DNA of 64,000 bases from Winogradskyella sp. (GTDB lineage Bacteria; Bacteroidota; Bacteroidia; Flavobacteriales; Flavobacteriaceae). Position numbers and translations under genes: made by a program. How positions within the stretch are numbered: the first letter of the stretch is position 1; each line of letters starts with the position of its first letter. The notes under the pieces were generated by a model. The model did not search any database. It was not told the DNA's origin and saw only the letters and a program-made list of their open reading frames with translations. This document shows, piece by piece, positions 1-64,000 of the stretch. The DNA is taken from the NCBI GenBank assembly GCA_028383925.1, contig JAOEWO010000003.1:1-64000 (forward strand). Reading direction: 5' to 3'.

Positions 1-52
1 TTGGTTTTACCGAACTGTAATTTTAGATGGATGAATTGTTTTTTAGAGAAAA

Positions 53-143
53 GTGGAAAGTGAAAAGTGAAAAGTGAAAAGTGAAAAGTGGAAAGTGAAA
101 AGTGAAAAACTAAAAATGAAGAGTGAAAAGTGAAAAGTGATTA
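53..143. repeat. Heptanucleotide tandem repeat (GTGAAAA)n
   Basis: Thirteen consecutive 7-base units in strict phase. Most read GTGAAAA, two read GTGGAAA, and units 9 and 10 are degenerate (ACTAAAA, ATGAAGA). The array lies just downstream of the 3' end of the DUF58 gene. No coding function is apparent. A partial copy with the same degenerate units occurs in opposite orientation at 1806-1840. Confidence 0.9.
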
Positions 144-225
144 GGGGGAAGGAGGAAATTAGTGTAGTGTCTATAAAAATTAGACTTAGCGCGTTTATAG
201 GTTTATTTTATTTTTACTTCAATTA

Positions 226-1557
226 TTACAAAAGTCCTCTGGCTTTTATCTCTAAATACTTGTTAATAGTATTAATAGTTAACTTCTCTGGCGGAGTTAA
301 GATGGCTTGGATACCATATTTTTGAAGTTCTTTTACCATCAATCGTTTTTCGTAAGCAAATTTCTCTGCAACTGTTTTGTGGTAAATAGATTGTAAGTCT
401 TCGGCATTTGCTTTTATAATTAGGTCTAATTCTGTGTTTTCAAAAAGGACAACAACGAGCATGTGTTTTTTTGATATGGCTTGTAAATAGGGGAGTTGGC
501 GTTTTAGAGCACTGAGATGTTCAAAATTTGTATACAATAGAAGTAAACTTCTATGTGTTACCTTTCTTTTTAATTGTGCATATAATAATCCAAAATCACT
601 GTCAGTAAATTGTGTATCTATATTGTATAGGTTTTCTAAAATACGGTTGAGGTAGGTGAGTTTATGAATAGCAGGTAAAAAGGATTCTATCTTTTTTGAA
701 AACGAAAGCATACCAACTTTATCATGCTTTTTTAAGGCGACATTACTAAAAGCGAGTGTAGAGTTAATGGCATAATCTATAAGTTTTAATCCATTAAAAG
801 GCATTTTCATTACACGCCCAGTATCAATAATAGAGTAGATAGGTTGCGATTTTTCGTCTTGGTATTGGTTAACCATAAGTTGAGCACGTTTGGCTGTGGC
901 TTTCCAATTTACAGTTCTAAAATCGTCTCCGTTAACGTAGTCTTTAATTTGCTCAAACTCTGATGTATTACCAAGACGTCTAATTTTTTTGAGTCCAACT
1001 TCGGTTAAAGCATTACTAATGGCCATAAAATCGTACTTCTGCATTTGGATAATAGACGGATAAACCATTACCATTTGTTCATTCTGAAATTGATACTTAC
1101 GTTTTATGATTTTTAAAGTTGAAGACACAAAAACATTAAGATGGCCAAAATAATATTCGCCACGATCTACGGGACGCACTAAGTAATCAAAATCATGATT
1201 TTGATTTGGGTTTAGTGTCGTTTTATATGAGAAATCTCGCTTCTGAAACTGCACAGGTAATTCATCTATGATATCTAAGTATGTTTTAAAATTATACTTA
1301 TTAGTAATTGTTATTGGCACAGGATTATTATCGCTATTAGAAAACTTATCGGGTAAAATACGTCTTGCATTTATAGCATTTTTTGGTTGGTAGAGCAGGA
1401 GTAAATCAATGCATAAAACAACACTAATTAAAACGACAAGCATCCAAGCCACAGAAAATAAAACGGGTAACCAAAATGATAGTAAAAAGCACACAGAAGT
1501 CACAGCTAAATAGATATAGAGCTGTTTGTTAATGTATAATGACTTTAAGAATTTCAT
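226..1557 (-). CDS. DUF58 domain-containing membrane protein
   Basis: A 443-residue protein with two N-terminal membrane helices (about residues 13-50) followed by a soluble part. The DUF58 hallmark is visible near residues 200-225, where a Glu-Phe-x-x-Ile-(K)-x-Tyr-x-x-Gly-Asp segment leads into VNWKATAKR. A VWA-like fold follows. DUF58 proteins nearly always sit beside MoxR AAA ATPases, as here, and are thought to be their membrane-linked partners; the biochemical role is unknown. It is the last gene of the minus-strand operon that begins with SpoIIM. The gap to moxR (286 bp) is long and holds a repeat copy, so it may have its own promoter. Confidence 0.9.
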   Translation of the reverse strand: MKFLKSLYINKQLYIYLAVTSVCFLLSFWLPVLFSVAWMLVVLISVVLCIDLLLLYQPKNAINARRILPDKFSNSDNNPVPITITNKYNFKTYLDIIDELPVQFQKRDFSYKTTLNPNQNHDFDYLVRPVDRGEYYFGHLNVFVSSTLKIIKRKYQFQNEQMVMVYPSIIQMQKYDFMAISNALTEVGLKKIRRLGNTSEFEQIKDYVNGDDFRTVNWKATAKRAQLMVNQYQDEKSQPIYSIIDTGRVMKMPFNGLKLIDYAINSTLAFSNVALKKHDKVGMLSFSKKIESFLPAIHKLTYLNRILENLYNIDTQFTDSDFGLLYAQLKRKVTHRSLLLLYTNFEHLSALKRQLPYLQAISKKHMLVVVLFENTELDLIIKANAEDLQSIYHKTVAEKFAYEKRLMVKELQKYGIQAILTPPEKLTINTINKYLEIKARGLL

Positions 1558-1805
1558 ATTTAGTTATTAGCTACGAGTTATTCGTTAATATTATGAGTTA
1601 AGAGTTTTGTGATAAGTAGCATATTTATTTTTTACTTTTCATGGTTTTAATTGTTGATACTAACATTCTTAGTAACCCTTAATTTTTATGATAAAGGGTT
1701 TTAAATGAATTTAAAGAGATATAATTTGAATCTGTGAAAATAGATAACCAACTGTTAGTTTCATTTGCTTCTTTTAGTTCTTAAAATAGATGCACTCATT
1801 AAACT

Positions 1806-1840
1806 TAACTTTTAACTCTTCATTTTTAGTTTTTCACTCT
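1806..1840 (-). repeat. Inverted partial copy of the heptad repeat
   Basis: Read on the minus strand this segment has GTGAAAA-ACTAAAA-ATGAAGA followed by two diverged units. It matches units 8-10 of the array at 53-143 over 24 exact bases (101-124 against 1815-1838), including the two degenerate units. It abuts the moxR stop codon. The rest of the 1558-1843 gap is AT-rich and I see no gene in it. Confidence 0.8.
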
Positions 1841-1843
1841 TAA

Positions 1844-2839
1844 CTACCTTGGCACCTCCACAGATTGTACAATCATTTCTATCACATTTTCTGTCGTCAT
1901 GCCTTCCATTTCGCGCTCTGGTGTTAGTATAATTCTATGATTAAGTACAGGGTTTAGCCCTTTCTTAATATCTTCTGGTGTTACAAAATCTCTACCATTT
2001 ATAGCGGCAAATGCTTTAGCTGTGTTTAATATAGCAATTGAAGCCCTTGGTGATCCACCAAGATATAAATGTGGATGATTTCGTGTTTTAGATACAATTT
2101 CTGCAATGTATCTTATGATTTTTTCCTCTACAACAATAGCTTGTGTTTTAGCCTTATAGTCTTCTAAAGCTTTAGTGTCTAAAATGGGATTAATTAAGGC
2201 TTGAGGTTTTTCGCCTTTTCTATTATGATGCGAGGTTATAATTTGTACTTCATCTTCTAAAGACGGATAATCTACTTTTATTTTAAATATAAAACGGTCT
2301 AATTGTGCTTCTGGTAAGGCGTATGTGCCTTCTTGCTCGATAGGGTTTTGTGTTGCTAAAACCATAAACGGATTTTCAAAAAGGTACGTTGTACCATCAA
2401 TAGTAGCTTGGCGTTCTTCCATAGTTTCAAATAAAGCGGCTTGTGTTTTAGCAGGTGCTCTGTTAATCTCATCAATTAAAACGATATTTGAAAAGATAGG
2501 TCCTTTTTTAAATTCAAATTCTGAAGACTTCATATTTAAAATAGAACTTCCTAAAACATCACTTGGCATTAAATCTGGTGTAAATTGAATACGACTAAAT
2601 TCGGTTTTTAAAACCTTGGCAAACAACTTAGCAGTTACTGTTTTTGCAATACCTGGGACTCCTTCAATAAGTACATGGCCATCGGCAAGTAAAGCTACAA
2701 TAAGTAATTCTACAAAATTATCTTGGCCTACTATAACTTTTCTAAGCTCTTCTTTAATACTTTCAACGGCATTTTTTAAGCCTTCTAACTGTATTCTATT
2801 ATCAAAGTTTAAGTCTTCGTTTACTGCTTCTTTTTCCAT
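1844..2839 (-). CDS. moxR: MoxR-family AAA ATPase
   Basis: A 331-residue cytoplasmic AAA+ ATPase. Walker A is GVPGIAKT near residue 60, Walker B is VLIDEINRAP near residue 120, and sensor regions (ATQNPIEQEGTYALPEAQLDRF in pieces, RASIAIL) follow. MoxR ATPases are chaperone-like proteins acting with VWA or DUF58 partners on envelope targets. Its start overlaps the end of the DUF4350 gene by 19 bp, so the two are probably co-transcribed and translationally coupled. Together with DUF58, DUF4350, DUF4129 and SpoIIM genes it forms a conserved Bacteroidota membrane module. The molecular client is unknown. Confidence 0.95.
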   Translation of the reverse strand: MEKEAVNEDLNFDNRIQLEGLKNAVESIKEELRKVIVGQDNFVELLIVALLADGHVLIEGVPGIAKTVTAKLFAKVLKTEFSRIQFTPDLMPSDVLGSSILNMKSSEFEFKKGPIFSNIVLIDEINRAPAKTQAALFETMEERQATIDGTTYLFENPFMVLATQNPIEQEGTYALPEAQLDRFIFKIKVDYPSLEDEVQIITSHHNRKGEKPQALINPILDTKALEDYKAKTQAIVVEEKIIRYIAEIVSKTRNHPHLYLGGSPRASIAILNTAKAFAAINGRDFVTPEDIKKGLNPVLNHRIILTPEREMEGMTTENVIEMIVQSVEVPR

Positions 2840-4044
2840 TGGTTATGGGATTTAAATTGTTCAATTAAGGTGTTTAGCCTTTCTAATTCGGTTTTGTCTA
2901 CAACGCTTTTTGAGTTTAAAGCACTAATATGATTAAATAAAGTTTGTGTATCGCTAACCGTATTATTGCTTCGTGCGGCTAAGTTTTTAATAAATATATC
3001 ATCAATATTAGATGTGGTAAGGTGCATAGTATTTCTAATATAATCTAAAAAGTGTGTGATTTTATGACTAGAAATGTCTTTGTGTTTGCCTTTTTCGTAA
3101 TACATATTGGCAATGGTTCTTGTAAAATCTAAGGTCTGGTTTTTTAACGGTCTTACAATTGGTATGGCGCGTTGTTTGCGTTTACCTTCAAAAATAATAT
3201 AGATTAAAACACCTATAAGCATAATGTAATAGGCCCATTTTAAAGATTTAGTACTCAGAAACAAATACATTGGTGAGGTGTAAAACTTCTTACCATTTTT
3301 GTAATACGTATCTACATAAATGGTTTTATTTGTGTCTATATAAGACAGTAAACCTGCTGTGTAATCTTGGTTAGGTGACTGCAGTATAAAGTAATTAGTA
3401 AAGGCTTGCGGAAACGTACTGAGAATAATTTCACCATCTCCAAAAGGTTGTTTTATGGTGTTAACTAGAGAATCTTTGATTTTTCCGTTAGGGCCTCGGT
3501 ACGTATCTATAAAACCTAAAATAGTGGTTTGCGTAGTGTCTATTTTATTAAAGTAATAGAAGGTGTTAGCTTTGTCGTATTTATACGTTTTGTTTTGGTC
3601 TAATTGCGGATTTACTAAGTTAACTTGGTACTCCTTATTAAAGTTATCGTATGTTTTTACAGTTTTGGTTTTTAAGTGTAACGTGTCTAAAAGTTGTTCT
3701 TCAAAATCTACTGCTGAGATGATGAGGTGGTTTCCGTTAGACACCCAATCTAAAAGTGCATCGCGTTCTTCTTCACCAAAATTTATACCACCATTATAAA
3801 ATAAATAGGTACCTTTTATGTCATTGTCTTTTAAATACTCAAACGGTGGGCGTTCTACAGGTGTTATATTTTTACATATACGTTGCAATTGCGCATTAAA
3901 AACATAAGAACCAAACGGAATTTTATGATGCGTGGCATACGACGGAAACCAATTTATATCTTTTGGTTTTGTCATCTCTAAAAAGACGATAAAGAGAACT
4001 ACTAGTGCAATTAACACGCTATATATTTTACCTTTTTTACTCAT
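2821..4044 (-). CDS. DUF4350 domain-containing membrane protein
   Basis: A 407-residue protein with a short N-terminal membrane anchor (about residues 7-25), a large extracytoplasmic region resembling the ThuA/GATase-like DUF4350 domain, a second helix near residue 275, and a basic cytoplasmic tail. The segment GVNFGEEERDALLDWVSNGN-like, seen around residues 90-110, is typical of DUF4350. It lies in the MoxR operon between the ATPase and the DUF4129 protein and touches both. Function is unknown; context suggests a structural part of the MoxR-associated envelope assembly. Confidence 0.8.
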   Translation of the reverse strand: MSKKGKIYSVLIALVVLFIVFLEMTKPKDINWFPSYATHHKIPFGSYVFNAQLQRICKNITPVERPPFEYLKDNDIKGTYLFYNGGINFGEEERDALLDWVSNGNHLIISAVDFEEQLLDTLHLKTKTVKTYDNFNKEYQVNLVNPQLDQNKTYKYDKANTFYYFNKIDTTQTTILGFIDTYRGPNGKIKDSLVNTIKQPFGDGEIILSTFPQAFTNYFILQSPNQDYTAGLLSYIDTNKTIYVDTYYKNGKKFYTSPMYLFLSTKSLKWAYYIMLIGVLIYIIFEGKRKQRAIPIVRPLKNQTLDFTRTIANMYYEKGKHKDISSHKITHFLDYIRNTMHLTTSNIDDIFIKNLAARSNNTVSDTQTLFNHISALNSKSVVDKTELERLNTLIEQFKSHNQWKKKQ

Positions 4045-4775
4045 TATTTCTCAATGGTTTTATTAAGAGTTTCAAAAGGTGTTTTTAAGTTTTCGAATTT
4101 TAATGCATCAACTGCGAATTCGCCATACCAGACATAATCATAAATTTTTGTAATGTTTTTAAAACTAATTTTTAAATCGTCTTTTTCTATCTCGTTTATA
4201 TAATCGTCGTTAGTTTTTTGTGGTTGCCAAGCAATACGGTCACTTTCTGTAAGATGTTTTAGCGATAGTAAATAATAATAACGAATGGCTAATCTATAAT
4301 TTTGTTGCTGTATTGCCTCTTTAATTAAGGCCGGAATGTCTTCATTCTGTATAATTTGCTCTTCTTCGGTTAGTGTTACCGATCCGTTTTCTTTTGCTTT
4401 TAATCTTAAGTTATTTGAATTGACTTTCAAGAAAAACCGAATTAATAAAAACAGAAGAAACCCTAATAATATATAAGGTAAGATTCTAAATACAAAATAA
4501 ATAAAGCCAGAGGCAGTACCAACTCCAAAAATAGCTTCCCAAAATTCTTGAAGAAAATTTTGAAGCCAATCAAAAAACTTATTTAGTACATTTTCTTCGG
4601 CTTCAATTTCAAAATAATTAAAGGCATCATCTGCTTTGTAAGTTTCGAGGTCTTGTTCTGTAATTATTTGTTTTTTTAGTGTTGTAGTATCATAATTTAT
4701 AGGTTGCGTGTTTTGTTGACCAAACATGAGTTGACCAAGCAATACATAAAAAAACAACACCTTATAGCTCTGCAT
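4044..4775 (-). CDS. DUF4129 domain-containing protein
   Basis: A 243-residue protein with a cleavable-type N-terminus (residues 1-19), an acidic extracytoplasmic segment, one strong membrane helix (about residues 93-115) and a C-terminal cytoplasmic DUF4129 domain that includes AIRYYYLLSLKHL and a Trp-Gln-Pro-x-x-Thr-Asn-x-x-Tyr motif. DUF4129 domains usually accompany transglutaminase or MoxR/DUF58 modules. Its stop and the next start share one base, so it is translationally coupled to the DUF4350 gene. Biochemical function is unknown. Confidence 0.8.
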   Translation of the reverse strand: MQSYKVLFFYVLLGQLMFGQQNTQPINYDTTTLKKQIITEQDLETYKADDAFNYFEIEAEENVLNKFFDWLQNFLQEFWEAIFGVGTASGFIYFVFRILPYILLGFLLFLLIRFFLKVNSNNLRLKAKENGSVTLTEEEQIIQNEDIPALIKEAIQQQNYRLAIRYYYLLSLKHLTESDRIAWQPQKTNDDYINEIEKDDLKISFKNITKIYDYVWYGEFAVDALKFENLKTPFETLNKTIEK

Positions 4776-5663
4776 TTAGTCTTCTATTTTACCTATTTCA
4801 CTAATACGATCATATGTACCGGTAAAGTTAGTTTTTTCGTGTAAGTGAAAGTAAATAACAGCTCCACCTATAACTATAATGCTATTTAGCAATAATTGAA
4901 AAAATGTATTTATCAACGTTAATATAATTAATATGGGGTCTGCAGAAAAGCTATTTAAATCAGCTGGGTCTATTTCGCCAGCAAAAATACCAGTACCAAC
5001 CATAGTATATAAAGAAGCAACAAATGTAAATACGTTACCACCAACAAAATATATAATACCTATAACGATGATAGCACCAAAGGCTGTCCAAAAGTCTGCA
5101 TTCACCAAAGTAAAAGCTTGACTGTAAGCATCTGTAGTTGAGCGTTTCGTTTCAAAAACAAAAATACTAAACACTACTGCCATTGGTACCATGGCATAAA
5201 AGAATGGCAATACACAAAGCATTAGCGAAATTATAATAGTAAGACCTTGTAGAAAACTAAGTCCAAAAAAGGACCAAAAGTTTTTATAGGCATTACGTTT
5301 TATATCTGCTAAATCGGTTTCTCCCTTGTGGTCTATATAAGATTTTATATAATAAAGAACCGCTGAAGTTGTAAGTATATAAGCTGCAATAGAAGATATA
5401 AAGTAACAAATGGCAGCAATAACAGTAGCAAATATACTACCCGAGTTATAGGATAGGTCACCAAACGAATCAAAGTCAAAAATATCGCCAGCAATGTAAT
5501 TATAAGCAGCCAGAGATAACATAAAAATTAGTATTGCTGGTCCTGCAACATTAAAAATGGTTTTCATTAGAGGCTTAAATTCATTTCTAATAAAGCCAAA
5601 TGTATCTGTTAAGATGCCGCTAAAATCGCTTTGTTTTCTAAATTCTATATATTCTTTATTCAT
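4776..5663 (-). CDS. Multi-pass membrane protein of the MoxR operon
   Basis: A 295-residue protein with about six hydrophobic helices (near residues 35-55, 75-100, 135-165, 165-185, 195-220 and 245-275) and a short charged C-terminus. I do not recognise a named catalytic domain; the pattern resembles membrane proteins annotated only as hypothetical in flavobacterial MoxR clusters. It sits directly between the SpoIIM-like and DUF4129 genes with no gap, so it is part of the same transcript. Its role is inferred from context only. Confidence 0.7.
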   Translation of the reverse strand: MNKEYIEFRKQSDFSGILTDTFGFIRNEFKPLMKTIFNVAGPAILIFMLSLAAYNYIAGDIFDFDSFGDLSYNSGSIFATVIAAICYFISSIAAYILTTSAVLYYIKSYIDHKGETDLADIKRNAYKNFWSFFGLSFLQGLTIIISLMLCVLPFFYAMVPMAVVFSIFVFETKRSTTDAYSQAFTLVNADFWTAFGAIIVIGIIYFVGGNVFTFVASLYTMVGTGIFAGEIDPADLNSFSADPILIILTLINTFFQLLLNSIIVIGGAVIYFHLHEKTNFTGTYDRISEIGKIED

Positions 5664-6661
5664 TATGAGTTGGTAAGTTTTATTGTGTTTTTTACTTCAA
5701 TAGTTTGTTTTGATGCTTTATGTAGTCTAATAGGATAAATAACGTAATAAAATAGGATTAGTGCTAGCGAACTTCCAATAATTAATATAGCAAGCCAATC
5801 TGGCATTTCTGTATGTCGTGTTACAAAACCTTCTAAAAAGCCCGCAATTATAAAAAACGGAATGGTGCTCATTAATATTTTTAACCCATTAATGACTCCA
5901 CGTTTAAAAGATTCTAATCGTGGTAATGTGCCTGTAAAAAGTATACCGTTACCCATTACCAGGCCTGCACAACCTGCAATTACAATTACAGATATTTCTA
6001 TAGTACCATGTATCCATATGGTGCGTGCAGATTCCCATAGTAAGTCTTGTTCGTAAAAGAAATACTGAAAGCTACCCAGCATAATACCATTTTGCATCAT
6101 TATATACAAGGTGCCAATACCTAACATAATACCATAGCCAAATGCAAATAAAGCGACTTTAATATTATTAAGCGTAATGCCTAAAAACATATTAAATTCA
6201 CCTTGTTTTTTGTAAACACCCATTGGGTCTCCTTTCTCTATGTTTTCTAAGGTCATGTTAACATAACCGTCTCCTAAAAATGAACGCACAAAATCACCCT
6301 CATTAGCTGCTGAAAATACACCAACTATAACAAACAGTAAAAACGTTAAAAAGGTAATTAAAAGTGCTTTATGATGCTGGTAAAACAAAAGCGGAAACTC
6401 AGTTTTAAAAAAAGAAATTAACCGATTTTTAGGTTCCTTTTTAGTCTTGTAAATATGTTGATGGGCTTTTGAAGCGAGTTGATTAAGGTAACGTTCTGTA
6501 TTGCTGTTTTTGTAAAAGGTTTTCGCGAAGCTAAGATGATCTGTTACTTCTATGTAAAGATCAGAAAGTAAATCGGGATCTATATTAATTTTATTTGCAA
6601 GAACGCTTTCAAATTCTAACCATTTATCCTTATTTTGCTTTACAAAAGCTGCCTCGCGCAT
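5663..6661 (-). CDS. Stage II sporulation protein M family membrane protein
   Basis: A 332-residue protein of the SpoIIM/DUF95 family. The N-terminal 90 residues are soluble (MREAAFVKQNKDKW opening, typical of the family), followed by about five membrane helices from residue 100 on. This organism is not a spore former; the family in Bacteroidota belongs to MoxR/RDD clusters and its role is not known. It is the first gene of the minus-strand operon and diverges from the RDD gene across only 36 bp, so the two promoters must lie close together or overlap. Confidence 0.88.
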   Translation of the reverse strand: MREAAFVKQNKDKWLEFESVLANKINIDPDLLSDLYIEVTDHLSFAKTFYKNSNTERYLNQLASKAHQHIYKTKKEPKNRLISFFKTEFPLLFYQHHKALLITFLTFLLFVIVGVFSAANEGDFVRSFLGDGYVNMTLENIEKGDPMGVYKKQGEFNMFLGITLNNIKVALFAFGYGIMLGIGTLYIMMQNGIMLGSFQYFFYEQDLLWESARTIWIHGTIEISVIVIAGCAGLVMGNGILFTGTLPRLESFKRGVINGLKILMSTIPFFIIAGFLEGFVTRHTEMPDWLAILIIGSSLALILFYYVIYPIRLHKASKQTIEVKNTIKLTNS

Positions 6662-6697
6662 ATATTAATCCCTTTAGTCTTCCAAAGAAAAGAAAAT

Positions 6698-7414
6698 ATG
6701 GATGAATTTCAAATAGAAACGGCCCAAAATGTAGGGATAAATCAAAACGTTGCCAGTATTGGTGACCGAATGCTTGGTTATCTTATAGATAGTGCTGTTA
6801 TTTTGCTATACGGAATCTTAGCCATATTACTTTTAATTAAATTAAATTTAGAACCAGGCGATAGTTGGGCAATTTATTTATTAGTCTCATTACCCGCATT
6901 TTTATACTACGTTTTATTAGAAACTTTTTTAGACGGTAAAACATTAGGTAAGTCTGTAATGAAAACACGCGTAGTTAAATTAGATGGTTCACCACCGGGT
7001 TTTGCGAACTATTTTGTACGGTGGATTTTAAGAATAATAGACGTTGTTTTAACCTCTGGTGGTGGTGCCGTTTTAACCATTTTACTAAAAGGTAATGGGC
7101 AACGTATTGGTGATATAGCTGCAGGAACTACCGTAATTAGTGAGCGCGAAAAATTAAGTATTAATGATACCTTAATAAAAGATTTACCAATAGATTATGT
7201 GCCGACCTATAGCCAAGTTACCGTCTTAAACGATAGCGATATGCAAACTATAAAAAATCTATATGATGAAGCGGTTAAAAATAGCAACCATAATGTTATT
7301 TTAAATCTGCACCAAAGATTAATTAAGGTACTGGGTGTAGAACCAAAAGAAAATCCTGTGGTTTTTGTTGCTAAGGTTATTAAAGACTATAATTACTACA
7401 CACAAAACATGTAA
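6698..7414 (+). CDS. RDD family membrane protein
   Basis: A 238-residue protein. I place the start at the ATG at 6698 (MDEFQIETAQNVG), not at the in-frame codon at 6635, because the longer version would run into the oppositely oriented SpoIIM gene and adds a sequence unlike the family. The RDD domain occupies residues 15-150, with the Gly-Asp-Arg-Met-Leu-Gly-Tyr-Leu-Ile-Asp opening, membrane helices and a GKTLGKSVMKTRVVK loop. A soluble C-terminal 85 residues follows. It is thought to be a transporter-like or accessory membrane protein. It overlaps the next gene by one base (TAATG). Confidence 0.88.
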   Translation: MDEFQIETAQNVGINQNVASIGDRMLGYLIDSAVILLYGILAILLLIKLNLEPGDSWAIYLLVSLPAFLYYVLLETFLDGKTLGKSVMKTRVVKLDGSPPGFANYFVRWILRIIDVVLTSGGGAVLTILLKGNGQRIGDIAAGTTVISEREKLSINDTLIKDLPIDYVPTYSQVTVLNDSDMQTIKNLYDEAVKNSNHNVILNLHQRLIKVLGVEPKENPVVFVAKVIKDYNYYTQNM

Positions 7415-8022
7415 TGTTTATACAAACCATTGATATTTTAGGAACTGTCGCTTTTGCTATTTCTGGTGTTTTAGTTGCCATGAACAAGCGTATGGATCCG
7501 TTTGGTGTTTTTATAATAGCTTTTGTAACTGCTGTTGGTGGTGGTACATTACGCGATTTGCTTATTGGTGCAACTCCTGTTTTTTGGATGACAGATATGA
7601 TTTTTATCTATGTAATTTCTGCGGCAACTTTCGCGGCTGTTGTGTTTAGAAATCAAATAAAGCATTTAAGAAAATCACTCTTTTTATTTGATACGATTGG
7701 TATTGGCCTATACACTGTAATTGGCATAGAAAAAGGGTTAAATGCAGATTTACATCCCCTAATATGTATAGCTTTAGGTACCATGTCTGCTTGTTTTGGT
7801 GGTGTAATTAGAGACATTCTTTGTAACGAAATACCTGTAATTTTTAGAAAAGAAGTTTACGCAACTGCTTGTATTTTTGGTGGTGCAACCTATTTTGTTT
7901 TACGTGAGTTTGTGTCAGATCAAAACCTTATTTTTATAATAGCATTGAGCGTTGTAATTACCATAAGATTATTGGCAGTAAAGTTTAAAGTAAGTTTGCC
8001 AACGCTTTATAAAAAAGAGTAA
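7414..8022 (+). CDS. TRIC-type (UPF0126) cation channel family protein
   Basis: A 202-residue inner-membrane protein with about seven helices and the duplicated UPF0126 repeat. Each half carries the glycine-rich segment: AVGGGTLRDLL near residue 45 and CFGGVIRDIL near residue 130. Bacterial members are homotrimeric potassium-permeable channels related to animal TRIC proteins. The start shares its A with the stop of the RDD gene, so the two are translationally coupled. Assignment to the family is firm; ion specificity is taken from the family. Confidence 0.92.
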   Translation: MFIQTIDILGTVAFAISGVLVAMNKRMDPFGVFIIAFVTAVGGGTLRDLLIGATPVFWMTDMIFIYVISAATFAAVVFRNQIKHLRKSLFLFDTIGIGLYTVIGIEKGLNADLHPLICIALGTMSACFGGVIRDILCNEIPVIFRKEVYATACIFGGATYFVLREFVSDQNLIFIIALSVVITIRLLAVKFKVSLPTLYKKE

Positions 8023-8063
8023 ATTAGGTTTACTAACTAAGCGTAGAGTCTTAGTTTATTAGG

Positions 8064-8768
8064 TTAATCTATAATTTTTACGGTTTTAATAAATACGGTT
8101 TTTAGAGGCCAATCGCCTTCATCGGTTTCTACACTAGCAATTTTATCTACAACGTCCATACCCTTAATAACTTCACCAAACACAGTGTATTCTCCATCTA
8201 AGTGGTAAGCACCATCTTTTTTCTGAACTATAAAAAACTGATAAGGTGAAGCCAGTTTATAAGCGTTCTCTATTTCGCCACTTGGCATAGAAATAGCACC
8301 TCTTTTGTGGGTATAACCGCGCTTAGTATCTGGTGGTAAAAGATAACGGCCTATTTTTTTTCTGCGTTTAGCAATGTCGTACCCATCACTATTACCACCT
8401 TGTATTACAAAATTATTTACCACTCTGTAAAACTGCGTATAATCGAAATAATTTTGCTTAGTTAAAAATATAAAATTAGCTCTATGAAATTTAGTTTTAT
8501 CATAGAGTTGAATATCAATATTCCCAAAATCGGTAACAATCCTTACCTTATCTTCTTTGTGTTCTTTGTCGTATTCTAAAAAGAATTCCATAGCATTAGC
8601 ATCTGTAAGTCTAGGGTATTCGCTTTGCTGTTTAATTTTACTAGCGTTTTGTAATTTTACTTTTGCTAGAGAATCTTTTATTACAGTAGGGTTATTTTTT
8701 TTTGAAGTTTGTTTATCTTCACAATTAAATAGTAAAAGTCCAATACATACAACTAATAGAAATCTCAT
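8064..8768 (-). CDS. Peptidyl-prolyl cis-trans isomerase lipoprotein (cyclophilin type)
   Basis: A 234-residue lipoprotein. The signal peptide ends in a lipobox (LLLFNC, Cys16), so it should be anchored in the periplasm or outer membrane. A cyclophilin domain spans residues 78-230, beginning TDFGNIDIQLYD and including FYRVVNNFVIQGG, the segment with the usual catalytic Arg. It would catalyse proline isomerisation during folding of exported proteins. It diverges from the Nudix gene with only two bases between the two start codons, so each promoter must lie inside the opposite gene. Confidence 0.92.
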   Translation of the reverse strand: MRFLLVVCIGLLLFNCEDKQTSKKNNPTVIKDSLAKVKLQNASKIKQQSEYPRLTDANAMEFFLEYDKEHKEDKVRIVTDFGNIDIQLYDKTKFHRANFIFLTKQNYFDYTQFYRVVNNFVIQGGNSDGYDIAKRRKKIGRYLLPPDTKRGYTHKRGAISMPSGEIENAYKLASPYQFFIVQKKDGAYHLDGEYTVFGEVIKGMDVVDKIASVETDEGDWPLKTVFIKTVKIID

Positions 8769-8770
8769 AA

Positions 8771-9412
8771 ATGCTTTTTAATTCGTTTTTAGAATCTGTA
8801 GTAAAAATAAAACATCTCAGTTTGTTTGGCGAAGCTTCGCACGCAAAAATGTCTCCGCCTTACCGTTTAGAGCTTGCAGCTAAAATGAAAGAAAAGTCTA
8901 AAGACGCTAAAAAAGCGGGTGTTATGGCTTTGTTTTATCCAAATGCTAAAAATGAAACTCATTTAGTTTTAATACTCCGTAAAACGTATAAAGGGGTACA
9001 TTCTGGTCAAGTAGGTTTTCCTGGCGGTAGATATGAAGAAGAAGATAAAGATTTAATGATAACAGCCATACGCGAAACAGAAGAAGAAGTTGGTGTACCA
9101 AAAGCTATGGTTGAAGTTTTAAAAACAATGTCGCCTTTATTTATTCCACCAAGTAATTTTATGGTACATCCCTATTTAGCAATTTCAGAGACCACACCTC
9201 ATTTTATAAAACAAGATGAAGAAGTAGAAGGTATTATAGAAGTTAGTTTAGTAGATTTTTTAGACGAAACAAATAGTATAACTGCAAGAGTACCAACATC
9301 TTTTAATGTAGAAGTTGATGTGCCTGCGTTTTATTTAAACGGTCACAAGGTTTGGGGTGCAACAGCGATGATGCTTGGTGAGCTAAAAGACTTGTTAAAA
9401 GAAGTTTTATAG
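8771..9412 (+). CDS. Nudix hydrolase, CoA pyrophosphatase type
   Basis: A 213-residue cytoplasmic Nudix protein. The box starts at GFPGGRYEEEDKD and ends at AIRETEEEVGV (about residues 78-107). The 14-residue spacing between GG and RE is that of the NudL/CoA-diphosphatase subgroup rather than of generic MutT. The family cleaves CoA to 3'-phospho-ADP and 4'-phosphopantetheine. The N-terminal region with HxKMxP-like spacing fits flavobacterial homologues and supports the start at 8771. Divergent from the cyclophilin gene. Confidence 0.9.
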   Translation: MLFNSFLESVVKIKHLSLFGEASHAKMSPPYRLELAAKMKEKSKDAKKAGVMALFYPNAKNETHLVLILRKTYKGVHSGQVGFPGGRYEEEDKDLMITAIRETEEEVGVPKAMVEVLKTMSPLFIPPSNFMVHPYLAISETTPHFIKQDEEVEGIIEVSLVDFLDETNSITARVPTSFNVEVDVPAFYLNGHKVWGATAMMLGELKDLLKEVL

Positions 9413-9425
9413 CCTATCTATTTAT

Positions 9426-9433
9426 TACATTTG
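9426..9433 (+). promoter_or_regulatory. Candidate -7 promoter box
   Basis: TACATTTG fits the Bacteroidota -7 consensus TAnnTTTG and lies 27 bases before the acyltransferase start codon. No convincing -33 TTTG is seen, so this rests on the -7 box alone. Confidence 0.4.
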
Positions 9434-9459
9434 TAGTTGACAAAAATTAAAAATTTAAT

Positions 9460-10260
9460 ATGGGATTATTTAAAAAAAATCCTTTCGGACATATACTTTG
9501 GGTTAAAAAATGGCTAATTAGGCTATTAGGTGTAGCTACACACAGACGCTTTAGAGGTTTTAATGAGTTACAAGTAGAAGGTTCTGAGATTTTAAAAAAC
9601 TTACCAGATACTAATGTCTTATTTATATCTAATCACCAAACGTACTTTGCTGATGTAATTGCAATGTTTCACGTATTTAATGCGAGTTTAAGTGGTCGTT
9701 TAGACAACATTAAAAATGTAGGTTATTTATGGAATCCTAAATTAAACATGTATTACGTAGCGGCAAAAGAGACCATGAAGTCTGGTTTGCTTCCTAAGAT
9801 ATTTGCTTATACAGGTTCTATAAGTATTGAGCGCACATGGCGATCTCAAGGTAAAGATGTAAATCGCCAAGTTAAAATGAGCGATATAACTATGATTAAA
9901 ACAGCCTTAGATGATGGTTGGGTTGTTACATTTCCTCAAGGTACAACAACCCCTTTTAAGCCTATTAGAAAAGGAACTGCGCACATTATAAAAAAGTATC
10001 AACCTATAGTTGTACCCATAGTTATTGACGGTTTTAGACGTTCTTTTGATAAAAAAGGACTTCGTATTAAAAAGAAAAATATTTATCAATCTTTTGAAGT
10101 AAAGGAGCCGCTAAAAATAGATTACGAAAATGAGTCTATTGCAGATATTGTAGAAAAAATTGAATACGCTATAGAACAGCACCCATCATTCTTAAAAGTA
10201 ATTCCACAAGAAGAAATTGAAGAAAAAGAGCGTTTAAACAAGGAGCTAAGAGATTGGTAG
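9460..10260 (+). CDS. Lysophospholipid acyltransferase family protein
   Basis: A 266-residue PlsC-like acyltransferase, probably membrane-associated and acting in phospholipid synthesis or remodelling. Motif I is SNHQTYFADV (about residues 54-63), with five residues between His and Asp instead of the usual four. Motif II is GSISIERTW. Motif III reads FPQGTTT where FPEGTR is usual, so the Glu is replaced by Gln. These departures suggest a divergent subfamily and make the exact acceptor uncertain. It is a single-gene unit preceded by a TAnnTTTG box. Confidence 0.8.
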   Translation: MGLFKKNPFGHILWVKKWLIRLLGVATHRRFRGFNELQVEGSEILKNLPDTNVLFISNHQTYFADVIAMFHVFNASLSGRLDNIKNVGYLWNPKLNMYYVAAKETMKSGLLPKIFAYTGSISIERTWRSQGKDVNRQVKMSDITMIKTALDDGWVVTFPQGTTTPFKPIRKGTAHIIKKYQPIVVPIVIDGFRRSFDKKGLRIKKKNIYQSFEVKEPLKIDYENESIADIVEKIEYAIEQHPSFLKVIPQEEIEEKERLNKELRDW

Positions 10261-10518
10261 TTATTTTAAGTATTAGACAATAGTACTAATTACACAATAC
10301 ATCTTTGCGTTTTTTTGACTCTGCGAGCATTACAATATTTTTTGAATTTTGAGTCTATAGTTTACATATTATACACTAATAGCTATACCCTATATCTTTG
10401 CAACTTTGATTGAGTTTAATTTAAAAGCTTGTTTATTGAGTTAAACTTTTGTTTCTCATCTACAAATAAAGCTACTGTTGTTATGCAGTTTTAATACCTT
10501 TTTCACACAAGTTTTAAT

Positions 10519-11151
10519 TTACAATTCTAATTTTTTTAATTCGTCATAATTTTTATTGAGGCGTTTTAACAGTATGCCATAAATAACTCTATAGAAAAAC
10601 CATAGTATAAGTAGTATTAACGCAGCAACAATGACAACAACCAAATAGATAACGAACATCTGACTGGTACTTGCTTCTAAGATTTGCTCATGAAATTCGG
10701 GATTTTCTAAATATTCAAAATAGAGAGAAAGCGGAATTGAAATAAAAATTAAGGAAAGGTTAAATACAACATAATATTTAATGACTTTACGTGTTTGTAA
10801 AATACTCTCCATTAATTTTTTAGCGCTGTCTGTAGAGGAAATAGATTTGTAAGATTTATACAAGAAATAGATAAAGAGTAGAATAACAAAATAACTAAAT
10901 ATATTTAAAGCTACAAAAAGTGGGTTCTCATAACTCGTATCTAACTTCTCCTTAAAAGTTGTAGAAAGGTAATAGGGTAAAATGCCTGCCAATAGCCAAA
11001 ACACAAGTTCACCAATACCTATATATAATAATGTCTTTACAATCGATGATGATTTTTTATGCACCATTTTATAAAGATCCGTGTCAGAATAGCTCTTATA
11101 GTCTGTAGAGTCTTTATTCCAATCTTTTTTTAATAAATCTAATTCATCCAT
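10519..11151 (-). CDS. Membrane protein paired with an ECF sigma factor (putative anti-sigma role)
   Basis: A 210-residue protein with a soluble N-terminus of about 38 residues (MDELDLLKKDWNKDS) and four hydrophobic helices (near residues 40-60, 85-105, 125-145 and 168-190). No zinc-binding anti-sigma motif is visible. It starts five bases after the sigma factor stop, so it is co-transcribed with it. The short N-terminal tail with an acidic/Trp motif is common in flavobacterial sigma-partner membrane proteins. An anti-sigma role is inferred from position. Confidence 0.65.
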   Translation of the reverse strand: MDELDLLKKDWNKDSTDYKSYSDTDLYKMVHKKSSSIVKTLLYIGIGELVFWLLAGILPYYLSTTFKEKLDTSYENPLFVALNIFSYFVILLFIYFLYKSYKSISSTDSAKKLMESILQTRKVIKYYVVFNLSLIFISIPLSLYFEYLENPEFHEQILEASTSQMFVIYLVVVIVAALILLILWFFYRVIYGILLKRLNKNYDELKKLEL

Positions 11152-11156
11152 ATCGT

Positions 11157-11651
11157 TTACGGATTTAATATTGTTTTTAATTTCTTTTTCACACGGTTCA
11201 TTTTAACACGTGCATTGACTTCGCTAATTCCTAAAGTCGCGCTTATTTCTCTATAGTCTTTATCTTCTAAATACAAGAAGACTAAAGCCTTTTCTATATC
11301 ATTTAATTGATGTACCGCTTTGTATAAGAGTTTTAATTGTTGCTCTTCAGTATCATCATATTCTTCTGCTTTAATCTTAAACTCAACCGCATCAAACTGT
11401 TGCGTACTTATGCGTCGTTTAGATTTTCTGTACAACGTAATAGCCGTATTTAAACCCACACGATACATCCATGTGCTAAATTTTGAGTCACCTCTAAACT
11501 TAGGATACGCTCGCCATAACTGAATTGTAATTTCTTGAAACAAATCGTTATGCGCATCTGCATTGTTGGTATATAAACGACATACCTTATGCACAATGTT
11601 TTGATGCGTTTGCAACTGTTCTACAAAACTATGTTCGAGTTCTTTATTCAA
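11157..11651 (-). CDS. ECF-type RNA polymerase sigma factor
   Basis: A 164-residue sigma-70 family protein. Region 2 spans about residues 8-78 (NDLFQEITIQLWRAYPKF; FSTWMYRVGLNTAI) and region 4 about residues 105-160, with the helix-turn-helix DYREISATLGISEVNARVKM. No region 3 is present, as expected for ECF factors. It is intact and is followed at once by a membrane protein that may be its regulator. It contrasts with the broken ECF gene at 46978. Target genes cannot be told from sequence. Confidence 0.93.
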   Translation of the reverse strand: MNKELEHSFVEQLQTHQNIVHKVCRLYTNNADAHNDLFQEITIQLWRAYPKFRGDSKFSTWMYRVGLNTAITLYRKSKRRISTQQFDAVEFKIKAEEYDDTEEQQLKLLYKAVHQLNDIEKALVFLYLEDKDYREISATLGISEVNARVKMNRVKKKLKTILNP

Positions 11652-11877
11652 TTATTAAAGGTGGTTAGTTATTTAATTAGTAGTTAGACTATACGTTATG
11701 TTACAGTTTTAAACTATAAAATTCTCTTTTTTTCAAATATATTCAATTCATCATTGAAATTTTACAGTTCGGTATTATAGAATTTTAAACACTACTAAAA
11801 AGATTGAAGTTTGTCTCATCAATTTAAACTGATGTATTTCAGAATCAAAAAACAAACATTTAATTACTAATCACTCC

Positions 11878-14028
11878 ATGAAACATTTTATTACAATTTT
11901 TATCTGCTTTCTATCTGCACTTACTTTTTCGCAAACTGAGATAACAGGTATTGTCTTAGATAATAAAAATCAACCTATTATTGGTGCTAATGTTTATTTA
12001 GAAGGTACTTATGATGGTGACACTACAAATGAAGACGGTAAATTTCAATTTACAACAGCAGAAAAAGGGACCCAACGTCTTGTTATTTCTTACATGTCTT
12101 ACGAAACCAAAACTATTGTGCAAGACGTTAAAAAGTTATCTAAGCTTCAAGTTAAATTAAGAGAAGATGTAGAAACGTTAGATGCTGTAGTTTTAAGTGC
12201 AGGTACTTTTGAAGCTAATGATAATAGTAAAGTTTCTGTATTAAAACCTTTAGATGTCGTAACCACGGCTAGTGCTTTGGGCGATTTTGTAGGTGCTTTG
12301 CAAACACTACCTGGCACGTCTAACGTCGCAGAAGATGGGCGTTTATTTGTAAGAGGTGGTGATGCCGATGAAACTCAAATTTTTATAGATGGTATTAGAG
12401 TGTTTACACCTTATGCGCCAACAACCAATAATCTGCCAACTCGAGGACGCTATTCTCCATTTTTATTTGATGGAATTACGTTTTCAACAGGTGGTTATTC
12501 GTCAGAGTTTGGGCAAGCTTTATCAAGTGTCTTACTATTAAATACCATAGACGAGCCAGATCAAGAAAAAACAGAAATAGGTATTTTATCTGTTGGTGCA
12601 ACGGTTGGTAATACTCAAAAATGGGACACATCTTCACTAAGCGTTAATGCGTCTTACATAAATTTAGGCCCTTATTTTGAAATATTTAAAAATAGAAACG
12701 ATTGGGGAAAACCGTTTCAAGGAGCGCAGGGTGAGTTGGTGTTTAGACAACGGTTAAAAAATGGCTTATTTAAGTTTTATGCCGCTTTTGATACTGCATC
12801 GTTTGCACTAACCCAAGAAGATATCAACTTTGAAGAGGGTATAGATTTTAAGTTAAACAACAACAACTTTTATCTCAACACCTCGTATAAAGGTATCTTA
12901 GGGAATAACTGGAGCTTAACTACTGGTTTAAGTTATACTTACGCTAATAATGAACAAGGTGTTATAACTACAGACATTAATGATACCGAAAAATCTGTAC
13001 ATCTAAAACTAAAAGTAAAGAAACGCTTTAGTAGCAGGTTTAAATTAAACTTTGGTGTGGAACAATTTATGACCGATTTTAATGAAAATGTAACAGACGC
13101 ATTTCTTAATGATACGTACGGATTTAAAAATAATATTACAGCAGGGTTTGCCGAAGCTGATGTTATATTTTCAAAAGATTTAGCCTTAAAATTAGGGTTA
13201 AGAGCAGATTACAGTTCTATTTTTGGTGATACAGATATTGCTCCAAGGGTAGCCTTAGCTTATAAAACATCAACAAACGGCCAATTTTCTTTAGCTTATG
13301 GTAACTTTTATCAAAATCCAAATAGTGCTGTTTTAAAGTTTGAACAAGACTTACAAGCGCGTAAAACGTCACATTATATTGTTAACTATCAATATATTAA
13401 TAATGGCAAAATTTTTAGAGCAGAAGCTTACAGAAAAGATTACGATAACTTGGTAAAGTTTGATACCGATTTTGCAACTATTAATACTAATTTTAATGCT
13501 TCTGGTTATGGCTATGCGCAAGGATTAGACTTGTTTTGGCGCGACAATACAAGTATAAAAAACTTAGATTATTGGGCAAGTTATTCTTACTTAGATACAC
13601 AACGCGATTACAGAAATTTTGAAACAGCTGCACAACCTAACTATGCAACCAAGCACAATTTATCGCTTGTAGGAAAATATTGGATAGACGATTGGAAAAG
13701 CCAAATAGGTTTGGCTTATGGTTTTTCTTCAGGACGACCTTATACCAACCCTAATACTAGTAAGTTTTTAAGCGAACGCACTAAGGCTTTTAATAGCTTA
13801 AGCGTTAATTGGGCGTACTTATTGAGTCCGCAAAAAATTCTATATTTCTCAGTAAATAATGTCTTAGGATTTAGAAATATTAATGGTTATCAATATGCAA
13901 ATACACCAAATTTTAATGGCCAGTTTAGCAGAAGAGCATTAACACCAGGTGCCGATCAATTTTTTGTAGTTGCCTTTTTCTGGACGATTAGTGAGGACGG
14001 TACAGATAACCAATTAAATAATTTATAA
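11878..14028 (+). CDS. TonB-dependent receptor with carboxypeptidase-regulatory-like domain
   Basis: A 716-residue outer-membrane protein. A signal peptide (1-18) precedes a CarboxypepD_reg-like domain (about 22-105, ITGIVLDNKNQPIIGANV), then a plug domain (115-225; ALQTLPGTSNVAEDGRLFVRGG) and a beta-barrel ending in an aromatic-rich strand. It should use TonB/ExbBD energy to import a ligand; no SusD partner adjoins, so a SusC-type polysaccharide role is not indicated. The length is on the short side for the family (700-1000). It is a single gene facing the thioredoxin-like gene; the ligand is unknown. Confidence 0.92.
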   Translation: MKHFITIFICFLSALTFSQTEITGIVLDNKNQPIIGANVYLEGTYDGDTTNEDGKFQFTTAEKGTQRLVISYMSYETKTIVQDVKKLSKLQVKLREDVETLDAVVLSAGTFEANDNSKVSVLKPLDVVTTASALGDFVGALQTLPGTSNVAEDGRLFVRGGDADETQIFIDGIRVFTPYAPTTNNLPTRGRYSPFLFDGITFSTGGYSSEFGQALSSVLLLNTIDEPDQEKTEIGILSVGATVGNTQKWDTSSLSVNASYINLGPYFEIFKNRNDWGKPFQGAQGELVFRQRLKNGLFKFYAAFDTASFALTQEDINFEEGIDFKLNNNNFYLNTSYKGILGNNWSLTTGLSYTYANNEQGVITTDINDTEKSVHLKLKVKKRFSSRFKLNFGVEQFMTDFNENVTDAFLNDTYGFKNNITAGFAEADVIFSKDLALKLGLRADYSSIFGDTDIAPRVALAYKTSTNGQFSLAYGNFYQNPNSAVLKFEQDLQARKTSHYIVNYQYINNGKIFRAEAYRKDYDNLVKFDTDFATINTNFNASGYGYAQGLDLFWRDNTSIKNLDYWASYSYLDTQRDYRNFETAAQPNYATKHNLSLVGKYWIDDWKSQIGLAYGFSSGRPYTNPNTSKFLSERTKAFNSLSVNWAYLLSPQKILYFSVNNVLGFRNINGYQYANTPNFNGQFSRRALTPGADQFFVVAFFWTISEDGTDNQLNNL

Positions 14029-14044
14029 ATAAGCTTAGTGGGTT

Positions 14045-14599
14045 TTACTTCCATTTTATATTACAACCCATACTTGGCTTTTGGCCCGAGTTTATAGACC
14101 TGTTTTCAACAAGAGCATTCATGGCATGTCTTAGATCAATACCAGTTACTGGTATGCCATTTCCTGGTCTAGATTGGTCTAATTCCCCTGTGTAAACCAA
14201 TTCTAAATTACCATTAAATAAAAAGAAATCTGGCGTACAAGCCGCATCATAAGCCTTAGCTATTTCTTGGGTTTCATCGTACAAATACGGAAAAGGGTAG
14301 TGGTTAGCTTTAGCGTGCGTGTGCATAAATTCTGGTCCATCTTGAGGGTAATTTACCGCATCATTGCTAGAAATAGCAATGGTACTAATACCTTTTAAGG
14401 CAAAGTCGTTAGCGAGTTGTACCAATTGTTTGTTTATATGTATTACAAACGGACAATGATTACATATAAACATTACCAACGTACCATTATCACCTTTTAA
14501 ACTCGACAAAGATTTTAGTTGATTGTCCTTGGTATCTATCAAATTAAATTTTGGTGCTTTGGTGCCAAGTGGTAACATATTTGAAGGAGTTAATGCCAT
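14045..14599 (-). CDS. Thioredoxin-like / redoxin family protein
   Basis: A 184-residue AhpC/TSA-redoxin-like protein with no signal peptide. The active-site region is LVMFICNHCPFVIHI, a CxxC motif (CNHC) near residues 46-49, and the fold continues with a DFFLFNGNLELVYTGELD segment. This subgroup, with the CNHCPFV signature, is widespread and its substrate is unresolved; a thiol oxidoreductase role is assumed. The gene is convergent with the TonB receptor (16 bp apart) and divergent from the tRNA-binding protein (33 bp apart). Confidence 0.88.
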   Translation of the reverse strand: MALTPSNMLPLGTKAPKFNLIDTKDNQLKSLSSLKGDNGTLVMFICNHCPFVIHINKQLVQLANDFALKGISTIAISSNDAVNYPQDGPEFMHTHAKANHYPFPYLYDETQEIAKAYDAACTPDFFLFNGNLELVYTGELDQSRPGNGIPVTGIDLRHAMNALVENRSINSGQKPSMGCNIKWK

Positions 14600-14632
14600 T
14601 GTAGTTTTAAGTTTATTTACTAATTTTAATGC

Positions 14633-14968
14633 ATGGAAAAGATAATAACATTTGAAGACTTTACAAAGGTAGATTTACGAATAGGAACTATTACTGCGGT
14701 TGACGATTTTCCTAACGCACACAAACCAGCTTACAAACTCACTATAGATTTTGGTGATTTGGGTGTAAAACAATCATCTGCTCAAATAACAACACGTTAT
14801 AAAAAAGAAGATTTATTGCAACGGCAAATTGTTGCTGTGGTTAATTTTCCTAAAAAACAAATAGCTGATTTTATGAGCGAATGTTTAGTTATGGGTGCTG
14901 TAAAAGAAGCTGATGTCTATTTGTTACTTCCTGAAACTAAGGTAAAAAATGGAACACAGGTGAGTTGA
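14633..14968 (+). CDS. CsaA-like tRNA-binding protein
   Basis: A 111-residue single-domain protein of the tRNA-binding OB-fold family (MetG C-terminal/CsaA type). The family opening FxxVDLRIGTI is present at residues 8-18, and the conserved NFPKKQIADFMSECLVMG block lies near residues 71-88. It fills the whole protein, as in CsaA and YgjH. The family binds tRNA non-specifically and has been linked to chaperone-like activity in Bacillus. Start and length agree with the family. Confidence 0.9.
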   Translation: MEKIITFEDFTKVDLRIGTITAVDDFPNAHKPAYKLTIDFGDLGVKQSSAQITTRYKKEDLLQRQIVAVVNFPKKQIADFMSECLVMGAVKEADVYLLLPETKVKNGTQVS

Positions 14969-15016
14969 TTTAACTTCTCTTTTGTCTGACTTTTATTTTT
15001 GAAATACAGACAATTA

Positions 15017-15096
15017 GTATCTAACTTTTTGAGGCTGTTTAAAATCCGATAGGATTTTTGTAAGTAGGCTAGGAAGGTTGGAAATCAATTAGATAC
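15017..15096. repeat. Long imperfect stem-loop with nested hairpin
   Basis: Outer arms GTATCTAA (15017-15024) and TTAGATAC (15089-15096) are perfect inverted repeats. Inside them AAATCC and GGATTT form a second hairpin around a GATA loop (about 15042-15057). The structure lies just downstream of the unrecognised membrane gene at 15105. It lacks a clean T-tract next to the stem, so I do not call it a terminator. Confidence 0.5.
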
Positions 15097-15104
15097 GGTG
15101 TTAC

Positions 15105-15494
15105 CTAACGTTTTTTATTTTTTAATTGTCCGATAAATAGTATTATAAAACTCAACATCCAAATCCCAAATCCAATTCCAGGTTTTACGTTAGCATAAGC
15201 ACCTCCTTCATCTAATGGTATTCTTGTGATTCCGAATGTGAATAATCCAAAAACTATTGTCAAAACAGATATTGTTATTTTGAATTTTTTGATTTTTTTT
15301 TCAAAAATTAAATTAAAAAAATATAAGTTGTTGGCAAGCCAAGGAAGAAAGATGAAAATATCAAATTCAAAAACCCCAATTAACCCAAGAATTAATCCAA
15401 AAATCCCTATAACTCCAGCTCCAAAAAATATCGGTAAAATTAGCGCAATTCCATAAAGAAGAATTGAAATGTTTTTGAAGGTAAGTTTTATCAT
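15105..15494 (-). CDS. Small four-helix membrane protein, unrecognised
   Basis: A 129-residue, very hydrophobic protein with about four membrane helices (residues 8-28, 32-55, 75-95 and 105-125) and basic ends. I recognise no family. The gene is isolated: a structured non-coding stretch lies on its 3' side and a 207-bp AT-rich gap on its 5' side. Its unusually Phe/Ile-rich content could mean foreign origin, but that is only an impression. Confidence 0.6.
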   Translation of the reverse strand: MIKLTFKNISILLYGIALILPIFFGAGVIGIFGLILGLIGVFEFDIFIFLPWLANNLYFFNLIFEKKIKKFKITISVLTIVFGLFTFGITRIPLDEGGAYANVKPGIGFGIWMLSFIILFIGQLKNKKR

Positions 15495-15701
15495 TTATTA
15501 AATTGTCTTAGACATCGCTATTGTCATCATTATTCCAATATATAGAAGTGGAGTAGCGCTGAATAAAATCTAAACTAAGTTGTTTTTTTAGTCCAATTTA
15601 TATTTCGAAGTCTAATGTTCAATGTTTGATTAAATGTTAGACAACTTACTTAAAACAAATGTTAACTCTATTAACATGCTATGGCTCTTTTAATACTATA
15701 A

Positions 15702-18209
15702 CTACATTTCCTCTCTAAAAAAGATCGCATTCATTAAGAGTTTATTGGTACCATACCAAAAGGCTCTAAAATTGGTATTATCTGTAAATGCAATAATGTT
15801 ACCACGGCCAATACTGCCAATTTTTAAAGGTACTGTGCGACTAATACTATCTAAGTTTTCTTCAGATATGTAACCACTTAGCAAAGGGTCTTTGGTATAT
15901 TGTATAGGATTGTTATAACTGTTTTTATCTGCTTTTATAAATAAAGTAGAATTTCTAAACATAGGTAACTTGTCATTTTTGTAACCAAAATTAATTGGAT
16001 GCGAGCGGTCTAATTGTGTTTCAAAAATGGCACCACCAATAACTTGTGCACCTCTAAAATCTCCACGTTGCTCGTAGCTTATGTTTTTGGCAATACGCTT
16101 ACTCTTTTTAAAATCGATGGTCATTAATTTTTTTGAATTAATCCAACGCAAAGCATTTTTATAAGCGACTAAAGTGCCACCATTTTGGATCCAAGTTTTC
16201 ATTTTTTTAGTATTTCCGTCATTTAACCCAGAAAATGAATTCACCATTATTATTGTATTATATCTACTGAGGTCTGCGCGACTAAAATTCTTGGTATCTA
16301 GTTTTGTGGCTATTATATCGTAGCGTGTATCTAATAAATGCCATATTTCACCAGCATCATAAGACGTCATTCCATCACCCACTAAAATGGCAACTTTTGG
16401 CAACTCTAAAGTTTTAAAGTTGTTACTACCAAGATCAATACCTTCGTTTAAACCTGTGGCTACGGCATCAACAGTAATATGACTTTCTTTTGCTATTTTA
16501 TTTAAAAATGTATAAATTTCTGAAGATGTCATATCCTGATTTTTTGCAGGAATCATTAATGTGCCGTAATCATAAGCTTTACCATTGGCACTAAAAGATG
16601 TCATACTCACTTTAGCTCTTAATCCTTTTTTTAAGACCTGATTTAAGAATTTTGGAGCGTAATATTCGTTCCATTCCAAAAGATACGCATATTCGCTTTT
16701 TGAGTTAACTCCACCTTGTTTGTGTTGTAAATCTTCAACAATATTACCTGCATTCGCTGTTGTTGTTTCTGTGTAATCTAAATTAAAAGCTAAAGGAAAC
16801 GTCCACGCAGAAATATCATAGAATAAACTGTCTTTAAACGTGGTTCGTTTTTCAAACATGGCATTAATCAATCGTGTATTCTTTTGATTTTTTGGGACCA
16901 CAAAGCTGTAGCCCTTCTTATAATTTTTACCGTTTTCAGAAAAGTCAGATTTTATATTATGAAAAGTAATATTATGACGTTTAAGTATTTCTGCTAAATG
17001 GTAGGTTTTTGCAGCGTCTTTTTCATCACCAAAAACAATAGCAGTTTTACCTTCTTTAGCTGCTTCTTTACGTGCGTTTTTAAAGAAATTATGCTGGTAA
17101 TTTAAAATCTCTTTGCGCATACCATTTGCTGCTGCAAGTGTAGATAATGCTGCTGTAAATTGATTTTTAATAGTAAAAGGAAACGTTAACAGACCATTAT
17201 CACTTTCTTGAATGTGTCCACGAGAACTGGCTTGCTCAAACAAAATACCGATACCTCCGTTAATATCTGGGAAGGTTGAGCCTTTACCATAATAAAAGTC
17301 ATCAAAACTTTCTTCAGAATAGTATAATGAACCTATTTTATCTAATGCTTTGGCATGGTAAGTTGCAATACCTTTGGTTAATTCTTGATTTAATTTTGGG
17401 GTTAATGGATGTGTACGCGACGGAATGCCTGGTTGAAAAAAGAAACTAGAATTAGTGCCCATTTCATGATGATCGGTTAAGATATTTGGTAACCAACTAT
17501 GATATGTTTTTATACGTGCTCTAGATTCTGGTAACTGTACAGGTAGCCAATCTCTGTTCATATCAAACCAATAGTGATTGGTGCGTCCACCAGGCCAAAT
17601 TTCGCTATATTCTCTATCGTTAGGGTCTGCATTTAGATTCATACTACGATTGGTATTTGCCCAATAGGCAAAGCGTTGTAAACCATCTGGATTTAAAGAA
17701 GGGTCAAATAAAATAACTGTATTATTTAGTAATTCATTGATTTTAGCACCTTGTGCTGCTGCCAAATAATAAGCTGCTAAAAGTGATGCATTAGATCCAC
17801 TTGGCTCATTACCATGAATTGAAAACCCTTGATATACAACTATGGGTCTGTTTTCTGCATTGGCAGTATCAGTTTCAGTAGCATTTATATGTGCTTGCTG
17901 AATGGCATTTATATTTTTATGATTTTGGGGAGCTGTTATGGTAAGTAAAAGTAGCGGTCTGTCTTCAAAAGTTTCACCTCTATTCTCAATTGTAATACGA
18001 CTTGACGCTTCTGCTAAGGCATACATATACTGCACTAACTTATCGTGTGTTATATGCCACTCGCCAACATTGTGCCCAATAATACTCTGTGGTGTTGGTA
18101 TGGTTGAGTCATACGTTACATCTTGTGGTAAATAATAAGATAATTCTGTTTGTGATTGCGAAAATAATGTGGTGGTTGCTAAAAATAAGAGTAGTGCAAT
18201 ACGTTGCAT
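15702..18209 (-). CDS. M14 family zinc carboxypeptidase, secreted
   Basis: An 835-residue exported peptidase with a signal peptide (1-18). The M14 domain covers about residues 60-370. Zinc ligands are visible as HGNEPSG (HxxE, near residue 134) and the later His in LTDHHEMG (near 246); a candidate catalytic Glu lies in ILFEQASSRG (near 328). The C-terminal half includes a GATase1-like region that may bind substrate or be structural. It would trim C-terminal residues from peptides outside the cytoplasm. Monocistronic, upstream of the PUR-protein terminator. Confidence 0.9.
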   Translation of the reverse strand: MQRIALLLFLATTTLFSQSQTELSYYLPQDVTYDSTIPTPQSIIGHNVGEWHITHDKLVQYMYALAEASSRITIENRGETFEDRPLLLLTITAPQNHKNINAIQQAHINATETDTANAENRPIVVYQGFSIHGNEPSGSNASLLAAYYLAAAQGAKINELLNNTVILFDPSLNPDGLQRFAYWANTNRSMNLNADPNDREYSEIWPGGRTNHYWFDMNRDWLPVQLPESRARIKTYHSWLPNILTDHHEMGTNSSFFFQPGIPSRTHPLTPKLNQELTKGIATYHAKALDKIGSLYYSEESFDDFYYGKGSTFPDINGGIGILFEQASSRGHIQESDNGLLTFPFTIKNQFTAALSTLAAANGMRKEILNYQHNFFKNARKEAAKEGKTAIVFGDEKDAAKTYHLAEILKRHNITFHNIKSDFSENGKNYKKGYSFVVPKNQKNTRLINAMFEKRTTFKDSLFYDISAWTFPLAFNLDYTETTTANAGNIVEDLQHKQGGVNSKSEYAYLLEWNEYYAPKFLNQVLKKGLRAKVSMTSFSANGKAYDYGTLMIPAKNQDMTSSEIYTFLNKIAKESHITVDAVATGLNEGIDLGSNNFKTLELPKVAILVGDGMTSYDAGEIWHLLDTRYDIIATKLDTKNFSRADLSRYNTIIMVNSFSGLNDGNTKKMKTWIQNGGTLVAYKNALRWINSKKLMTIDFKKSKRIAKNISYEQRGDFRGAQVIGGAIFETQLDRSHPINFGYKNDKLPMFRNSTLFIKADKNSYNNPIQYTKDPLLSGYISEENLDSISRTVPLKIGSIGRGNIIAFTDNTNFRAFWYGTNKLLMNAIFFREEM

Positions 18210-18244
18210 AAATATAAATAAGGTTGGTTAATGTCTAAAAATAG

Positions 18245-18273
18245 AAAAACCGTTACGAAGCGTAACGGTTTTT
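18245..18273 (-). terminator. Intrinsic terminator of the PUR-family gene
   Basis: A perfect 13-bp stem (18245-18257 with 18261-18273) with a 3-base loop. A and T runs on both sides allow it to work in both directions. It lies 24 bp past the stop of the minus-strand PUR-family gene. Confidence 0.85.
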
Positions 18274-18296
18274 ATTATAATTTAACACATGGTGTT

Positions 18297-18689
18297 TTAG
18301 ATATCGTCAAAGCTAATGTCTGTAAAACTCTCTGTGCTTGGTTTTGTGTCTTCTGGTGTTTTAGCTTCATTTGTAACAAAGTCATCGTCACGTTTAAAAT
18401 CTTTTTGATGACGTTCACTAATAACTTCTTCACCTTTTTCGTTAATAATATAATCAGTCATTTCGGTTAAGATATCTTTAAACTCAGTAAAGTCTTCTTT
18501 ATAGAGATAGATTTTATGTTTTTTGTAATGAAATGAACCATCGTCATTAGTAAATTTTTTACTCTCTGTAACGGTTAAATAATAGTCACCTGCCTTGGTT
18601 GCTCTAACATCAAAGAAATAAGTTCGTCTGCCAGCACGTAGTACTTTAGAATATATTTCTTCCTTGTCCATCATTTCATAATCACTCAT
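18297..18689 (-). CDS. PUR family DNA/RNA-binding protein (DUF3276)
   Basis: A 130-residue protein with a PUR-alpha-like repeat over residues 10-95 (EEIYSKVLRAGRRTYFFDVRA; DYYLTVTESKK). The remaining C-terminus is acidic and disordered. Bacteroidota and Borrelia homologues bind single-stranded nucleic acid. It is monocistronic and ends in a strong hairpin terminator. Neighbouring genes share no obvious pathway with it. Confidence 0.9.
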   Translation of the reverse strand: MSDYEMMDKEEIYSKVLRAGRRTYFFDVRATKAGDYYLTVTESKKFTNDDGSFHYKKHKIYLYKEDFTEFKDILTEMTDYIINEKGEEVISERHQKDFKRDDDFVTNEAKTPEDTKPSTESFTDISFDDI

Positions 18690-18754
18690 AACTCAATCTT
18701 ATGTTTTTATTCAATTCAAAAATCTAAAAAAAAAGTAAAGTAAACAACTAATTA

Positions 18755-20509
18755 TTACATTTCTTTTTCAGACAGTTGTTTGGTGTAAAGTTCCTTATAG
18801 TAACCCGCTGTGTTAATTAAGCTGTCGTGATTTCCTGTCTGAATAACCTTACCGTCGTCTAATACAATTATTTTGTCAGCATTCTTAGCTGAAGATACAC
18901 GGTGACTTACAATAATTGTAGTTTTATCTTTAGTGAGTTTTACTAAATTTTTAAGTATTTTTTCTTCAGTTTCTGTGTCTACAGCAGATAGGCAGTCGTC
19001 AAATAAAAGAATTTCGGGTTTCTTAATTATAGCTCGGGCAATAGAAACGCGTTGTTTTTGTCCGCCAGATAAAGTAATACCACGCTCGCCCAAAATGGTT
19101 TCATAACCTTTACTAAAGCCAATAATATTTTTATGAACTCTGGCATTTTTTGCAGCCTCAATAACCTCGTCATCTGTGGCGTCTTCTTTTCCAAATTTAA
19201 TATTGTTTTTAATAGTATCTGAAAACAAGAAAGCGTCTTGTGGCACGTAACCTATGCTTTCTCTAAGACTATAAAGGTTAAGTTTTGAGATTGTCGTGTT
19301 ATCTACTAAAATACTTCCGTTGTTAATATCGTAAAGGCGGCCTATTAAATCTAATATGGTAGATTTACCTGAGCCAGTTTTACCTAATATGGCTAATGTT
19401 TCGCCAGATTTAAGCATAAAACTAACGTCTTTTAAAGCTTCAATATTAGTGTCAGGGTAAGTGAAAGATACGTTCTTAAATTCAATATCACCTTTAATTG
19501 GTGTGGGCTCTGTGGCAGTATTTGTAATGTCTGGTTTTGTTTTTAAAAACTCATTTATACGCTCTTGAGATGCTTCTGCTTGTTGTACTAAAGATGTTAC
19601 CCAACCTACAGTAGCTACTGGCCATGTTAACATATTTACATAAATAATAAACTCAGCTATAGTGCCTATGTCTTTTATTTCGCCATCAATATATTGCATA
19701 CCACCAACATAAATAACAATAAGATTACTTATGCCAATTAACAGAATCATTAACGGAAAAAATAAAGCTTGTACTTTGGTAAGGTTAATTTGTTTTTGTC
19801 TGTTTTGGTTAGAAAAATCTGTAAACTCAGTATTAGTTCTAGGCTCTATACCATAAGATTTTATAACAGAAACACCACTAAATGTTTCTTGTGTAAAGGT
19901 AGAAAGTGTAGATAATGATTGCTGTACAATGGTGCTACGCTTATTAATTAATCTACTTAATTGATAAATTGCTACAGATAAAATAGGTAGTGGTAATAAT
20001 GTGTACAACGTTAATTTTGGTGCTGTACTGGTCATGTAAATAAGCGCTACAACAAACAACGTTATCGTATTCATGGTGTACATAATAGCTGGCCCAACGT
20101 ACATGCGTACTTTACCAACATCTTCGCTAATACGGTTCATTAAATCGCCAGTTCGGTTAGATTTGTAAAAGTTTAGCGATAAGACTTGGTAATGTTTATA
20201 TATTTCATTTTTTAGATCATACTCAATGTAACGCGATACATTTATTATGGTTTGTCGCATTAAAAAGGTAAATACACCAGCAACTATAGCAGCACCAATA
20301 ATATAGAGTACGTTAAATATAATTTCTGTTTCAAAAACCTCTTGAGATATTTTTCCGTCAAGTCTATTTGCAACAATAGTAATAGAATCTCCGACTAAAC
20401 GTGGAGTAAATAGCATAAATACTTTGGCAATAATGGTTATAAATATGCCAATTATTAACCGAGATCTATATTTGTAAAAGTATTTATTTAGGTGTTTTAG
20501 TGCTTTCAT
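18755..20509 (-). CDS. ABC exporter, fused permease and ATP-binding protein
   Basis: A 584-residue half-transporter of the MsbA/MdlB type: six membrane helices (about 15-310) and a C-terminal nucleotide-binding domain with Walker A GKTGSGKS, signature LSGGQKQR and Walker B ILLFDDCLSAVD. The position after the Walker B Asp is Asp rather than the catalytic Glu, as seen in several heterodimeric exporters, so this chain may carry the weaker site and need a partner encoded elsewhere. The substrate cannot be read from sequence; lipid or drug export is typical. Confidence 0.9.
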   Translation of the reverse strand: MKALKHLNKYFYKYRSRLIIGIFITIIAKVFMLFTPRLVGDSITIVANRLDGKISQEVFETEIIFNVLYIIGAAIVAGVFTFLMRQTIINVSRYIEYDLKNEIYKHYQVLSLNFYKSNRTGDLMNRISEDVGKVRMYVGPAIMYTMNTITLFVVALIYMTSTAPKLTLYTLLPLPILSVAIYQLSRLINKRSTIVQQSLSTLSTFTQETFSGVSVIKSYGIEPRTNTEFTDFSNQNRQKQINLTKVQALFFPLMILLIGISNLIVIYVGGMQYIDGEIKDIGTIAEFIIYVNMLTWPVATVGWVTSLVQQAEASQERINEFLKTKPDITNTATEPTPIKGDIEFKNVSFTYPDTNIEALKDVSFMLKSGETLAILGKTGSGKSTILDLIGRLYDINNGSILVDNTTISKLNLYSLRESIGYVPQDAFLFSDTIKNNIKFGKEDATDDEVIEAAKNARVHKNIIGFSKGYETILGERGITLSGGQKQRVSIARAIIKKPEILLFDDCLSAVDTETEEKILKNLVKLTKDKTTIIVSHRVSSAKNADKIIVLDDGKVIQTGNHDSLINTAGYYKELYTKQLSEKEM

Positions 20510-20562
20510 AGTGCATTTGGTCAGGCAAAAGTATTACCATAATCTTATTTTGTGGTTAATAT

Positions 20563-20594
20563 TTTGCTAATCCTTTAATTATAATTTATTTTTG
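20563..20594 (+). promoter_or_regulatory. Promoter of the leucine-type dehydrogenase
   Basis: TTTG at 20563-20566 (-33 box) and TATTTTTG at 20587-20594 (-7 box), 20 bases apart, fit the Bacteroidota promoter. The start codon is at 20640, giving a leader of about 40 bases. Confidence 0.55.
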
Positions 20595-20639
20595 CTCGCT
20601 GTTTTTAAAGATTTTTCAACAGCCTTAAATTTTACTTAA

Positions 20640-21743
20640 ATGACTTCAAATATAATTACTCCTAAGGAGCTAAAAAAAATGGATCCAGTTTTTGGTCAAC
20701 ATTCATTCGATGATCATGAACAGATTGTATTCTGTAACGACAAAGATACTGGTTTAAAAGCTATTATTGGTATTCATAATACAGTTTTAGGACCAGCATT
20801 AGGTGGTACAAGAATGTGGCAATACAATAACGAGTGGGAGGCCCTTAACGATGTTTTGCGTTTATCTCGAGGTATGACATTTAAGTCTGCAATAACAGGA
20901 TTAAATCTTGGTGGTGGTAAAGCCGTTATTATTGGCGACGCTAAAACACAAAAAACACCAGAATTAATGAGACGCTTTGGTGAATTTGTACACTCATTAA
21001 GTGGTAAATACATTACTGCAGAAGATGTTGGTATGACAACAGAAGATATGGATACTGTAAGAGAGGTGACTCCTTATGTAACAGGTATTTCAGAAAGTAA
21101 AGGTGGAGCTGGTAACCCTTCTCCAATTACAGCATATGGTGTTTTTATGGGAATGAAAGCAGCTGCCAAATATCAATTTGGATCAGACGTTTTAGAAGAT
21201 AAAAGTGTGTATGTACAAGGTATTGGTAATGTTGGTGAAGCTTTAGTAGAGCATTTAGTTAATGAAGGTGCTAATGTTACAATATCAGACATAAGCCAAG
21301 AACGGTTAGAAGAAGTACGCTCTAAGTATGGTGTAACTATTTATGGTGGTGATGATATATATAGCGAACCTATGGATATCTTTGCGCCTTGTGCTTTAGG
21401 TGCTACTATTAACGATGACACAATACATAAGTTGCGAGCTAAAATTGTAGCAGGTGCTGCAAATAACCAGTTGGCAGACGAAATTAAACATGGTAAGTTA
21501 TTACAAGATAAGGGTATTGTTTATGCACCAGATTTTTTAATTAATGCAGGCGGTATTATTAACGTTTATGCAGAGTTAGAAAATTACGACAGACAAGAAA
21601 TTATTCGTAAAACAGAAAATATCTACAATACCACTTTAGAGATTTTAGACAATGCAAAGGTTAATAACTTAACCACACACGATGCGGCCTTAAATATTGC
21701 TAGAGAACGTATTGAAACTCGTAAAAGAGAAAATTCTAAATAG
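20640..21743 (+). CDS. Glu/Leu/Phe/Val dehydrogenase (leucine dehydrogenase type)
   Basis: A 367-residue NAD-dependent amino-acid dehydrogenase. The catalytic region is LNLGGGKAVIIGD, with the active-site Lys near residue 90; TAEDVGMT and the Rossmann nucleotide site VQGIGNVGEAL (about residues 193-203) follow. Length and the GGGKAVI motif match leucine/valine dehydrogenases better than the 420-450-residue glutamate enzymes. It deaminates branched-chain amino acids reversibly to 2-oxoacids, which in flavobacteria feeds branched fatty acid synthesis. It has its own promoter and a hairpin at its 3' end. Confidence 0.93.
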   Translation: MTSNIITPKELKKMDPVFGQHSFDDHEQIVFCNDKDTGLKAIIGIHNTVLGPALGGTRMWQYNNEWEALNDVLRLSRGMTFKSAITGLNLGGGKAVIIGDAKTQKTPELMRRFGEFVHSLSGKYITAEDVGMTTEDMDTVREVTPYVTGISESKGGAGNPSPITAYGVFMGMKAAAKYQFGSDVLEDKSVYVQGIGNVGEALVEHLVNEGANVTISDISQERLEEVRSKYGVTIYGGDDIYSEPMDIFAPCALGATINDDTIHKLRAKIVAGAANNQLADEIKHGKLLQDKGIVYAPDFLINAGGIINVYAELENYDRQEIIRKTENIYNTTLEILDNAKVNNLTTHDAALNIARERIETRKRENSK

Positions 21744-21779
21744 ACGTTATTAAATTTTTATTTCAGAATTAAATAATAG

Positions 21780-21787
21780 TATTTTTG
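21780..21787 (+). promoter_or_regulatory. Candidate -7 promoter box for nusB
   Basis: TATTTTTG matches TAnnTTTG. Transcription would begin about four to eight bases later, inside the first arm of the hairpin at 21789-21816, so messages started here could not form the hairpin. Confidence 0.5.
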
Positions 21788-21788
21788 C

Positions 21789-21820
21789 AAGGTGAATCTT
21801 AAAAAAGGTTCACCTTTTTT
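21789..21820 (+). terminator. Terminator of the leucine-type dehydrogenase
   Basis: Arms AAGGTGAA (21789-21796) and TTCACCTT (21809-21816) run straight into T's to 21820. It lies 45 bp after the dehydrogenase stop and overlaps the expected start of nusB transcription. Confidence 0.7.
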
Positions 21821-21850
21821 AACCCATAATAAAAAGCCAGTTCTTTACAC

Positions 21851-22795
21851 ATGCTAAACCGAAGACACATCAGAATAAAAGTTATGCAATCTATGTATGC
21901 TTTTAAAGGAACAGAAAGTGATAACCTTTCTAAAGATGAAAAATTTTTACTTCATAGCTTAGATAGCATGTACGATTTATACCTATGTATACTTGCTTTA
22001 CTGACAGAAGTACACAAAAAGAGTAAGGTTTATAATACCAAAATCGAAAAAAAACTTTCAACATCAGTATCACCTAACACGAGTGCGGTAAAGTTAGAAG
22101 ACAACCAATTACTACTTGCTATTAGTGCTAATAAAATGCTTCAAGAGCATATTTCTAAACGCAAATTAAACTTTTGGGATTTAGATTTTGAATATGTTGA
22201 TATCATCTTCAAATCTATACTTAAAAGTGATTTGTATGCTGAATATATGACTAACGAAGACGTCTCTTTTACTACAGATAAAAAGTTTATGGTAGCTGTT
22301 TATACCGAAATTATTGCACCAAATGAAAAGCTTTACGATTATTTTGAAGATAAGCGACTCACTTGGGTAGACGATTTACCTGTGGTAAACACTACAATTG
22401 TTAAGGTATTTAGAAAGCTTAAGTTAACATCGCCAGACACCATCTTATTACCAGATTTGTATAAAGATGAAGACGATAGAGCATTTGCATCTGCGCTTTT
22501 CACAAAAACATTACTAAATAATTCTAAATTTAAAGACGAAATTACTGCAAAGGCCAAAAACTGGGACGGTGATCGTTTAGCAAGTCTTGACGGTGTTTTA
22601 TTAAAAATGGCACTTTGTGAGTTTCAAAAATTTCCATCTATTCCTTTTAAAGTAACCATTAATGAATATTTAGAAATAGCAAAAGAATACTCTACACCTA
22701 AAAGTAGTCTCTTTATTAATGGTATATTAGACAAAATAGTTAAAGAATACCAAGCTAATAATGTAGACCTAAAATCGGGGAGAGGATTAGTGTGA
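21851..22795 (+). CDS. nusB: Transcription antitermination factor NusB
   Basis: A 314-residue protein. The C-terminal 140 residues carry the NusB fold (KAKNWDGDRLASLDGVLLKMALCEF; VTINEYLEIAKEYS). The first 170 residues are an N-terminal extension usual in Bacteroidota NusB but absent from the 140-residue E. coli protein. NusB with NusE binds boxA RNA to prevent termination in rRNA operons. It heads a short run of genes with DUF1573 and yajC. Confidence 0.92.
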   Translation: MLNRRHIRIKVMQSMYAFKGTESDNLSKDEKFLLHSLDSMYDLYLCILALLTEVHKKSKVYNTKIEKKLSTSVSPNTSAVKLEDNQLLLAISANKMLQEHISKRKLNFWDLDFEYVDIIFKSILKSDLYAEYMTNEDVSFTTDKKFMVAVYTEIIAPNEKLYDYFEDKRLTWVDDLPVVNTTIVKVFRKLKLTSPDTILLPDLYKDEDDRAFASALFTKTLLNNSKFKDEITAKAKNWDGDRLASLDGVLLKMALCEFQKFPSIPFKVTINEYLEIAKEYSTPKSSLFINGILDKIVKEYQANNVDLKSGRGLV

Positions 22796-22918
22796 TAACT
22801 AGCAATGGGTTATGGTAAACTTGTTAAGAAGTGTTTAAAAATTTTAATTCATTTAAAATAATTGTTACCTTTAGCTGCTAATATTAAAAAGTATATAATA
22901 ATTTTAAAAATAAAAGTG

Positions 22919-23479
22919 ATGAAAAAAGTAATTTTAGGACTTGGAGCATTGTGTATGGTAGCCTTTACATCTTGTAAAGATGATGCTGCTAGTAAAGTAA
23001 AAGCAGATAACGTTGCAATTGCAGCAGAAAGAGACGCTAACGCAGGAGATTTTCCGGTAGTAAAATTTGATAAAACAGAGCACGACTTTGGTACTATTGA
23101 AAACGGAACACCAGTAGAAACTATATTTAAATACACTAACACTGGTAACTCTAAGTTAGTAGTTAGTAATATTAAAAGTACTTGTGGTTGTACTGTACCA
23201 TCTAATTGGACAAGAGAAGTAGATCCAGGTGAGACAGGTGAATTTGCAGTAAAGTTTAATGGAAAAGGAAACGGAAACAAAGTTTCTAAATCTATAACTA
23301 TGACTACAAACTCAGAAAAAGGTTCAGAAATTGTTAAGATTTCTGCTTTTGTTGAAAAAGATCCTAATGCACCAGTAAAGCAACCAGGAAGCGCAACAAT
23401 TAACCCAATATCTAATGGTGGTAACTCTGTTGTAAAGTCATCTACACAGCCAGGTCACGAAGGACATAACCACGATTAA
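22919..23479 (+). CDS. DUF1573 domain-containing lipoprotein
   Basis: A 186-residue lipoprotein. I start it at the ATG at 22919 because the product then begins with a normal lipoprotein signal (MKKVILGLGALC, lipobox FTSC); the frame is open from a TTG at 22862 but that would hide the signal. DUF1573 (about residues 60-155) has the FGTIENGTPVE opening and a C-G-C motif (TCGCTVP). It is an Ig-like exported protein of unknown function that commonly precedes yajC in flavobacteria. Confidence 0.88.
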   Translation: MKKVILGLGALCMVAFTSCKDDAASKVKADNVAIAAERDANAGDFPVVKFDKTEHDFGTIENGTPVETIFKYTNTGNSKLVVSNIKSTCGCTVPSNWTREVDPGETGEFAVKFNGKGNGNKVSKSITMTTNSEKGSEIVKISAFVEKDPNAPVKQPGSATINPISNGGNSVVKSSTQPGHEGHNHD

Positions 23480-23488
23480 TAATATTTA

Positions 23489-23779
23489 ATGGAAGGATTA
23501 AGTTCAGTTTTACCGTTTGTAGCCATTTTTGCAGTGATGTATTTCTTTATGATTGCACCACAAATGAAAAGAACAAAACAAGAAAAGAAATTTGCAAGCG
23601 ACCTAAAACGTGGCGATCGTGTTATCACTAAAAGTGGTATGCATGGTAAAGTTATGGAGCTAAACGATAAAGATGGCAGTTGTGTTATTGAAACGTTAGC
23701 AGGAAAAATTAAGTTTGACCGCTCTGCAATTTCAATGGAAATGAGTAAGAAGCTAAATGTACCAGCAGTTGTAAAATAA
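23489..23779 (+). CDS. yajC: Sec translocase accessory subunit YajC
   Basis: A 96-residue inner-membrane protein with one helix at residues 7-24 (VAIFAVMYFFMIAPQMKR), the typical basic stop-transfer sequence, and a small YajC domain with GDRVITKSGMHGKV. It associates with SecDF to help protein export. It lies nine bp after the DUF1573 gene and ends in a strong terminator. Confidence 0.95.
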   Translation: MEGLSSVLPFVAIFAVMYFFMIAPQMKRTKQEKKFASDLKRGDRVITKSGMHGKVMELNDKDGSCVIETLAGKIKFDRSAISMEMSKKLNVPAVVK

Positions 23780-23801
23780 GCTCTTAGCAAAATAGTATAA
23801 T

Positions 23802-23827
23802 AAAAGCCACTCAATGAGTGGCTTTTT
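23802..23827 (+). terminator. Intrinsic terminator after yajC
   Basis: Stem GCCACTC/GAGTGGC with a 3-base loop, extended by four A-T pairs, then a T run. It closes the nusB-DUF1573-yajC unit. Confidence 0.9.
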
Positions 23828-24011
23828 GTTGTTTAAAAGTTTCAGATTTAATTTGGCATAAGTACTATTTTGTATGTTTAGTTGTTAAGGTCTTTTTTTG
23901 TTTTACTTCTGTTAGCGTCTTGTTATAAATTATCTATTTTTAGTATAAGTCGATGTAAGTTTAAAATTTTCAACTTTAAGTCTAAAAGCTAGTATATTGT
24001 AAAATGTAAAG

Positions 24012-24061
24012 TATATTTGTCATATAGTAAAATAAAATTTACTTAATATAAAATATATTTG
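24012..24061 (+). promoter_or_regulatory. Two identical TATATTTG -7 boxes 42 bp apart
   Basis: TATATTTG occurs at 24012-24019 and at 24054-24061, each followed by TCA and embedded in a similar 14-base context (AAGTATATTTGTCA / AAATATATTTGTCA). The second lies only six bases before the ATG at 24068, so it would give a nearly leaderless message. Confidence 0.45.
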
Positions 24062-24067
24062 TCAATT

Positions 24068-24517
24068 ATGAATACTAAAGAAATTATAAATTGTGAGCAA
24101 CGAAAGTTTCAAAAGCTTATAAAATTTAGATTACCACATCGTTTTATGTCTATTGGTATTGCTGTAGTGTTATTAGCAATAGCATTTATGTTTGTAAGGG
24201 CATTTACTATAGATGGTGAGACCGAATGGCTTAAGCAATTTTTGCAGAAAACTCTGTTAGTAGGCATGCTTATTATGTCGCTTTCTAAAGATAAAATAGA
24301 AGACGAGATGACGTTAAGTTTAAGAGCACAATCTTATGCTGTAGCTTTTGTTATTGGTGTTATCTATGCTTTAGTTATGCCTTATGTAGAGTTTGGTGTC
24401 TCTAATGCAGTGCACTCAGGTGGTGAAGCTTTTAAAGATTTAGGAGATTTTCAGGTATTGTTATTTATGTTAATGATACAGTTAATGTTTTATCATAACT
24501 TAAAACGCTTCAGATAA
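24068..24517 (+). CDS. Small membrane protein paired with an HTH regulator
   Basis: A 149-residue protein starting at the ATG at 24068 (the frame is open from a TTG at 24059). It has a charged N-terminus and about four membrane helices (residues 30-50, 65-82, 95-115 and 130-145). I recognise no enzyme motif. It overlaps the following XRE-type regulator by one base (TAATG). Membrane protein/HTH pairs of this form occur widely and may be self-regulating. The tandem promoter boxes upstream suggest controlled expression. Confidence 0.7.
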   Translation: MNTKEIINCEQRKFQKLIKFRLPHRFMSIGIAVVLLAIAFMFVRAFTIDGETEWLKQFLQKTLLVGMLIMSLSKDKIEDEMTLSLRAQSYAVAFVIGVIYALVMPYVEFGVSNAVHSGGEAFKDLGDFQVLLFMLMIQLMFYHNLKRFR

Positions 24518-24717
24518 TGATAAATACTATAAAGGTAGAGCGTGCTATTTTAAATTTAACACAAGATGATTTAGCAAAAAAGATTGGGGTTTCTAGGCAA
24601 ACTATTAACTCAATTGAAGCGAATAGATATGTGCCTTCAACTGTTTTGGCTTTAAAGCTTTCTGCTGTTTTTAATAAGCCAGTTAATGATTTTTTTAAAT
24701 TAGCTGCAGATGATTAG
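24517..24717 (+). CDS. XRE-family helix-turn-helix transcriptional regulator
   Basis: A 66-residue protein that is almost entirely one Cro/CI-type HTH (residues 5-60: LTQDDLAKKIGVSRQTINSI). It resembles the YozG/YgzD group of minimal regulators that act with a small membrane protein. Translationally coupled to the upstream membrane gene. The duplicated boxes at 24012 and 24054 are possible targets. Confidence 0.9.
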   Translation: MINTIKVERAILNLTQDDLAKKIGVSRQTINSIEANRYVPSTVLALKLSAVFNKPVNDFFKLAADD

Positions 24718-24740
24718 TCTAGTTGTAATTGCTGTAAAAC

Positions 24741-25415
24741 TTATGGTAAGTTGGTTATAAAATCTTTAATACCAGCTGTTGCAGATTTAGCTATTACAGT
24801 AACTTTTGGTCTGTTTGTAATTGCAGGTTTAGGATCTATATAATATATAGGTACATGTGTTGGTACATAATCTATAAGGCTTGCAGCTGGGTATACCTGC
24901 ATGCTTGTGCCAATAATTAAAAGTATATCTGCTGTATCGCAAATGTTAATCGCTGTATCTATCATTGGTACAGCTTCACCAAACCATACAATGTGTGGTC
25001 TTAATTGGTAGCCTTTAAGACAAGTGTCACCTATATGTATGTTTTCTGTCCAGTTTTTAATGTCATTTTCGTTACCGGTACTTCTAATTTTACGTAATTC
25101 TCCATGTAGGTGCACTACATTACTGCTTCCGGCACGTTCATGTAAATCATCAACATTTTGGGTAATTATGGTAACCTTGTGGTCTTTTTCTAAATGAGCC
25201 AAAGCAATATGAGCTTGGTTTGGTGTTACCGTTTTAAGTTGTTGTCGTCTTTGGTTGTAAAAATTGAGTACTAATTCTGGGTTTTTTTTAAATCCTTCTG
25301 GTGAGGCAACTTCCATAACATCGTGTCCTTCCCAAAGGCCATCAGCATCTCTAAACGTTTTTAAGCCGCTTTCTGCACTTATGCCAGCACCAGTAAGTAC
25401 AACAATATGTTTCAT
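24741..25415 (-). CDS. NAD-dependent protein deacylase (sirtuin class III type)
   Basis: A 224-residue Sir2 protein. NAD-binding motifs GAGISAESGLKTFRD (about residues 8-22) and QNVDDLHERAG, and the catalytic His of HLHGE (near residue 120), are present. A Tyr-x-x-Arg motif (FYNQRR, near residue 55) is that of desuccinylases/demalonylases such as SIRT5 and CobB. The usual four zinc-binding Cys are missing: only one Cys remains in the segment between HGEL and LRPHIVWFGE. It should remove acyl groups from lysines using NAD. Confidence 0.9.
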   Translation of the reverse strand: MKHIVVLTGAGISAESGLKTFRDADGLWEGHDVMEVASPEGFKKNPELVLNFYNQRRQQLKTVTPNQAHIALAHLEKDHKVTIITQNVDDLHERAGSSNVVHLHGELRKIRSTGNENDIKNWTENIHIGDTCLKGYQLRPHIVWFGEAVPMIDTAINICDTADILLIIGTSMQVYPAASLIDYVPTHVPIYYIDPKPAITNRPKVTVIAKSATAGIKDFITNLP

Positions 25416-25423
25416 CTTTTAGT

Positions 25424-26632
25424 TTAAGATTTTCGTTTCCATTGTTTGTAGATTTTAGAATTTACAAAAGCATCTAGTTCATTGCTACCATCAGCTTCTT
25501 TTTCTTCTAAAAACTCTAAAAGTGCGTCACGCTCATAACCTTGGTCTAATAACTCTTTAACGATCTTTAGTGCATCATCAAAACGATTTTGATAATTAAG
25601 ACAAACCATCTGCCCAATATAAGCCTCAAAGAGATCAGGGTAATTTACAGTCATATACGCATAGCTACTTTCTGCATTGGTATAATCATTATTCATATAA
25701 TAGGTGTTGGCTTTTACAAGATTTAAGAAGTCATCACCTGTTTCGTCTATAAGGATGTCAATATTTTCTATCGCTTTTTGGTAGTCTTCTTTAAGGATAT
25801 AATAATCGACCTGTTTTAGATATAAAGTTGGGTCATTTGGGTAGAGTTCTGCAAATTCTTCTAAAATTTCTTCATAAATCTTATCATCAAAATCGCTTGC
25901 ATAACTGCCCTTAATAATAAGTGTGAATTTTTCTTTAGCCATTGGGCCTTTAATCTCATTTATCTTTTCGTAAGCTTCTTTTGCCTTGCCTTGCAAAGCT
26001 AATTTCCTCGATTCTGATATTTTAACTATTTCATTAGTAGAATTAGAGCCTAAAAGGCGAGATATGGGATTTTTACTAGGTTGTGATAAAATAAATAAAC
26101 GTTGTAAGGTTGCACTAAGTTTTTCTCCAGTAAGATAAATGTAAATATCATTAAACTTTAGGGTTTCACCGTCTGAGCATACTTTATAATCATGGTAATT
26201 TACACCAGTCTCGTTAGAGTATAATCTAAAAGTAAAGTAGTAGGCTTTCTCTGCAATAATATATCTGTAATTAACAAGGTTGTAATAGGCGCCTTCATCT
26301 ATTTGTGCCACAATTTTTTTTGATAATTCTGAGCCTGTTTTACGTATGCCTGTCATAAACCCTTTGGTATATTCGTCAGTCATATCTATAACGTCATTAT
26401 CACCAATTGCTTTTATAAACGAATTAACATCAAATTTTTCGTTAAAAGCGGTGGTCTCAGATGCGTTAAAAGAGGCTTCGACGTACTGTGCCAATTCAGC
26501 TACTTTTTGGTCATTTTCCTCATTTTCAGTTAACAAGAGGCAAGAGCAGACTTTGGTGTCTTCTTGCGCATAACTAAGTGCCGAAATAATAATAGTAAAA
26601 ACTAAACTAAGGATAGTAGATTTAAATTTCAT
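25424..26632 (-). CDS. Secreted TPR-containing protein, unrecognised
   Basis: A 402-residue exported protein with a signal peptide (1-22, ending ALSYA). The C-terminal part (about residues 225-385) shows tetratricopeptide-like helices (DPTLYLKQVDYYILKEDYQ; NDYTNAESSYAYMTVNYPD). The N-terminal 200 residues match nothing I know. It probably works in the periplasm through protein contacts. It lies eight bp upstream of the sirtuin gene in the same direction and may be co-transcribed. Confidence 0.7.
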   Translation of the reverse strand: MKFKSTILSLVFTIIISALSYAQEDTKVCSCLLLTENEENDQKVAELAQYVEASFNASETTAFNEKFDVNSFIKAIGDNDVIDMTDEYTKGFMTGIRKTGSELSKKIVAQIDEGAYYNLVNYRYIIAEKAYYFTFRLYSNETGVNYHDYKVCSDGETLKFNDIYIYLTGEKLSATLQRLFILSQPSKNPISRLLGSNSTNEIVKISESRKLALQGKAKEAYEKINEIKGPMAKEKFTLIIKGSYASDFDDKIYEEILEEFAELYPNDPTLYLKQVDYYILKEDYQKAIENIDILIDETGDDFLNLVKANTYYMNNDYTNAESSYAYMTVNYPDLFEAYIGQMVCLNYQNRFDDALKIVKELLDQGYERDALLEFLEEKEADGSNELDAFVNSKIYKQWKRKS

Positions 26633-26665
26633 AATTTTATATTGAACCCATAAATATAATATTTT

Positions 26666-27322
26666 ATGGCTGATTTGGCACTACTTAATTACCTAGAAAC
26701 CTTCCTTACCGAGAATAGGAAGCAGCGATTTGAAAACGTTTTAGAAAACCGCACAAAGCATTTTACAGTTGCGACAGAAGATGTTTATCAATTACATAAT
26801 ACAAGTGCAGTAATGCGCTCTTGTGATGTTTTTGGTGTGCAAGAAGTGAGCATTGTTGAGGAGGTTAACTCTAAAAGTATTGATAGAGAAATAGCAATGG
26901 GAGCTCAAAAGTGGGTAGATCTAAAACGTTACCACACTACAAAAGAATGTATAAAAGATTTAAAAGGTAACGGTTACCAAATTGTTGCAACAACACCACA
27001 TGTTAATGATTGTGAATTAATGGATTTTGATATTACTAAAAAGGCGTGTTTTTTCTTCGGAAGAGAAACAGAAGGCTTATCTCAGCATGTTTTAGATGAG
27101 GCAGATAGCTTTTTAAAAATACCGATGGTTGGTTTTACTGAAAGCTTAAATATTTCTGTGTCTGCAGCAATTATACTTCAGCATGTAACCTCAAAATTAA
27201 GGAAGTCTAATATAGAGTGGCAGTTAACTGCAGATGAAATTATTGAAAAGCGTTTTGATTGGGTAAGAAAAACGATAAAAAATTATGATGCTATTGTGGC
27301 GCATTACAAGTTAAATCTTTAA
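26666..27322 (+). CDS. trmH: tRNA (guanosine-2'-O-)-methyltransferase, TrmH type
   Basis: A 218-residue SpoU/SPOUT methyltransferase. Motif 1 is the AVMRSCDVFGVQEV region (about residues 48-62), motif 2 is FFFGRETEGLS and motif 3 is IPMVGFTESLNISVSAAI (about residues 151-168), which form the knotted SAM site. The family 2'-O-methylates G18 in tRNA. The gene is divergent from the TPR gene (33 bp gap). Confidence 0.92.
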   Translation: MADLALLNYLETFLTENRKQRFENVLENRTKHFTVATEDVYQLHNTSAVMRSCDVFGVQEVSIVEEVNSKSIDREIAMGAQKWVDLKRYHTTKECIKDLKGNGYQIVATTPHVNDCELMDFDITKKACFFFGRETEGLSQHVLDEADSFLKIPMVGFTESLNISVSAAIILQHVTSKLRKSNIEWQLTADEIIEKRFDWVRKTIKNYDAIVAHYKLNL

Positions 27323-27338
27323 CAGCCAGTAGTTAAAA

Positions 27339-28139
27339 TTACTTCTTTTTGCTTCGCTTTTTGTCTTTATTTCTACTTATAATTTTATATTCTTCGTAAC
27401 ATTCACTTATAGCATCTAACATCTGTAGATCGTTAGCGGTATTTATAAAATCTCTAGAATAGTTACATTGGTTAACGATTTCATCTAAATCAAATTTATT
27501 AACCTGAAGTAAAACCATAAGCATTTCTCTGTCAAATCGCTTGGCGAGTTGGTTTCTAATTTCATCATCCTCTTTCATTTTTCTTAACTTTCGCATTTCA
27601 TTTGGCTTTTTACCAAACATGCTGTACAAGAAATCTGCAGGATTAAAAATAGCACCAAGTACTTTAGTAGCTATATTGCTTTTACCACCTTCATAACCAA
27701 TCCCTGAAAGACCAGAAATTCTGTAACGGTTATTAGATGTAACAGGAATCATCTTCATATCTACTTCTAAATACCCGGTAAGTTTTAGTTGTTTTACGGT
27801 AACCTCTTCTAGCGCTAAAGCAAGCTCGGTCATGTTAATTTCTGTGTTACCAAATTTTAACCAATCGTTTGTTACTCTTACTTTAATAGATTTGTAGCCC
27901 AGATAAGACAGGTGTAAGGTATCGTTGGCTTTTGCTCTAATCTCAAAAACACCTTCATCGTTAGTAGAGGTGCCAATAACCTGGTTTATATTAACAATAT
28001 TTACTTCGGTTAAAGGTTTGTTTGTTGTGGTGCTAATAATAGTACCAGTAACTCTTGTGGGAGTTTTAACATTTGTGGAGTCCTGAGCATTTATACTAGC
28101 CACAGAAAAGCATAATAATAAAATAAGAAAATTTCGCAT
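27339..28139 (-). CDS. Exported protein with carboxypeptidase-regulatory-like domain
   Basis: A 266-residue protein with a signal peptide (1-18) and a CarboxypepD_reg-like beta-sandwich over residues 28-110 (RVTGTIISTTTNKPLTEVNI, LSYLGYKS). A helical, lysine-rich C-terminal half with no known domain follows. It has the front end of a TonB receptor without plug or barrel; stand-alone versions are common in this family and of unknown role. Convergent with trmH. Confidence 0.82.
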   Translation of the reverse strand: MRNFLILLLCFSVASINAQDSTNVKTPTRVTGTIISTTTNKPLTEVNIVNINQVIGTSTNDEGVFEIRAKANDTLHLSYLGYKSIKVRVTNDWLKFGNTEINMTELALALEEVTVKQLKLTGYLEVDMKMIPVTSNNRYRISGLSGIGYEGGKSNIATKVLGAIFNPADFLYSMFGKKPNEMRKLRKMKEDDEIRNQLAKRFDREMLMVLLQVNKFDLDEIVNQCNYSRDFINTANDLQMLDAISECYEEYKIISRNKDKKRSKKK

Positions 28140-28416
28140 TTGTACGTGTTACGTCGTAAAGGTAATAAACAAAACGCACTGTAGCATAAAAGCTATTGTA
28201 GTTTTGAGTAAAAATTAACAAGCAAGTCTGCAAAAGTGCCAGTGTAAAACGTATTACGCTTTTATATTTGTTAGATTATGTAGTACTTATCTAAAAGCAA
28301 ATTTTGTTAAAACGCAAATGCGACCTTAACGAACCGCATTTTAGTCTAATGTTTTTATTTTACAGACAGTATGCTAAATAACTGAACGTATTTAACTTTT
28401 AAACAAGCTTTGTGTT

Positions 28417-28677
28417 TTAGTTACATTCTATACGTACAGCTTCAGTGCCGTTTCCGGTTCTTATAAAATCTGTTTCGTCTTGGCAATCTGTAGCTTCTCG
28501 CGATATTTCTGTTCTGCTAAGTAGCCAAACGTTGGTTGTTTCTTCTTGGTATTTAGCTTCTTGGTAAAAGACTTCCTCACAATTACAAGGCGGATCATTT
28601 TCTTCTGGTGCACAGCTAGATAGAAATATTAAATTACAAATAGCTAATACAGATGTAAATCGTAGTAGTTTTTTCAT
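28417..28677 (-). CDS. Small lipoprotein, unrecognised
   Basis: An 86-residue lipoprotein. I start it at the ATG at 28677, which gives a clean signal (MKKLLRFTSVLA) and lipobox LSSC. The mature part has four more Cys (a C-x-C at PPCNCEE and two near the C-terminus), suggesting disulfides. Upstream lie a TATGTTTG -7 box and an 18-bp motif shared with the T9SS surface gene at 57302. No family recognised. Confidence 0.65.
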   Translation of the reverse strand: MKKLLRFTSVLAICNLIFLSSCAPEENDPPCNCEEVFYQEAKYQEETTNVWLLSRTEISREATDCQDETDFIRTGNGTEAVRIECN

Positions 28678-28698
28678 GTTGGTTAAGTTTTGGGATGC

Positions 28699-28706
28699 CA
28701 AACATA
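28699..28706 (-). promoter_or_regulatory. -7 box of the small lipoprotein gene
   Basis: TATGTTTG on the minus strand fits TAnnTTTG and lies 22 bases before the ATG at 28677. Confidence 0.5.
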
Positions 28707-28744
28707 GAATTAAATATTTAAGTATCTACGAAATGCATTAAATA

Positions 28745-28762
28745 TTCGATGAAATACACTTT
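28745..28762 (-). promoter_or_regulatory. Shared 18-bp upstream motif, copy 1
   Basis: AAGTGTATTTCATCGAAT on the minus strand, 38 bp upstream of the -7 box. The identical 18 bases occur at 57375-57392 upstream of another envelope gene. A candidate activator site; nothing else in this gap (28678-28911) is recognised except the yifB side. Confidence 0.55.
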
Positions 28763-28911
28763 TAGCTTCGTTTAGATAGGTGTTGATTGCGTTTCAAAAG
28801 TTCTAAAAACACTAATAGTTAACTACATTTTTTGATTGTAGCTTAATTTTGCTTTCTTTTGAATATAAGCCGAGCTCCAATCTTGCTTTTTTATAAATTT
28901 AAATTCATATT

Positions 28912-30450
28912 ATGCTCAAAAAAGTATTCGCTAGTGCCGTTTTTGGTGTTGAAGCTTCCACTATTACCGTTGAGGTCAATGTAGATAAAGGTGTCGGTTA
29001 TCATTTAGTTGGGTTGCCAGATAATGCTATAAAAGAAAGTAATTACAGAATTGCTGCCGCTTTGCAAAATAATGGATATCGTATTCCTGGTAAAAAAATA
29101 ACCATAAATATGGCGCCAGCCGACTTAAGAAAAGAGGGGTCTGCTTACGATTTAACTTTGGCTATTGGTATTTTAACAGCGTCTAATCAGATAAAAGCAG
29201 AAGATTTAGAAGACTATTTAATTATGGGTGAGTTGTCTTTAGACGGAAGTCTTCAGCCTATAAAAGGAGCTTTGCCAATTGCTGTAAAAGCAAAAGAAGA
29301 AGGGTTTAAGGGGTTTATTCTGCCAAGTCAAAACGCAAAAGAAGCAGCAATAGTTAGTGATTTAATGGTTTTTGGTATAGATAATATTAAGCAAGTTATT
29401 AATTATTTTGATAAAGGTGAGGAGTTAGAGCAAACGATAATTAATACTCGAGAAGAGTTTTATAAAAATCTAGATTTTCCTGAGTTTGATTTTGCTGATG
29501 TAAAAGGGCAAGAAAGTATTAAGCGTTGTATGGAAATTGCAGCAGCAGGTGGGCACAATATTATTTTAATAGGTCCGCCAGGTTCTGGTAAAACCATGTT
29601 GGCAAAGCGTTTGCCGAGTATTCTGCCACCAATGACGTTGCATGAGGCTTTAGAGACCACAAAAATTCATTCGGTAGTTGGGCGTGTAAAAGCGCATGCT
29701 GGTTTAATGGCGCAACGTCCATTTAGGAGTCCACACCATACCATATCTAATGTTGCGCTTGTTGGTGGCGGAAGCTATCCGCAGCCGGGCGAAATCTCCT
29801 TATCGCATAACGGTGTTTTGTTTTTAGATGAATTACCAGAGTTTAAACGCGAAGTTTTAGAAGTTATGCGTCAGCCTTTAGAGGACCGAGAAGTGACCAT
29901 TTCTAGAGCAAAATTTACGGTAACTTATCCGTCATCATTTATGTTGGTAGCAAGTATGAACCCGAGTCCAAGTGGTTATTTTAACGACCCAGATTCCCCA
30001 ATAACATCCTCACCAGCAGAAATGCAACGGTATATGGGTAAAATTTCAGGCCCATTATTAGACCGAATAGATATTCATATTGAAGTCACTCCAGTGCCAT
30101 TCGAGAAATTAGCAGATGACAGAAAAGGTGAGTCTTCTGTAGATATAAGAAAACGAGTTACTAAGGCTAGAGAAAGCCAGACAGAACGCTTCAAAGAATG
30201 GGAAAATGTACATTATAATGCGCAAATGAATACCAAACAAATAAGAAAGCATTGCAAATTAGATGAGGCCTCTATGTTGTTATTAAAATCTGCGATGGAG
30301 CGTTTAAACTTATCTGCTAGAGCTTATGATAGAATATTAAAAGTATCTAGAACTATTGCAGATTTAGAAGATTCTAATGATGTATTAGGCGCTCATATTA
30401 GCGAAGCTATACAATATAGAAGTCTAGATCGTGAGGGTTGGCTTGGTTAA
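28912..30450 (+). CDS. comM: YifB/ComM family Mg chelatase-like AAA ATPase
   Basis: A 512-residue protein with an N-terminal Lon-like domain (1-170), an AAA core with Walker A GPPGSGKT (near residue 223) and Walker B VLFLDELPEF (near residue 303), and a C-terminal Mg-chelatase domain. ComM is a hexameric helicase that promotes branch migration during integration of transformed DNA. Length matches the family. A TAATTTTG box at 28844-28851 may be its -7 element. Confidence 0.94.
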   Translation: MLKKVFASAVFGVEASTITVEVNVDKGVGYHLVGLPDNAIKESNYRIAAALQNNGYRIPGKKITINMAPADLRKEGSAYDLTLAIGILTASNQIKAEDLEDYLIMGELSLDGSLQPIKGALPIAVKAKEEGFKGFILPSQNAKEAAIVSDLMVFGIDNIKQVINYFDKGEELEQTIINTREEFYKNLDFPEFDFADVKGQESIKRCMEIAAAGGHNIILIGPPGSGKTMLAKRLPSILPPMTLHEALETTKIHSVVGRVKAHAGLMAQRPFRSPHHTISNVALVGGGSYPQPGEISLSHNGVLFLDELPEFKREVLEVMRQPLEDREVTISRAKFTVTYPSSFMLVASMNPSPSGYFNDPDSPITSSPAEMQRYMGKISGPLLDRIDIHIEVTPVPFEKLADDRKGESSVDIRKRVTKARESQTERFKEWENVHYNAQMNTKQIRKHCKLDEASMLLLKSAMERLNLSARAYDRILKVSRTIADLEDSNDVLGAHISEAIQYRSLDREGWLG

Positions 30451-30532
30451 CTAGTTGTGGGTGAATAGCGTGTGTTGAATTTAAAATTAATATGTTGCAA
30501 TAAATTTATAGTTCAAATTAATCAGTAAACAA

Positions 30533-31648
30533 ATGAAAAATTTATATTTAATTTTAGTTATCATTATAGCTTTTGGTTGCACAAATTCTAATAAAGAAGA
30601 GGTTTTAAAAGAAGATGTAACTTATAATATTGAAGTTATTGCAAATCCAATTTTAAACTTAGAGCAAGCTAATCGTTTAGCGCAATTGCCTTTGCATTGT
30701 ATGGCTACAGAATATCCCAACAAGCTTAATCAAACCATTGGTAGTGCTTTAGATTTGCAAACTCCAAAAGAGCTACATCCTGCGTTCTATGGGTGCTTCG
30801 ATTGGCATTCTGCTGTACATGGTCATTGGAGTTTGGTGTCGCTTTTAAAACAGTTTCCAAATTTAGAACATAGAATTGAGATTGAAGAAAAATTACTTCA
30901 GAATATATCCAAAGAAAATATAGCTAAAGAATTACTGTATTTTAAAGGACAATATAACACTTCTTTTGAGCGCACTTATGGTTGGGCTTGGTTATTAAAA
31001 TTAGCAGAAGAATTACGTGGTTGGGATAGTGACGTTGCGAGGGATTTAGAAGCGAATCTTCAGCCGTTAACAGATTTAATAATCAGTAAATACTTAGAAT
31101 TTTTGCCTAAGTTAAATTACCCTATTCGCGTTGGTGAGCACCCAAATACTGCATTTGGATTAAGCTTTGCTTACGATTATGCAATAGCTGTTAACCACAT
31201 AGAATTAAAAACACTTATAGAGGTTAGAGCAAAAGATTTTTATGCTAAGGACAGTGGTTGTCCTTTAGAATGGGAGCCAAGTGGTTTCGATTTTTTATCG
31301 CCTTGTTTAGAAGAAGCTGCTTTAATGAAACGCGTTTTGCTAAAAGAAGAATTTAAAAATTGGTTTCAAGAGTTTTTGCCACAACTAAAAGAGTCAACCT
31401 TTAATTTGGTCGTTGGTAAAGTCTCTGATAGAACTGATGGAAAATTAGTGCATCTCGATGGTGTTAACTTTTCTAGAGCTTGGAGTCTTAATTATATTGC
31501 AAAAGATTTACCAGAATATGCACATCTTAAAAACGTAGCAAATCAGCACATTAATTATTCGTTACCAAGTATTGTAGGCGATAGTTATGAAGGTGGCCAT
31601 TGGTTAGGGAGTTTTGCAATCTACGCTTTAAACTCTGTAGATAAATAA
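30533..31648 (+). CDS. DUF2891 domain-containing lipoprotein
   Basis: A 371-residue lipoprotein (signal MKNLYLILVIIIAFG, lipobox FGC) filled by DUF2891 (about residues 40-365). Conserved aromatic and His-rich blocks include HPAFYGCFDWHSAVHGHWS (near residue 95) and TYGWAWLLKLAEEL, suggesting an alpha/alpha-barrel fold with a His/Glu/Trp-lined pocket. No catalytic activity is established. Its stop overlaps the start of the Nramp-like gene by one base and it leads the 5-oxoprolinase genes, so a role in supplying 5-oxoproline or related peptides from outside the inner membrane is plausible but inferred. Confidence 0.85.
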   Translation: MKNLYLILVIIIAFGCTNSNKEEVLKEDVTYNIEVIANPILNLEQANRLAQLPLHCMATEYPNKLNQTIGSALDLQTPKELHPAFYGCFDWHSAVHGHWSLVSLLKQFPNLEHRIEIEEKLLQNISKENIAKELLYFKGQYNTSFERTYGWAWLLKLAEELRGWDSDVARDLEANLQPLTDLIISKYLEFLPKLNYPIRVGEHPNTAFGLSFAYDYAIAVNHIELKTLIEVRAKDFYAKDSGCPLEWEPSGFDFLSPCLEEAALMKRVLLKEEFKNWFQEFLPQLKESTFNLVVGKVSDRTDGKLVHLDGVNFSRAWSLNYIAKDLPEYAHLKNVANQHINYSLPSIVGDSYEGGHWLGSFAIYALNSVDK

Positions 31649-32871
31649 TGAAGAGATTTCTTAAAAATATTGGGCCAGGCCCTCTGGTGGCAGCGGCTTT
31701 TATTGGGCCAGGCACAGTTACTGTTTGCACATTAGCAGGTGTTAACTTTGGTTATACGTTATTATGGGCTATGGTTTTGTCTATTATAGCGACTATTGTG
31801 CTTCAAGAAATGGCGGCGCGTTTGGGTGTTGTTTCTCAAAAAGGATTATCAGAAATTATAAGATCAGAGATTAAAAACCCAACCTTAAGACTTTTTGCTA
31901 TAATTTTAATATTAAGCGCTATTGTTGTTGGTAACGCAGCTTACGAGGCTGGTAATATAAGTGGTGGTGCGCTAGGTATGCAAACGTTGTTTGGTGATCC
32001 TGTAATTGCTGTAGGTGACTTAAGTCTTAATGTATTGAGTTTAGTTATTGGTGCGCTTGCCTTTGTGTTGTTATATATTGGTAATTATAAAATACTAGAA
32101 AAAGGACTAGTATTTTTAGTTATACTTATGAGTTTAGCGTTTTTAACAACTACAATTATTACAAAACCAAATGTTGTAGATATAGTAAAAAGTATTATTG
32201 TTCCTAAATTTCCGGAAGGTAGTATTTTAACTGTTATTGGTCTAATAGGTACTACCGTAGTGCCTTATAACTTGTTTTTACATGCCTCGTTAGCTAAAAC
32301 CAAATGGCATAATAAGAGCGATTTAGGTTTTGCAAGAAAAGATACTATGCTGGCTGTGGTTTTGGGTGGTGTAGTGTCTATGTGTATTATGATTTCGGCT
32401 TCTTCAATTCCGTTTCAAGATATTTCTAATGTATCAGATTTAGCTAAAGGATTAGAGCCATTATTTGGTGTTTATGCTAAATACTTTTTGGCTGTTGGTT
32501 TATTTGCGGCAGGTATAACAAGTGCTATTACAGCGCCATTGGCGGCGGCTTTTGTGGCAAGCGGATGTTTGGGTTGGGACGCAAATTTGAAGTCAAGAAA
32601 ATTCAGAGCTGTTTGGATGTTTATTTTAGGATTAGGAGTCGTATTCTCAACCATTGGTTTTAAATCTATTGAAATTATAAAGTTTGCGCAAGTAGCTAAT
32701 GGTCTGCTATTACCAATCATTGCAGGCTTTTTACTTTGGGTAATGAATAAGGCATCAGTATTAGGAAGTTATAAAAATTCAAAAATTCAGAACATATTAG
32801 GAGTATTAATTATGCTAGTTGCTGTTTTTCTTGGTTTAAAAGGCATATTGAGCGTTTTTAATTTAATATAA
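31648..32871 (+). CDS. Nramp-fold transporter lacking canonical metal ligands
   Basis: A 407-residue inner-membrane protein with about 11 helices, clearly Nramp family (opening IGPGPLVAAAFIGPGT). The helix-1 metal motif DPGN of true Nramps reads GPGT here, and the helix-6 Met-Pro-His reads Val-Pro-Tyr (TTVVPYNLFLH), so the Asp, Asn and Met metal ligands are all absent. It is wedged between DUF2891 and pxpA with one-base overlaps on both sides. A similar Nramp homologue (ycsG) adjoins the pxpA gene ycsF in Bacillus. The context points to transport of 5-oxoproline or another non-metal substrate. Confidence 0.85.
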   Translation: MKRFLKNIGPGPLVAAAFIGPGTVTVCTLAGVNFGYTLLWAMVLSIIATIVLQEMAARLGVVSQKGLSEIIRSEIKNPTLRLFAIILILSAIVVGNAAYEAGNISGGALGMQTLFGDPVIAVGDLSLNVLSLVIGALAFVLLYIGNYKILEKGLVFLVILMSLAFLTTTIITKPNVVDIVKSIIVPKFPEGSILTVIGLIGTTVVPYNLFLHASLAKTKWHNKSDLGFARKDTMLAVVLGGVVSMCIMISASSIPFQDISNVSDLAKGLEPLFGVYAKYFLAVGLFAAGITSAITAPLAAAFVASGCLGWDANLKSRKFRAVWMFILGLGVVFSTIGFKSIEIIKFAQVANGLLLPIIAGFLLWVMNKASVLGSYKNSKIQNILGVLIMLVAVFLGLKGILSVFNLI

Positions 32872-33614
32872 TGAAACCACTTTTACATATAGATATTAAT
32901 GCAGATTTAGGTGAAGGTATTGGTAATGAGGCCAGAATTATGCCATATCTATCATCGTGTAACGTGGCTTGTGGTGGTCATGCTGGTGATAGCCTATCAA
33001 TGACTAATGCAGTAAGGTTTGCGAGAGCCTGTAACGTAAAAATAGGTGCACATCCTTCGTTTCCAGATAAGGTAAATTTTGGTCGGGTTGAAATGGTTAT
33101 GACACCTACAGAATTATTTACAAGTTTGAAGCAACAAATAAACTATTTACAAGAGATTCTAAAACTTGAAGGAGGAAAGCTTCATCATATTAAACCTCAT
33201 GGTGCTTTATATAATTTAGCAGCAAAGGATGTGGCTATTGCTTCTGTAATTATTGAGGTTGTAAAAAGTGTAGCACAGCCTCTAAAATTATATGCGCCAA
33301 GCGAATCTTTGATTGCGAAATTGGCAATAAAAAATAATATCGAAGTTGTTATTGAAGCTTTTGCAGACAGAAATTATAACGATGATTTGTCTTTGGTTTC
33401 TAGGCAAAATACCAATGCTGTTTTAACAGATAAAAATAAGGTTTTAGATCGTGTTTTGGGTGTTGTAAAACATAAAAAAATCACCACCGTAAATGGGGTG
33501 GAAGTGAGGTTGAATGCGCACACAATTTGTGTGCATAGCGACACAGAAAACGCAGTGGAAATTTTGAAGTATTTATCTGTAGAATTACCTAAAAATAATA
33601 TCTTAATTCAATAG
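32871..33614 (+). CDS. pxpA: 5-oxoprolinase subunit A
   Basis: A 247-residue LamB/YcsF family protein. The family opening HIDINADLGEGIGNEA (residues 5-20) and CNVACGGHAGD (about 30-40) are present, as is HHIKPHGALYN near residue 104. With PxpB and PxpC it forms the ATP-dependent 5-oxoprolinase that converts 5-oxo-L-proline to L-glutamate, clearing a toxic by-product of glutamine and glutathione chemistry. The three subunits are consecutive. Confidence 0.95.
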   Translation: MKPLLHIDINADLGEGIGNEARIMPYLSSCNVACGGHAGDSLSMTNAVRFARACNVKIGAHPSFPDKVNFGRVEMVMTPTELFTSLKQQINYLQEILKLEGGKLHHIKPHGALYNLAAKDVAIASVIIEVVKSVAQPLKLYAPSESLIAKLAIKNNIEVVIEAFADRNYNDDLSLVSRQNTNAVLTDKNKVLDRVLGVVKHKKITTVNGVEVRLNAHTICVHSDTENAVEILKYLSVELPKNNILIQ

Positions 33615-33620
33615 GTGGTT

Positions 33621-34352
33621 ATGGCTTATCAATTAAAGTATTCGCGTTATGGTGAGTTTGCTATTTTAATTGAATGGCCGGCAAAAATTCACACTTCAAT
33701 TTTAAAAAACAGTCTTTTATTTAAAAAGGCTATCACTAGTTTTTATATTAAAAAAAAGGTTGAAGTAGTTTCTTCATATAATTCATTATTAATAATTTAT
33801 CCTAATGCTATTGATAAATTCAATAGTGAGGTTTCTAATCTAAAACACTTGTATTTTAAAGGTTTTGTTACTGAGGTAAAAAATACAACAACTTGGGAAA
33901 TACCAGTCTGCTACGATGCTGATTTTGGTACTGATATAGAGGCGTTTTCAGTAGAGAAAAAAATGTCAAAAACGGAAATTATTAAGTTGCATTCAACTGC
34001 AATATACACAATTTATTTTACAGGTTTTTTACCTGGTTTTTTGTACTTAGGCGGCTTACATTCTAGGTTGTTTTTAGATAGAAAAAAAACACCTAATCTT
34101 AAGGTTAAAAAAGGGGCAGTTGCTATAGGTGGAAACCAAACCGGAGTCTACCCAAATGACAGTCCTGGTGGTTGGCATATTATTGGTAATTCTCCTATCG
34201 ATTTTTTTAATGTAAATACAAATCCACCAAGTTTATTTAAGTCTGGTGATCAACTAAAATTTACGCCTATAGATGCGTCATCATATTTAGAAATTAAGCA
34301 ACAGATTTTAAAATCTGAATACCATTTAAAGAGTTTTATAACGCATGATTAA
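33621..34352 (+). CDS. pxpB: 5-oxoprolinase subunit B
   Basis: A 243-residue protein of the allophanate hydrolase subunit 1/KipI family. I start it at the ATG at 33621; a GTG two codons earlier is possible. Family marks are the FTGFLPGFLYLGG block (near residue 132), a conserved GAVAIGGNQTGVYPNDSPGGW region and WHIIG. It pairs with PxpC and overlaps it by eight bases. Confidence 0.93.
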   Translation: MAYQLKYSRYGEFAILIEWPAKIHTSILKNSLLFKKAITSFYIKKKVEVVSSYNSLLIIYPNAIDKFNSEVSNLKHLYFKGFVTEVKNTTTWEIPVCYDADFGTDIEAFSVEKKMSKTEIIKLHSTAIYTIYFTGFLPGFLYLGGLHSRLFLDRKKTPNLKVKKGAVAIGGNQTGVYPNDSPGGWHIIGNSPIDFFNVNTNPPSLFKSGDQLKFTPIDASSYLEIKQQILKSEYHLKSFITHD

Positions 34353-35196
34353 AGTGCTAAAATCTGGTTTTTATTCTTCTATACAAGATGCTGGTCGTTT
34401 TGGATATAGACATTTTGGCGTGCCAGTTTCTGGTAGTATGGATGCATATGCTTCTAAATTTGCAAACTTAATTATTGGCAATACTGAAGATGCTTCTGTT
34501 TTAGAAATTACAATGATGGGGCCTGAGCTTCAATTTTTAAAACCGACTATTATTGCTGTTTCTGGAGCAGATATGCAACCGTCCTTAAATAATAGTCCGA
34601 TTAAGCTAAATATTCCTATTAAGATTTTTGCTAATGATGTCCTTAGTTTCGGAAAATTGCAAAATGGTATACGTGCCTATATTTCTGTAAAAGGTGGTTT
34701 TAAAACGGCTGAAGTATTGGGTAGTAACAGTATGTATAAAAATATTACTACAATAAATCGGATTAGCGTTGATAATAAATTAGACTATGCAGATTTGGTT
34801 ACTCCCGGTTTTGGGTATAATTCTACTGTAAAGTACGATAATTCTTTATTTAGCTGTAGTGAGATTGAGGCTTATAAAGGGCCTGAGTTTGACAAGCTGA
34901 CCACGGCTAACAAAGACCAGATTTTTAACGCAGAATTTAAAATTTCTAAATTAAACAATCGTATGGCTTATCAGTTAGAGCCTTTGGTGCCTAATTTATT
35001 AACGCCTATTTTAACAAGTCCGGTTTTGCCAGGAACCGTACAATTAACACCTTCTGGTCGGTTAATTGTATTAATGAGAGACTGCCAAACTACAGGGGGC
35101 TATCCAAGAATATTACAGCTTACTGAGCGCTCCATAAATATATTAAGTCAAAAATATACAGGTATGTCGCTAAAAATCAATCAAAAAACGTATTAG
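34345..35196 (+). CDS. pxpC: 5-oxoprolinase subunit C (biotin-dependent carboxyltransferase family)
   Basis: A 283-residue protein of the allophanate hydrolase subunit 2/KipA family. The diagnostic DAGRFGYRHFGVPVSGSMD lies at residues 12-30, and a conserved TGGYPRILQL segment near the C-terminus. It completes the PxpABC set and is the last gene of the module that begins with DUF2891. Confidence 0.93.
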   Translation: MIKVLKSGFYSSIQDAGRFGYRHFGVPVSGSMDAYASKFANLIIGNTEDASVLEITMMGPELQFLKPTIIAVSGADMQPSLNNSPIKLNIPIKIFANDVLSFGKLQNGIRAYISVKGGFKTAEVLGSNSMYKNITTINRISVDNKLDYADLVTPGFGYNSTVKYDNSLFSCSEIEAYKGPEFDKLTTANKDQIFNAEFKISKLNNRMAYQLEPLVPNLLTPILTSPVLPGTVQLTPSGRLIVLMRDCQTTGGYPRILQLTERSINILSQKYTGMSLKINQKTY

Positions 35197-35313
35197 TGTG
35201 AGAAAATAGTGCTAAAAGTTTTTTTTATATAATATTTCCTATAATTTTAAGGTAATAATTCCTTTTCCCTCAATTCTTAATAGTAACATTATTAACTATC
35301 TAAACAAACTCAA

Positions 35314-35703
35314 ATGAGCAGAATTAAAGGTTTAATTACTCCTGCTGAAGCAAAAAAATTAAATGACGCCTATACCGAAAGGTGTCAACTTATTAGTAAG
35401 ACTATTACAAATAAGCCAGATAATAGATCATCATGGTTTTCTCTTAGTGATTTACGAGATTTTTTAGATACTGCCGAGGCAGAAGCTAAAGATTTGGGCT
35501 ATGAGATGGATGGTGTTAGGATCTACTGTGGTGCATACCCAACAACAAAAGCAGGTGTAGGTTACTCAACGTCTTTTATTGTACCAACTTCAACTGTAGG
35601 GTTTGGGGAATGTGGTGACGGTGAAAGTCACGATATACCAGTAGCTAGTGGCTTAAATAAAGGTAATCTTGGTATACCGCCAAGAGCTAACTATCCACAA
35701 TAA
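35314..35703 (+). CDS. Unrecognised soluble protein, paralogue 1
   Basis: A 129-residue protein without a signal or membrane segment. It is clearly paralogous to the next gene: shared blocks are GLITPAEAKKLNDAY, DNRSSWFSL, AKDLGYEMDGVRIYCGAYP, FIVPT and GLNKGNLGIPP. The ratio of conserved aromatic, Asp and Gly residues suggests one compact domain. No family known to me. It opens a four-gene run with a 7-TM protein and a histidine kinase. Confidence 0.7.
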   Translation: MSRIKGLITPAEAKKLNDAYTERCQLISKTITNKPDNRSSWFSLSDLRDFLDTAEAEAKDLGYEMDGVRIYCGAYPTTKAGVGYSTSFIVPTSTVGFGECGDGESHDIPVASGLNKGNLGIPPRANYPQ

Positions 35704-35796
35704 AAATTACAGTAGTTATAATATTCTAAGATTAGTTTCTTCGGTCTTATAAATGCGTCTCTATATTATGCTATTAATTAAATCTAACCACAAATT

Positions 35797-36318
35797 ATGA
35801 AAAATTTCGTATTACTTATTTTAGGTATTATTTTAGGTGCTATTGCAATGTACTTCTATATATCGGGCTTAAAATCGCATCAAGTTGCAGAAACGTTACA
35901 ATTAGTAAAGCCTAATGGGCTCATCTCTCCCAGTGAAGCCAAAACGCTAAATAATGCTTACGACTTAAGACATCGTATTATTAGTGACTCATTATTCTCT
36001 ACGGCTAAAACAACAGATAATAGATCAGTTTGGTTCGACTTAGAAGAGGTTCAGAGTTATATTAAATATTCTGAAAATCAGGCAGGTGAATTAGGGTATT
36101 CTATGAATGGTCTCCGTTTATATTTTGGTGCATACCCTGAGGTTAAGGGACAAGCAGGTTTAACAACGTTATTTTTTGTGCCAACAGGTGTTAAAAACAC
36201 ATCTAAAGGAGCTATCTTGTCTTTTTCTCAAGGCGGTGGTGGTACAGATATACCAGGCTCAGATGGGTTAAATAAAGGAAGTAAAGGTATACCGCCAGGT
36301 TCTGGTTATGGCGGTTAA
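35797..36318 (+). CDS. Unrecognised membrane-anchored protein, paralogue 2
   Basis: A 173-residue protein with one N-terminal membrane helix (about residues 4-23) and a C-terminal domain paralogous to the preceding protein (GLISPSEAKTLNNAY, DNRSVWFDL, LGYSMNGLRLYFGAYP, FFVPT, GLNKGSKGIPPG). It ends in a glycine-rich tail. Thus one copy is free and one anchored. It lies 11 bp before the 7-TM gene. Confidence 0.7.
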   Translation: MKNFVLLILGIILGAIAMYFYISGLKSHQVAETLQLVKPNGLISPSEAKTLNNAYDLRHRIISDSLFSTAKTTDNRSVWFDLEEVQSYIKYSENQAGELGYSMNGLRLYFGAYPEVKGQAGLTTLFFVPTGVKNTSKGAILSFSQGGGGTDIPGSDGLNKGSKGIPPGSGYGG

Positions 36319-36329
36319 TTAATTTTTTT

Positions 36330-37052
36330 GTGAATCTACTTTATATATATAATATAGTAATTCTGCACAGTCTAGAGCTTATTGCAGCAGTATTTGGCTC
36401 AATATACTTAACAAAAAGCCGTAACCAAGGTGTGCGACTTTTTGTGGTATATCTTTGGGTTAATTTTGCAATAGAGTTAATAGCTACGTATCCACTTGTT
36501 CTTTATTATAATAATTTCGATTATTCTTGGTTTAAATGGTTAAAACAGAGTTCTTTTGCAAATAACGAATGGCTTTATAGTATACACTCATATATAACTG
36601 TAATTATGATAGGGTTGTATTATAGGCGTTTAATTAAGACTATAAACTACAGGCAAATAATTAGTGGTTTAATAATGTTTTACTGTGTTTTTGCAGTTTC
36701 TTATAACATATTAAAAACTAAAGTAGATTTTTTACAAGATCTCAATTATTTTATTGAAGAAATTGTTGTGGTCTCTTGTACTGTTTTCTATTTGTTTGAA
36801 TTGTTTAAAAGTCAAAAAGCCTTAGAGTTTTATCGCTCTGTACACTTTTTTATCGCTATAGGTTTATTTGTTTGGTATATGTGCGTTATGCCTGTATTCT
36901 TATTCAGTGATTTTTTTACTGAAGTTAACACGTTATATGTTAATTTTAGAGTATTTACTTTATTAACTTTTAATGTTATATTATATTCATGTTATATCCT
37001 CGGTTTTTATTTTGGGTTACACAATCTCAAGGCGTTAGTAAAGAGCAGATAG
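36330..37052 (+). CDS. Seven-helix membrane protein, unrecognised
   Basis: A 240-residue protein starting at GTG (36330), with seven predicted membrane helices (about 3-22, 35-57, 78-95, 107-125, 137-155, 170-190 and 205-230) and very short loops. It has no retinal-binding Lys and no enzyme motif that I can see. Its last 64 bases overlap the start of the histidine kinase in another frame, so the two are translationally linked. A sensory input for the kinase is a reasonable inference. Confidence 0.7.
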   Translation: MNLLYIYNIVILHSLELIAAVFGSIYLTKSRNQGVRLFVVYLWVNFAIELIATYPLVLYYNNFDYSWFKWLKQSSFANNEWLYSIHSYITVIMIGLYYRRLIKTINYRQIISGLIMFYCVFAVSYNILKTKVDFLQDLNYFIEEIVVVSCTVFYLFELFKSQKALEFYRSVHFFIAIGLFVWYMCVMPVFLFSDFFTEVNTLYVNFRVFTLLTFNVILYSCYILGFYFGLHNLKALVKSR

Positions 37053-37813
37053 GTTTAGTTATTTATGTCATAGCGGCTTTGTTGCTATTTGCATTTCTTT
37101 TTGTTTTGTTTTTTTCGACATTTCAAAAGCGAAAAAATCAACTCTTTTTAGATAAAATTAAACAACAAAAACAGTTTGATGATGAGCTTATTAAAACCCA
37201 ACAAGAAATACAAGAAGAAACCTTAAGGCATGTTGGTAGAGAATTACACGATAATGTAGGGCAATTGTTAGTGGTGGCAACTATGCAATTAAATACAGTT
37301 GCTAAAGTTGCTAAAGATGATATAAAAGTTAAAATAGGTAATGCATCTGAAGCGTTAAAAGAAACCCTAACAGAGGTGAGAGCTTTATCTAAGTCTTTAA
37401 ATAGTGATGTTATTTTTAATTTAGGTTTTGACACGACAGTTAAAAATGAGGTTAGTCGTTTAAATAAAATGGGTTTGGTTGTCGCAACTTTTTTAGTAAC
37501 CGGTAAAAAAGTAAATTTTGAAAACAAAAAGGATGAATTAATTTTGTTTAGAATTCTTCAAGAGTTTTTTTCTAATACACTTAAGTATGCAGATGCAGAG
37601 CATTTAAAAATCGAAGTAAATTACAAATCTAACAGTTTGGTAATATTACTAGAAGATGATGGTGTTGGTTTTGATGTACTTACGGCTCAAAAAGGTTCTG
37701 GTTTAATTAATATGCAAAAACAAGCAGAATTAATTAATACAGATTTTAGTTTAGAGTCTCAAGTAAACAAAGGCACTAAGTTGCTTTTAACCTATCCTTA
37801 TAAGTTAGCTTAA
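36989..37813 (+). CDS. Sensor histidine kinase (HisKA_3/NarX-LiaS type)
   Basis: A 274-residue kinase with one membrane helix near residues 22-44, a coiled linker, a HisKA_3 dimerisation domain with GRELHDNVGQLL (phospho-His about residue 87) and a HATPase_c domain (N box EFFSNTLKYAD, G1 DDGVGFD, G2 GSGLINMQKQ). There is no periplasmic sensor domain, so sensing likely depends on the overlapping 7-TM protein. No response regulator adjoins; the next gene is convergent. I keep the ATG at 36989 since no better start exists before the helix. Confidence 0.85.
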   Translation: MLYPRFLFWVTQSQGVSKEQIGLVIYVIAALLLFAFLFVLFFSTFQKRKNQLFLDKIKQQKQFDDELIKTQQEIQEETLRHVGRELHDNVGQLLVVATMQLNTVAKVAKDDIKVKIGNASEALKETLTEVRALSKSLNSDVIFNLGFDTTVKNEVSRLNKMGLVVATFLVTGKKVNFENKKDELILFRILQEFFSNTLKYADAEHLKIEVNYKSNSLVILLEDDGVGFDVLTAQKGSGLINMQKQAELINTDFSLESQVNKGTKLLLTYPYKLA

Positions 37814-38508
37814 ATACCGCAAGCATCCCAGAGCGGGTCTTTTGGTAAAGGAGCTTTAACCGTTAGAGCTTCTTTTTTTACAGGGTGAATAAAAGAAAGG
37901 ATTCTTGCGTGTAGGCTAATACTAGCATCTTTATTACTACGGTCAAAACCATATTTTAAATCACCTTTAATAGGGCAGCCAATAGCGGCAAGTTGCGTAC
38001 GTATTTGGTGGTGTCTTCCTGTTTCTAAATCAACTTCTAACAAATAGAAATTATCTAGCTTTTTAATAACCTTATACGATAAAATAGCCTTTTTAGAACC
38101 CTCAATTTCTTTTTTATAGGCTGTAGATTTATTGTTTTTAGGATTCTTTTTTAGCCAATGTACAAGTCTGTCTTCGGGTATTGGTGGGGCATTTTTAACT
38201 AAAGCCCAATAGGTTTTATGTGCTGTTTTCTCTGCAAATAATTTATTGAGTCTTGGTAGCGCTTTACTTGTTTTTGCAAAAAGAACAACGCCAGTTGTTG
38301 GTCTGTCTAGCCTATGTACAACACCTAGGTAAACATTGCCTTGCTTATTGTATTTTTCTGCTATATAAGATTTTACAACATCACTTAAGGGTTTGTCACC
38401 AGTTTTATCACCTTGTACAATATCGCCTGCACGTTTGTTCACAATAATAACATGATTATCTTCGTGTAAAATTTGAAGGTTGTTTTTGTTTGAAAGAATT
38501 TTAGTCAC
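37810..38508 (-). CDS. RluA family pseudouridine synthase
   Basis: A 232-residue enzyme with the catalytic motif HRLDRPTTGVVLFAKT (Asp near residue 68), GRHHQIR and a C-terminal ISLHARILSF segment. There is no S4 domain, as in RluA/TruC-like members. It isomerises uridines in rRNA or tRNA; which site is unclear. It overlaps the kinase stop by four bases on the opposite strand. Confidence 0.92.
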   Translation of the reverse strand: MTKILSNKNNLQILHEDNHVIIVNKRAGDIVQGDKTGDKPLSDVVKSYIAEKYNKQGNVYLGVVHRLDRPTTGVVLFAKTSKALPRLNKLFAEKTAHKTYWALVKNAPPIPEDRLVHWLKKNPKNNKSTAYKKEIEGSKKAILSYKVIKKLDNFYLLEVDLETGRHHQIRTQLAAIGCPIKGDLKYGFDRSNKDASISLHARILSFIHPVKKEALTVKAPLPKDPLWDACGI

Positions 38509-38739
38509 TTATGTAAGGTTAGATTTCGAGATTAATTTGAGTTAGACTAAACTTTATTTAAACTTAATAAGCATTTTATTAACGTCATTTAATTACATCT
38601 TTAATTGTTTAATTAGATCTAGTTTTTGGATTCAATAAATTTTAATATCATATTATAACTTTATAATACAATGCGATATGTGTTTTCAAATTTATGAGCT
38701 ACAAGTTTTAGTTGTTTAATACAATCTATATGTTCTGTA

Positions 38740-39558
38740 TTAATATTGCTCTTTATCATTTGGGAAGTCGCCACTTTTAACATCTTCACCATATTGCGAA
38801 AAAGCAGTAGTCATTTCTTCGTATAAATTCATGTAACGGCGTAAGAATCTTGGATTAAACTCGTGCGTCATTCCAACCATATCGTGCGTTACTAGTACTT
38901 GGCCGTCTACTCCATTTCCAGCTCCAATGCCAATAACAGGAATACTAACACTTTTCGCAACCTCTTCTGCTAATTGTGCAGGTATTTTTTCTAGCACTAG
39001 GGCAAAACAACCCGCTTTTTCTAACATTAAAGCATCTTCTTTAAGTTGTTGAGCTTCTTGTTCTTCTTTGGCTCTAACTGTATAAGTTCCGAATTTATAA
39101 ATAGACTGAGGTGTTAATCCTAAATGTCCCATTACCGGAATACCAGCATTTAAAATTCGCTTTATAGATTCTTTTACTTCTTTACCACCTTCCATTTTTA
39201 CGGCATGTCCGCCAGATTCCTTCATTATTCTAATGGCAGAACGGAGCGCTTCTTTAGGGTCGCTTTGGTAACTTCCAAAAGGTAAATCTACAACTACCAA
39301 ACAGCGTTCTATGGCTCTTACAACAGATGATGCATGATAAATCATTTGATCTAATGTAATAGGAAGTGTAGTTTCGTGTCCGGCCATAACATTACTTGCA
39401 GAATCACCAACCAAGATGACATCAATACCTGCGCCATCAACAATTTTAGCCATGGTATAATCATAGGCTGTAAGCATAGATATTTTTTCACCTTTAGATT
39501 TCATATCTACTAAGGTTTTTACTGTAATTCTTTTGTATTGTTTTTTTGCTACCGACAT
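38740..39558 (-). CDS. panB: 3-methyl-2-oxobutanoate hydroxymethyltransferase
   Basis: A 272-residue enzyme of pantothenate/CoA synthesis, transferring a hydroxymethyl group from methylene-THF to 2-oxoisovalerate. Family segments [31 protein letters not shown] (Asp metal ligand), AVKMEGG (Lys/Glu) and GHLGLTPQS are all present. It is monocistronic. The 231-bp gap upstream of the RluA gene is AT-rich, with only an 18-bp palindrome at 38651-38668. Confidence 0.95.
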
Positions 39559-39665
39559 TTAGTTTGTATTATGTGTGCTGTAAAAATAACTAGTTTTGTT
39601 AAACTTTTGTTTAACTTTAAAATAAATAAGGTGAAGACCGCAATATTAATTTAAAATTAGGGCTT

Positions 39666-40121
39666 ATGAAATCTGTATGTGTAGCAATAGTCTTTTTGTT
39701 TGGACTGGCGTTGAATGCTCAAAAATCTGAAACTGAAGCCGTAAAAAATATAATCGTAGAATTTTTTGATGCATTTCATAAACAAGATAGCACAGCTTTA
39801 AAATCTATGGTTATAGATAAAATTATACTTCAATCTATTTCTACCAATAATAGTGGAGAGGTCACACTTAAAGAAGATAATTTTTATCAGTTTATAAAGA
39901 ACATTGCAAGTATTCCAAAAGACAGGAAATTCGAAGAGAAATTGTTAGGTTTTAACATACAAGTGGACGGAAATATGGCTAATGCTTGGACGCCTTACGA
40001 ATTTTGGTATCAAGAACAATTCAGCCATTGTGGTGTTAATTCTTTTCAGTTTATGAAAGTTAAAGGCGAATGGAAAATTATCTATTTAGTTGATACTCGT
40101 AGAAAAAAGTGCAAAAACTAA
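39666..40121 (+). CDS. Exported NTF2-like protein
   Basis: A 151-residue protein with a signal peptide (1-18, ending LNAQ) and a SnoaL/NTF2-like fold with the typical opening (AVKNIIVEFFDAFHKQDSTALKSM, in two parts) and a C-terminal FMKVKGEWKIIYL strand. The NTF2-like cone fold may bind small ligands or be enzymatic; no catalytic residues can be assigned. Divergent from panB, convergent with sdaA. Confidence 0.8.
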   Translation: MKSVCVAIVFLFGLALNAQKSETEAVKNIIVEFFDAFHKQDSTALKSMVIDKIILQSISTNNSGEVTLKEDNFYQFIKNIASIPKDRKFEEKLLGFNIQVDGNMANAWTPYEFWYQEQFSHCGVNSFQFMKVKGEWKIIYLVDTRRKKCKN

Positions 40122-40131
40122 ATGTAATTAA

Positions 40132-41556
40132 TTAACAATCAGACATATTTACACCAACAGCCAAGCCTCCTTCAGACGTTTCTTTATATTTAGAACTCAT
40201 ATCTTTGGCAGTTTCCCACATGGTGGAGACTACTTTATCTAAAGGGACTTTTACATTTTTAGGGTCTGTGTCTAATGCTAACTCTGCGGCATTAATAGCT
40301 TTTATGGCTCCCATAGAGTTACGTTCTATACAAGGAATTTGTACTAATCCTCCAATAGGATCACAAGTTAAACCCAAATGGTGTTCCATCGCAATTTCTG
40401 CAGCGACTAATACTTGTTCTGGTGTGCCACCAAGTAATTCTGTTAATGCGCCTGCTGCCATTGCAGATGAGACACCAATTTCGGCTTGGCAACCACCCAT
40501 AGCGGCACTTATAGTAGCTCCTTTTTTAAAGATGCTACCTATTTCACTGGCAACCAATAAGAAACGCTTAATATGGTCAAAATCTGCTTTATGATTTTCT
40601 ATGACCAAATAATACATTAATACAGAAGGAATAACACCAGCACTTCCGTTAGTAGGTGCTGTAACTACACGTCCTAATGAGGCGTTAACTTCATTTACAG
40701 CCAAAGCAAAACAACTTACCCATTTTAGTATTTGTCTAAACTTAACTTCAGTAGTTCTTATGGTTTCTAGCCATTGTTGCGGATTTTCATATTTGTGTTC
40801 GCCAATTAAATTTTTATGAATATCGTAAGCCCGACGTCTTACGTTGAGTCCACCTGGTAAATTACCCTCGGTATGGCAGCCAACATACATGCACTCTAGC
40901 ATGGTATTCCAAATACGTTTTAATTCAAAATCAATAGAGGTTTCTTCTCTAATAGATTTTTCGTTTTCTAGTACCACACCAGAAATTGGTAGGTTTAATT
41001 GGTTACAGAAACTGAGTAATTCCGTTCCTTTTTCAACAGGATAAGGAAACGTGCAATAGAATATTATTTTATTAGCTTTAGCAACTTTTCGTTCTTCTTG
41101 TACTACAAAGCCACCACCAATAGAATAGTAGGTTTGTTTGTAATTTCGGCCATTAATAAGCGCTGTAAATACCATACCATTTGAATGAAATGGTAAAAAT
41201 TTACGGTTAAATATAATATTGGTTTTAAAATTGAAAGGAATAGGCTTTTCATTATTAAACAACAAGGTGTTAGTGGTTTTAATATTGTCAACAATTGAAG
41301 CTATATTTTCAACAGGAATACGTTCTGGGTCAGCACCATTTAGCCCTAAAACAACAGCATAATCTGTAGCGTGCCCTTTACCTGTTAAAGATAAAGAACC
41401 ATAAAGATCTACCGTAATTTTTTCGACCTTATCAAAGCGGTTTTTGTCTTTTAATTCTTGTATCCAACGTTCTGCAGCACGCCAAGGACCTAGGGTGTGA
41501 GAACTCGATGGTCCTACACCTATTTTAAGCATATCAAAAACAGAAATACATTCCAT
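40132..41556 (-). CDS. sdaA: L-serine ammonia-lyase, single-chain iron-sulfur type
   Basis: A 474-residue enzyme that converts L-serine to pyruvate and ammonia. The beta domain is first ([18 protein letters not shown], substrate-binding Ser cluster) and the alpha domain follows, with Cys ligands in [17 protein letters not shown] and IPCIERN for the [4Fe-4S] cluster. Length matches the fused E. coli SdaA rather than the two-chain Bacillus form. It feeds amino-acid carbon into central metabolism. Confidence 0.95.
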
Positions 41557-41633
41557 TATAAGGGTATTTTAGTGTCTCACAAATATACATTTAGTTGTCA
41601 CATAATAATATGTTTTCAAAAAAAATGAAAGCA

Positions 41634-41662
41634 TAAAAAAAGCCTGAAAATAAATTCAGGCT
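41634..41662 (-). terminator. Intrinsic terminator of the collagen-like lipoprotein gene
   Basis: Arms AGCCTGAA (41641-41648) and TTCAGGCT (41655-41662) with a 6-base loop. On the minus strand a T run follows the stem. It lies 20 bp past the stop at 41683. Confidence 0.85.
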
Positions 41663-41682
41663 ATTCGGTTTATTTTTGAATT

Positions 41683-42186
41683 TTATTGAACAAAATTCAT
41701 AACCTCATTGTAATTATTAATGTCTAAATTATTGCTACTAGCAAAATCTACAGGTAGTATAACAATTCTAAATGTTTGGTTAATTCTTTGATCATCTGAA
41801 AGTAAATTAAAATTAAACGTTGGGTTAGATTCAATAAAAATGCTAACAAAGTCAAAATTATGTTCAAAGTTGTATCTAAATTCTTCACCAGAGTTTAAAT
41901 ACACCGTTTCCGGAAGCAGTTTCCAAACATCAAAATCATCAATTTGGCCTCTAAGGTGATAAACTAAAACCATATCAGATTCTTCTAAACTAATATCTAA
42001 CGGAATTTCTAAAGTTTCTCGATAGCCGTTTGTAGTTGCAAAACTTATGGTGCTTTCAAAAGATTGGCCAACAAAATTTACACCATTTTGGCCGTTAAGA
42101 CCAGTTAGACCTGGTGGGCCTTGGTCATCTGTACATGCAGTTAATAATAAGGCAAAAATTGAAATAAAGGTTATAAATTTTTTCAT
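41683..42186 (-). CDS. Lipoprotein with short collagen-like segment
   Basis: A 167-residue lipoprotein starting at the ATG at 42186 (a TTG two codons earlier is also in frame). Signal MKKFITFISIFALLL ends in lipobox LTAC. It is followed by a short Gly-x-x run (DQGPPGLTGLNGQNG, residues 20-34) and a beta-rich domain of unknown family. Such collagen-like linkers are common in Bacteroidota lipoproteins and may space the domain from the membrane. Function unknown. Confidence 0.72.
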   Translation of the reverse strand: MKKFITFISIFALLLTACTDDQGPPGLTGLNGQNGVNFVGQSFESTISFATTNGYRETLEIPLDISLEESDMVLVYHLRGQIDDFDVWKLLPETVYLNSGEEFRYNFEHNFDFVSIFIESNPTFNFNLLSDDQRINQTFRIVILPVDFASSNNLDINNYNEVMNFVQ

Positions 42187-42344
42187 ATACAAATAGTTTA
42201 AATTGTTTTTAAAGTATAATAATACATCGGTTTACTTTTGTCTTTAATAGTATTGATGCTTATTAAGACCTCTGTTTTTTGTTAATGTATCAAAACTAAT
42301 ACCAAAGTAGTCTAAGTTTATTTTTTTTTAACTAAAAATAGATA

Positions 42345-42374
42345 TGACATCATGTCACTTTTTTTGTCATGGCA
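42345..42374 (+). promoter_or_regulatory. Palindromic element upstream of dnaK
   Basis: TGACATCATGTCA (42345-42357) is a perfect 6-bp inverted repeat around one base. It is followed at 42365-42374 by TGTCATGGCA, an imperfect palindrome of the same TGNCA half-sites. It lies about 85-115 bp before the dnaK start. No CIRCE element is present. A repressor or activator site is inferred. Confidence 0.4.
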
Positions 42375-42421
42375 TAATCATTGACTTATTGAGGTTGAGG
42401 TTAAAATTAATAACACGATAC

Positions 42422-42439
42422 TTTCCGTGAGAGCGGAAA
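42422..42439 (+). other. Leader hairpin of dnaK
   Basis: TTTCCG and CGGAAA form a 6-bp hairpin with a TGAGAG loop, 20 bases before the start codon. It could stabilise the 5' end or affect initiation with temperature. Functional meaning is not shown by sequence alone. Confidence 0.35.
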
Positions 42440-42458
42440 ACAAATAACAAATATAATT

Positions 42459-44360
42459 ATGAGTAAAATTATTGGAATTGATTTAGGTACAACCAACTCT
42501 TGTGTTTCTGTAATGGAAGGTAATGAGCCTGTTGTAATCCCAAACGCTGAAGGTAAAAGAACAACACCTTCAGTTATCGCTTTCGTAGAAGGTGGTGAAA
42601 TTAAAGTTGGTGATCCTGCAAAGAGACAAGCGGTAACTAACCCAACAAAAACGGTTTATTCTATTAAACGTTTTATGGGTAATAAGTATTCTGAATCTAA
42701 AAAAGAAGCAGAGCGTGTACCTTATACAGTAGTAAAAGGTGACAACGATACACCAAGAGTAGATATTGATGGTCGTTTGTATACACCACAAGAATTATCA
42801 GCAATGATTCTTCAAAAAATGAAGAAAACAGCTGAAGATTATTTAGGACAAGATGTGACTGAAGCTGTAATTACAGTACCAGCATATTTTAACGATGCAC
42901 AGCGTCAGGCTACAAAAGAAGCTGGTGAGATTGCAGGTTTAAAAGTTCGTAGAATTATCAACGAACCTACAGCAGCTGCATTGGCTTACGGAATGGACAA
43001 AAAAGGTATTGACCAAAAAATTGTAGTATTTGATTTTGGTGGTGGAACACATGATGTTTCTATCCTTGAGTTAGGTGACGGTGTTTTTGAAGTATTATCT
43101 ACAGATGGTGATACGCACTTAGGTGGTGATGATGTTGACCAACGCATTATAGATTGGTTAGCTGAAGAGTTTATTGCTGATGAAAACATGGATTTGCGTA
43201 AAGACCCAATGGCTTTACAACGTCTTAAAGAAGCAGCAGAAAAAGCTAAGATTGAATTATCGTCTTCTGCACAAACAGAAATTAACTTACCTTATGTAAC
43301 GGCTACAGCTAGTGGACCAAAGCACTTGGTGCGTTCTATGACACGTTCTAAATTTGAGCAGTTAATAGATGATTTAATTAAGCGTACAATAGACCCATGT
43401 GCTTCAGCATTAAAAGCAGCAGGTTTATCTAAGAGCGATATTGATGAAGTTATATTAGTAGGAGGTTCTACAAGAATACCAGCAGTACAAGAGGCTGTAG
43501 AGAAGTTTTTCGGAAAAACACCAAGTAAAGGTGTTAACCCTGATGAAGTTGTGTCTTTAGGTGCAGGTATTCAAGGTGGTGTATTATCTGGTGATGTAAA
43601 AGATGTTCTTTTATTAGATGTGACTCCGTTATCCCTTGGTATTGAAACTATGGGTAATGTATTAACAAAGTTAATTGAAGCAAATACTACGATTCCTACA
43701 AAGAAATCTCAAGTGTTTTCAACAGCTGCAGATAATCAGCCATCAGTAGAAATTCACGTATTACAAGGTGAACGTCCTATGGCACCTGATAACAAAACTA
43801 TTGGTCGTTTTCACTTAGACGGTATTCCACCAGCACAAAGAGGAACACCACAAATTGAAGTAACGTTTGATATTGATGCTAACGGTATTATTAAAGTATC
43901 TGCCACAGATAAAGCAACAAATAAGACGCAAGATATTCGTATAGAAGCATCATCAGGATTAACTGAAGAGGAAATTCAAAAGATGAGAGCAGATGCAGAA
44001 GCAAATGCAGAATCTGATGCTAAAGCGGCAGAAAATGCTAAGAAATTAAACGAAGCAGATTCTATGATTTTTCAAACTGAAAGTCAACTAAAAGAATTTG
44101 GTGATAAATTATCTGATGATAAAAAAGCACCAATTGAAGCAGCACTTGAAGAATTGAAAAAAGCTTACGAAACAAAAGAAATCTCAGTTATAGACCCAGC
44201 TTTAGAGAAAATCAACGAAGCATGGAAAGTGGCTAGTGAAGAAATGTACAAAGCACAAGCAGAAGCTCAAGGTGGTGCACCAGGTCCTGATGCAGCTGCA
44301 CAGCAGCCAGCAGATGAGTCTAGCGATGTTGAAGATGTAGATTTCGAAGAAGTGAAGTAA
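42459..44360 (+). CDS. dnaK: Molecular chaperone DnaK (Hsp70)
   Basis: A 633-residue Hsp70. The ATPase domain (1-380) has [11 protein letters not shown], the phosphate-binding [13 protein letters not shown] (where DFGGGTFD is usual, so Phe is His here) and [11 protein letters not shown]. The substrate domain (390-500) and helical lid follow, with the acidic tail ending in DVDFEEVK. Length is standard. It is a lone gene, without grpE or dnaJ beside it. A nested-hairpin terminator lies 90 bp after the stop. Confidence 0.98.
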
Positions 44361-44451
44361 GCAGAGAACCAATTTTCTCTTTTTTGCGAAAGTTGTGTGA
44401 ATCGCTTATGCTCAGCTTGTCTGACTATATTTTATAAAAAACAAGTAGTTT

Positions 44452-44499
44452 AAAAAACGCAATCCTCCGATGCTTATCGGTAAAGATTGCGTTTTTTTT
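44452..44499. terminator. Nested-hairpin terminator between dnaK and blh
   Basis: Outer arms AAAAAACGCAATC (44452-44464) and GATTGCGTTTTTT (44485-44497) enclose a second CCGAT/ATCGG hairpin. A and T runs at each end allow termination of both the dnaK (+) and blh (-) transcripts. Confidence 0.85.
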
Positions 44500-45376
44500 G
44501 TTTAAACATTTTGGTAATTACTATAGAATGTGGGAAAGTCACTGCAGCTATAAAAGAAAAGAAAATAGCATAAAATATATTTTCATTTTTGAAAATATAA
44601 TAAACGCCTGCTATTCCTATTAAGGATATAGCCCAATATATGACTGCATTTTTGCAATATCTAATGATGGTTTTTTTGTTGCATTCTCCGTAAATAAAAT
44701 GTATTTGGTCATTTAAAGAGGGGAGGCTATGCCAGTAAATAAAATAAATTGTAAACCCCCAAATCAATGTAGAAACTTTAAAAATGATACAAAATAAAAG
44801 GAGGTAAAAAAGTTCTAATAAAACATTATGTCTAAAACGCTTTGAGTTTAATGTTAGTATCAGCGTAAAAATTGCAAAGCATAACGCTACAAAACTAAAC
44901 GTATAAGTAATTATAGTTTCATCTAGATTATAGTCTGCTATTGCTTTTACAATTTCAATAACTTCTTTTTTATTAAAAACAAAAAGTAGCATTAAGATAA
45001 AGCCTCCATAAATAAAAAAGTATGTTTTTTTTATAATTTCTACAGCCTGAATATTTTGGTTCATCCAATGTTGTTCACCAAAATGAAAGGCGCTAAAAAT
45101 TATAAAAAGTAATAAACCTAGCATGGGTGTATAAATAAATAAGGCTACTGCTAATAAAACGGTAATTATATATACGGTCAAAATTTTTGGAAAGCTAAAT
45201 TTTGAAGTTTCACCTTTAACTTTTGTAATTAATAATATATCATTAGAACCATGTAATATTCCAAATGTAAATATTAAAAAGAAACCTAGTAAAATTTCAA
45301 ATTCACCAGTTAAGAAAGAGGTTAGCCATAATCCTACAAAACTCGATAATATTTTAATATTCACATTTTTACTCAT
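44474..45376 (-). CDS. blh: Brp/Blh family beta-carotene 15,15'-dioxygenase
   Basis: A 300-residue membrane protein of the Brp/Blh family, started at the ATG at 45376 (the open frame begins at a TTG seven codons earlier). About eight helices are present. The conserved His residues are visible in FGILHGSNDILL, FSAFHFGEQHW, YWHSLPSLNDQ and FPHSIVI, which bind the catalytic iron. It cleaves beta-carotene to two retinal molecules, the chromophore for the adjacent proteorhodopsin. The two genes diverge across 114 bp, so they can be co-regulated. Its 3' end lies inside the bidirectional terminator. Confidence 0.93.
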   Translation of the reverse strand: MSKNVNIKILSSFVGLWLTSFLTGEFEILLGFFLIFTFGILHGSNDILLITKVKGETSKFSFPKILTVYIITVLLAVALFIYTPMLGLLLFIIFSAFHFGEQHWMNQNIQAVEIIKKTYFFIYGGFILMLLFVFNKKEVIEIVKAIADYNLDETIITYTFSFVALCFAIFTLILTLNSKRFRHNVLLELFYLLLFCIIFKVSTLIWGFTIYFIYWHSLPSLNDQIHFIYGECNKKTIIRYCKNAVIYWAISLIGIAGVYYIFKNENIFYAIFFSFIAAVTFPHSIVITKMFKQKKRNLYR

Positions 45377-45394
45377 AATAAAATTATTATTTTT

Positions 45395-45402
45395 CAAATA
45401 TA
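45395..45402 (-). promoter_or_regulatory. -7 box of blh
   Basis: TATATTTG on the minus strand fits TAnnTTTG and lies 18 bases before the blh ATG at 45376, predicting a leader of only about 14 bases. Confidence 0.45.
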
Positions 45403-45434
45403 TTCTAAAATTTTTATTAAAATTGTATTTAATA

Positions 45435-45464
45435 TGTTGAACTTTATGTAGATTTGATTCAACA
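45435..45464 (+). promoter_or_regulatory. Proteorhodopsin promoter with flanking inverted repeat
   Basis: The -7 box TAGATTTG lies at 45449-45456. It is bracketed by perfect 7-bp inverted repeats TGTTGAA (45435-45441) and TTCAACA (45458-45464), 16 bases apart. A regulator bound here would cover the polymerase site. The ATG is at 45491. Confidence 0.5.
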
Positions 45465-45490
45465 AAACTAATTAACTAAATTAAATTATT

Positions 45491-46216
45491 ATGAAAACAC
45501 TATTTTTATTAGGAGATATTACTTCTAAGATGGATCCAACAGATTATGTAGGTTTCACGTTTTTTGTAGGTTGTATGGCTATGATGGCCGCTTCAGCCTT
45601 TTTCTTTTTATCACTTAATCAATTTGATAAAAAATGGAGAACTTCTGTATTAGTTTCTGGACTAATTACATTTATCGCAGCGGTGCATTATTTCTACATG
45701 AGAGATTATTGGGCAGCAAACATGGAATCACCTACGTTTTTTAGATATGTAGATTGGATTTTAACGGTACCATTAATGTGTGTTGAGTTTTATTTAATAC
45801 TCAAAGTTGCTGGTGCAAAGCCTTCTTTAATGTGGAAACTCATTGGGTTATCTGTTGTAATGTTAGTTACAGGGTATTTTGGTGAAGCAGTTTACCCAGA
45901 CCAGGCAGCACTTTGGGGAGGAATCTCTGGATTAGCCTATTTTGTAATCGTATATGAAATATGGTTAGGTAGTGCTAAAAAACTGGCAGTAGCCGCAGGC
46001 GGTGAAATTTTAAAAGCACACAAAATTCTTTGTTGGTTTGTACTTGTAGGATGGGCAATCTACCCATTAGGTTACATGTTAGGTACTGAAGGTTGGTACA
46101 CAAGTATATTAGGCTCAGGAAGTGTTGATGTTGCATATAATATCGCAGATGCAATTAATAAAATTGGCTTTGGTCTTGTTATATATGCTTTAGCAGTTAA
46201 AAAGCAAGCTGCATAA
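45491..46216 (+). CDS. Proteorhodopsin, green-type proton pump
   Basis: A 241-residue seven-helix microbial rhodopsin. Helix 3 has RYVDWILTVPLMCVEFYLIL: Asp88 (counter-ion), Thr92 and Glu99 form the DTE motif of outward proton pumps, and His66 matches the conserved proteorhodopsin His75. Met96 at the spectral tuning site predicts green absorption. The retinal Schiff-base Lys is Lys224 (DAINKIGFGLVIY). It stores light energy as proton gradient. It diverges from blh, which makes its chromophore; other carotenoid genes are not in this window. Confidence 0.97.
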   Translation: MKTLFLLGDITSKMDPTDYVGFTFFVGCMAMMAASAFFFLSLNQFDKKWRTSVLVSGLITFIAAVHYFYMRDYWAANMESPTFFRYVDWILTVPLMCVEFYLILKVAGAKPSLMWKLIGLSVVMLVTGYFGEAVYPDQAALWGGISGLAYFVIVYEIWLGSAKKLAVAAGGEILKAHKILCWFVLVGWAIYPLGYMLGTEGWYTSILGSGSVDVAYNIADAINKIGFGLVIYALAVKKQAA

Positions 46217-46246
46217 GTAAAGTCTCTAAAAAATCTTATGAGTATT

Positions 46247-46279
46247 AAAACGCAATCATTAATTTGGTTGCGTTTTTTT
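46247..46279 (+). terminator. Terminator after proteorhodopsin
   Basis: Arms AAAACGCAATC and GGTTGCGTTTT (one G-T pair) followed by a T run. Nearly identical in stem and loop to the terminator at 49582-49615. Confidence 0.85.
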
Positions 46280-46390
46280 ATATCTATTTTAAAATTTCGC
46301 ATTTTCGTCCAACCCTTTTAATTTTAAAAGCGTTTATATTAATAGTGACCGTGTATTTAAATATTAACATTAACATATAAAACGTTTAAA

Positions 46391-46873
46391 ATGAAAAAAA
46401 TCTATCTAATTCTAGTATTAAGTTTACCTCTAAGTATGTTTGCACAATCAAAATTTAGTGTAGAAGCAAATAGTTCTTCTATGGTAATAAAAGGTGATGC
46501 AGGTTTGGTATTTGGTGGTGCGTTTGGTTACCAAGCCTCAAAGAGGACTACAGTTGTTTTAGGCGTACTTCATGCCAATATTAATAGTGATATAAATTAT
46601 AATTTGAATAAATACTACTTAAATGCCATTCACAGACTTAATGATGAGACTTCAAAATTTGGGATCGCATCAATATTGGGATTCTCTTATTTTGATTTTG
46701 ATGATAAATTAAATTTAAATGGTGGAAGTGGTTTTGGAATAGACTTAGGTGTAAAATCTTATATTAAACAAAGTGATCAAAGCGAATATGGTTTTAATCT
46801 AATATCAACCTATAATAGTCAAGCACCAGGTGCAATTTTAGAAGCGGGTCTTTTTTTTAAATATACTTTTTAA
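46391..46873 (+). CDS. Small outer-membrane beta-barrel protein
   Basis: A 160-residue protein with a signal peptide (1-18, ending MFAQ) and alternating hydrophobic beta-strands with aromatic ends, closing in FFKYTF as is typical of outer-membrane barrels. Glycine-rich turns recur. It resembles OmpA-like/OmpW-like eight-stranded barrels but I assign no family. It stands alone between the proteorhodopsin terminator and the broken sigma gene. Confidence 0.72.
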   Translation: MKKIYLILVLSLPLSMFAQSKFSVEANSSSMVIKGDAGLVFGGAFGYQASKRTTVVLGVLHANINSDINYNLNKYYLNAIHRLNDETSKFGIASILGFSYFDFDDKLNLNGGSGFGIDLGVKSYIKQSDQSEYGFNLISTYNSQAPGAILEAGLFFKYTF

Positions 46874-46977
46874 TAAAAAACGCTGAGTATAGAACTTATT
46901 TAAAACATAACCGCTAATAATAAATTACAATTAAGGCTTATAACATATAATTAGATGTTAGACTTAACAAAAAAAAG

Positions 46978-47541
46978 ATGTCAAAATTAATAGCTATAAA
47001 TCAAGATATTGATGAGCTGATTAGATAAGCAAAAGCGTCTAATCAGAAAGCGCAGTTGGCACTTTACGATAGGTATGCATCAAAAATGTTGGGCTGTTGC
47101 AGACATTACATTAAAGATTTACAATTTGCAGAAGATGTAATGATTACGGCATTTCATAAAGCATTTTTAAATATTAATACATATGAACCTTATGGAAGTT
47201 TTGAAGGCTGGTTAAGGCGCATTATGGTAAGAGATTGTATTTCTTATTTACGTATTCAGAAAAATAAATTTAATACGGTTGAAATTCAAGACTATCATAT
47301 TAAGCAACCAGTTTTTGATACATTTAGTAGCGAGGCAGATACCATTCAGTATTTGGTAGATTTACTTCCTATTGGTTGTAAAACAGTCTTTAATCTTTAT
47401 GTCATAGAAGGTTATAAACACAGAGAAATAGCTGAAGTATTGAATATTTCAGTAGGAACCTCAAAATCGCAATTATCTCATGCAAAAAAGTTACTAAAAA
47501 CACAACTTGTTAATTTAAAAACCAGACAAAATGGAACCTAA
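46978..47541 (+). pseudogene. ECF sigma factor interrupted by an in-frame TAA
   Basis: From the ATG at 46978 the frame reads MSKLIAINQDIDELIR, then TAA at 47026-47028, then AKASNQKAQLALYDRYAS and an otherwise complete sigma factor. Region 2 (FAEDVMITAFHKAF, FEGWLRRIMVRDCI) and region 4 (YKHREIAEVLNISVGTSKSQLSHAKK) are intact. Family members continue through the stop position with a charged residue, so a single change of a Glu or Lys codon is the simplest cause. A TTG at 47056 could restart a 161-residue product lacking the first 26 residues. A small amount of read-through or restart cannot be excluded. Confidence 0.8.
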
Positions 47542-48172
47542 CGGTATAGAAAAATATATAAAAGATGTACTTAAAGATAAACACATAGAACCCTCAGCAA
47601 AGGCTCGAGAACGTTTAATCAATGCTTTAAATACAGATGTTAAACAGAAAAGAAAACCATGGTTTTACTATGCTGTTGCAGCATTTTTAGTACTAGGACT
47701 TTGCTTTACAGGCTTTCAAATGTTTACAAAAAATTTAGATATAGAACAGCCTATTAAAGTAACTATTAAAGAAGAATTACCAACTAGTAATGACTTAGAA
47801 AAACGTATAAAAACTCCTAACAGTATTGAAGATACTATTGAAAATAAGACTAATAGAATAGAGCTTGTAGTTAATAACAAACAATCACAAAAGAGCATAC
47901 TTGCCTCTAATGAACATGTAAATAGAACTTTAGAAAACTCTGATAATAAAACAACAGCAAATGATGTGGTTAATAGAATATATGAGTTTGAAGTGAAAAC
48001 TAGTAAAGACTCACTAATAAATGTTAGTCGCGTTGCTGAATTACTCATTGAAACAGATGCTATAAATAACAAGCTTAATAAACAATTTCCTTATGTCACA
48101 CCAAAAGAATTATTAGCAGTAGTAGAAGGCGATAGTACAAAAGGGATTTTAAAAATGACTAAAAAAAAATAA
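47531..48172 (+). CDS. Putative anti-sigma protein, truncated by frameshift
   Basis: A 213-residue product with a cytoplasmic N-terminus (about 42 residues), one membrane helix (about 44-64) and an extracytoplasmic, low-complexity C-terminus. It overlaps the sigma gene by 11 bp, the usual arrangement for flavobacterial sigma/anti-sigma pairs. The reading frame runs into an A9 tract (48161-48169) and stops at once. Removal of one A continues the frame to 48314, adding a second copy of the YVxPxxLLxxVE-like motif and a basic ending. The intact form would be 260 residues. Confidence 0.75.
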   Translation: MEPNGIEKYIKDVLKDKHIEPSAKARERLINALNTDVKQKRKPWFYYAVAAFLVLGLCFTGFQMFTKNLDIEQPIKVTIKEELPTSNDLEKRIKTPNSIEDTIENKTNRIELVVNNKQSQKSILASNEHVNRTLENSDNKTTANDVVNRIYEFEVKTSKDSLINVSRVAELLIETDAINNKLNKQFPYVTPKELLAVVEGDSTKGILKMTKKK

Positions 48173-48314
48173 AAACTACGTGAATTCTGATACGCTTTTG
48201 TTAGAAATGGAGCGCCAATTATTTGATGAGGAAAATAAAAGCATCTTTAAAAAAGCAGGGAAACAAATTAAAAAGATAAAAACGTCTTTAGCAAATCGAA
48301 ATTTTAAAAATTAA
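48159..48314 (+). pseudogene. Detached C-terminal end of the anti-sigma protein
   Basis: In the +1 frame after the A9 tract the sequence encodes NYVNSDTLLLEMERQL and a basic tail ending KTSLANRNFKN, which resembles the ends of homologous sigma-partner proteins. A GTG at 48180 could start it alone, but no such independent protein is known to me. Confidence 0.6.
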
Positions 48315-48341
48315 TTTTTAATTACACAAAAAAAATATTTT

Positions 48342-49403
48342 ATGAAAAACACTATTATGTTATGCATTGTGTTATGTTTTGTTCAAATAGGAACATCGCA
48401 GAACAAAGTTTTTGAAAAGAAAGCTGCTGGAATAGCTAATAGAATAGATTCTATTTCTACTGCAGAAAAGCGCAATCTAAAAAAAGAACTTAAAGTCATT
48501 GATAAGAAATTAAAAAAGAGAACCCTTAGTACTGAAGAGGCTTTGGCAGCAAAGCGTAAACTTGCTTCGTTTTATGCAGAAAAAATTAATAAAGCGGTTG
48601 CTATTGAAGAACAGAAGCTACAAACGCTAATTAAAAATAAAGTTAACGGAACCTTGGTTTTAGATGAAGCTGAAAGTAAAAAATCATTCTTATCTGTTTT
48701 TGAGCAAGAAGACAACTACTATAATGATAGTATCACGGGTCTAAAGGTTGAGAAACGTTGGACAAGTCAATTTGTATTAGCTTTTGGTGCTAATATATTT
48801 AGTAATGACGATAGTGGCTCACTTGGTGCAGGATTACAAGACTATCCTATGGGTTATGGTGAAGCGGGTTTTTCCTTTAAATACCGTTTCAAAAAGACAT
48901 CAAATCTTTGGAATCTTAAATTGGGATTTTCAACCATGATAGACGAGATAAGACCCGAAGCTGATAGTGATATATTTGTGACTAATGGCAATGAAACAGC
49001 TTTACAGGATTCTGGCTTAAATTTAAGACGCTCTCATTTAACAAGTGTTTATGTGGCTCTACCCATGCATATAGAGCTCGATTTTTCTAAACCTCAATTC
49101 AACAAAAAAACAGGACAGACCTATTTACAATCTCAAAGAGGTTTTAGACTCGGTGTAGGTGGGTTTGCAGCCTTTAGAATAGCTACAAGACAGTTTATTA
49201 GATATAACGATGATGATGGAAAACGCATAACAATTAATCAACGTGATAATTTTAATGTTAATAATTTTAATTTCGGACCTAGTGCGTATCTAGGTTACAG
49301 AGATGTGAGTTTGTATTTTAAGTATAATATAAATCCGATATTTAGAAATAATCCTGCAGACACAAATAGTCTTTCGGTAGCTTTACGATTCGATTTTAAT
49401 TAA
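48342..49403 (+). CDS. Outer-membrane barrel-like protein of the sigma operon
   Basis: A 353-residue exported protein with a signal peptide (1-19), an alpha-helical Lys/Glu-rich segment (about 25-110, probable coiled coil) and a C-terminal beta-barrel domain (about 135-353) ending in a hydrophobic strand LSVALRFDFN. It is the third gene of the sigma/anti-sigma operon, a common flavobacterial arrangement. It is intact although both upstream partners are damaged. Function unknown. Confidence 0.72.
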   Translation: MKNTIMLCIVLCFVQIGTSQNKVFEKKAAGIANRIDSISTAEKRNLKKELKVIDKKLKKRTLSTEEALAAKRKLASFYAEKINKAVAIEEQKLQTLIKNKVNGTLVLDEAESKKSFLSVFEQEDNYYNDSITGLKVEKRWTSQFVLAFGANIFSNDDSGSLGAGLQDYPMGYGEAGFSFKYRFKKTSNLWNLKLGFSTMIDEIRPEADSDIFVTNGNETALQDSGLNLRRSHLTSVYVALPMHIELDFSKPQFNKKTGQTYLQSQRGFRLGVGGFAAFRIATRQFIRYNDDDGKRITINQRDNFNVNNFNFGPSAYLGYRDVSLYFKYNINPIFRNNPADTNSLSVALRFDFN

Positions 49404-49581
49404 AAATAACTTATTACAACTAAAAAATGCGTTACCTCCCTCTGGTAATAGTGAAGGATTGTAACTTTACCTGTTAAATTTTAAATGACTAATAGCCTAT
49501 CGTCATAGCACTTCTTTTTATCAAGTTGTCTCAATGGCTTAGATTCAAGTTGTTTCCGAAAACTCAAAATAAAATAATTTT

Positions 49582-49615
49582 AAAAACGCAATCATTAATT
49601 TGATTGCGTTTTTTT
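49582..49615. terminator. Bidirectional terminator
   Basis: Perfect 12-bp arms AAAAACGCAATC (49582-49593) and GATTGCGTTTTT (49602-49613). It lies 25 bp after the stop of the minus-strand surface protein and also faces the plus-strand barrel gene. Its stem and loop nearly match those of 46247-46279. Confidence 0.85.
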
Positions 49616-49639
49616 ATATTACTAAGATTTGGGGCAAAA

Positions 49640-52600
49640 TTATTTCACTAAAACTTTTTTAGTAACTAATAAACCGCTTACAGTAATTAATTTAATAATA
49701 TAAGTTCCGGTGCTTAAATTCTTAACGTCATATTCAGAGTAACCGCTCTCCGAAATATTATCTATTGTATCTACTAATTGTCCCAAGATATTGAAAAGCT
49801 GAATAGATTCAATTTCAATAAAATTAGGGTTTACTAGTACTATTTTTTCAATATCATTAGAGTAAAGGATGTTTATTCCATTACTATTTACCTCATCGAT
49901 ACCAAGACTATTTGTATTAGCACTGAATGTAACTTGGAAACGGTCTAAATATTCACCAGCACTTAAGAAGATTGAAAAATCGTTAGCTTTTAGATCATGG
50001 TAAGTACCATTTTCTATATCATGAATATAAATATTAATACGCTCTGGTAAATTTTCTAATGCATCAATTGTAACTGTATTTATACCATCTGTATTTGTTT
50101 TAATACCTAGTGGGTATACTGTAGATTCTTCTGCTTCATTACTAGCTTGTATAACGTATTGGCTATTGTTTATAACCCAAAACATATCGTCTATTTGTAC
50201 TTCATTCAATACAGCGTCATAAGCCCAATCTACTTCTGGTGTAGTGTTTTCATCTATGGTTAAAAGTATTTGACGACGTATAGTATTTACAGAATTAAAA
50301 CCAAATCTAAATTTCATACGGTCATCAGCTACTTCAGTTCTATGCCCTGTTTCGTTAGGTGAATTATCTCTATCTGGTCTTACAAATACAGAGGTTCCAC
50401 TGCCTTCTTTTTGAAATGTACGTTGTCCGTTATTAAAGTTTAATGTTCCTGTATTTTGATCAGATACAAAGAAACCTTGTCCGATAGGGATATAACGTCC
50501 TGGTATTTTTGTTGGTGTACCACCAGTTGCTACATCTGGATCATTACTACCTAAAGATGCGGCTGCTACAGCACCTGAGAAATTATAAGTAGCATAACCA
50601 CCTTGGTATTCTGCTAATATATGAGAGCCACCGCCCCAATGTTCCCAGAAGTATAACGTACCACTTATTAATGGTGTGCTATCACTTGTATCATCTAAAA
50701 ATAATTCCGGACCATTATCTAATATAAATTGGTTGGCATCTAAAGCAGATGCGTACGGATTACCAACTAAGTAGTTGTTTCCTGCATTTATAGCTAAATT
50801 AATATCACCGTTATTTGGTTTTCCTAAAAATACATAGTTTTGATCAGTACTTATAGTGCCAGTTCCTGGACCTTTCATTGTAAAACCTTCACCAGCATTT
50901 AATGTACCAGTACGTCTTACATGTTGCCATGCCGAATAATCTCCACCTGGTTGGTTAGCAAATTCCCACACCCAATAATCTGCAATTGTAATAGGTGTAC
51001 CTGCAGAACCATCAAAACCTACTGGAGTAAAGTTAATGGCTGTAGCATCATCAAACATAATATCTTCTAAGGTGTAACGGTAATCATTTTTTGCAATATC
51101 TGTTTCGCCAACTGGTGCAGACCAATAGTTGTATGTATAGGTGTCTGCTGTACCTTGTTGGTCTCTCTCTAAAGCGCCATTGGTAGTAACATCTAATTCA
51201 CTATCAATAGGTTGTATTAATTGAGACCCGCCTTCCAAATCAATTTTACCAGTTAAACTTAAGTAGTGCGAAACTGTAATTCCGTTTCCTACATGTGTTA
51301 AATTGTCACCATTTAAGGTTAATTCGTTAGCATCAACAAATAATCCTAATACTTCTCTGTTTTCTAAACTTGCGGCAGGTAGCGCTGTGTTGTCTAAACT
51401 AACATTGTGAGCTGTTCTAATAATATTCCAATTAATTGTTGTATTTGTATCTACGATAGAGGCAGAGCCTGGTATGTATTGTAAGTTACCATTAGTCCAT
51501 GTTGTGCTCGTATTCCAGTCCCCATTTTGAGTTGTTTGGTATGGTAGAGGTGCTGTTTGTCTATCTACTGTATTTAAGTTTCTTAATGCACCTTGATTGC
51601 CTTTGCCAGACGCATCATCTGTATTTGTATAGGTATATACAGACATTGGGTAATATGCGGCAAGGTCACTCCATGGTATGGTGCTAATATCATTTTTAGT
51701 AATTGTTGTAGGCAATACATTACCCATAACCTGACCAGCGTTATCTAAAATTTCTTGGTTCATTACAAACCTAAGTTGATTTATATTAAGTGCTGTATCC
51801 CAGATTCTAACTTCATCAATATTTCCTCTAAAGTATTGTGTTGGGGTGTTTTTACCAGCAGCAGCAATATAAAAAGATGCGTTGGTGTCTACTGGTGCAG
51901 TTTTATTGGCGGAGTTGTCTAACACACCATCAATGTAAATTGCAACTTCTGTACCGTCGTAAATTACTGCAACGTGGTGCCAAATAGCATCAGTAATACT
52001 TGTGTTAGATCTTAATACTTGATCAGAACCGTTTTTCCAAAAGATTTCTATTCTATTATCATTTAAAATTCTAAAATCATAACCTTCAGTAAATGCGGCA
52101 TCTCTTTTAGATAGTATAGAAGCGACTCCGCTATCTGCAGTATCTCTTTTTATCCAACCAGACATTGTAAATCCTGTTGGGTCTAAGTTTAGTTTATCTT
52201 CTACATCTATATAATCTGCTGTGCCATCAAAATAAACAGAACGCTCTACTATAACTTGTGGAGCATAGCCAAAGGTGACATATTTTGTGCCATCAAAATC
52301 GTATTCTGTTTCTAAGTTACCACTACCATCATTTGTCATTACACGATAATCTGCAGTAGGATCAAATACACCTGTAGAAGATATAAACATATAAAAACTA
52401 CCTGGTGGTGTAATATTTCTAATAGCGTTTTGTGGTATACTTAGTTTTACGGTTGGAACATCACCTCCAGTTTCAACAAATTTCCAAACACGTTGCATAG
52501 CAGTAAACGTTACGTTTGTTGTAAGTGCTGGTGTTATGCCAGAACTCATATTTACGGTTATCGTTGTTGCTGCTAAATTTAAGTCAACCCCATTGTTACC

Positions 52601-55450
52601 CCAAACTAAATATTCTTTATCATCTAGGTTTGTTGGGTTAGAATCTTTATTTTCTTTATTGGTGTTATAAATATCGGTAAGACCAATAGTTATAATGCCT
52701 TCTGTAGGGCCATTAACATCTGTAGCATCATTAACACTACTTGACTGTTTTTGGTTTAATTCTGAAATATTATCTCTACCAATACCAGCAATATCAAAAT
52801 TATAACCAGCATTATCAGATTGGTCCCAAATTAATGAACCATCACTATTTACATAATCTTGAGATGTACCGTTAACACCTAGTGTAATACCATATTTAAT
52901 ACCTAAATAAGATTGTATTCTGTTTCTAGCTTGTGTTAAATTTGAATCACTATTAGTTGCAGAATACGTTATGATCTCTGCTATACGTCCGTCAAAACTA
53001 CCATTCCAATATTGACTTCTTCCTAGCCAGAATCTTTGGTCTGTGCTTGTAGCGAAATCAACAAGGCCATTACTTTCATTTCCAACTTGGTTTGCATTTA
53101 AGTACAATTCCATATCTGTTAAAGCAGTATTAGCTCTAATATTTAAAATTCCTATTTGATTGTAGTTTGTGCCACTAGCCGTATCAGCTCTTGCATAACC
53201 ATCTTCAGGTGATGATGGAGTAGTTTCAGAGGTTACGCCTATACAATATGTTAACCTTTCGTTATCAACACGTCCTGTATAACCACCATAACCAAAACCT
53301 GTAACATCTTCTGCTTGAATATCATAAAATGTTGGGTCTGTACTCGTAAATGTATCTAAAGGCCACATACTAGTTGTAATGTTAGGGTCTGGCATTATTA
53401 CAATAAACATATCATTACTACTAAAGCCACCAGTGCCTTTTAGTTCATTTCTACTACCATCATTAATCATGTAGGTCATATCTCTGTTGGCAGTAGTGTT
53501 ATTATTAGCAAAGTCAATTACAGGATTAAAATTGAAGTTTCTACCTGGATTGTTTCTATATGTTGGTGCTAGACCAGAAACAACAGCTTCTGCATCATTA
53601 CCTTTTCCGTTATCTACCCATTGGTTTACTGACGATGCATCACTAGCTTCATTTATACCATTAACCATATCTGCTTTTAACCACAAATCTAAGTTTGAAG
53701 TTACACCACCTGGTGCCTCTGTAGGTGAGCAATAACTAGTTGCAGTAATTCTAATATTATCAATATACACCTCATCATCATCTGCGCTAGCGTTACATCT
53801 TATTCTAAATTTAGACGTAGCAGCTGCAGGGAATGTAAAATCAACACTTTTAATTGTTACGGTTTTACTGTAAAATATGGCCGTAGTTGAGGTCTCAAAA
53901 TCTGCTGTTTTTGCAACTACAGAACCACCTTCAAAAACTTGTACTGTTGTCCATGTAGCTCCATTATCACTACTATACTCAATCATAAATTCTTCATTAT
54001 TTTCTACACTATCTGGTGCAAAAAAGAATTTAAAATCTACTTTATCGTAAGTCGATAAATTAAAAGAAGGAGAATCAAAAGAAGATGCTGAGCCAGTGGC
54101 ATCGTCATCTCTTACTCTTAGGCTATAATTACCACTATAAGACCAAGTACCATCATTAACTCTGGCAGCGTCTGTACCACCAGAAGTCCAACCGTCTAAA
54201 CCAGCTTCAAAATCTGATGTATGAATTATTGTTGCACCACATGGTGGAGGTGTAAAACCGGTACCTTGTATATTGAAGTTATACGTACTCTCGTCTGAAT
54301 CGTTATTGAGTACTGTTACAGTAGCAGATCTAAGTCCTACAGCACTCGGGTTAAACGTTATAACAAAAGTCGTGTTTGTACCAGCAGCAATATTATTTGC
54401 TGGTATTGTAGTTACGGTAAAATCTGCTGCGTTTGCTCCGCCAATAGTTACATAAGGTGAGCCACCCGTTAAGTTTAAAGCATTAACACTACCTAAGTTT
54501 TCTATAACAAAGGTATTAGGGTTAGTGCCAGCTGCAACATTAACATTTCCAAAATCTGTATTATCTGTAGCTGTAGGTGATACATCACCGTCTAAGATAG
54601 AATTACCAATACCTGTAATATTTATTTCTGCTACAGGTGAAGCACCAATAATATTTATAGTGTAGTCTTCAACTTCACCAAAATTAGGATTATTACAAGG
54701 GTCAGTAGGCAGAATACCGTCATCCATTATTACACGCATTCTGGTATTACCAAGTGTTGCAGTGCCAGGAATTGTAATAGTACCTGTTTGTGGATTAACT
54801 GTATCTGGGCCAGCAGAAAAAACAAGCTCACCAGGATCATTAAAATCTAAATCTTGATTGAAATCTATCCACACAGCAATACCTTCTGTATATACTGTAC
54901 CTGGCCATACTGGTGAAACAGATATAGGATAAGAGGTACTTTGAGATAAATTTGCAGAAAAAGTAGTAAAATCTGAATAACCTGTAGTGGTAGAGCCTTG
55001 GCCAGATGTATTATTAATTGTATTTAAAGTAACATTACCAATATATTCAAAACTGTCATTACCAGCAACAGCAGTACAATAACCAGCAGTTGTTAAATTA
55101 GACAAATCTATAATTTGAATCTCATGACTCATGGTGTTTCCACTTCTGTGCGACCAGTGTGCGGCTTCTGTAGTAGAGTTAAAGTAGTAGTTTCTCCAGC
55201 CTCTACCGTAGGCAGTACCACCACCATTACTTATAGAAGAGCCTACAATTAAAGCTTCATTTAAATTAGTTAAACTTGCAGATGTAATATCTATAGTTGT
55301 TTCATTATCACTATTGCTTGTGTTTTGAAAACGTGTAACATTAAGATCAGTATTATTTATAACATGAATAAATTGTCTGTTTGTACCATTAGAATCATGC
55401 CCACCACTAAATGACCAATCTACTGTTTGATTATTTGCTCCAGGATCCAT
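49640..55450 (-). CDS. T9SS-exported multi-domain surface protein, main fragment
   Basis: A 1936-residue remnant from the first Met after the insertion; the open frame continues upstream to the IS edge at 55781, adding about 110 residues. Domains: GEVED (about 125-263), choice-of-anchor D Ig-like (265-405), a MAM/jelly-roll region (403-571), a LamG-like region (580-920, with LDLWLKADM and YLGIKYGITLGVNG), a true LamG domain (1067-1230) and a type A T9SS sorting domain (about 1860-1936, ILGQLVDTIDN, LSTGTYIIKL). It would be exported and attached to the cell surface. It now lacks a signal peptide because of the insertion, so it should not be secreted. Confidence 0.9.
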   Translation of the reverse strand: MDPGANNQTVDWSFSGGHDSNGTNRQFIHVINNTDLNVTRFQNTSNSDNETTIDITSASLTNLNEALIVGSSISNGGGTAYGRGWRNYYFNSTTEAAHWSHRSGNTMSHEIQIIDLSNLTTAGYCTAVAGNDSFEYIGNVTLNTINNTSGQGSTTTGYSDFTTFSANLSQSTSYPISVSPVWPGTVYTEGIAVWIDFNQDLDFNDPGELVFSAGPDTVNPQTGTITIPGTATLGNTRMRVIMDDGILPTDPCNNPNFGEVEDYTINIIGASPVAEINITGIGNSILDGDVSPTATDNTDFGNVNVAAGTNPNTFVIENLGSVNALNLTGGSPYVTIGGANAADFTVTTIPANNIAAGTNTTFVITFNPSAVGLRSATVTVLNNDSDESTYNFNIQGTGFTPPPCGATIIHTSDFEAGLDGWTSGGTDAARVNDGTWSYSGNYSLRVRDDDATGSASSFDSPSFNLSTYDKVDFKFFFAPDSVENNEEFMIEYSSDNGATWTTVQVFEGGSVVAKTADFETSTTAIFYSKTVTIKSVDFTFPAAATSKFRIRCNASADDDEVYIDNIRITATSYCSPTEAPGGVTSNLDLWLKADMVNGINEASDASSVNQWVDNGKGNDAEAVVSGLAPTYRNNPGRNFNFNPVIDFANNNTTANRDMTYMINDGSRNELKGTGGFSSNDMFIVIMPDPNITTSMWPLDTFTSTDPTFYDIQAEDVTGFGYGGYTGRVDNERLTYCIGVTSETTPSSPEDGYARADTASGTNYNQIGILNIRANTALTDMELYLNANQVGNESNGLVDFATSTDQRFWLGRSQYWNGSFDGRIAEIITYSATNSDSNLTQARNRIQSYLGIKYGITLGVNGTSQDYVNSDGSLIWDQSDNAGYNFDIAGIGRDNISELNQKQSSSVNDATDVNGPTEGIITIGLTDIYNTNKENKDSNPTNLDDKEYLVWGNNGVDLNLAATTITVNMSSGITPALTTNVTFTAMQRVWKFVETGGDVPTVKLSIPQNAIRNITPPGSFYMFISSTGVFDPTADYRVMTNDGSGNLETEYDFDGTKYVTFGYAPQVIVERSVYFDGTADYIDVEDKLNLDPTGFTMSGWIKRDTADSGVASILSKRDAAFTEGYDFRILNDNRIEIFWKNGSDQVLRSNTSITDAIWHHVAVIYDGTEVAIYIDGVLDNSANKTAPVDTNASFYIAAAGKNTPTQYFRGNIDEVRIWDTALNINQLRFVMNQEILDNAGQVMGNVLPTTITKNDISTIPWSDLAAYYPMSVYTYTNTDDASGKGNQGALRNLNTVDRQTAPLPYQTTQNGDWNTSTTWTNGNLQYIPGSASIVDTNTTINWNIIRTAHNVSLDNTALPAASLENREVLGLFVDANELTLNGDNLTHVGNGITVSHYLSLTGKIDLEGGSQLIQPIDSELDVTTNGALERDQQGTADTYTYNYWSAPVGETDIAKNDYRYTLEDIMFDDATAINFTPVGFDGSAGTPITIADYWVWEFANQPGGDYSAWQHVRRTGTLNAGEGFTMKGPGTGTISTDQNYVFLGKPNNGDINLAINAGNNYLVGNPYASALDANQFILDNGPELFLDDTSDSTPLISGTLYFWEHWGGGSHILAEYQGGYATYNFSGAVAAASLGSNDPDVATGGTPTKIPGRYIPIGQGFFVSDQNTGTLNFNNGQRTFQKEGSGTSVFVRPDRDNSPNETGHRTEVADDRMKFRFGFNSVNTIRRQILLTIDENTTPEVDWAYDAVLNEVQIDDMFWVINNSQYVIQASNEAEESTVYPLGIKTNTDGINTVTIDALENLPERINIYIHDIENGTYHDLKANDFSIFLSAGEYLDRFQVTFSANTNSLGIDEVNSNGINILYSNDIEKIVLVNPNFIEIESIQLFNILGQLVDTIDNISESGYSEYDVKNLSTGTYIIKLITVSGLLVTKKVLVK

Positions 55451-55776
55451 AATAGGCCAATTATCTTCAATAGCTTGGTTTGTGCCATTTGAGTCATTAT
55501 CGCCTCTATGATGACTAAAAATTACTGCTTCACGCCAATCACTTACATTGGTGGCTGTTCCTGTCCCATCTGCATTACTTCTTAAAGTGATAGAACCGTT
55601 GTCGCCAGCTGTATTACCAGAATCACCGTGTAAAACAGTCCAGTTACTACCTGTAAATTCTACTAGTGTTATGTAAACAGTAACATTATTTGTATTTGCT
55701 CCTTTTTGTACTCTAAGTGTTGTTGCGTTTTCTAAATATGCAACAGCAGTACCTGAGTCTGCACCTGCGGCTGAAC

Positions 55777-55781
55777 TATTA
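55777..55781. repeat. Target-site duplication, left copy (TATTA)
   Basis: TATTA directly abuts the left end of the IS982-type element; the second copy is at 56791-56795. Confidence 0.75.
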
Positions 55782-56790
55782 ACCTGAGTTCGATTAATAA
55801 AAAGTCAGCTGATTAGATTTTACGGTTTGATATTTTATAGAAGGTTTTTTAGGTAAAAAGCTGTATGCAATAAGCCCTGCAATAATATTAGACAAGAAAT
55901 TAGTAAAGCTTCTATGTCTAGAATGTTCAATTTGACAGATATTTTTAAGTTCATCATTCACAGTTTCAATAACAGAACGTTTACGCAGTAAAATTTTATC
56001 ACTCATTGTCATTAAAGAGTGCTTCATATTGTTTTTAATATGCGTAATTAAATGCAGTCCATCAGTAAAAAGAAGTTGCATTAAATCTTTACCAACATAG
56101 CCTTTGTCTGCGTATAGTTTGCCGTAAATTTTATCTAAAAAAGACTTATTTTTTAATGGAGTTCTATCATCAACATTAGCCTGTGTTATGGTAAAGTTTA
56201 GGATCTCGCCTTTATCATTAATAACGATATGCAGTTTAAAACCATGAAACCATCCCATGGTAGATTTACCAGTAGTAGCGATGCCTTTAAAGACTTTATT
56301 GTTTCTAATTCGTTTAGGTTTACAAACTCTAACAGGTGTAGAATCCACAAAGGAAATACCTGTACAATTACCCAAACAGCAGGTCTTTAAAAACAAGGTC
56401 ATAGCCATTAAATTTTGCTGCATAAGTTCGGTAAACCTGTTGTATGAAACCGTATTAGGAAAATCTTCTTGCATGTGCTTTTGTAGGTAATAAATGTAGA
56501 AGTTTTTAAAGGTTCTAAAACCACTTAATTGAAACAAGATAGTAATGGTAATCACCTCACTTTTTGACATAACTGACGGACGTTTTGATGGATTACCCAA
56601 AAGGTGTTTATCAACTAGTTGGTCATATTCTTTACAAAATTCATCAACAAAACAGAAAATTTCAGTAATTTTAGAGTATATTATCATAGATAGATTTTTA
56701 GATTAATAAATTGAAATTCAGTACTTTAATTTACTAAAAATCTATCTTTTTTACTAATAAAAAACCACTAAATATTAATCGAACTCAGGT
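55782..56790. mobile_element. IS982-family insertion sequence, 1009 bp, complete
   Basis: The element is bounded by perfect 18-bp inverted ends (ACCTGAGTTCGATTAATA at 55782-55799 and its complement at 56773-56790) and flanked by a 5-bp duplication TATTA. It holds one intact transposase on the minus strand, whose stop codon overlaps the left end. It is inserted in the same reading direction as the surface protein. Intact ends, duplication and transposase indicate a recent event. Confidence 0.92.
55794..56687 (-). CDS. IS982 family transposase
   Basis: A 297-residue DDE transposase. Visible acidic residues are in SFVDSTPVRVC (near residue 115), YADKGYVGKDL (near residue 193) and RSVIETVNDELKN (near residue 238); the last matches the Y/R-x-x-I/V-E-T segment of IS982 enzymes. 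It is full length for the family and has no stops or shifts. It would cut at the inverted ends. Confidence 0.93.
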   Translation of the reverse strand: MIIYSKITEIFCFVDEFCKEYDQLVDKHLLGNPSKRPSVMSKSEVITITILFQLSGFRTFKNFYIYYLQKHMQEDFPNTVSYNRFTELMQQNLMAMTLFLKTCCLGNCTGISFVDSTPVRVCKPKRIRNNKVFKGIATTGKSTMGWFHGFKLHIVINDKGEILNFTITQANVDDRTPLKNKSFLDKIYGKLYADKGYVGKDLMQLLFTDGLHLITHIKNNMKHSLMTMSDKILLRKRSVIETVNDELKNICQIEHSRHRSFTNFLSNIIAGLIAYSFLPKKPSIKYQTVKSNQLTFY

Positions 56791-56795
56791 TATTA
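56791..56795. repeat. Target-site duplication, right copy (TATTA)
   Basis: Second copy of the 5-bp duplication next to the right end of the IS982-type element. Confidence 0.75.
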
Positions 56796-57302
56796 GTTAA
56801 AATTCCTGTTATAAATGGAATACATTTATTTGCATTAGCAACACTTGCGCCTGTAATATTAACTGTAGTGCTATTTGTTGTACCATTTAAGGTTACGACA
56901 TATCTATTTCTTACAATCATTTCATTTACTCCACCAACAGGGCCAACATAGTCCCATACGGATGAGTTAAACCTCATGTTGCTAGCGTTAGAACCCGCTT
57001 GTCTATAGTAAGAAAGCGTACCTGTAGCTGTTAGGACTCTTGCGCCTGACAAATCATCTGCAGGTAGATTTGAGCCAGATCCTGGTAGGCCGGCGTTTAC
57101 TTTTCTGTTATTATTTGCTAAGGCAAAAGCATTATTTAATGACGAAACAGCTGTAATAGAACCCGTGCCACCACTATTTATCAATATTGTCTTCTACATG
57201 CTGTACACTAAAGTCTGCAGTTTGTGAGAAGCTAAAAGATGTAAATAAGATTGCAAATAATAATACAGCAAATCTTGCTGTTGGTACAGTAAAATTTTTC
57301 AT
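56791..57302 (-). pseudogene. N-terminal fragment of the T9SS surface protein
   Basis: The original start is the ATG at 57302: a signal peptide (MKNFTVPTARFAVLLFAI, ending SFSQ) and ADFSVQHVEDNID, stopped by a TAG at 57174-57176. Deleting one A of the A3 run just before (57177-57179) continues the frame as DNSGGTGSITAVSSLNNAFA up to FITGILTN at the IS edge. Across the IS, with one TATTA removed, the frame continues as SSAAGADSGTAVAYLEN into the main fragment. So the gene carries two lesions: a frameshift near codon 42 and the insertion about 125 codons later. Confidence 0.85.
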
Positions 57303-57338
57303 AAGTGTGAACTTTAGTTGGGGTGAATAACTATGCAT

Positions 57339-57346
57339 CAAACCTA
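57339..57346 (-). promoter_or_regulatory. -7 box of the T9SS surface protein gene
   Basis: TAGGTTTG on the minus strand fits TAnnTTTG and lies 37 bases before the original ATG at 57302. Confidence 0.55.
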
Positions 57347-57349
57347 ATA

Positions 57350-57392
57350 TATTTCATCCACAAAGAGCATATAAATTCGATGAAATACACTT
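57350..57392 (-). promoter_or_regulatory. Shared 18-bp motif, copy 2, with inverted half-site
   Basis: The same AAGTGTATTTCATCGAAT found at 28745-28762 lies at 57375-57392 on the minus strand. A 9-bp half of it (TATTTCATC) recurs inverted: GATGAAATA at 57379-57387 and TATTTCATC at 57350-57358 on the plus strand, 20 bp apart. This is upstream of the -7 box, where activators bind. Confidence 0.55.
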
Positions 57393-57806
57393 AATATTTT
57401 TATTTATTTGAAAATCAATGATTTAGGTAATGTAATCTTGTAGGTTAAATCTTATGTTTTAAATTAAATTGACATAAAACTGACACTATTACAATTTTTT
57501 TTGTGCGATAAAAAGCCATTTATTGCAGCTGAACGGATATTTGGTGTAGTTAATCTGTGTTAATAAGCATGATACCGACAATTTAAAAATCGAAATTATT
57601 CAAGGGGTTAAAAGTGCGTGTTTATATTGCTAATTAAGAGATGAATTTAGATCCGACGAAATGTGAAATTAAAATTTAATAATTGTTAGTCAGATATTTG
57701 GGTGCACATATTTAGTTCGGTAAAAGAATAATATGCTTCATAATTAAATATTAGAGACTAAAAAGGGTAGATTTTTAAGGCTAAATGAAGGCTTTTTGAA
57801 GTTAAA

Positions 57807-58208
57807 TTATTTTTTGTGCCAAATACCATCAGCATCTAGGTAAAAACTATTGACATGGTTAAAATTACATTCTTCTGGTGCTATGATAGATAGGAATATA
57901 GAAGCGTCCGTTCTTTTGTACAAATGGTATATTTCGCCAACAATAGGCTCAAAATTAAATTTTGCACCATAGACTAAATTGTTATACTCATATTGCTGCA
58001 TCATTTCGGTATAAGCAGTTTTTAGCTCGTTGTATTTGGCTTGTACGTGCTTATTTACCTTATTAATATTTCTATTTTTCCATGCTAAAGAATCTGTTGT
58101 GGTAATTACAGGTGCAGATAAACTTGTCGCATATGGCTTTAAAAAGGCGTCATAACGTTCGGTTTCTGTATTGTAAACAACGTGATCTGGTTTTTTTTCG
58201 TTTTTCAT
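57807..58208 (-). CDS. DUF2452 domain-containing protein
   Basis: A 133-residue cytoplasmic protein, started at the ATG at 58208 (MKNEKKPDHVVYN); a TTG six codons earlier is in frame. The protein is one DUF2452 domain, with conserved Asn-Lys-x-Tyr/Phe-Glu segments (YNNLVYGAKFNFEPIVGEIYHLY in pieces) and WHKK at the end. The family is confined mainly to Bacteroidota and Proteobacteria; its role is unknown. Confidence 0.8.
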   Translation of the reverse strand: MKNEKKPDHVVYNTETERYDAFLKPYATSLSAPVITTTDSLAWKNRNINKVNKHVQAKYNELKTAYTEMMQQYEYNNLVYGAKFNFEPIVGEIYHLYKRTDASIFLSIIAPEECNFNHVNSFYLDADGIWHKK

Positions 58209-58266
58209 AGCAAGGTAAAAGGTCAATTATTTGAATGTGCAAAGTTAAGCATAACTTGGCTTAAAG

Positions 58267-58298
58267 AAAAAGCCACTACATCTCTAAGTAGTGGCTTT
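58267..58298 (-). terminator. Terminator of the amidohydrolase gene
   Basis: Arms AAAGCCACTAC (58269-58279) and GTAGTGGCTTT (58288-58298) with an 8-base loop; on the minus strand T's follow. It lies 22 bp past the stop at 58320. Confidence 0.85.
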
Positions 58299-58319
58299 AA
58301 CTTAAATTTAGCGTTTTAA

Positions 58320-61300
58320 TTAGTTTTTTACGCCTGGTAAATCTTCGGGTTTTTTTGTTTGCCAATGAAACGTTTCTGCCTTCTTCTCTACAGGTGCTAT
58401 TTCATCTAAGGTATTAGCATCGTAAACAATACCGTTTTTAATAACGTGTGTTAATGTATTTGTGTTTCTTAAATTATCTAACGGATTGGCATTCATTATA
58501 TTAATATCAGCAATTTTACCAATTTCTAGCGTACCTAAGTCGTTATCGAGCCCTAAAGCTTCGCAGCCTTTTATGGTCGCTAAACGTAATGCATCGTAAT
58601 TACTCATGCCACCACTAGCAACTGCCCATAATTCCCAGTGAAACCCTAAGCCTTGCAATTGCCCATGGCTACCAATGCCACCAATACCATCTGCTTCGAT
58701 GAGGTCTTTCATAAATTTGGCATGTTTTTTAAACACATGTTCTTCATCCATAAACCAACCTGGTCTGCGTCTCGATTTTTGAGCTAATTCTGCATAAGGT
58801 GTAAAATACTGCATCTTTTTATCGGCGTATGGATTTTCTCTAGAGTAAAAATAATTTTCAGCCCAAGGGCCTCCATAACTTACCAAAAGTGTTGGTGTAA
58901 TTGCCATTTGCGACTGTGCTGCTGTTTTAATAACATCTTCGTAAATAGGGTAAATAGGGAAGGAGTGCTCGTGCCCAGGATAACCATCCATCATATTTAC
59001 CATATTTTGTTTAAAGTCTAAACCACCTTCTGTTGTTGGCATCAACTTTAATTCTTTTGCAGCCATAATTACCCATTGGCGTTGTTGGCGATTACCTACC
59101 AAATAACTTTTAATACTTTTTGTATTGTAATATTCGCTGTATTGTTTTAAAACATCTTTGGCATGCTCTAAACTTGTAATATTATAAGCCCAATAGCCAA
59201 CGCCTGGCCCAGTACTGTATACACGTGGGCCATGAATCATTCCAGCTTCGACCATGTCTGAGTAGGTTAATACATCTGTTTTTGCTGTTTGTGGGTCTCT
59301 AGTTGTAGTGACGCCATACGCTAAATTTGCAGAGTAGATCCAAACTTGGTTTTTATGAATACCCCAATTTGGCCACATGTGTGCATGTGTGTCTACAAAA
59401 CCAGGTGTTACAGTTTTACCTTTAATGTCTATAACTTTGGCATCATTTGGTATAGTAAAACTTCCGGAAGCACCAATATTAACAATACGATTATTTTCAA
59501 TTAAAATATCACCATTTTCAATAACTTGTTTACCATTCATGGTAATAATTCGGCCACCTTTAAGTAAGGTCTTTCCTTTTGGTATGGCGCGTTTGTAGCT
59601 TACTTTTACTTTAAATTCTTCTGCTATAAATGTGGGTGTTTTTAGGGTTTCTATTTTTGTTAAATCGGTTTTTGTTTCTTTTTTATTTTTATTAGCCAAT
59701 TCTAAACTATCTGTAAATTGTTTGCTTTTTTCTAAATCATAACTAAAATGACTAGCACCTAAAGACCAATGTACTTTTTTGCCAGAATTAGACCATACCG
59801 GAAATTCGCCTCCCATAACCGTTAATTTATGAGCAGGAAAAGCAGCATTTTCTGGTTTTGCTAAATTAATTGTTGGTGTTGTTCCTATTAAAGGGATTAC
59901 GACTGTATAAATATCATTATTAATTTTAGCCAAAGCGTGTTTACCATCTGGCGAAATTTTAATTTCACTAGGACTAGAGCCTTTGTTAGTTTCGCGCCAA
60001 CCTTCCTCGTGAGTAGGCATTGCAGCTGCATGGTCATGGTCTTTACCAAAAACGTCAGACGAACCGTAGGTTTTAATACCTGTTAACTTTAAATGTTCTT
60101 TTTCATCAGTTCCGTCCCAGCGGATAGAAATTAAGCCTTTACTGCCGTGGTTTAGATGTAAACGGTCATTACTAGTTGTAAAGTGTGGCATGGTTCTGCC
60201 TTTAGATTTATCTATTATAGTAATTGCACCTCCGTTAGACGAAATCCAAGCTAATTCTTCATAAACACGACCATTAAATGGGTCAATAGCATCATCATAA
60301 GTTTGTGCTGCACCTTTTGTAAAAGCTATACGATTGCTGTTGTAAGACCAAGCCGGATTGCTATAAATACCACGTTCTTCAGTTAATTTTACAGCATTGC
60401 CCTTTCCGGTAGCGTTTACTTTGTATAAGTGTCCGCCGTTGGGTTTCCAGGTGGTAAACACAATTTGCTTACCATCTGGTGACCACTCTGGCATGGCTTC
60501 TGTAAAATTATGAGAAGTTAAGCGTTTTGGTTTTCCGTTTTTAAGATCCATAACATATAATCTGTTTAATGCTGTAAACGCAATTTGTTTGCCATTTGGT
60601 GACGGTTTAGCATCTCTAATTTGGGTTACAAAACCTTCAGGTGCGTCATCTATTGGGTATTTAAATGCTACCATTGGTCCCATATCTAAATCTACATCTA
60701 CAGAAAATTTAATTTCTGTTGCTTTGCCATTTTCTATACCAATACTGTAGATTTTACCTCCATAAGAGGCAATAAGATTTTTACTATTTGGTGTAAATGC
60801 CATTGCTGGCAAAACCCCAAGTGGAGCAATAGATTCTTGGTCGTCGCGTTGCACTGGGTAAGCCAACCAGCGTTCTTCGCCAGTGTTGAGGTTACGTAGT
60901 ACGAGCCCAGTATGCTCTTCAAAACGACTACCATAAACCATCCATTTTCCATCTTTAGAAAGCGTTGGAGTAAATGCAGAGCCATAGCGCGAGGTTATGG
61001 TTTCTGTATCTGCATCTTCACGATCAAAACTCATAATTTGGTATTGAGGTAACTGTGCATTATAGTTCCAAGCGCCAGTTCGGCTAGAAAAATAAATGTG
61101 TTTATCATCTGCACTAAATGCAGGATCTATATATTTTTTAGATTTTTGGTCTGCCATTAAATCGGCACCAGAGCCACCATCTTTATGTATTATAAATGGT
61201 TTTATATTACGCCTACCGTGTGTACCAACAATGTACTCACCATCTGGACTCCAAGCAGCAGAAACATGGTATTTGTTTTTGTCTTTGGTGAGTTGTTTTT

Positions 61301-61688
61301 GTGTTTTAGTAGTCAAATTCATTGTCCAAAGATTATCAGAACCACTTTTGTCTGAAATAAACAGAATACTTTTACCATCGGGACTGTAACGCGGATGTAC
61401 ATCATAAGGCATGCCTTCTGTAATACGTGTTGCTTTTCCGCCATTTATAGGAATAGTGTAAAGGTCACCCATCATATCAAATATAATGGTGTTGCCATTT
61501 GGACTCACATCTACCGAAATCCAAGTACCTTTATCTGTAGTGAAGTTAATTTTTCGGGTGGGTTCTAAAGGCAACTCTTTTGTCGCTTTTTTTGTAGAAT
61601 CTTGTGTTTTGGTATCTTCTTGTGCAAAAGATGTGCTTAAGCTAAAAAGTAAGCATAGGGCAATACAAAATTGGGTATACTTTTTCAT
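58320..61688 (-). CDS. Exported TolB-type propeller fused to an amidohydrolase
   Basis: A 1122-residue protein with a signal peptide (1-22, ending SFAQ). Residues 35-690 are repeated TolB/PD40 beta-propeller blades (HPRYSPDGKSILFISDKSG, PEWSPDGKQIVFTTW). Residues 715-1100 form an amidohydrolase-superfamily domain with the metal HxH in GFVDTHAHMWP (near residue 765) and a C-terminal LGTLEIGKIADINIMNANP. It would act in the periplasm, possibly on cyclic amides or peptides. The propeller probably gates the active site. The substrate is not predictable. Confidence 0.9.
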   Translation of the reverse strand: MKKYTQFCIALCLLFSLSTSFAQEDTKTQDSTKKATKELPLEPTRKINFTTDKGTWISVDVSPNGNTIIFDMMGDLYTIPINGGKATRITEGMPYDVHPRYSPDGKSILFISDKSGSDNLWTMNLTTKTQKQLTKDKNKYHVSAAWSPDGEYIVGTHGRRNIKPFIIHKDGGSGADLMADQKSKKYIDPAFSADDKHIYFSSRTGAWNYNAQLPQYQIMSFDREDADTETITSRYGSAFTPTLSKDGKWMVYGSRFEEHTGLVLRNLNTGEERWLAYPVQRDDQESIAPLGVLPAMAFTPNSKNLIASYGGKIYSIGIENGKATEIKFSVDVDLDMGPMVAFKYPIDDAPEGFVTQIRDAKPSPNGKQIAFTALNRLYVMDLKNGKPKRLTSHNFTEAMPEWSPDGKQIVFTTWKPNGGHLYKVNATGKGNAVKLTEERGIYSNPAWSYNSNRIAFTKGAAQTYDDAIDPFNGRVYEELAWISSNGGAITIIDKSKGRTMPHFTTSNDRLHLNHGSKGLISIRWDGTDEKEHLKLTGIKTYGSSDVFGKDHDHAAAMPTHEEGWRETNKGSSPSEIKISPDGKHALAKINNDIYTVVIPLIGTTPTINLAKPENAAFPAHKLTVMGGEFPVWSNSGKKVHWSLGASHFSYDLEKSKQFTDSLELANKNKKETKTDLTKIETLKTPTFIAEEFKVKVSYKRAIPKGKTLLKGGRIITMNGKQVIENGDILIENNRIVNIGASGSFTIPNDAKVIDIKGKTVTPGFVDTHAHMWPNWGIHKNQVWIYSANLAYGVTTTRDPQTAKTDVLTYSDMVEAGMIHGPRVYSTGPGVGYWAYNITSLEHAKDVLKQYSEYYNTKSIKSYLVGNRQQRQWVIMAAKELKLMPTTEGGLDFKQNMVNMMDGYPGHEHSFPIYPIYEDVIKTAAQSQMAITPTLLVSYGGPWAENYFYSRENPYADKKMQYFTPYAELAQKSRRRPGWFMDEEHVFKKHAKFMKDLIEADGIGGIGSHGQLQGLGFHWELWAVASGGMSNYDALRLATIKGCEALGLDNDLGTLEIGKIADINIMNANPLDNLRNTNTLTHVIKNGIVYDANTLDEIAPVEKKAETFHWQTKKPEDLPGVKN

Positions 61689-61923
61689 CTGGTGGTTGGT
61701 TAAACTAATTATATCTCTAAAAATAAGAAATATAATGCTTGCTTTTTGTTAATTTATAATCCCATTAAAAATCTTTTGAAGTTTTAGGGCTTTTCCTATA
61801 TTTAGATACTTTAATTAGCTTTATTATTTTGTGATTAATTTGTAGAATTTTATACGTTATAATACTGTAGAATTTAACTCATAAATAAGTTTACCCACTA
61901 ATAAATAAAAATACCAATAGATA

Positions 61924-62283
61924 ATGACCATTAAAGATTTAGTAGGTAAGTTTAATATAATAGGAACTAATCAAGATGATGAAACAGAAAGTTATAAAGG
62001 TGTTTTAGAGTTAGAATTAGATGGCACTAATAGAATCTATGCCAAATGGCTTATTAATAATAACCAAATGCAAACAGGTATTGGTTTTTTTAAAGACCAT
62101 ATTTTGGTTATTAATTTTAAATATATTGGTGAAGAAGAGAAAATATATAAGGGCGTTGTGGTTTATAAATGCATGACTAAAGATATTTTAGAAGGCTTTT
62201 GGTCAGAAAAACATGGTGACCCTTTGTATTTGGGCTCTGAACGTTGTTTTAGAATTGGCATTACCAAAACCTTGCTAAACTAA
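61924..62283 (+). CDS. Unrecognised small cytoplasmic protein
   Basis: A 119-residue protein with no signal or membrane segment. The pattern of alternating strands (KGVLELELDGTNRIYAKWLI, HILVINFKYIG) suggests a small beta-barrel. I recognise no family. It stands alone between the amidohydrolase start and tRNA-Met. Confidence 0.65.
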   Translation: MTIKDLVGKFNIIGTNQDDETESYKGVLELELDGTNRIYAKWLINNNQMQTGIGFFKDHILVINFKYIGEEEKIYKGVVVYKCMTKDILEGFWSEKHGDPLYLGSERCFRIGITKTLLN

Positions 62284-62426
62284 TTTAATTTATTTCTTAA
62301 TTTTTTGTGTTTTTTTTGGAATTATCGATGTTGTTTCGTTAATGATAATCTTTACATTATTGAATGTTAATATTGTTGGTAAATCACTACTGCGATGTGC
62401 TTAAAGAAGAGCTTCATACAATCTGT

Positions 62427-62460
62427 AAAAAAAAGTCTAGTACTTTCGTACTAGACTTTT
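62427..62460 (-). terminator. Terminator of tRNA-Met
   Basis: A perfect 13-bp stem AAAAGTCTAGTAC (62431-62443) with GTACTAGACTTTT (62448-62460), 4-base loop, followed on the minus strand by eight T's. It lies eight bp past the tRNA. Confidence 0.9.
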
Positions 62461-62467
62461 ACTATTG

Positions 62468-62541
62468 TAGCGAGAACGAGAATTGAACTCGTGACCTCCG
62501 GGTTATGAATCCGACGCTCTAACCAACTGAGCTACCTCGCC
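62468..62541 (-). tRNA. tRNA-Met (CAU anticodon)
   Basis: A 74-base cloverleaf on the minus strand. The acceptor starts GGCGAGG, the D arm has GCTCAGTTGGTTAGAGC, the anticodon loop is TTCATAA (anticodon CAU) and the T arm has GTTCAATTC. The 3' CCA is not encoded. The first pair is G-U and the last anticodon-stem pair is A-C, neither unusual. The body lacks the initiator-type features, so elongator Met is most likely; a tRNA-Ile2 modified by TilS cannot be ruled out. Confidence 0.93.
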
Positions 62542-62670
62542 ATAATTTCGGGTGTAAATATAGAAACAATTTTTACGACTCCAAGCATATCAATCTAAAA
62601 AAATAATTTTTAATTTAAAGTTCTTAATTCTTGTATAATTGTATATATTGGCACTCAATACAATGCAATT

Positions 62671-63063
62671 ATGGACGATAAAGTAAAATATGAAATGGAG
62701 TTTGTTATACAAGCATCTCCGGCACTTATATACACCTATATATCAACACCTTCAGGTTTGTCTGAGTGGTTTGCAGATAATGTAAATTCTCGTGGAGAAT
62801 TATTTACATTTATCTGGGATGGCTCTGAAGAACAAGCAAAATTACTGACAAAGAAAAGTGGAGAACGTGTTAAGTACAGATGGCTCGAAGATGATGAAGA
62901 TGGCGCATCTTACTTTTTTGAGATAAGAATACAAGTAGATGAGATAACAAAAGATGTTTCATTAATGATTACAGATTTCTCTGAAGAGGATGAGGTAGAA
63001 GAAGCTAAAATGCTTTGGGATAATCATATTTCTAGTTTAAAACAAGTTTTAGGCTCTAGATAA
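62671..63063 (+). CDS. START-like (SRPBCC) domain protein
   Basis: A 130-residue single-domain protein. The fold opens with YEMEFVIQASPALIYTYIS and continues with PSGLSEWFADNV, the marks of AHSA1/START-like cavities; an acidic stretch (EEDEVEEAKMLW) lies near the end. It binds a hydrophobic ligand or acts as a chaperone cofactor, judged from family only. It lies just before the aminotransferase, separated by a terminator. Confidence 0.85.
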   Translation: MDDKVKYEMEFVIQASPALIYTYISTPSGLSEWFADNVNSRGELFTFIWDGSEEQAKLLTKKSGERVKYRWLEDDEDGASYFFEIRIQVDEITKDVSLMITDFSEEDEVEEAKMLWDNHISSLKQVLGSR

Positions 63064-63085
63064 GTGTAACTAACTAATCTATATA

Positions 63086-63093
63086 TATCTTTG
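63086..63093 (+). promoter_or_regulatory. -7 box of the aminotransferase gene
   Basis: TATCTTTG fits TAnnTTTG. Its last two bases belong to the first arm of the hairpin at 63092-63123, so transcripts starting a few bases later lack part of that arm and escape termination. Confidence 0.5.
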
Positions 63094-63130
63094 TCTCGGT
63101 TTAATTTTAAATAAATCGAGACATTTTTTT
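63092..63130 (+). terminator. Terminator of the START-like gene
   Basis: A 12-bp stem (63092-63103 with 63112-63123, outer TGTCTCG/CGAGACA) and a seven-base T run that ends at the base before the aminotransferase ATG. Confidence 0.8.
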
Positions 63131-63985
63131 ATGATAAATTTTAATGGAAATTTAGTAGCTCAAAACGATTCTAAACTAACAACAGAAAATAGAGGCTACA
63201 AATATGGTGACGCACTTTTTGAAACGTTAAAGGTTGTAAATGGTAAGATTTTCTTTTGGGAAGATCACTATTTTAGGTTAATGGCGTCTATGCGTATTCT
63301 TCGTATGACAATCCCTATGCAGTTTACTATGGAATTTTTGGAATCAGAAATTTTAAAAACTGTCGAAGCCAATAACTTGCTAAAATCTGTTGCTCGTGTT
63401 CGTCTTAATGTAGATAGAGGTGAAGGTGGTAAATATTTACCATTAAACACAGCAGAGGTTGGTTTTAATATTAGTGCAGAAGCTCACAATAATCCTTTTT
63501 ACACCATAGATACAAATGCTAATTGTGTTGTAGATTTGTATAAAGACTACTTTATGGCACCTGGTTTATTATCGGGTTTAAAATCTAACAATAAAGCATT
63601 ACCCGTTATTGGTAGTATTTACGCAAAAGAAAACGATTTAGATAATTGTTTGGTTTTAAACACTAATAAAAGCGTAATAGAAGCGCTTAACGGTAATTTG
63701 TTTTTGGTTAAAGGTGACAAGATTAAAACACCACCATTAGAAGACGGTTGCCTTAAAGGTGTTATGAGAAAGCAAATTTTAGATGTTTTAGCTAAAGATG
63801 TAAATTTATTTGTAGAGGAAGCATCTATAAGTCCTTTTGAATTGCAAAAAGCAGATGAGCTATTTATAACTAATGTTATTAAAGGTATAGTGCCAATTAC
63901 ACAGTATCGCAAAAAAACATATGGCAGTGCTTTTGCACAAAAAACAATTGCAAAATTAAATGCGAAGTTGCGTTTAATGTCTTAA
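63131..63985 (+). CDS. Class IV aminotransferase (PabC/branched-chain type)
   Basis: A 284-residue PLP enzyme. The fold opens with NRGYKYGDALFETLKV, Arg-rich PLP-phosphate contacts follow, and the Schiff-base Lys is likely in SGLKSNNKALPV (near residue 155). ALNGNLFLVKGDKI and the TPPLEDGCLKGVMR segment match branched-chain aminotransferase or aminodeoxychorismate lyase. Which of the two cannot be settled here. It is complete and ends 15 bases before the window edge. Confidence 0.88.
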   Translation: MINFNGNLVAQNDSKLTTENRGYKYGDALFETLKVVNGKIFFWEDHYFRLMASMRILRMTIPMQFTMEFLESEILKTVEANNLLKSVARVRLNVDRGEGGKYLPLNTAEVGFNISAEAHNNPFYTIDTNANCVVDLYKDYFMAPGLLSGLKSNNKALPVIGSIYAKENDLDNCLVLNTNKSVIEALNGNLFLVKGDKIKTPPLEDGCLKGVMRKQILDVLAKDVNLFVEEASISPFELQKADELFITNVIKGIVPITQYRKKTYGSAFAQKTIAKLNAKLRLMS

Positions 63986-64000
63986 TACTTTGTTTTAAAA

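Follow-up and report, generated by a model that had tools for sequence, protein, structure and literature searches.

A transporter of predicted Nramp fold, encoded in a five-gene cluster of a Winogradskyella-like bacterium, has none of the three residues that bind metal directly in canonical Nramps. Clustered with pxpABC, it probably imports 5-oxoproline (at a probability of roughly 0.7), and PxpABC would then open the ring to glutamate with ATP. This is the best-supported reading, ranked above metal import, a related substrate and export, and it draws on what was seen in this analysis: the arrangement of the five genes, the altered site residues, a predicted model that fits Nramp structures and a genomic link between the lineage and ring-opening enzymes of two unrelated kinds. 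The same import had been proposed in a preliminary description of the window (the whole stretch of DNA analysed, 64,000 nucleotides); linkage to pxpA and HyuB, shared site residues and a published need for PxpT in growth strengthen that proposal, while the protein falls outside the ycsG type and the ligands described as "lost" may never have been there. Import of 5-oxoproline by transporters of the YcsG/PxpT kind is already published, and the window protein belongs to a separate lineage, here called T1, for which no assay of any member was found among the matches listed from open-licence papers.

The pxpABC cluster and its DUF2891 protein

The five genes are tightly packed on the + strand, beginning with a DUF2891 gene (30533..31648; PF11199, 448 bits), followed by the T1 transporter, a likely 5-oxoproline importer (31648..32871; PF01566, 299.8 bits), and by the 5-oxoprolinase subunit genes pxpA (32871..33614; PF03746, 281 bits; NF003814, 264.5 bits against a cut-off of 226), pxpB (33615..34352; PF02682; TIGR00370, 155.1 bits against 145.55) and pxpC (34345..35196; PF02626, 215 bits). 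The one-base overlaps described earlier as coupling the transporter to DUF2891 and pxpA were both seen, with the sequence TAATG at each; pxpB begins with GTG at zero gap after pxpA and overlaps pxpC by 8 bases. The presence of all three subunit families (PF03746, PF02682 and PF02626) in one cluster identifies a predicted PxpABC 5-oxoprolinase, with pxpC scoring under the curated equivalog cut-offs (NF045499, 174.4 of 500; TIGR00724, 187.4 of 230.2).

The DUF2891 protein, assigned by its profile score and by the fold of Cj0554 (structures 8ieu/8iev), is a predicted lipoprotein (Cys16). The prediction is of an exported (alpha/alpha)6-barrel enzyme, which may work upstream of import. Residue 2 of Cj0554 aligns to residue 43 of the window model, and Cj0554 is therefore without the exported N-terminal part. 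No paper assigning DUF2891 a function was found among the matches listed from open-licence papers; Cj0552-Cj0554 of Campylobacter jejuni (DUF969-DUF979-DUF2891) are reported to belong to a gene set needed for 5-oxoproline use (PMC12795558). As in the window, DUF2891 there adjoins a candidate transporter, but one of other families (DUF969/DUF979).

A transporter that exports or vents 5-oxoproline made in the cell, with PxpABC as a second removal route, would be consistent with reports that 5-oxoproline arises spontaneously from glutamine and glutamate and that it accumulates both inside and outside B. subtilis pxp mutants (both in PMC13274462). We consider this highly improbable, as growth on external 5-oxoproline is reported to require PxpT (PMC13274462) and the DUF2891 protein of the same cluster is itself predicted to be exported.

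Site residues and lineage of the transporter

The transporter belongs to the Nramp superfamily by its PF01566 score, which is above the cut-off, and by its predicted model, which matches Nramp structures (best Foldseek match 7qia, E 7.3e-17). In DraNramp, Mn is bound directly by D56, N59 and M230 and is contacted through water by Q378 (PMC10185341). The translation and alignment of the window protein confirmed an Nramp frame in which helix 1 reads GPGT (residues 20-23; 31705..31716, + strand) for DPGN and helix 6 reads VPY (residues 205-207; 32260..32268, +) for MPH, the helix-6 Met being Val. The positions of D56, N59 and M230 are Gly, Thr and Val in 15/15 T1 rows and 5/5 rows of the related T1b, against Asp, Asn and Met in 6/6 canonical rows. 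The T1 residue at the first of these positions is naturally the substitution made in the DraNramp mutant D56G.

Two further helices differ. Helix 3 carries Asn103 (31954..31956, +) in place of the canonical Glu (E134 of DraNramp) but retains an acid, Glu100 (31945..31947, +), at the position of DraNramp D131, as do 14/15 T1 rows. Helix 10 (Gln348 to Asn351; 32689..32700, +) retains the equivalent of Q378, a second-shell, water-linked residue, as Gln348, and has Asn351 where canonical rows have Leu. Canonical Nramps (MntH, DraNramp, BfraNramp) have all three direct ligands, the helix-3 Glu and the helix-6 His, all of which are replaced in T1. The combination of Gly, Asn, Tyr and Asn at D56, E134, H232 and L381 was found in 29/29 T1, T1b and type-2 (T2) rows and in 0/18 other rows, the canonical residues there being Asp, Glu, His and Leu; Gly at D56 by itself is unspecific, being present also in 8/8 rows of other Nramp-related types.

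The earlier statement that every known metal-binding side chain is gone is thus true only of the ligands that contact Mn directly in DraNramp, because Gln348 is retained and Asn351 matches an Asn reported to coordinate metal in human Nramps (PMC13060092). Similarly, the three direct ligands are absent but need not have been lost: Nramp-related proteins without DPGN/MPH are paraphyletic to canonical Nramps in a published tree (PMC12873925), so that the ancestors of T1 may never have possessed them.

The labels T1 and T1b were assigned from scores (at least 535 bits and 328-450 bits, respectively); the tree does not resolve either as one group (2 changes each) but supports T1+T1b together (99/99). 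T2, a long branch, forms a separate group (100/100), and the joining of T1, T1b and T2 against canonical Nramps and NRMT is indecisive (90/85). Identity between T1 and T2 is 16-25%, and between the window transporter and nine type-2 proteins 18-22%. These nine agree with T1 in having Gly/Asn/Tyr/Asn across the four site positions but differ in reading GPGF for GPGT in helix 1 and GGY for VPY in helix 6, and in having Gly at the Q378 equivalent. PxpT of Corynebacterium glutamicum and YcsG of Bacillus subtilis are, like T1, PF01566 proteins clustered with pxpABC (PMC13274462); they were placed in T2 indirectly rather than from their own sequences, by their 50% mutual identity, their reported cluster (PMC13274462) and the 21-22% identity of the window protein to YcsG in structure alignments (PDB integrative model 9a52, absent from the sequence search though present in the fold search). 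Among at least 120 proteins listed for the B. badius relative, most of them nameless, none carried the name B. subtilis. The likeness to Bacillus ycsG-ycsF that had been drawn therefore extends to the position beside pxpABC but not to the protein, which the tree and its 18-22% identity place outside the ycsG type.

The family models likewise set the window protein apart from canonical SLC11/Nramp transporters, defined by the Asp and Asn of DPGN and the Met of MPH: it scored below the cut-offs of two NCBI models (PRK00701, MntH, 162.5 of 430 bits; TIGR01197, 115.6 of 272.5 bits). The looser NCBI model NF037982, "divalent metal transporter", accepted it (100.5 bits against a cut-off of 50), which counts against our reading, as does the retention of Glu100 and of the Q378 equivalent. 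These two retained residues would suit a divalent-metal importer whose site for Mn, Mg or Fe is altered, clustered with pxpABC because the pathway or its regulation requires metal, and there is precedent in EleNRMT, which also matches the window transporter in fold, has a non-canonical site and is reported to transport Mg almost as well as Mn (PMC13060092). However, NRMT proteins form a separate group (100/99) that excludes T1, and retain the helix-1 Asp and an acid at E134 in 4/4 rows each, against 0/15 T1 rows at both positions (Gly20 and Asn103 in the window protein); D56A and D56G of DraNramp are reported to be without Mn transport (PMC13060092).

Amino-acid carriers of the same superfamily bind the substrate carboxylate through backbone amides at a glycine-rich break in helix 1. 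With the acid removed twice from the site (helix-1 Asp to Gly, helix-3 Glu to Asn), the carboxylate of 5-oxoproline could be held by the backbone amides of the Gly-rich helix-1 break, its ring amide might be read by Asn103, Tyr207 and Asn351, and Glu100, one turn away from Asn103, might handle a driving proton.

Linkage to two families of ring-opening enzyme

Among 148 genomes of the same phylum as the window, 21 of 24 T1 genes were found within 5 kb of pxpA (excluding the pxpA of G106, which was under the cut-off) and 8 of 11 T1b genes within 5 kb of HyuB (assigned in G018 and G073 from coordinates alone), compared to 0/110 for either enzyme among the other PF01566 matches listed. All five genes found by the type-2 profile (themselves 5 of its 9 rows) were beside pxpA, their labels in the distance count having been assigned by hand from genes adjoining pxpA, and a later type-2 profile search of the 148 genomes found no further ones. 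A pxpA or HyuB was encoded in 35/35 genomes with T1 or T1b and in 21/113 others (Fisher 1.2e-19); as genomes of the same genus are not independent, the test was also made by genus, giving 20/20 with and 15/63 without (4e-10). In named genomes pxpA followed within 1.5 kb downstream in 75 of 80 T1 loci, these being the best 80 of 597 and therefore close relatives. The linkage of T1 to pxpA is well beyond chance.

Not every gene follows this arrangement. Lone genes (3/24 T1 and 3/11 T1b in the distance count, with T1 also standing alone in Natrononativus and Pseudoalteromonas) count against 5-oxoproline import. A hydroxyproline pathway, suggested by ORF lengths beside two pxpA-less T1 genes, was rejected when Pfam gave other families there (alpha/beta hydrolase, RmuC, TrkA and TrkH, with a zinc peptidase in one). 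In favour of import, one genome (G047) has an MFS carrier between pxpC and pxpA.

The second partner, HyuAB, is a ring-opening enzyme family unrelated to PxpABC. HyuA-HyuB genes were directly downstream of T1 in 7 of the 9 haloarchaeal plasmid records examined (23 found), with an Asp/Glu-racemase-family gene added at some loci and a Glu/Leu/Phe/Val dehydrogenase gene two genes upstream of T1 in Haloarcula hispanica. The fused HyuAB build is described for oxoprolinases and the split build for hydantoinases (PMC8453981). Split HyuAB, found in haloarchaea and some Bacteroidota, scored best with the caprolactamase models of NCBIfam, under cut-off, and may be hydantoinases or other lactamases; such a non-oxoprolinase role would count against 5-oxoproline. 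Together with the racemase-family genes adjoining some loci, this would fit a substrate akin to 5-oxoproline, either another cyclic amide or an amino acid (hydantoin, proline or glutamate), 5-oxoproline then not being the main one in every branch. We regard that as a small chance, because the window lineage is partnered by PxpABC, for which 5-oxoproline is the known substrate, and because two T1b genes (in G108 and G119) are near fused HyuAB, the 5-oxoprolinase build.

The metal question and the wider family

The same linkage bears on metal import, as does the metal supply of these genomes. Canonical Nramp was scarce where T1 or T1b was present (2/35 genomes against 44/113 others, p 1e-4), which counts against 5-oxoproline and is expected if T1 had replaced canonical Nramp, yet both follow lineage; the host genome of the window carries FeoB- and Zip-type genes. 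For YcsG itself, a role in Mn import was reported under the new name mntG, with over-expression increasing cell Mn and construction of a mntH mntA ycsG triple mutant requiring an additional copy of ycsG (PMC10448178). Against this, deletion of pxpT in C. glutamicum is reported to abolish growth on 5-oxoproline, which complementation restored (PMC13274462, 2026), and linkage to two unrelated ring-opening families, seen for none of the 110 other Nramp matches listed, likewise counts against metal import. We therefore hold metal import to be unlikely. The T1 lineage bears on the dispute over YcsG, as a carrier of 5-oxoproline (PMC13274462) or of Mn (PMC10448178), and its pairing with two unrelated 5-oxoprolinase-type families is a direct test of the metal-transporter assumption.

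A tentative joint reading, which we favour slightly less than its converse, is that ligand-less Nramp-related branches carry small organic acids, T1, T1b and T2 serving PxpABC and split or fused HyuAB (5-oxoproline and its kin) and a "GTGS" branch serving uronate and sugar-acid pathways, and that metal transport by canonical Nramps is derived. Were this true, "MntG" would be a misnomer for YcsG, as would "divalent metal transporter" in a great many annotations; the database records examined here label T1-type proteins as metal transporters.

The cluster and the predicted site of its transporter

In the window, a DUF2891 gene (30533-31648), the Nramp-fold transporter gene (31648-32871) and the 5-oxoprolinase genes pxpA, pxpB and pxpC (32871-35196) lie in a row on the forward strand. 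The coupling of the transporter gene by overlaps to DUF2891 and pxpA, proposed in the preliminary description, proved real, with TAATG as the sequence of both the upstream and the downstream junction; pxpB starts at the base directly 3' of the pxpA end, and pxpB and pxpC overlap by 8 bases. The closest named proteins were from Winogradskyella. The host genome (83% complete) encodes one further PF01566 protein, of a remote type (locus L043, 4912-6159; host genome G000, contig 69), which is very divergent and is followed by radical-SAM and glyceraldehyde-3-phosphate dehydrogenase genes.

Site residues were taken from an alignment of 47 proteins with the numbering of DraNramp, a canonical Nramp, as reference. 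Window residues G20, T23, N103, V205, Y207 and N351 occupied the positions of D56, N59, E134, M230, H232 and L381, while Q378 was retained as Q348 and the acid at D131 as E100. Mn is reported to be bound in DraNramp directly by D56, N59 and M230 and via water by Q378 (PMC10185341), and its transport to be absent in D56A and D56G (PMC13060092). Because the direct ligands are replaced and the Mn-dead D56G change is itself present in the window protein, the latter lacks a DraNramp-type metal site. The earlier statement that no known metal-binding side chains are left therefore stands for the three direct ligands but not for the second-shell Gln or the nearby Glu.

Gly, Asn, Tyr and Asn at D56, E134, H232 and L381 were found in all 29 rows of T1 (the lineage of the window protein), T1b (its close relatives, split off by profile score) and type 2 (the kind in which we place YcsG and PxpT), and together in none of the 18 rows outside them; Gly at D56 alone was unspecific, as 8/8 rows of further Nramp-related types carry it. 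The four shared letters would be explained either by an ancient trait common to the groups or by parallel change. A paraphyletic set of Nramp-related proteins that lack DPGN and MPH has been described (PMC12873925), and the absence of ligands may therefore be ancestral.

Enzyme partners of the transporter lineage

A profile built from 45 T1/T1b proteins gave 35 matches of at least 328 bits in 148 genomes of the phylum, the next score being 212. Within 5 kb, pxpA accompanied T1 in 21 of 24 cases and a gene for HyuB, of the ring-opening HyuAB family, accompanied T1b in 8 of 11; three T1 and three T1b genes had neither inside that distance, nor did any of 110 other PF01566 proteins among the matches listed. 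The type-2 profile found five genes in these genomes, each adjoining pxpA. All 35 T1/T1b genomes encoded pxpA or HyuB, versus 21 of 113 others (Fisher 1.2e-19; by genus 20/20 with versus 15/63 without T1/T1b, 4e-10). Eight pxpA genomes were without T1/T1b: five carry type 2; in G047 the pxpC and pxpA genes are separated by that of an MFS carrier (L036, 4635-5876), likely a non-homologous replacement of the Nramp-fold carrier; and in the remaining two no candidate carrier was recognised. Among named-genome loci (the best 80 of 597, nearly all Flavobacteriia by title), 75 had pxpA no more than 1.5 kb 3' of T1, and 52 had DUF2891 on its 5' side. Two tandem paralogues without Pfam match (window 35314-35703 and 35797-36318; 43% identity over 133 aa) had relatives in 32 of the same 80 loci, at a distance of 80-320 bases 3' of pxpC in 24 of the 32.

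HyuA and HyuB homologues stood beside the transporter in six of eight T1b loci opened, and were not seen by it in L165 and L167. In genomes G108 and G119 they form one fused protein with hydantoinase A and B domains (1279 and 1341 aa), a build reported for eukaryotic-type 5-oxoprolinases (PMC8453981); the G119 fusion lies 1.4 kb from T1b, and in G108 a DUF2891 gene follows. With an E-value threshold of 1e-60, T1 genes were found in 24 plasmid records (23 haloarchaeal and one Pseudoalteromonas), of which 10 were opened. HyuA-HyuB lay directly 3' of T1 in 7 of the 9 haloarchaeal records, but not in that of Natrononativus, and the Halobellus record had no annotated gene between T1 and its end; no HyuA-HyuB followed the transporter gene on the Pseudoalteromonas plasmid. 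A Glu/Leu/Phe/Val dehydrogenase gene lies two genes upstream of T1 in Haloarcula hispanica, and in Haloarcula marismortui gdhB is located some 4 kb upstream, on the opposite strand. Split HyuAB proteins scored highest with caprolactamase models, yet below cut-off, and may therefore act on a different cyclic amide. PxpABC and HyuAB resemble each other in reaction, as both use ATP to open a cyclic amide, and not in ancestry; since two enzymes of separate ancestry share both reaction kind and transporter lineage, the latter is most simply a carrier of their substrate.

Import of 5-oxoproline or of metal

Type-2 proteins were read from five genomes of the phylum and, next to annotated pxp genes, from four of five plasmid records opened (Bacillus badius, Pararhizobium, Deinococcus and Lactiplantibacillus), the fifth record being unannotated. 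They were 16-25% identical to T1. In an IQ-TREE tree, T1 and T1b formed one group (99/99), and type 2 (100/100), canonical Nramps (100/100) and the Mg-type NRMT proteins (100/99) each their own; T1, T1b and type 2 were joined against canonical Nramps and NRMT with support of 90/85, which neither proves nor refutes that grouping. The similarity to ycsG suggested previously thus holds for the neighbourhood, as both kinds adjoin pxpABC, but the window protein belongs to a separate lineage.

The C. glutamicum protein PxpT shares 50% identity with YcsG and is reported to be required for growth on 5-oxoproline and to complement, its authors not excluding metal transport (PMC13274462); in the open-licence literature no T1 protein with measured uptake was found. 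A role of YcsG in Mn import has been claimed on the ground that cell Mn rose on over-expression (PMC10448178), a claim that would be hard to reconcile with DraNramp D56G if the site letters seen in nine type-2 members apply to the whole type. If T1 were a metal importer that had taken the place of canonical Nramp, the latter should be seldom found in T1/T1b genomes, as was observed (2/35 versus 44/113 others, p 1e-4), although lineage may account for this scarcity, and FeoB- and Zip-type genes are present in the host genome. We consider it likely, with a probability of roughly 0.7, that the window transporter imports 5-oxoproline, as first proposed, albeit as a member of a lineage separate from the ycsG type. 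This kind of carrier was already known from type 2 (PxpT in 2026; YcsG earlier, disputed), and the window adds a separate transporter lineage and a second, unrelated enzyme partner.

DUF2891 and a further Nramp-related type

Cys16 of DUF2891 was invariant in 27 rows, which suggests a putative lipoprotein; in Klebsiella, Kosakonia and Roseomonas the protein starts at the domain itself. Its barrel fold and the conserved acidic and His residues of the alignment suggest an enzyme. Cj0554, the relative of solved structure, is part of cj0552-4, whose mutant is reported to be unable to use 5-oxoproline (PMC12795558). DUF2891 lies 3' of DUF969 and DUF979 on one plasmid each of Klebsiella and Kosakonia, and, given its T1 neighbourhoods, it therefore adjoins two unrelated candidate 5-oxoproline carriers; 8 of the 17 DUF2891 genomes in the survey had neither 5-oxoprolinase type. 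In G108 the neighbour of DUF2891 matches the M14 peptidases (L142, 9540-12977), and in Roseomonas the DUF2891 gene overlaps that of a P1 peptidase (L052, 4979-6004), a hint that its substrate may derive from peptides. A 'putative hydro-lyase' gene recurs near type 2 or DUF969-DUF979 where pxp-like genes are also present (L044, L045, L048 and L050).

Four loci carried a further Nramp-related type, with IGTGSVT in helix 1 and GTTM in helix 6: in an alginate-lyase cluster (G103; L172, 5719-6993), adjoining PfkB kinase, PFK and KDPG aldolase genes (G130; L176, 3943-5217), adjoining genes for a GH2 enzyme and an SSF symporter (G143; L173, 3920-5170), and in a TRAP/GH20 cluster (G031; L171, 5676-6917). 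This type may carry uronates or sugar acids; a 'Nramp, metal-ion transporter' is named in the legend on alginate clusters of an Alteromonas paper (PMC6431674).
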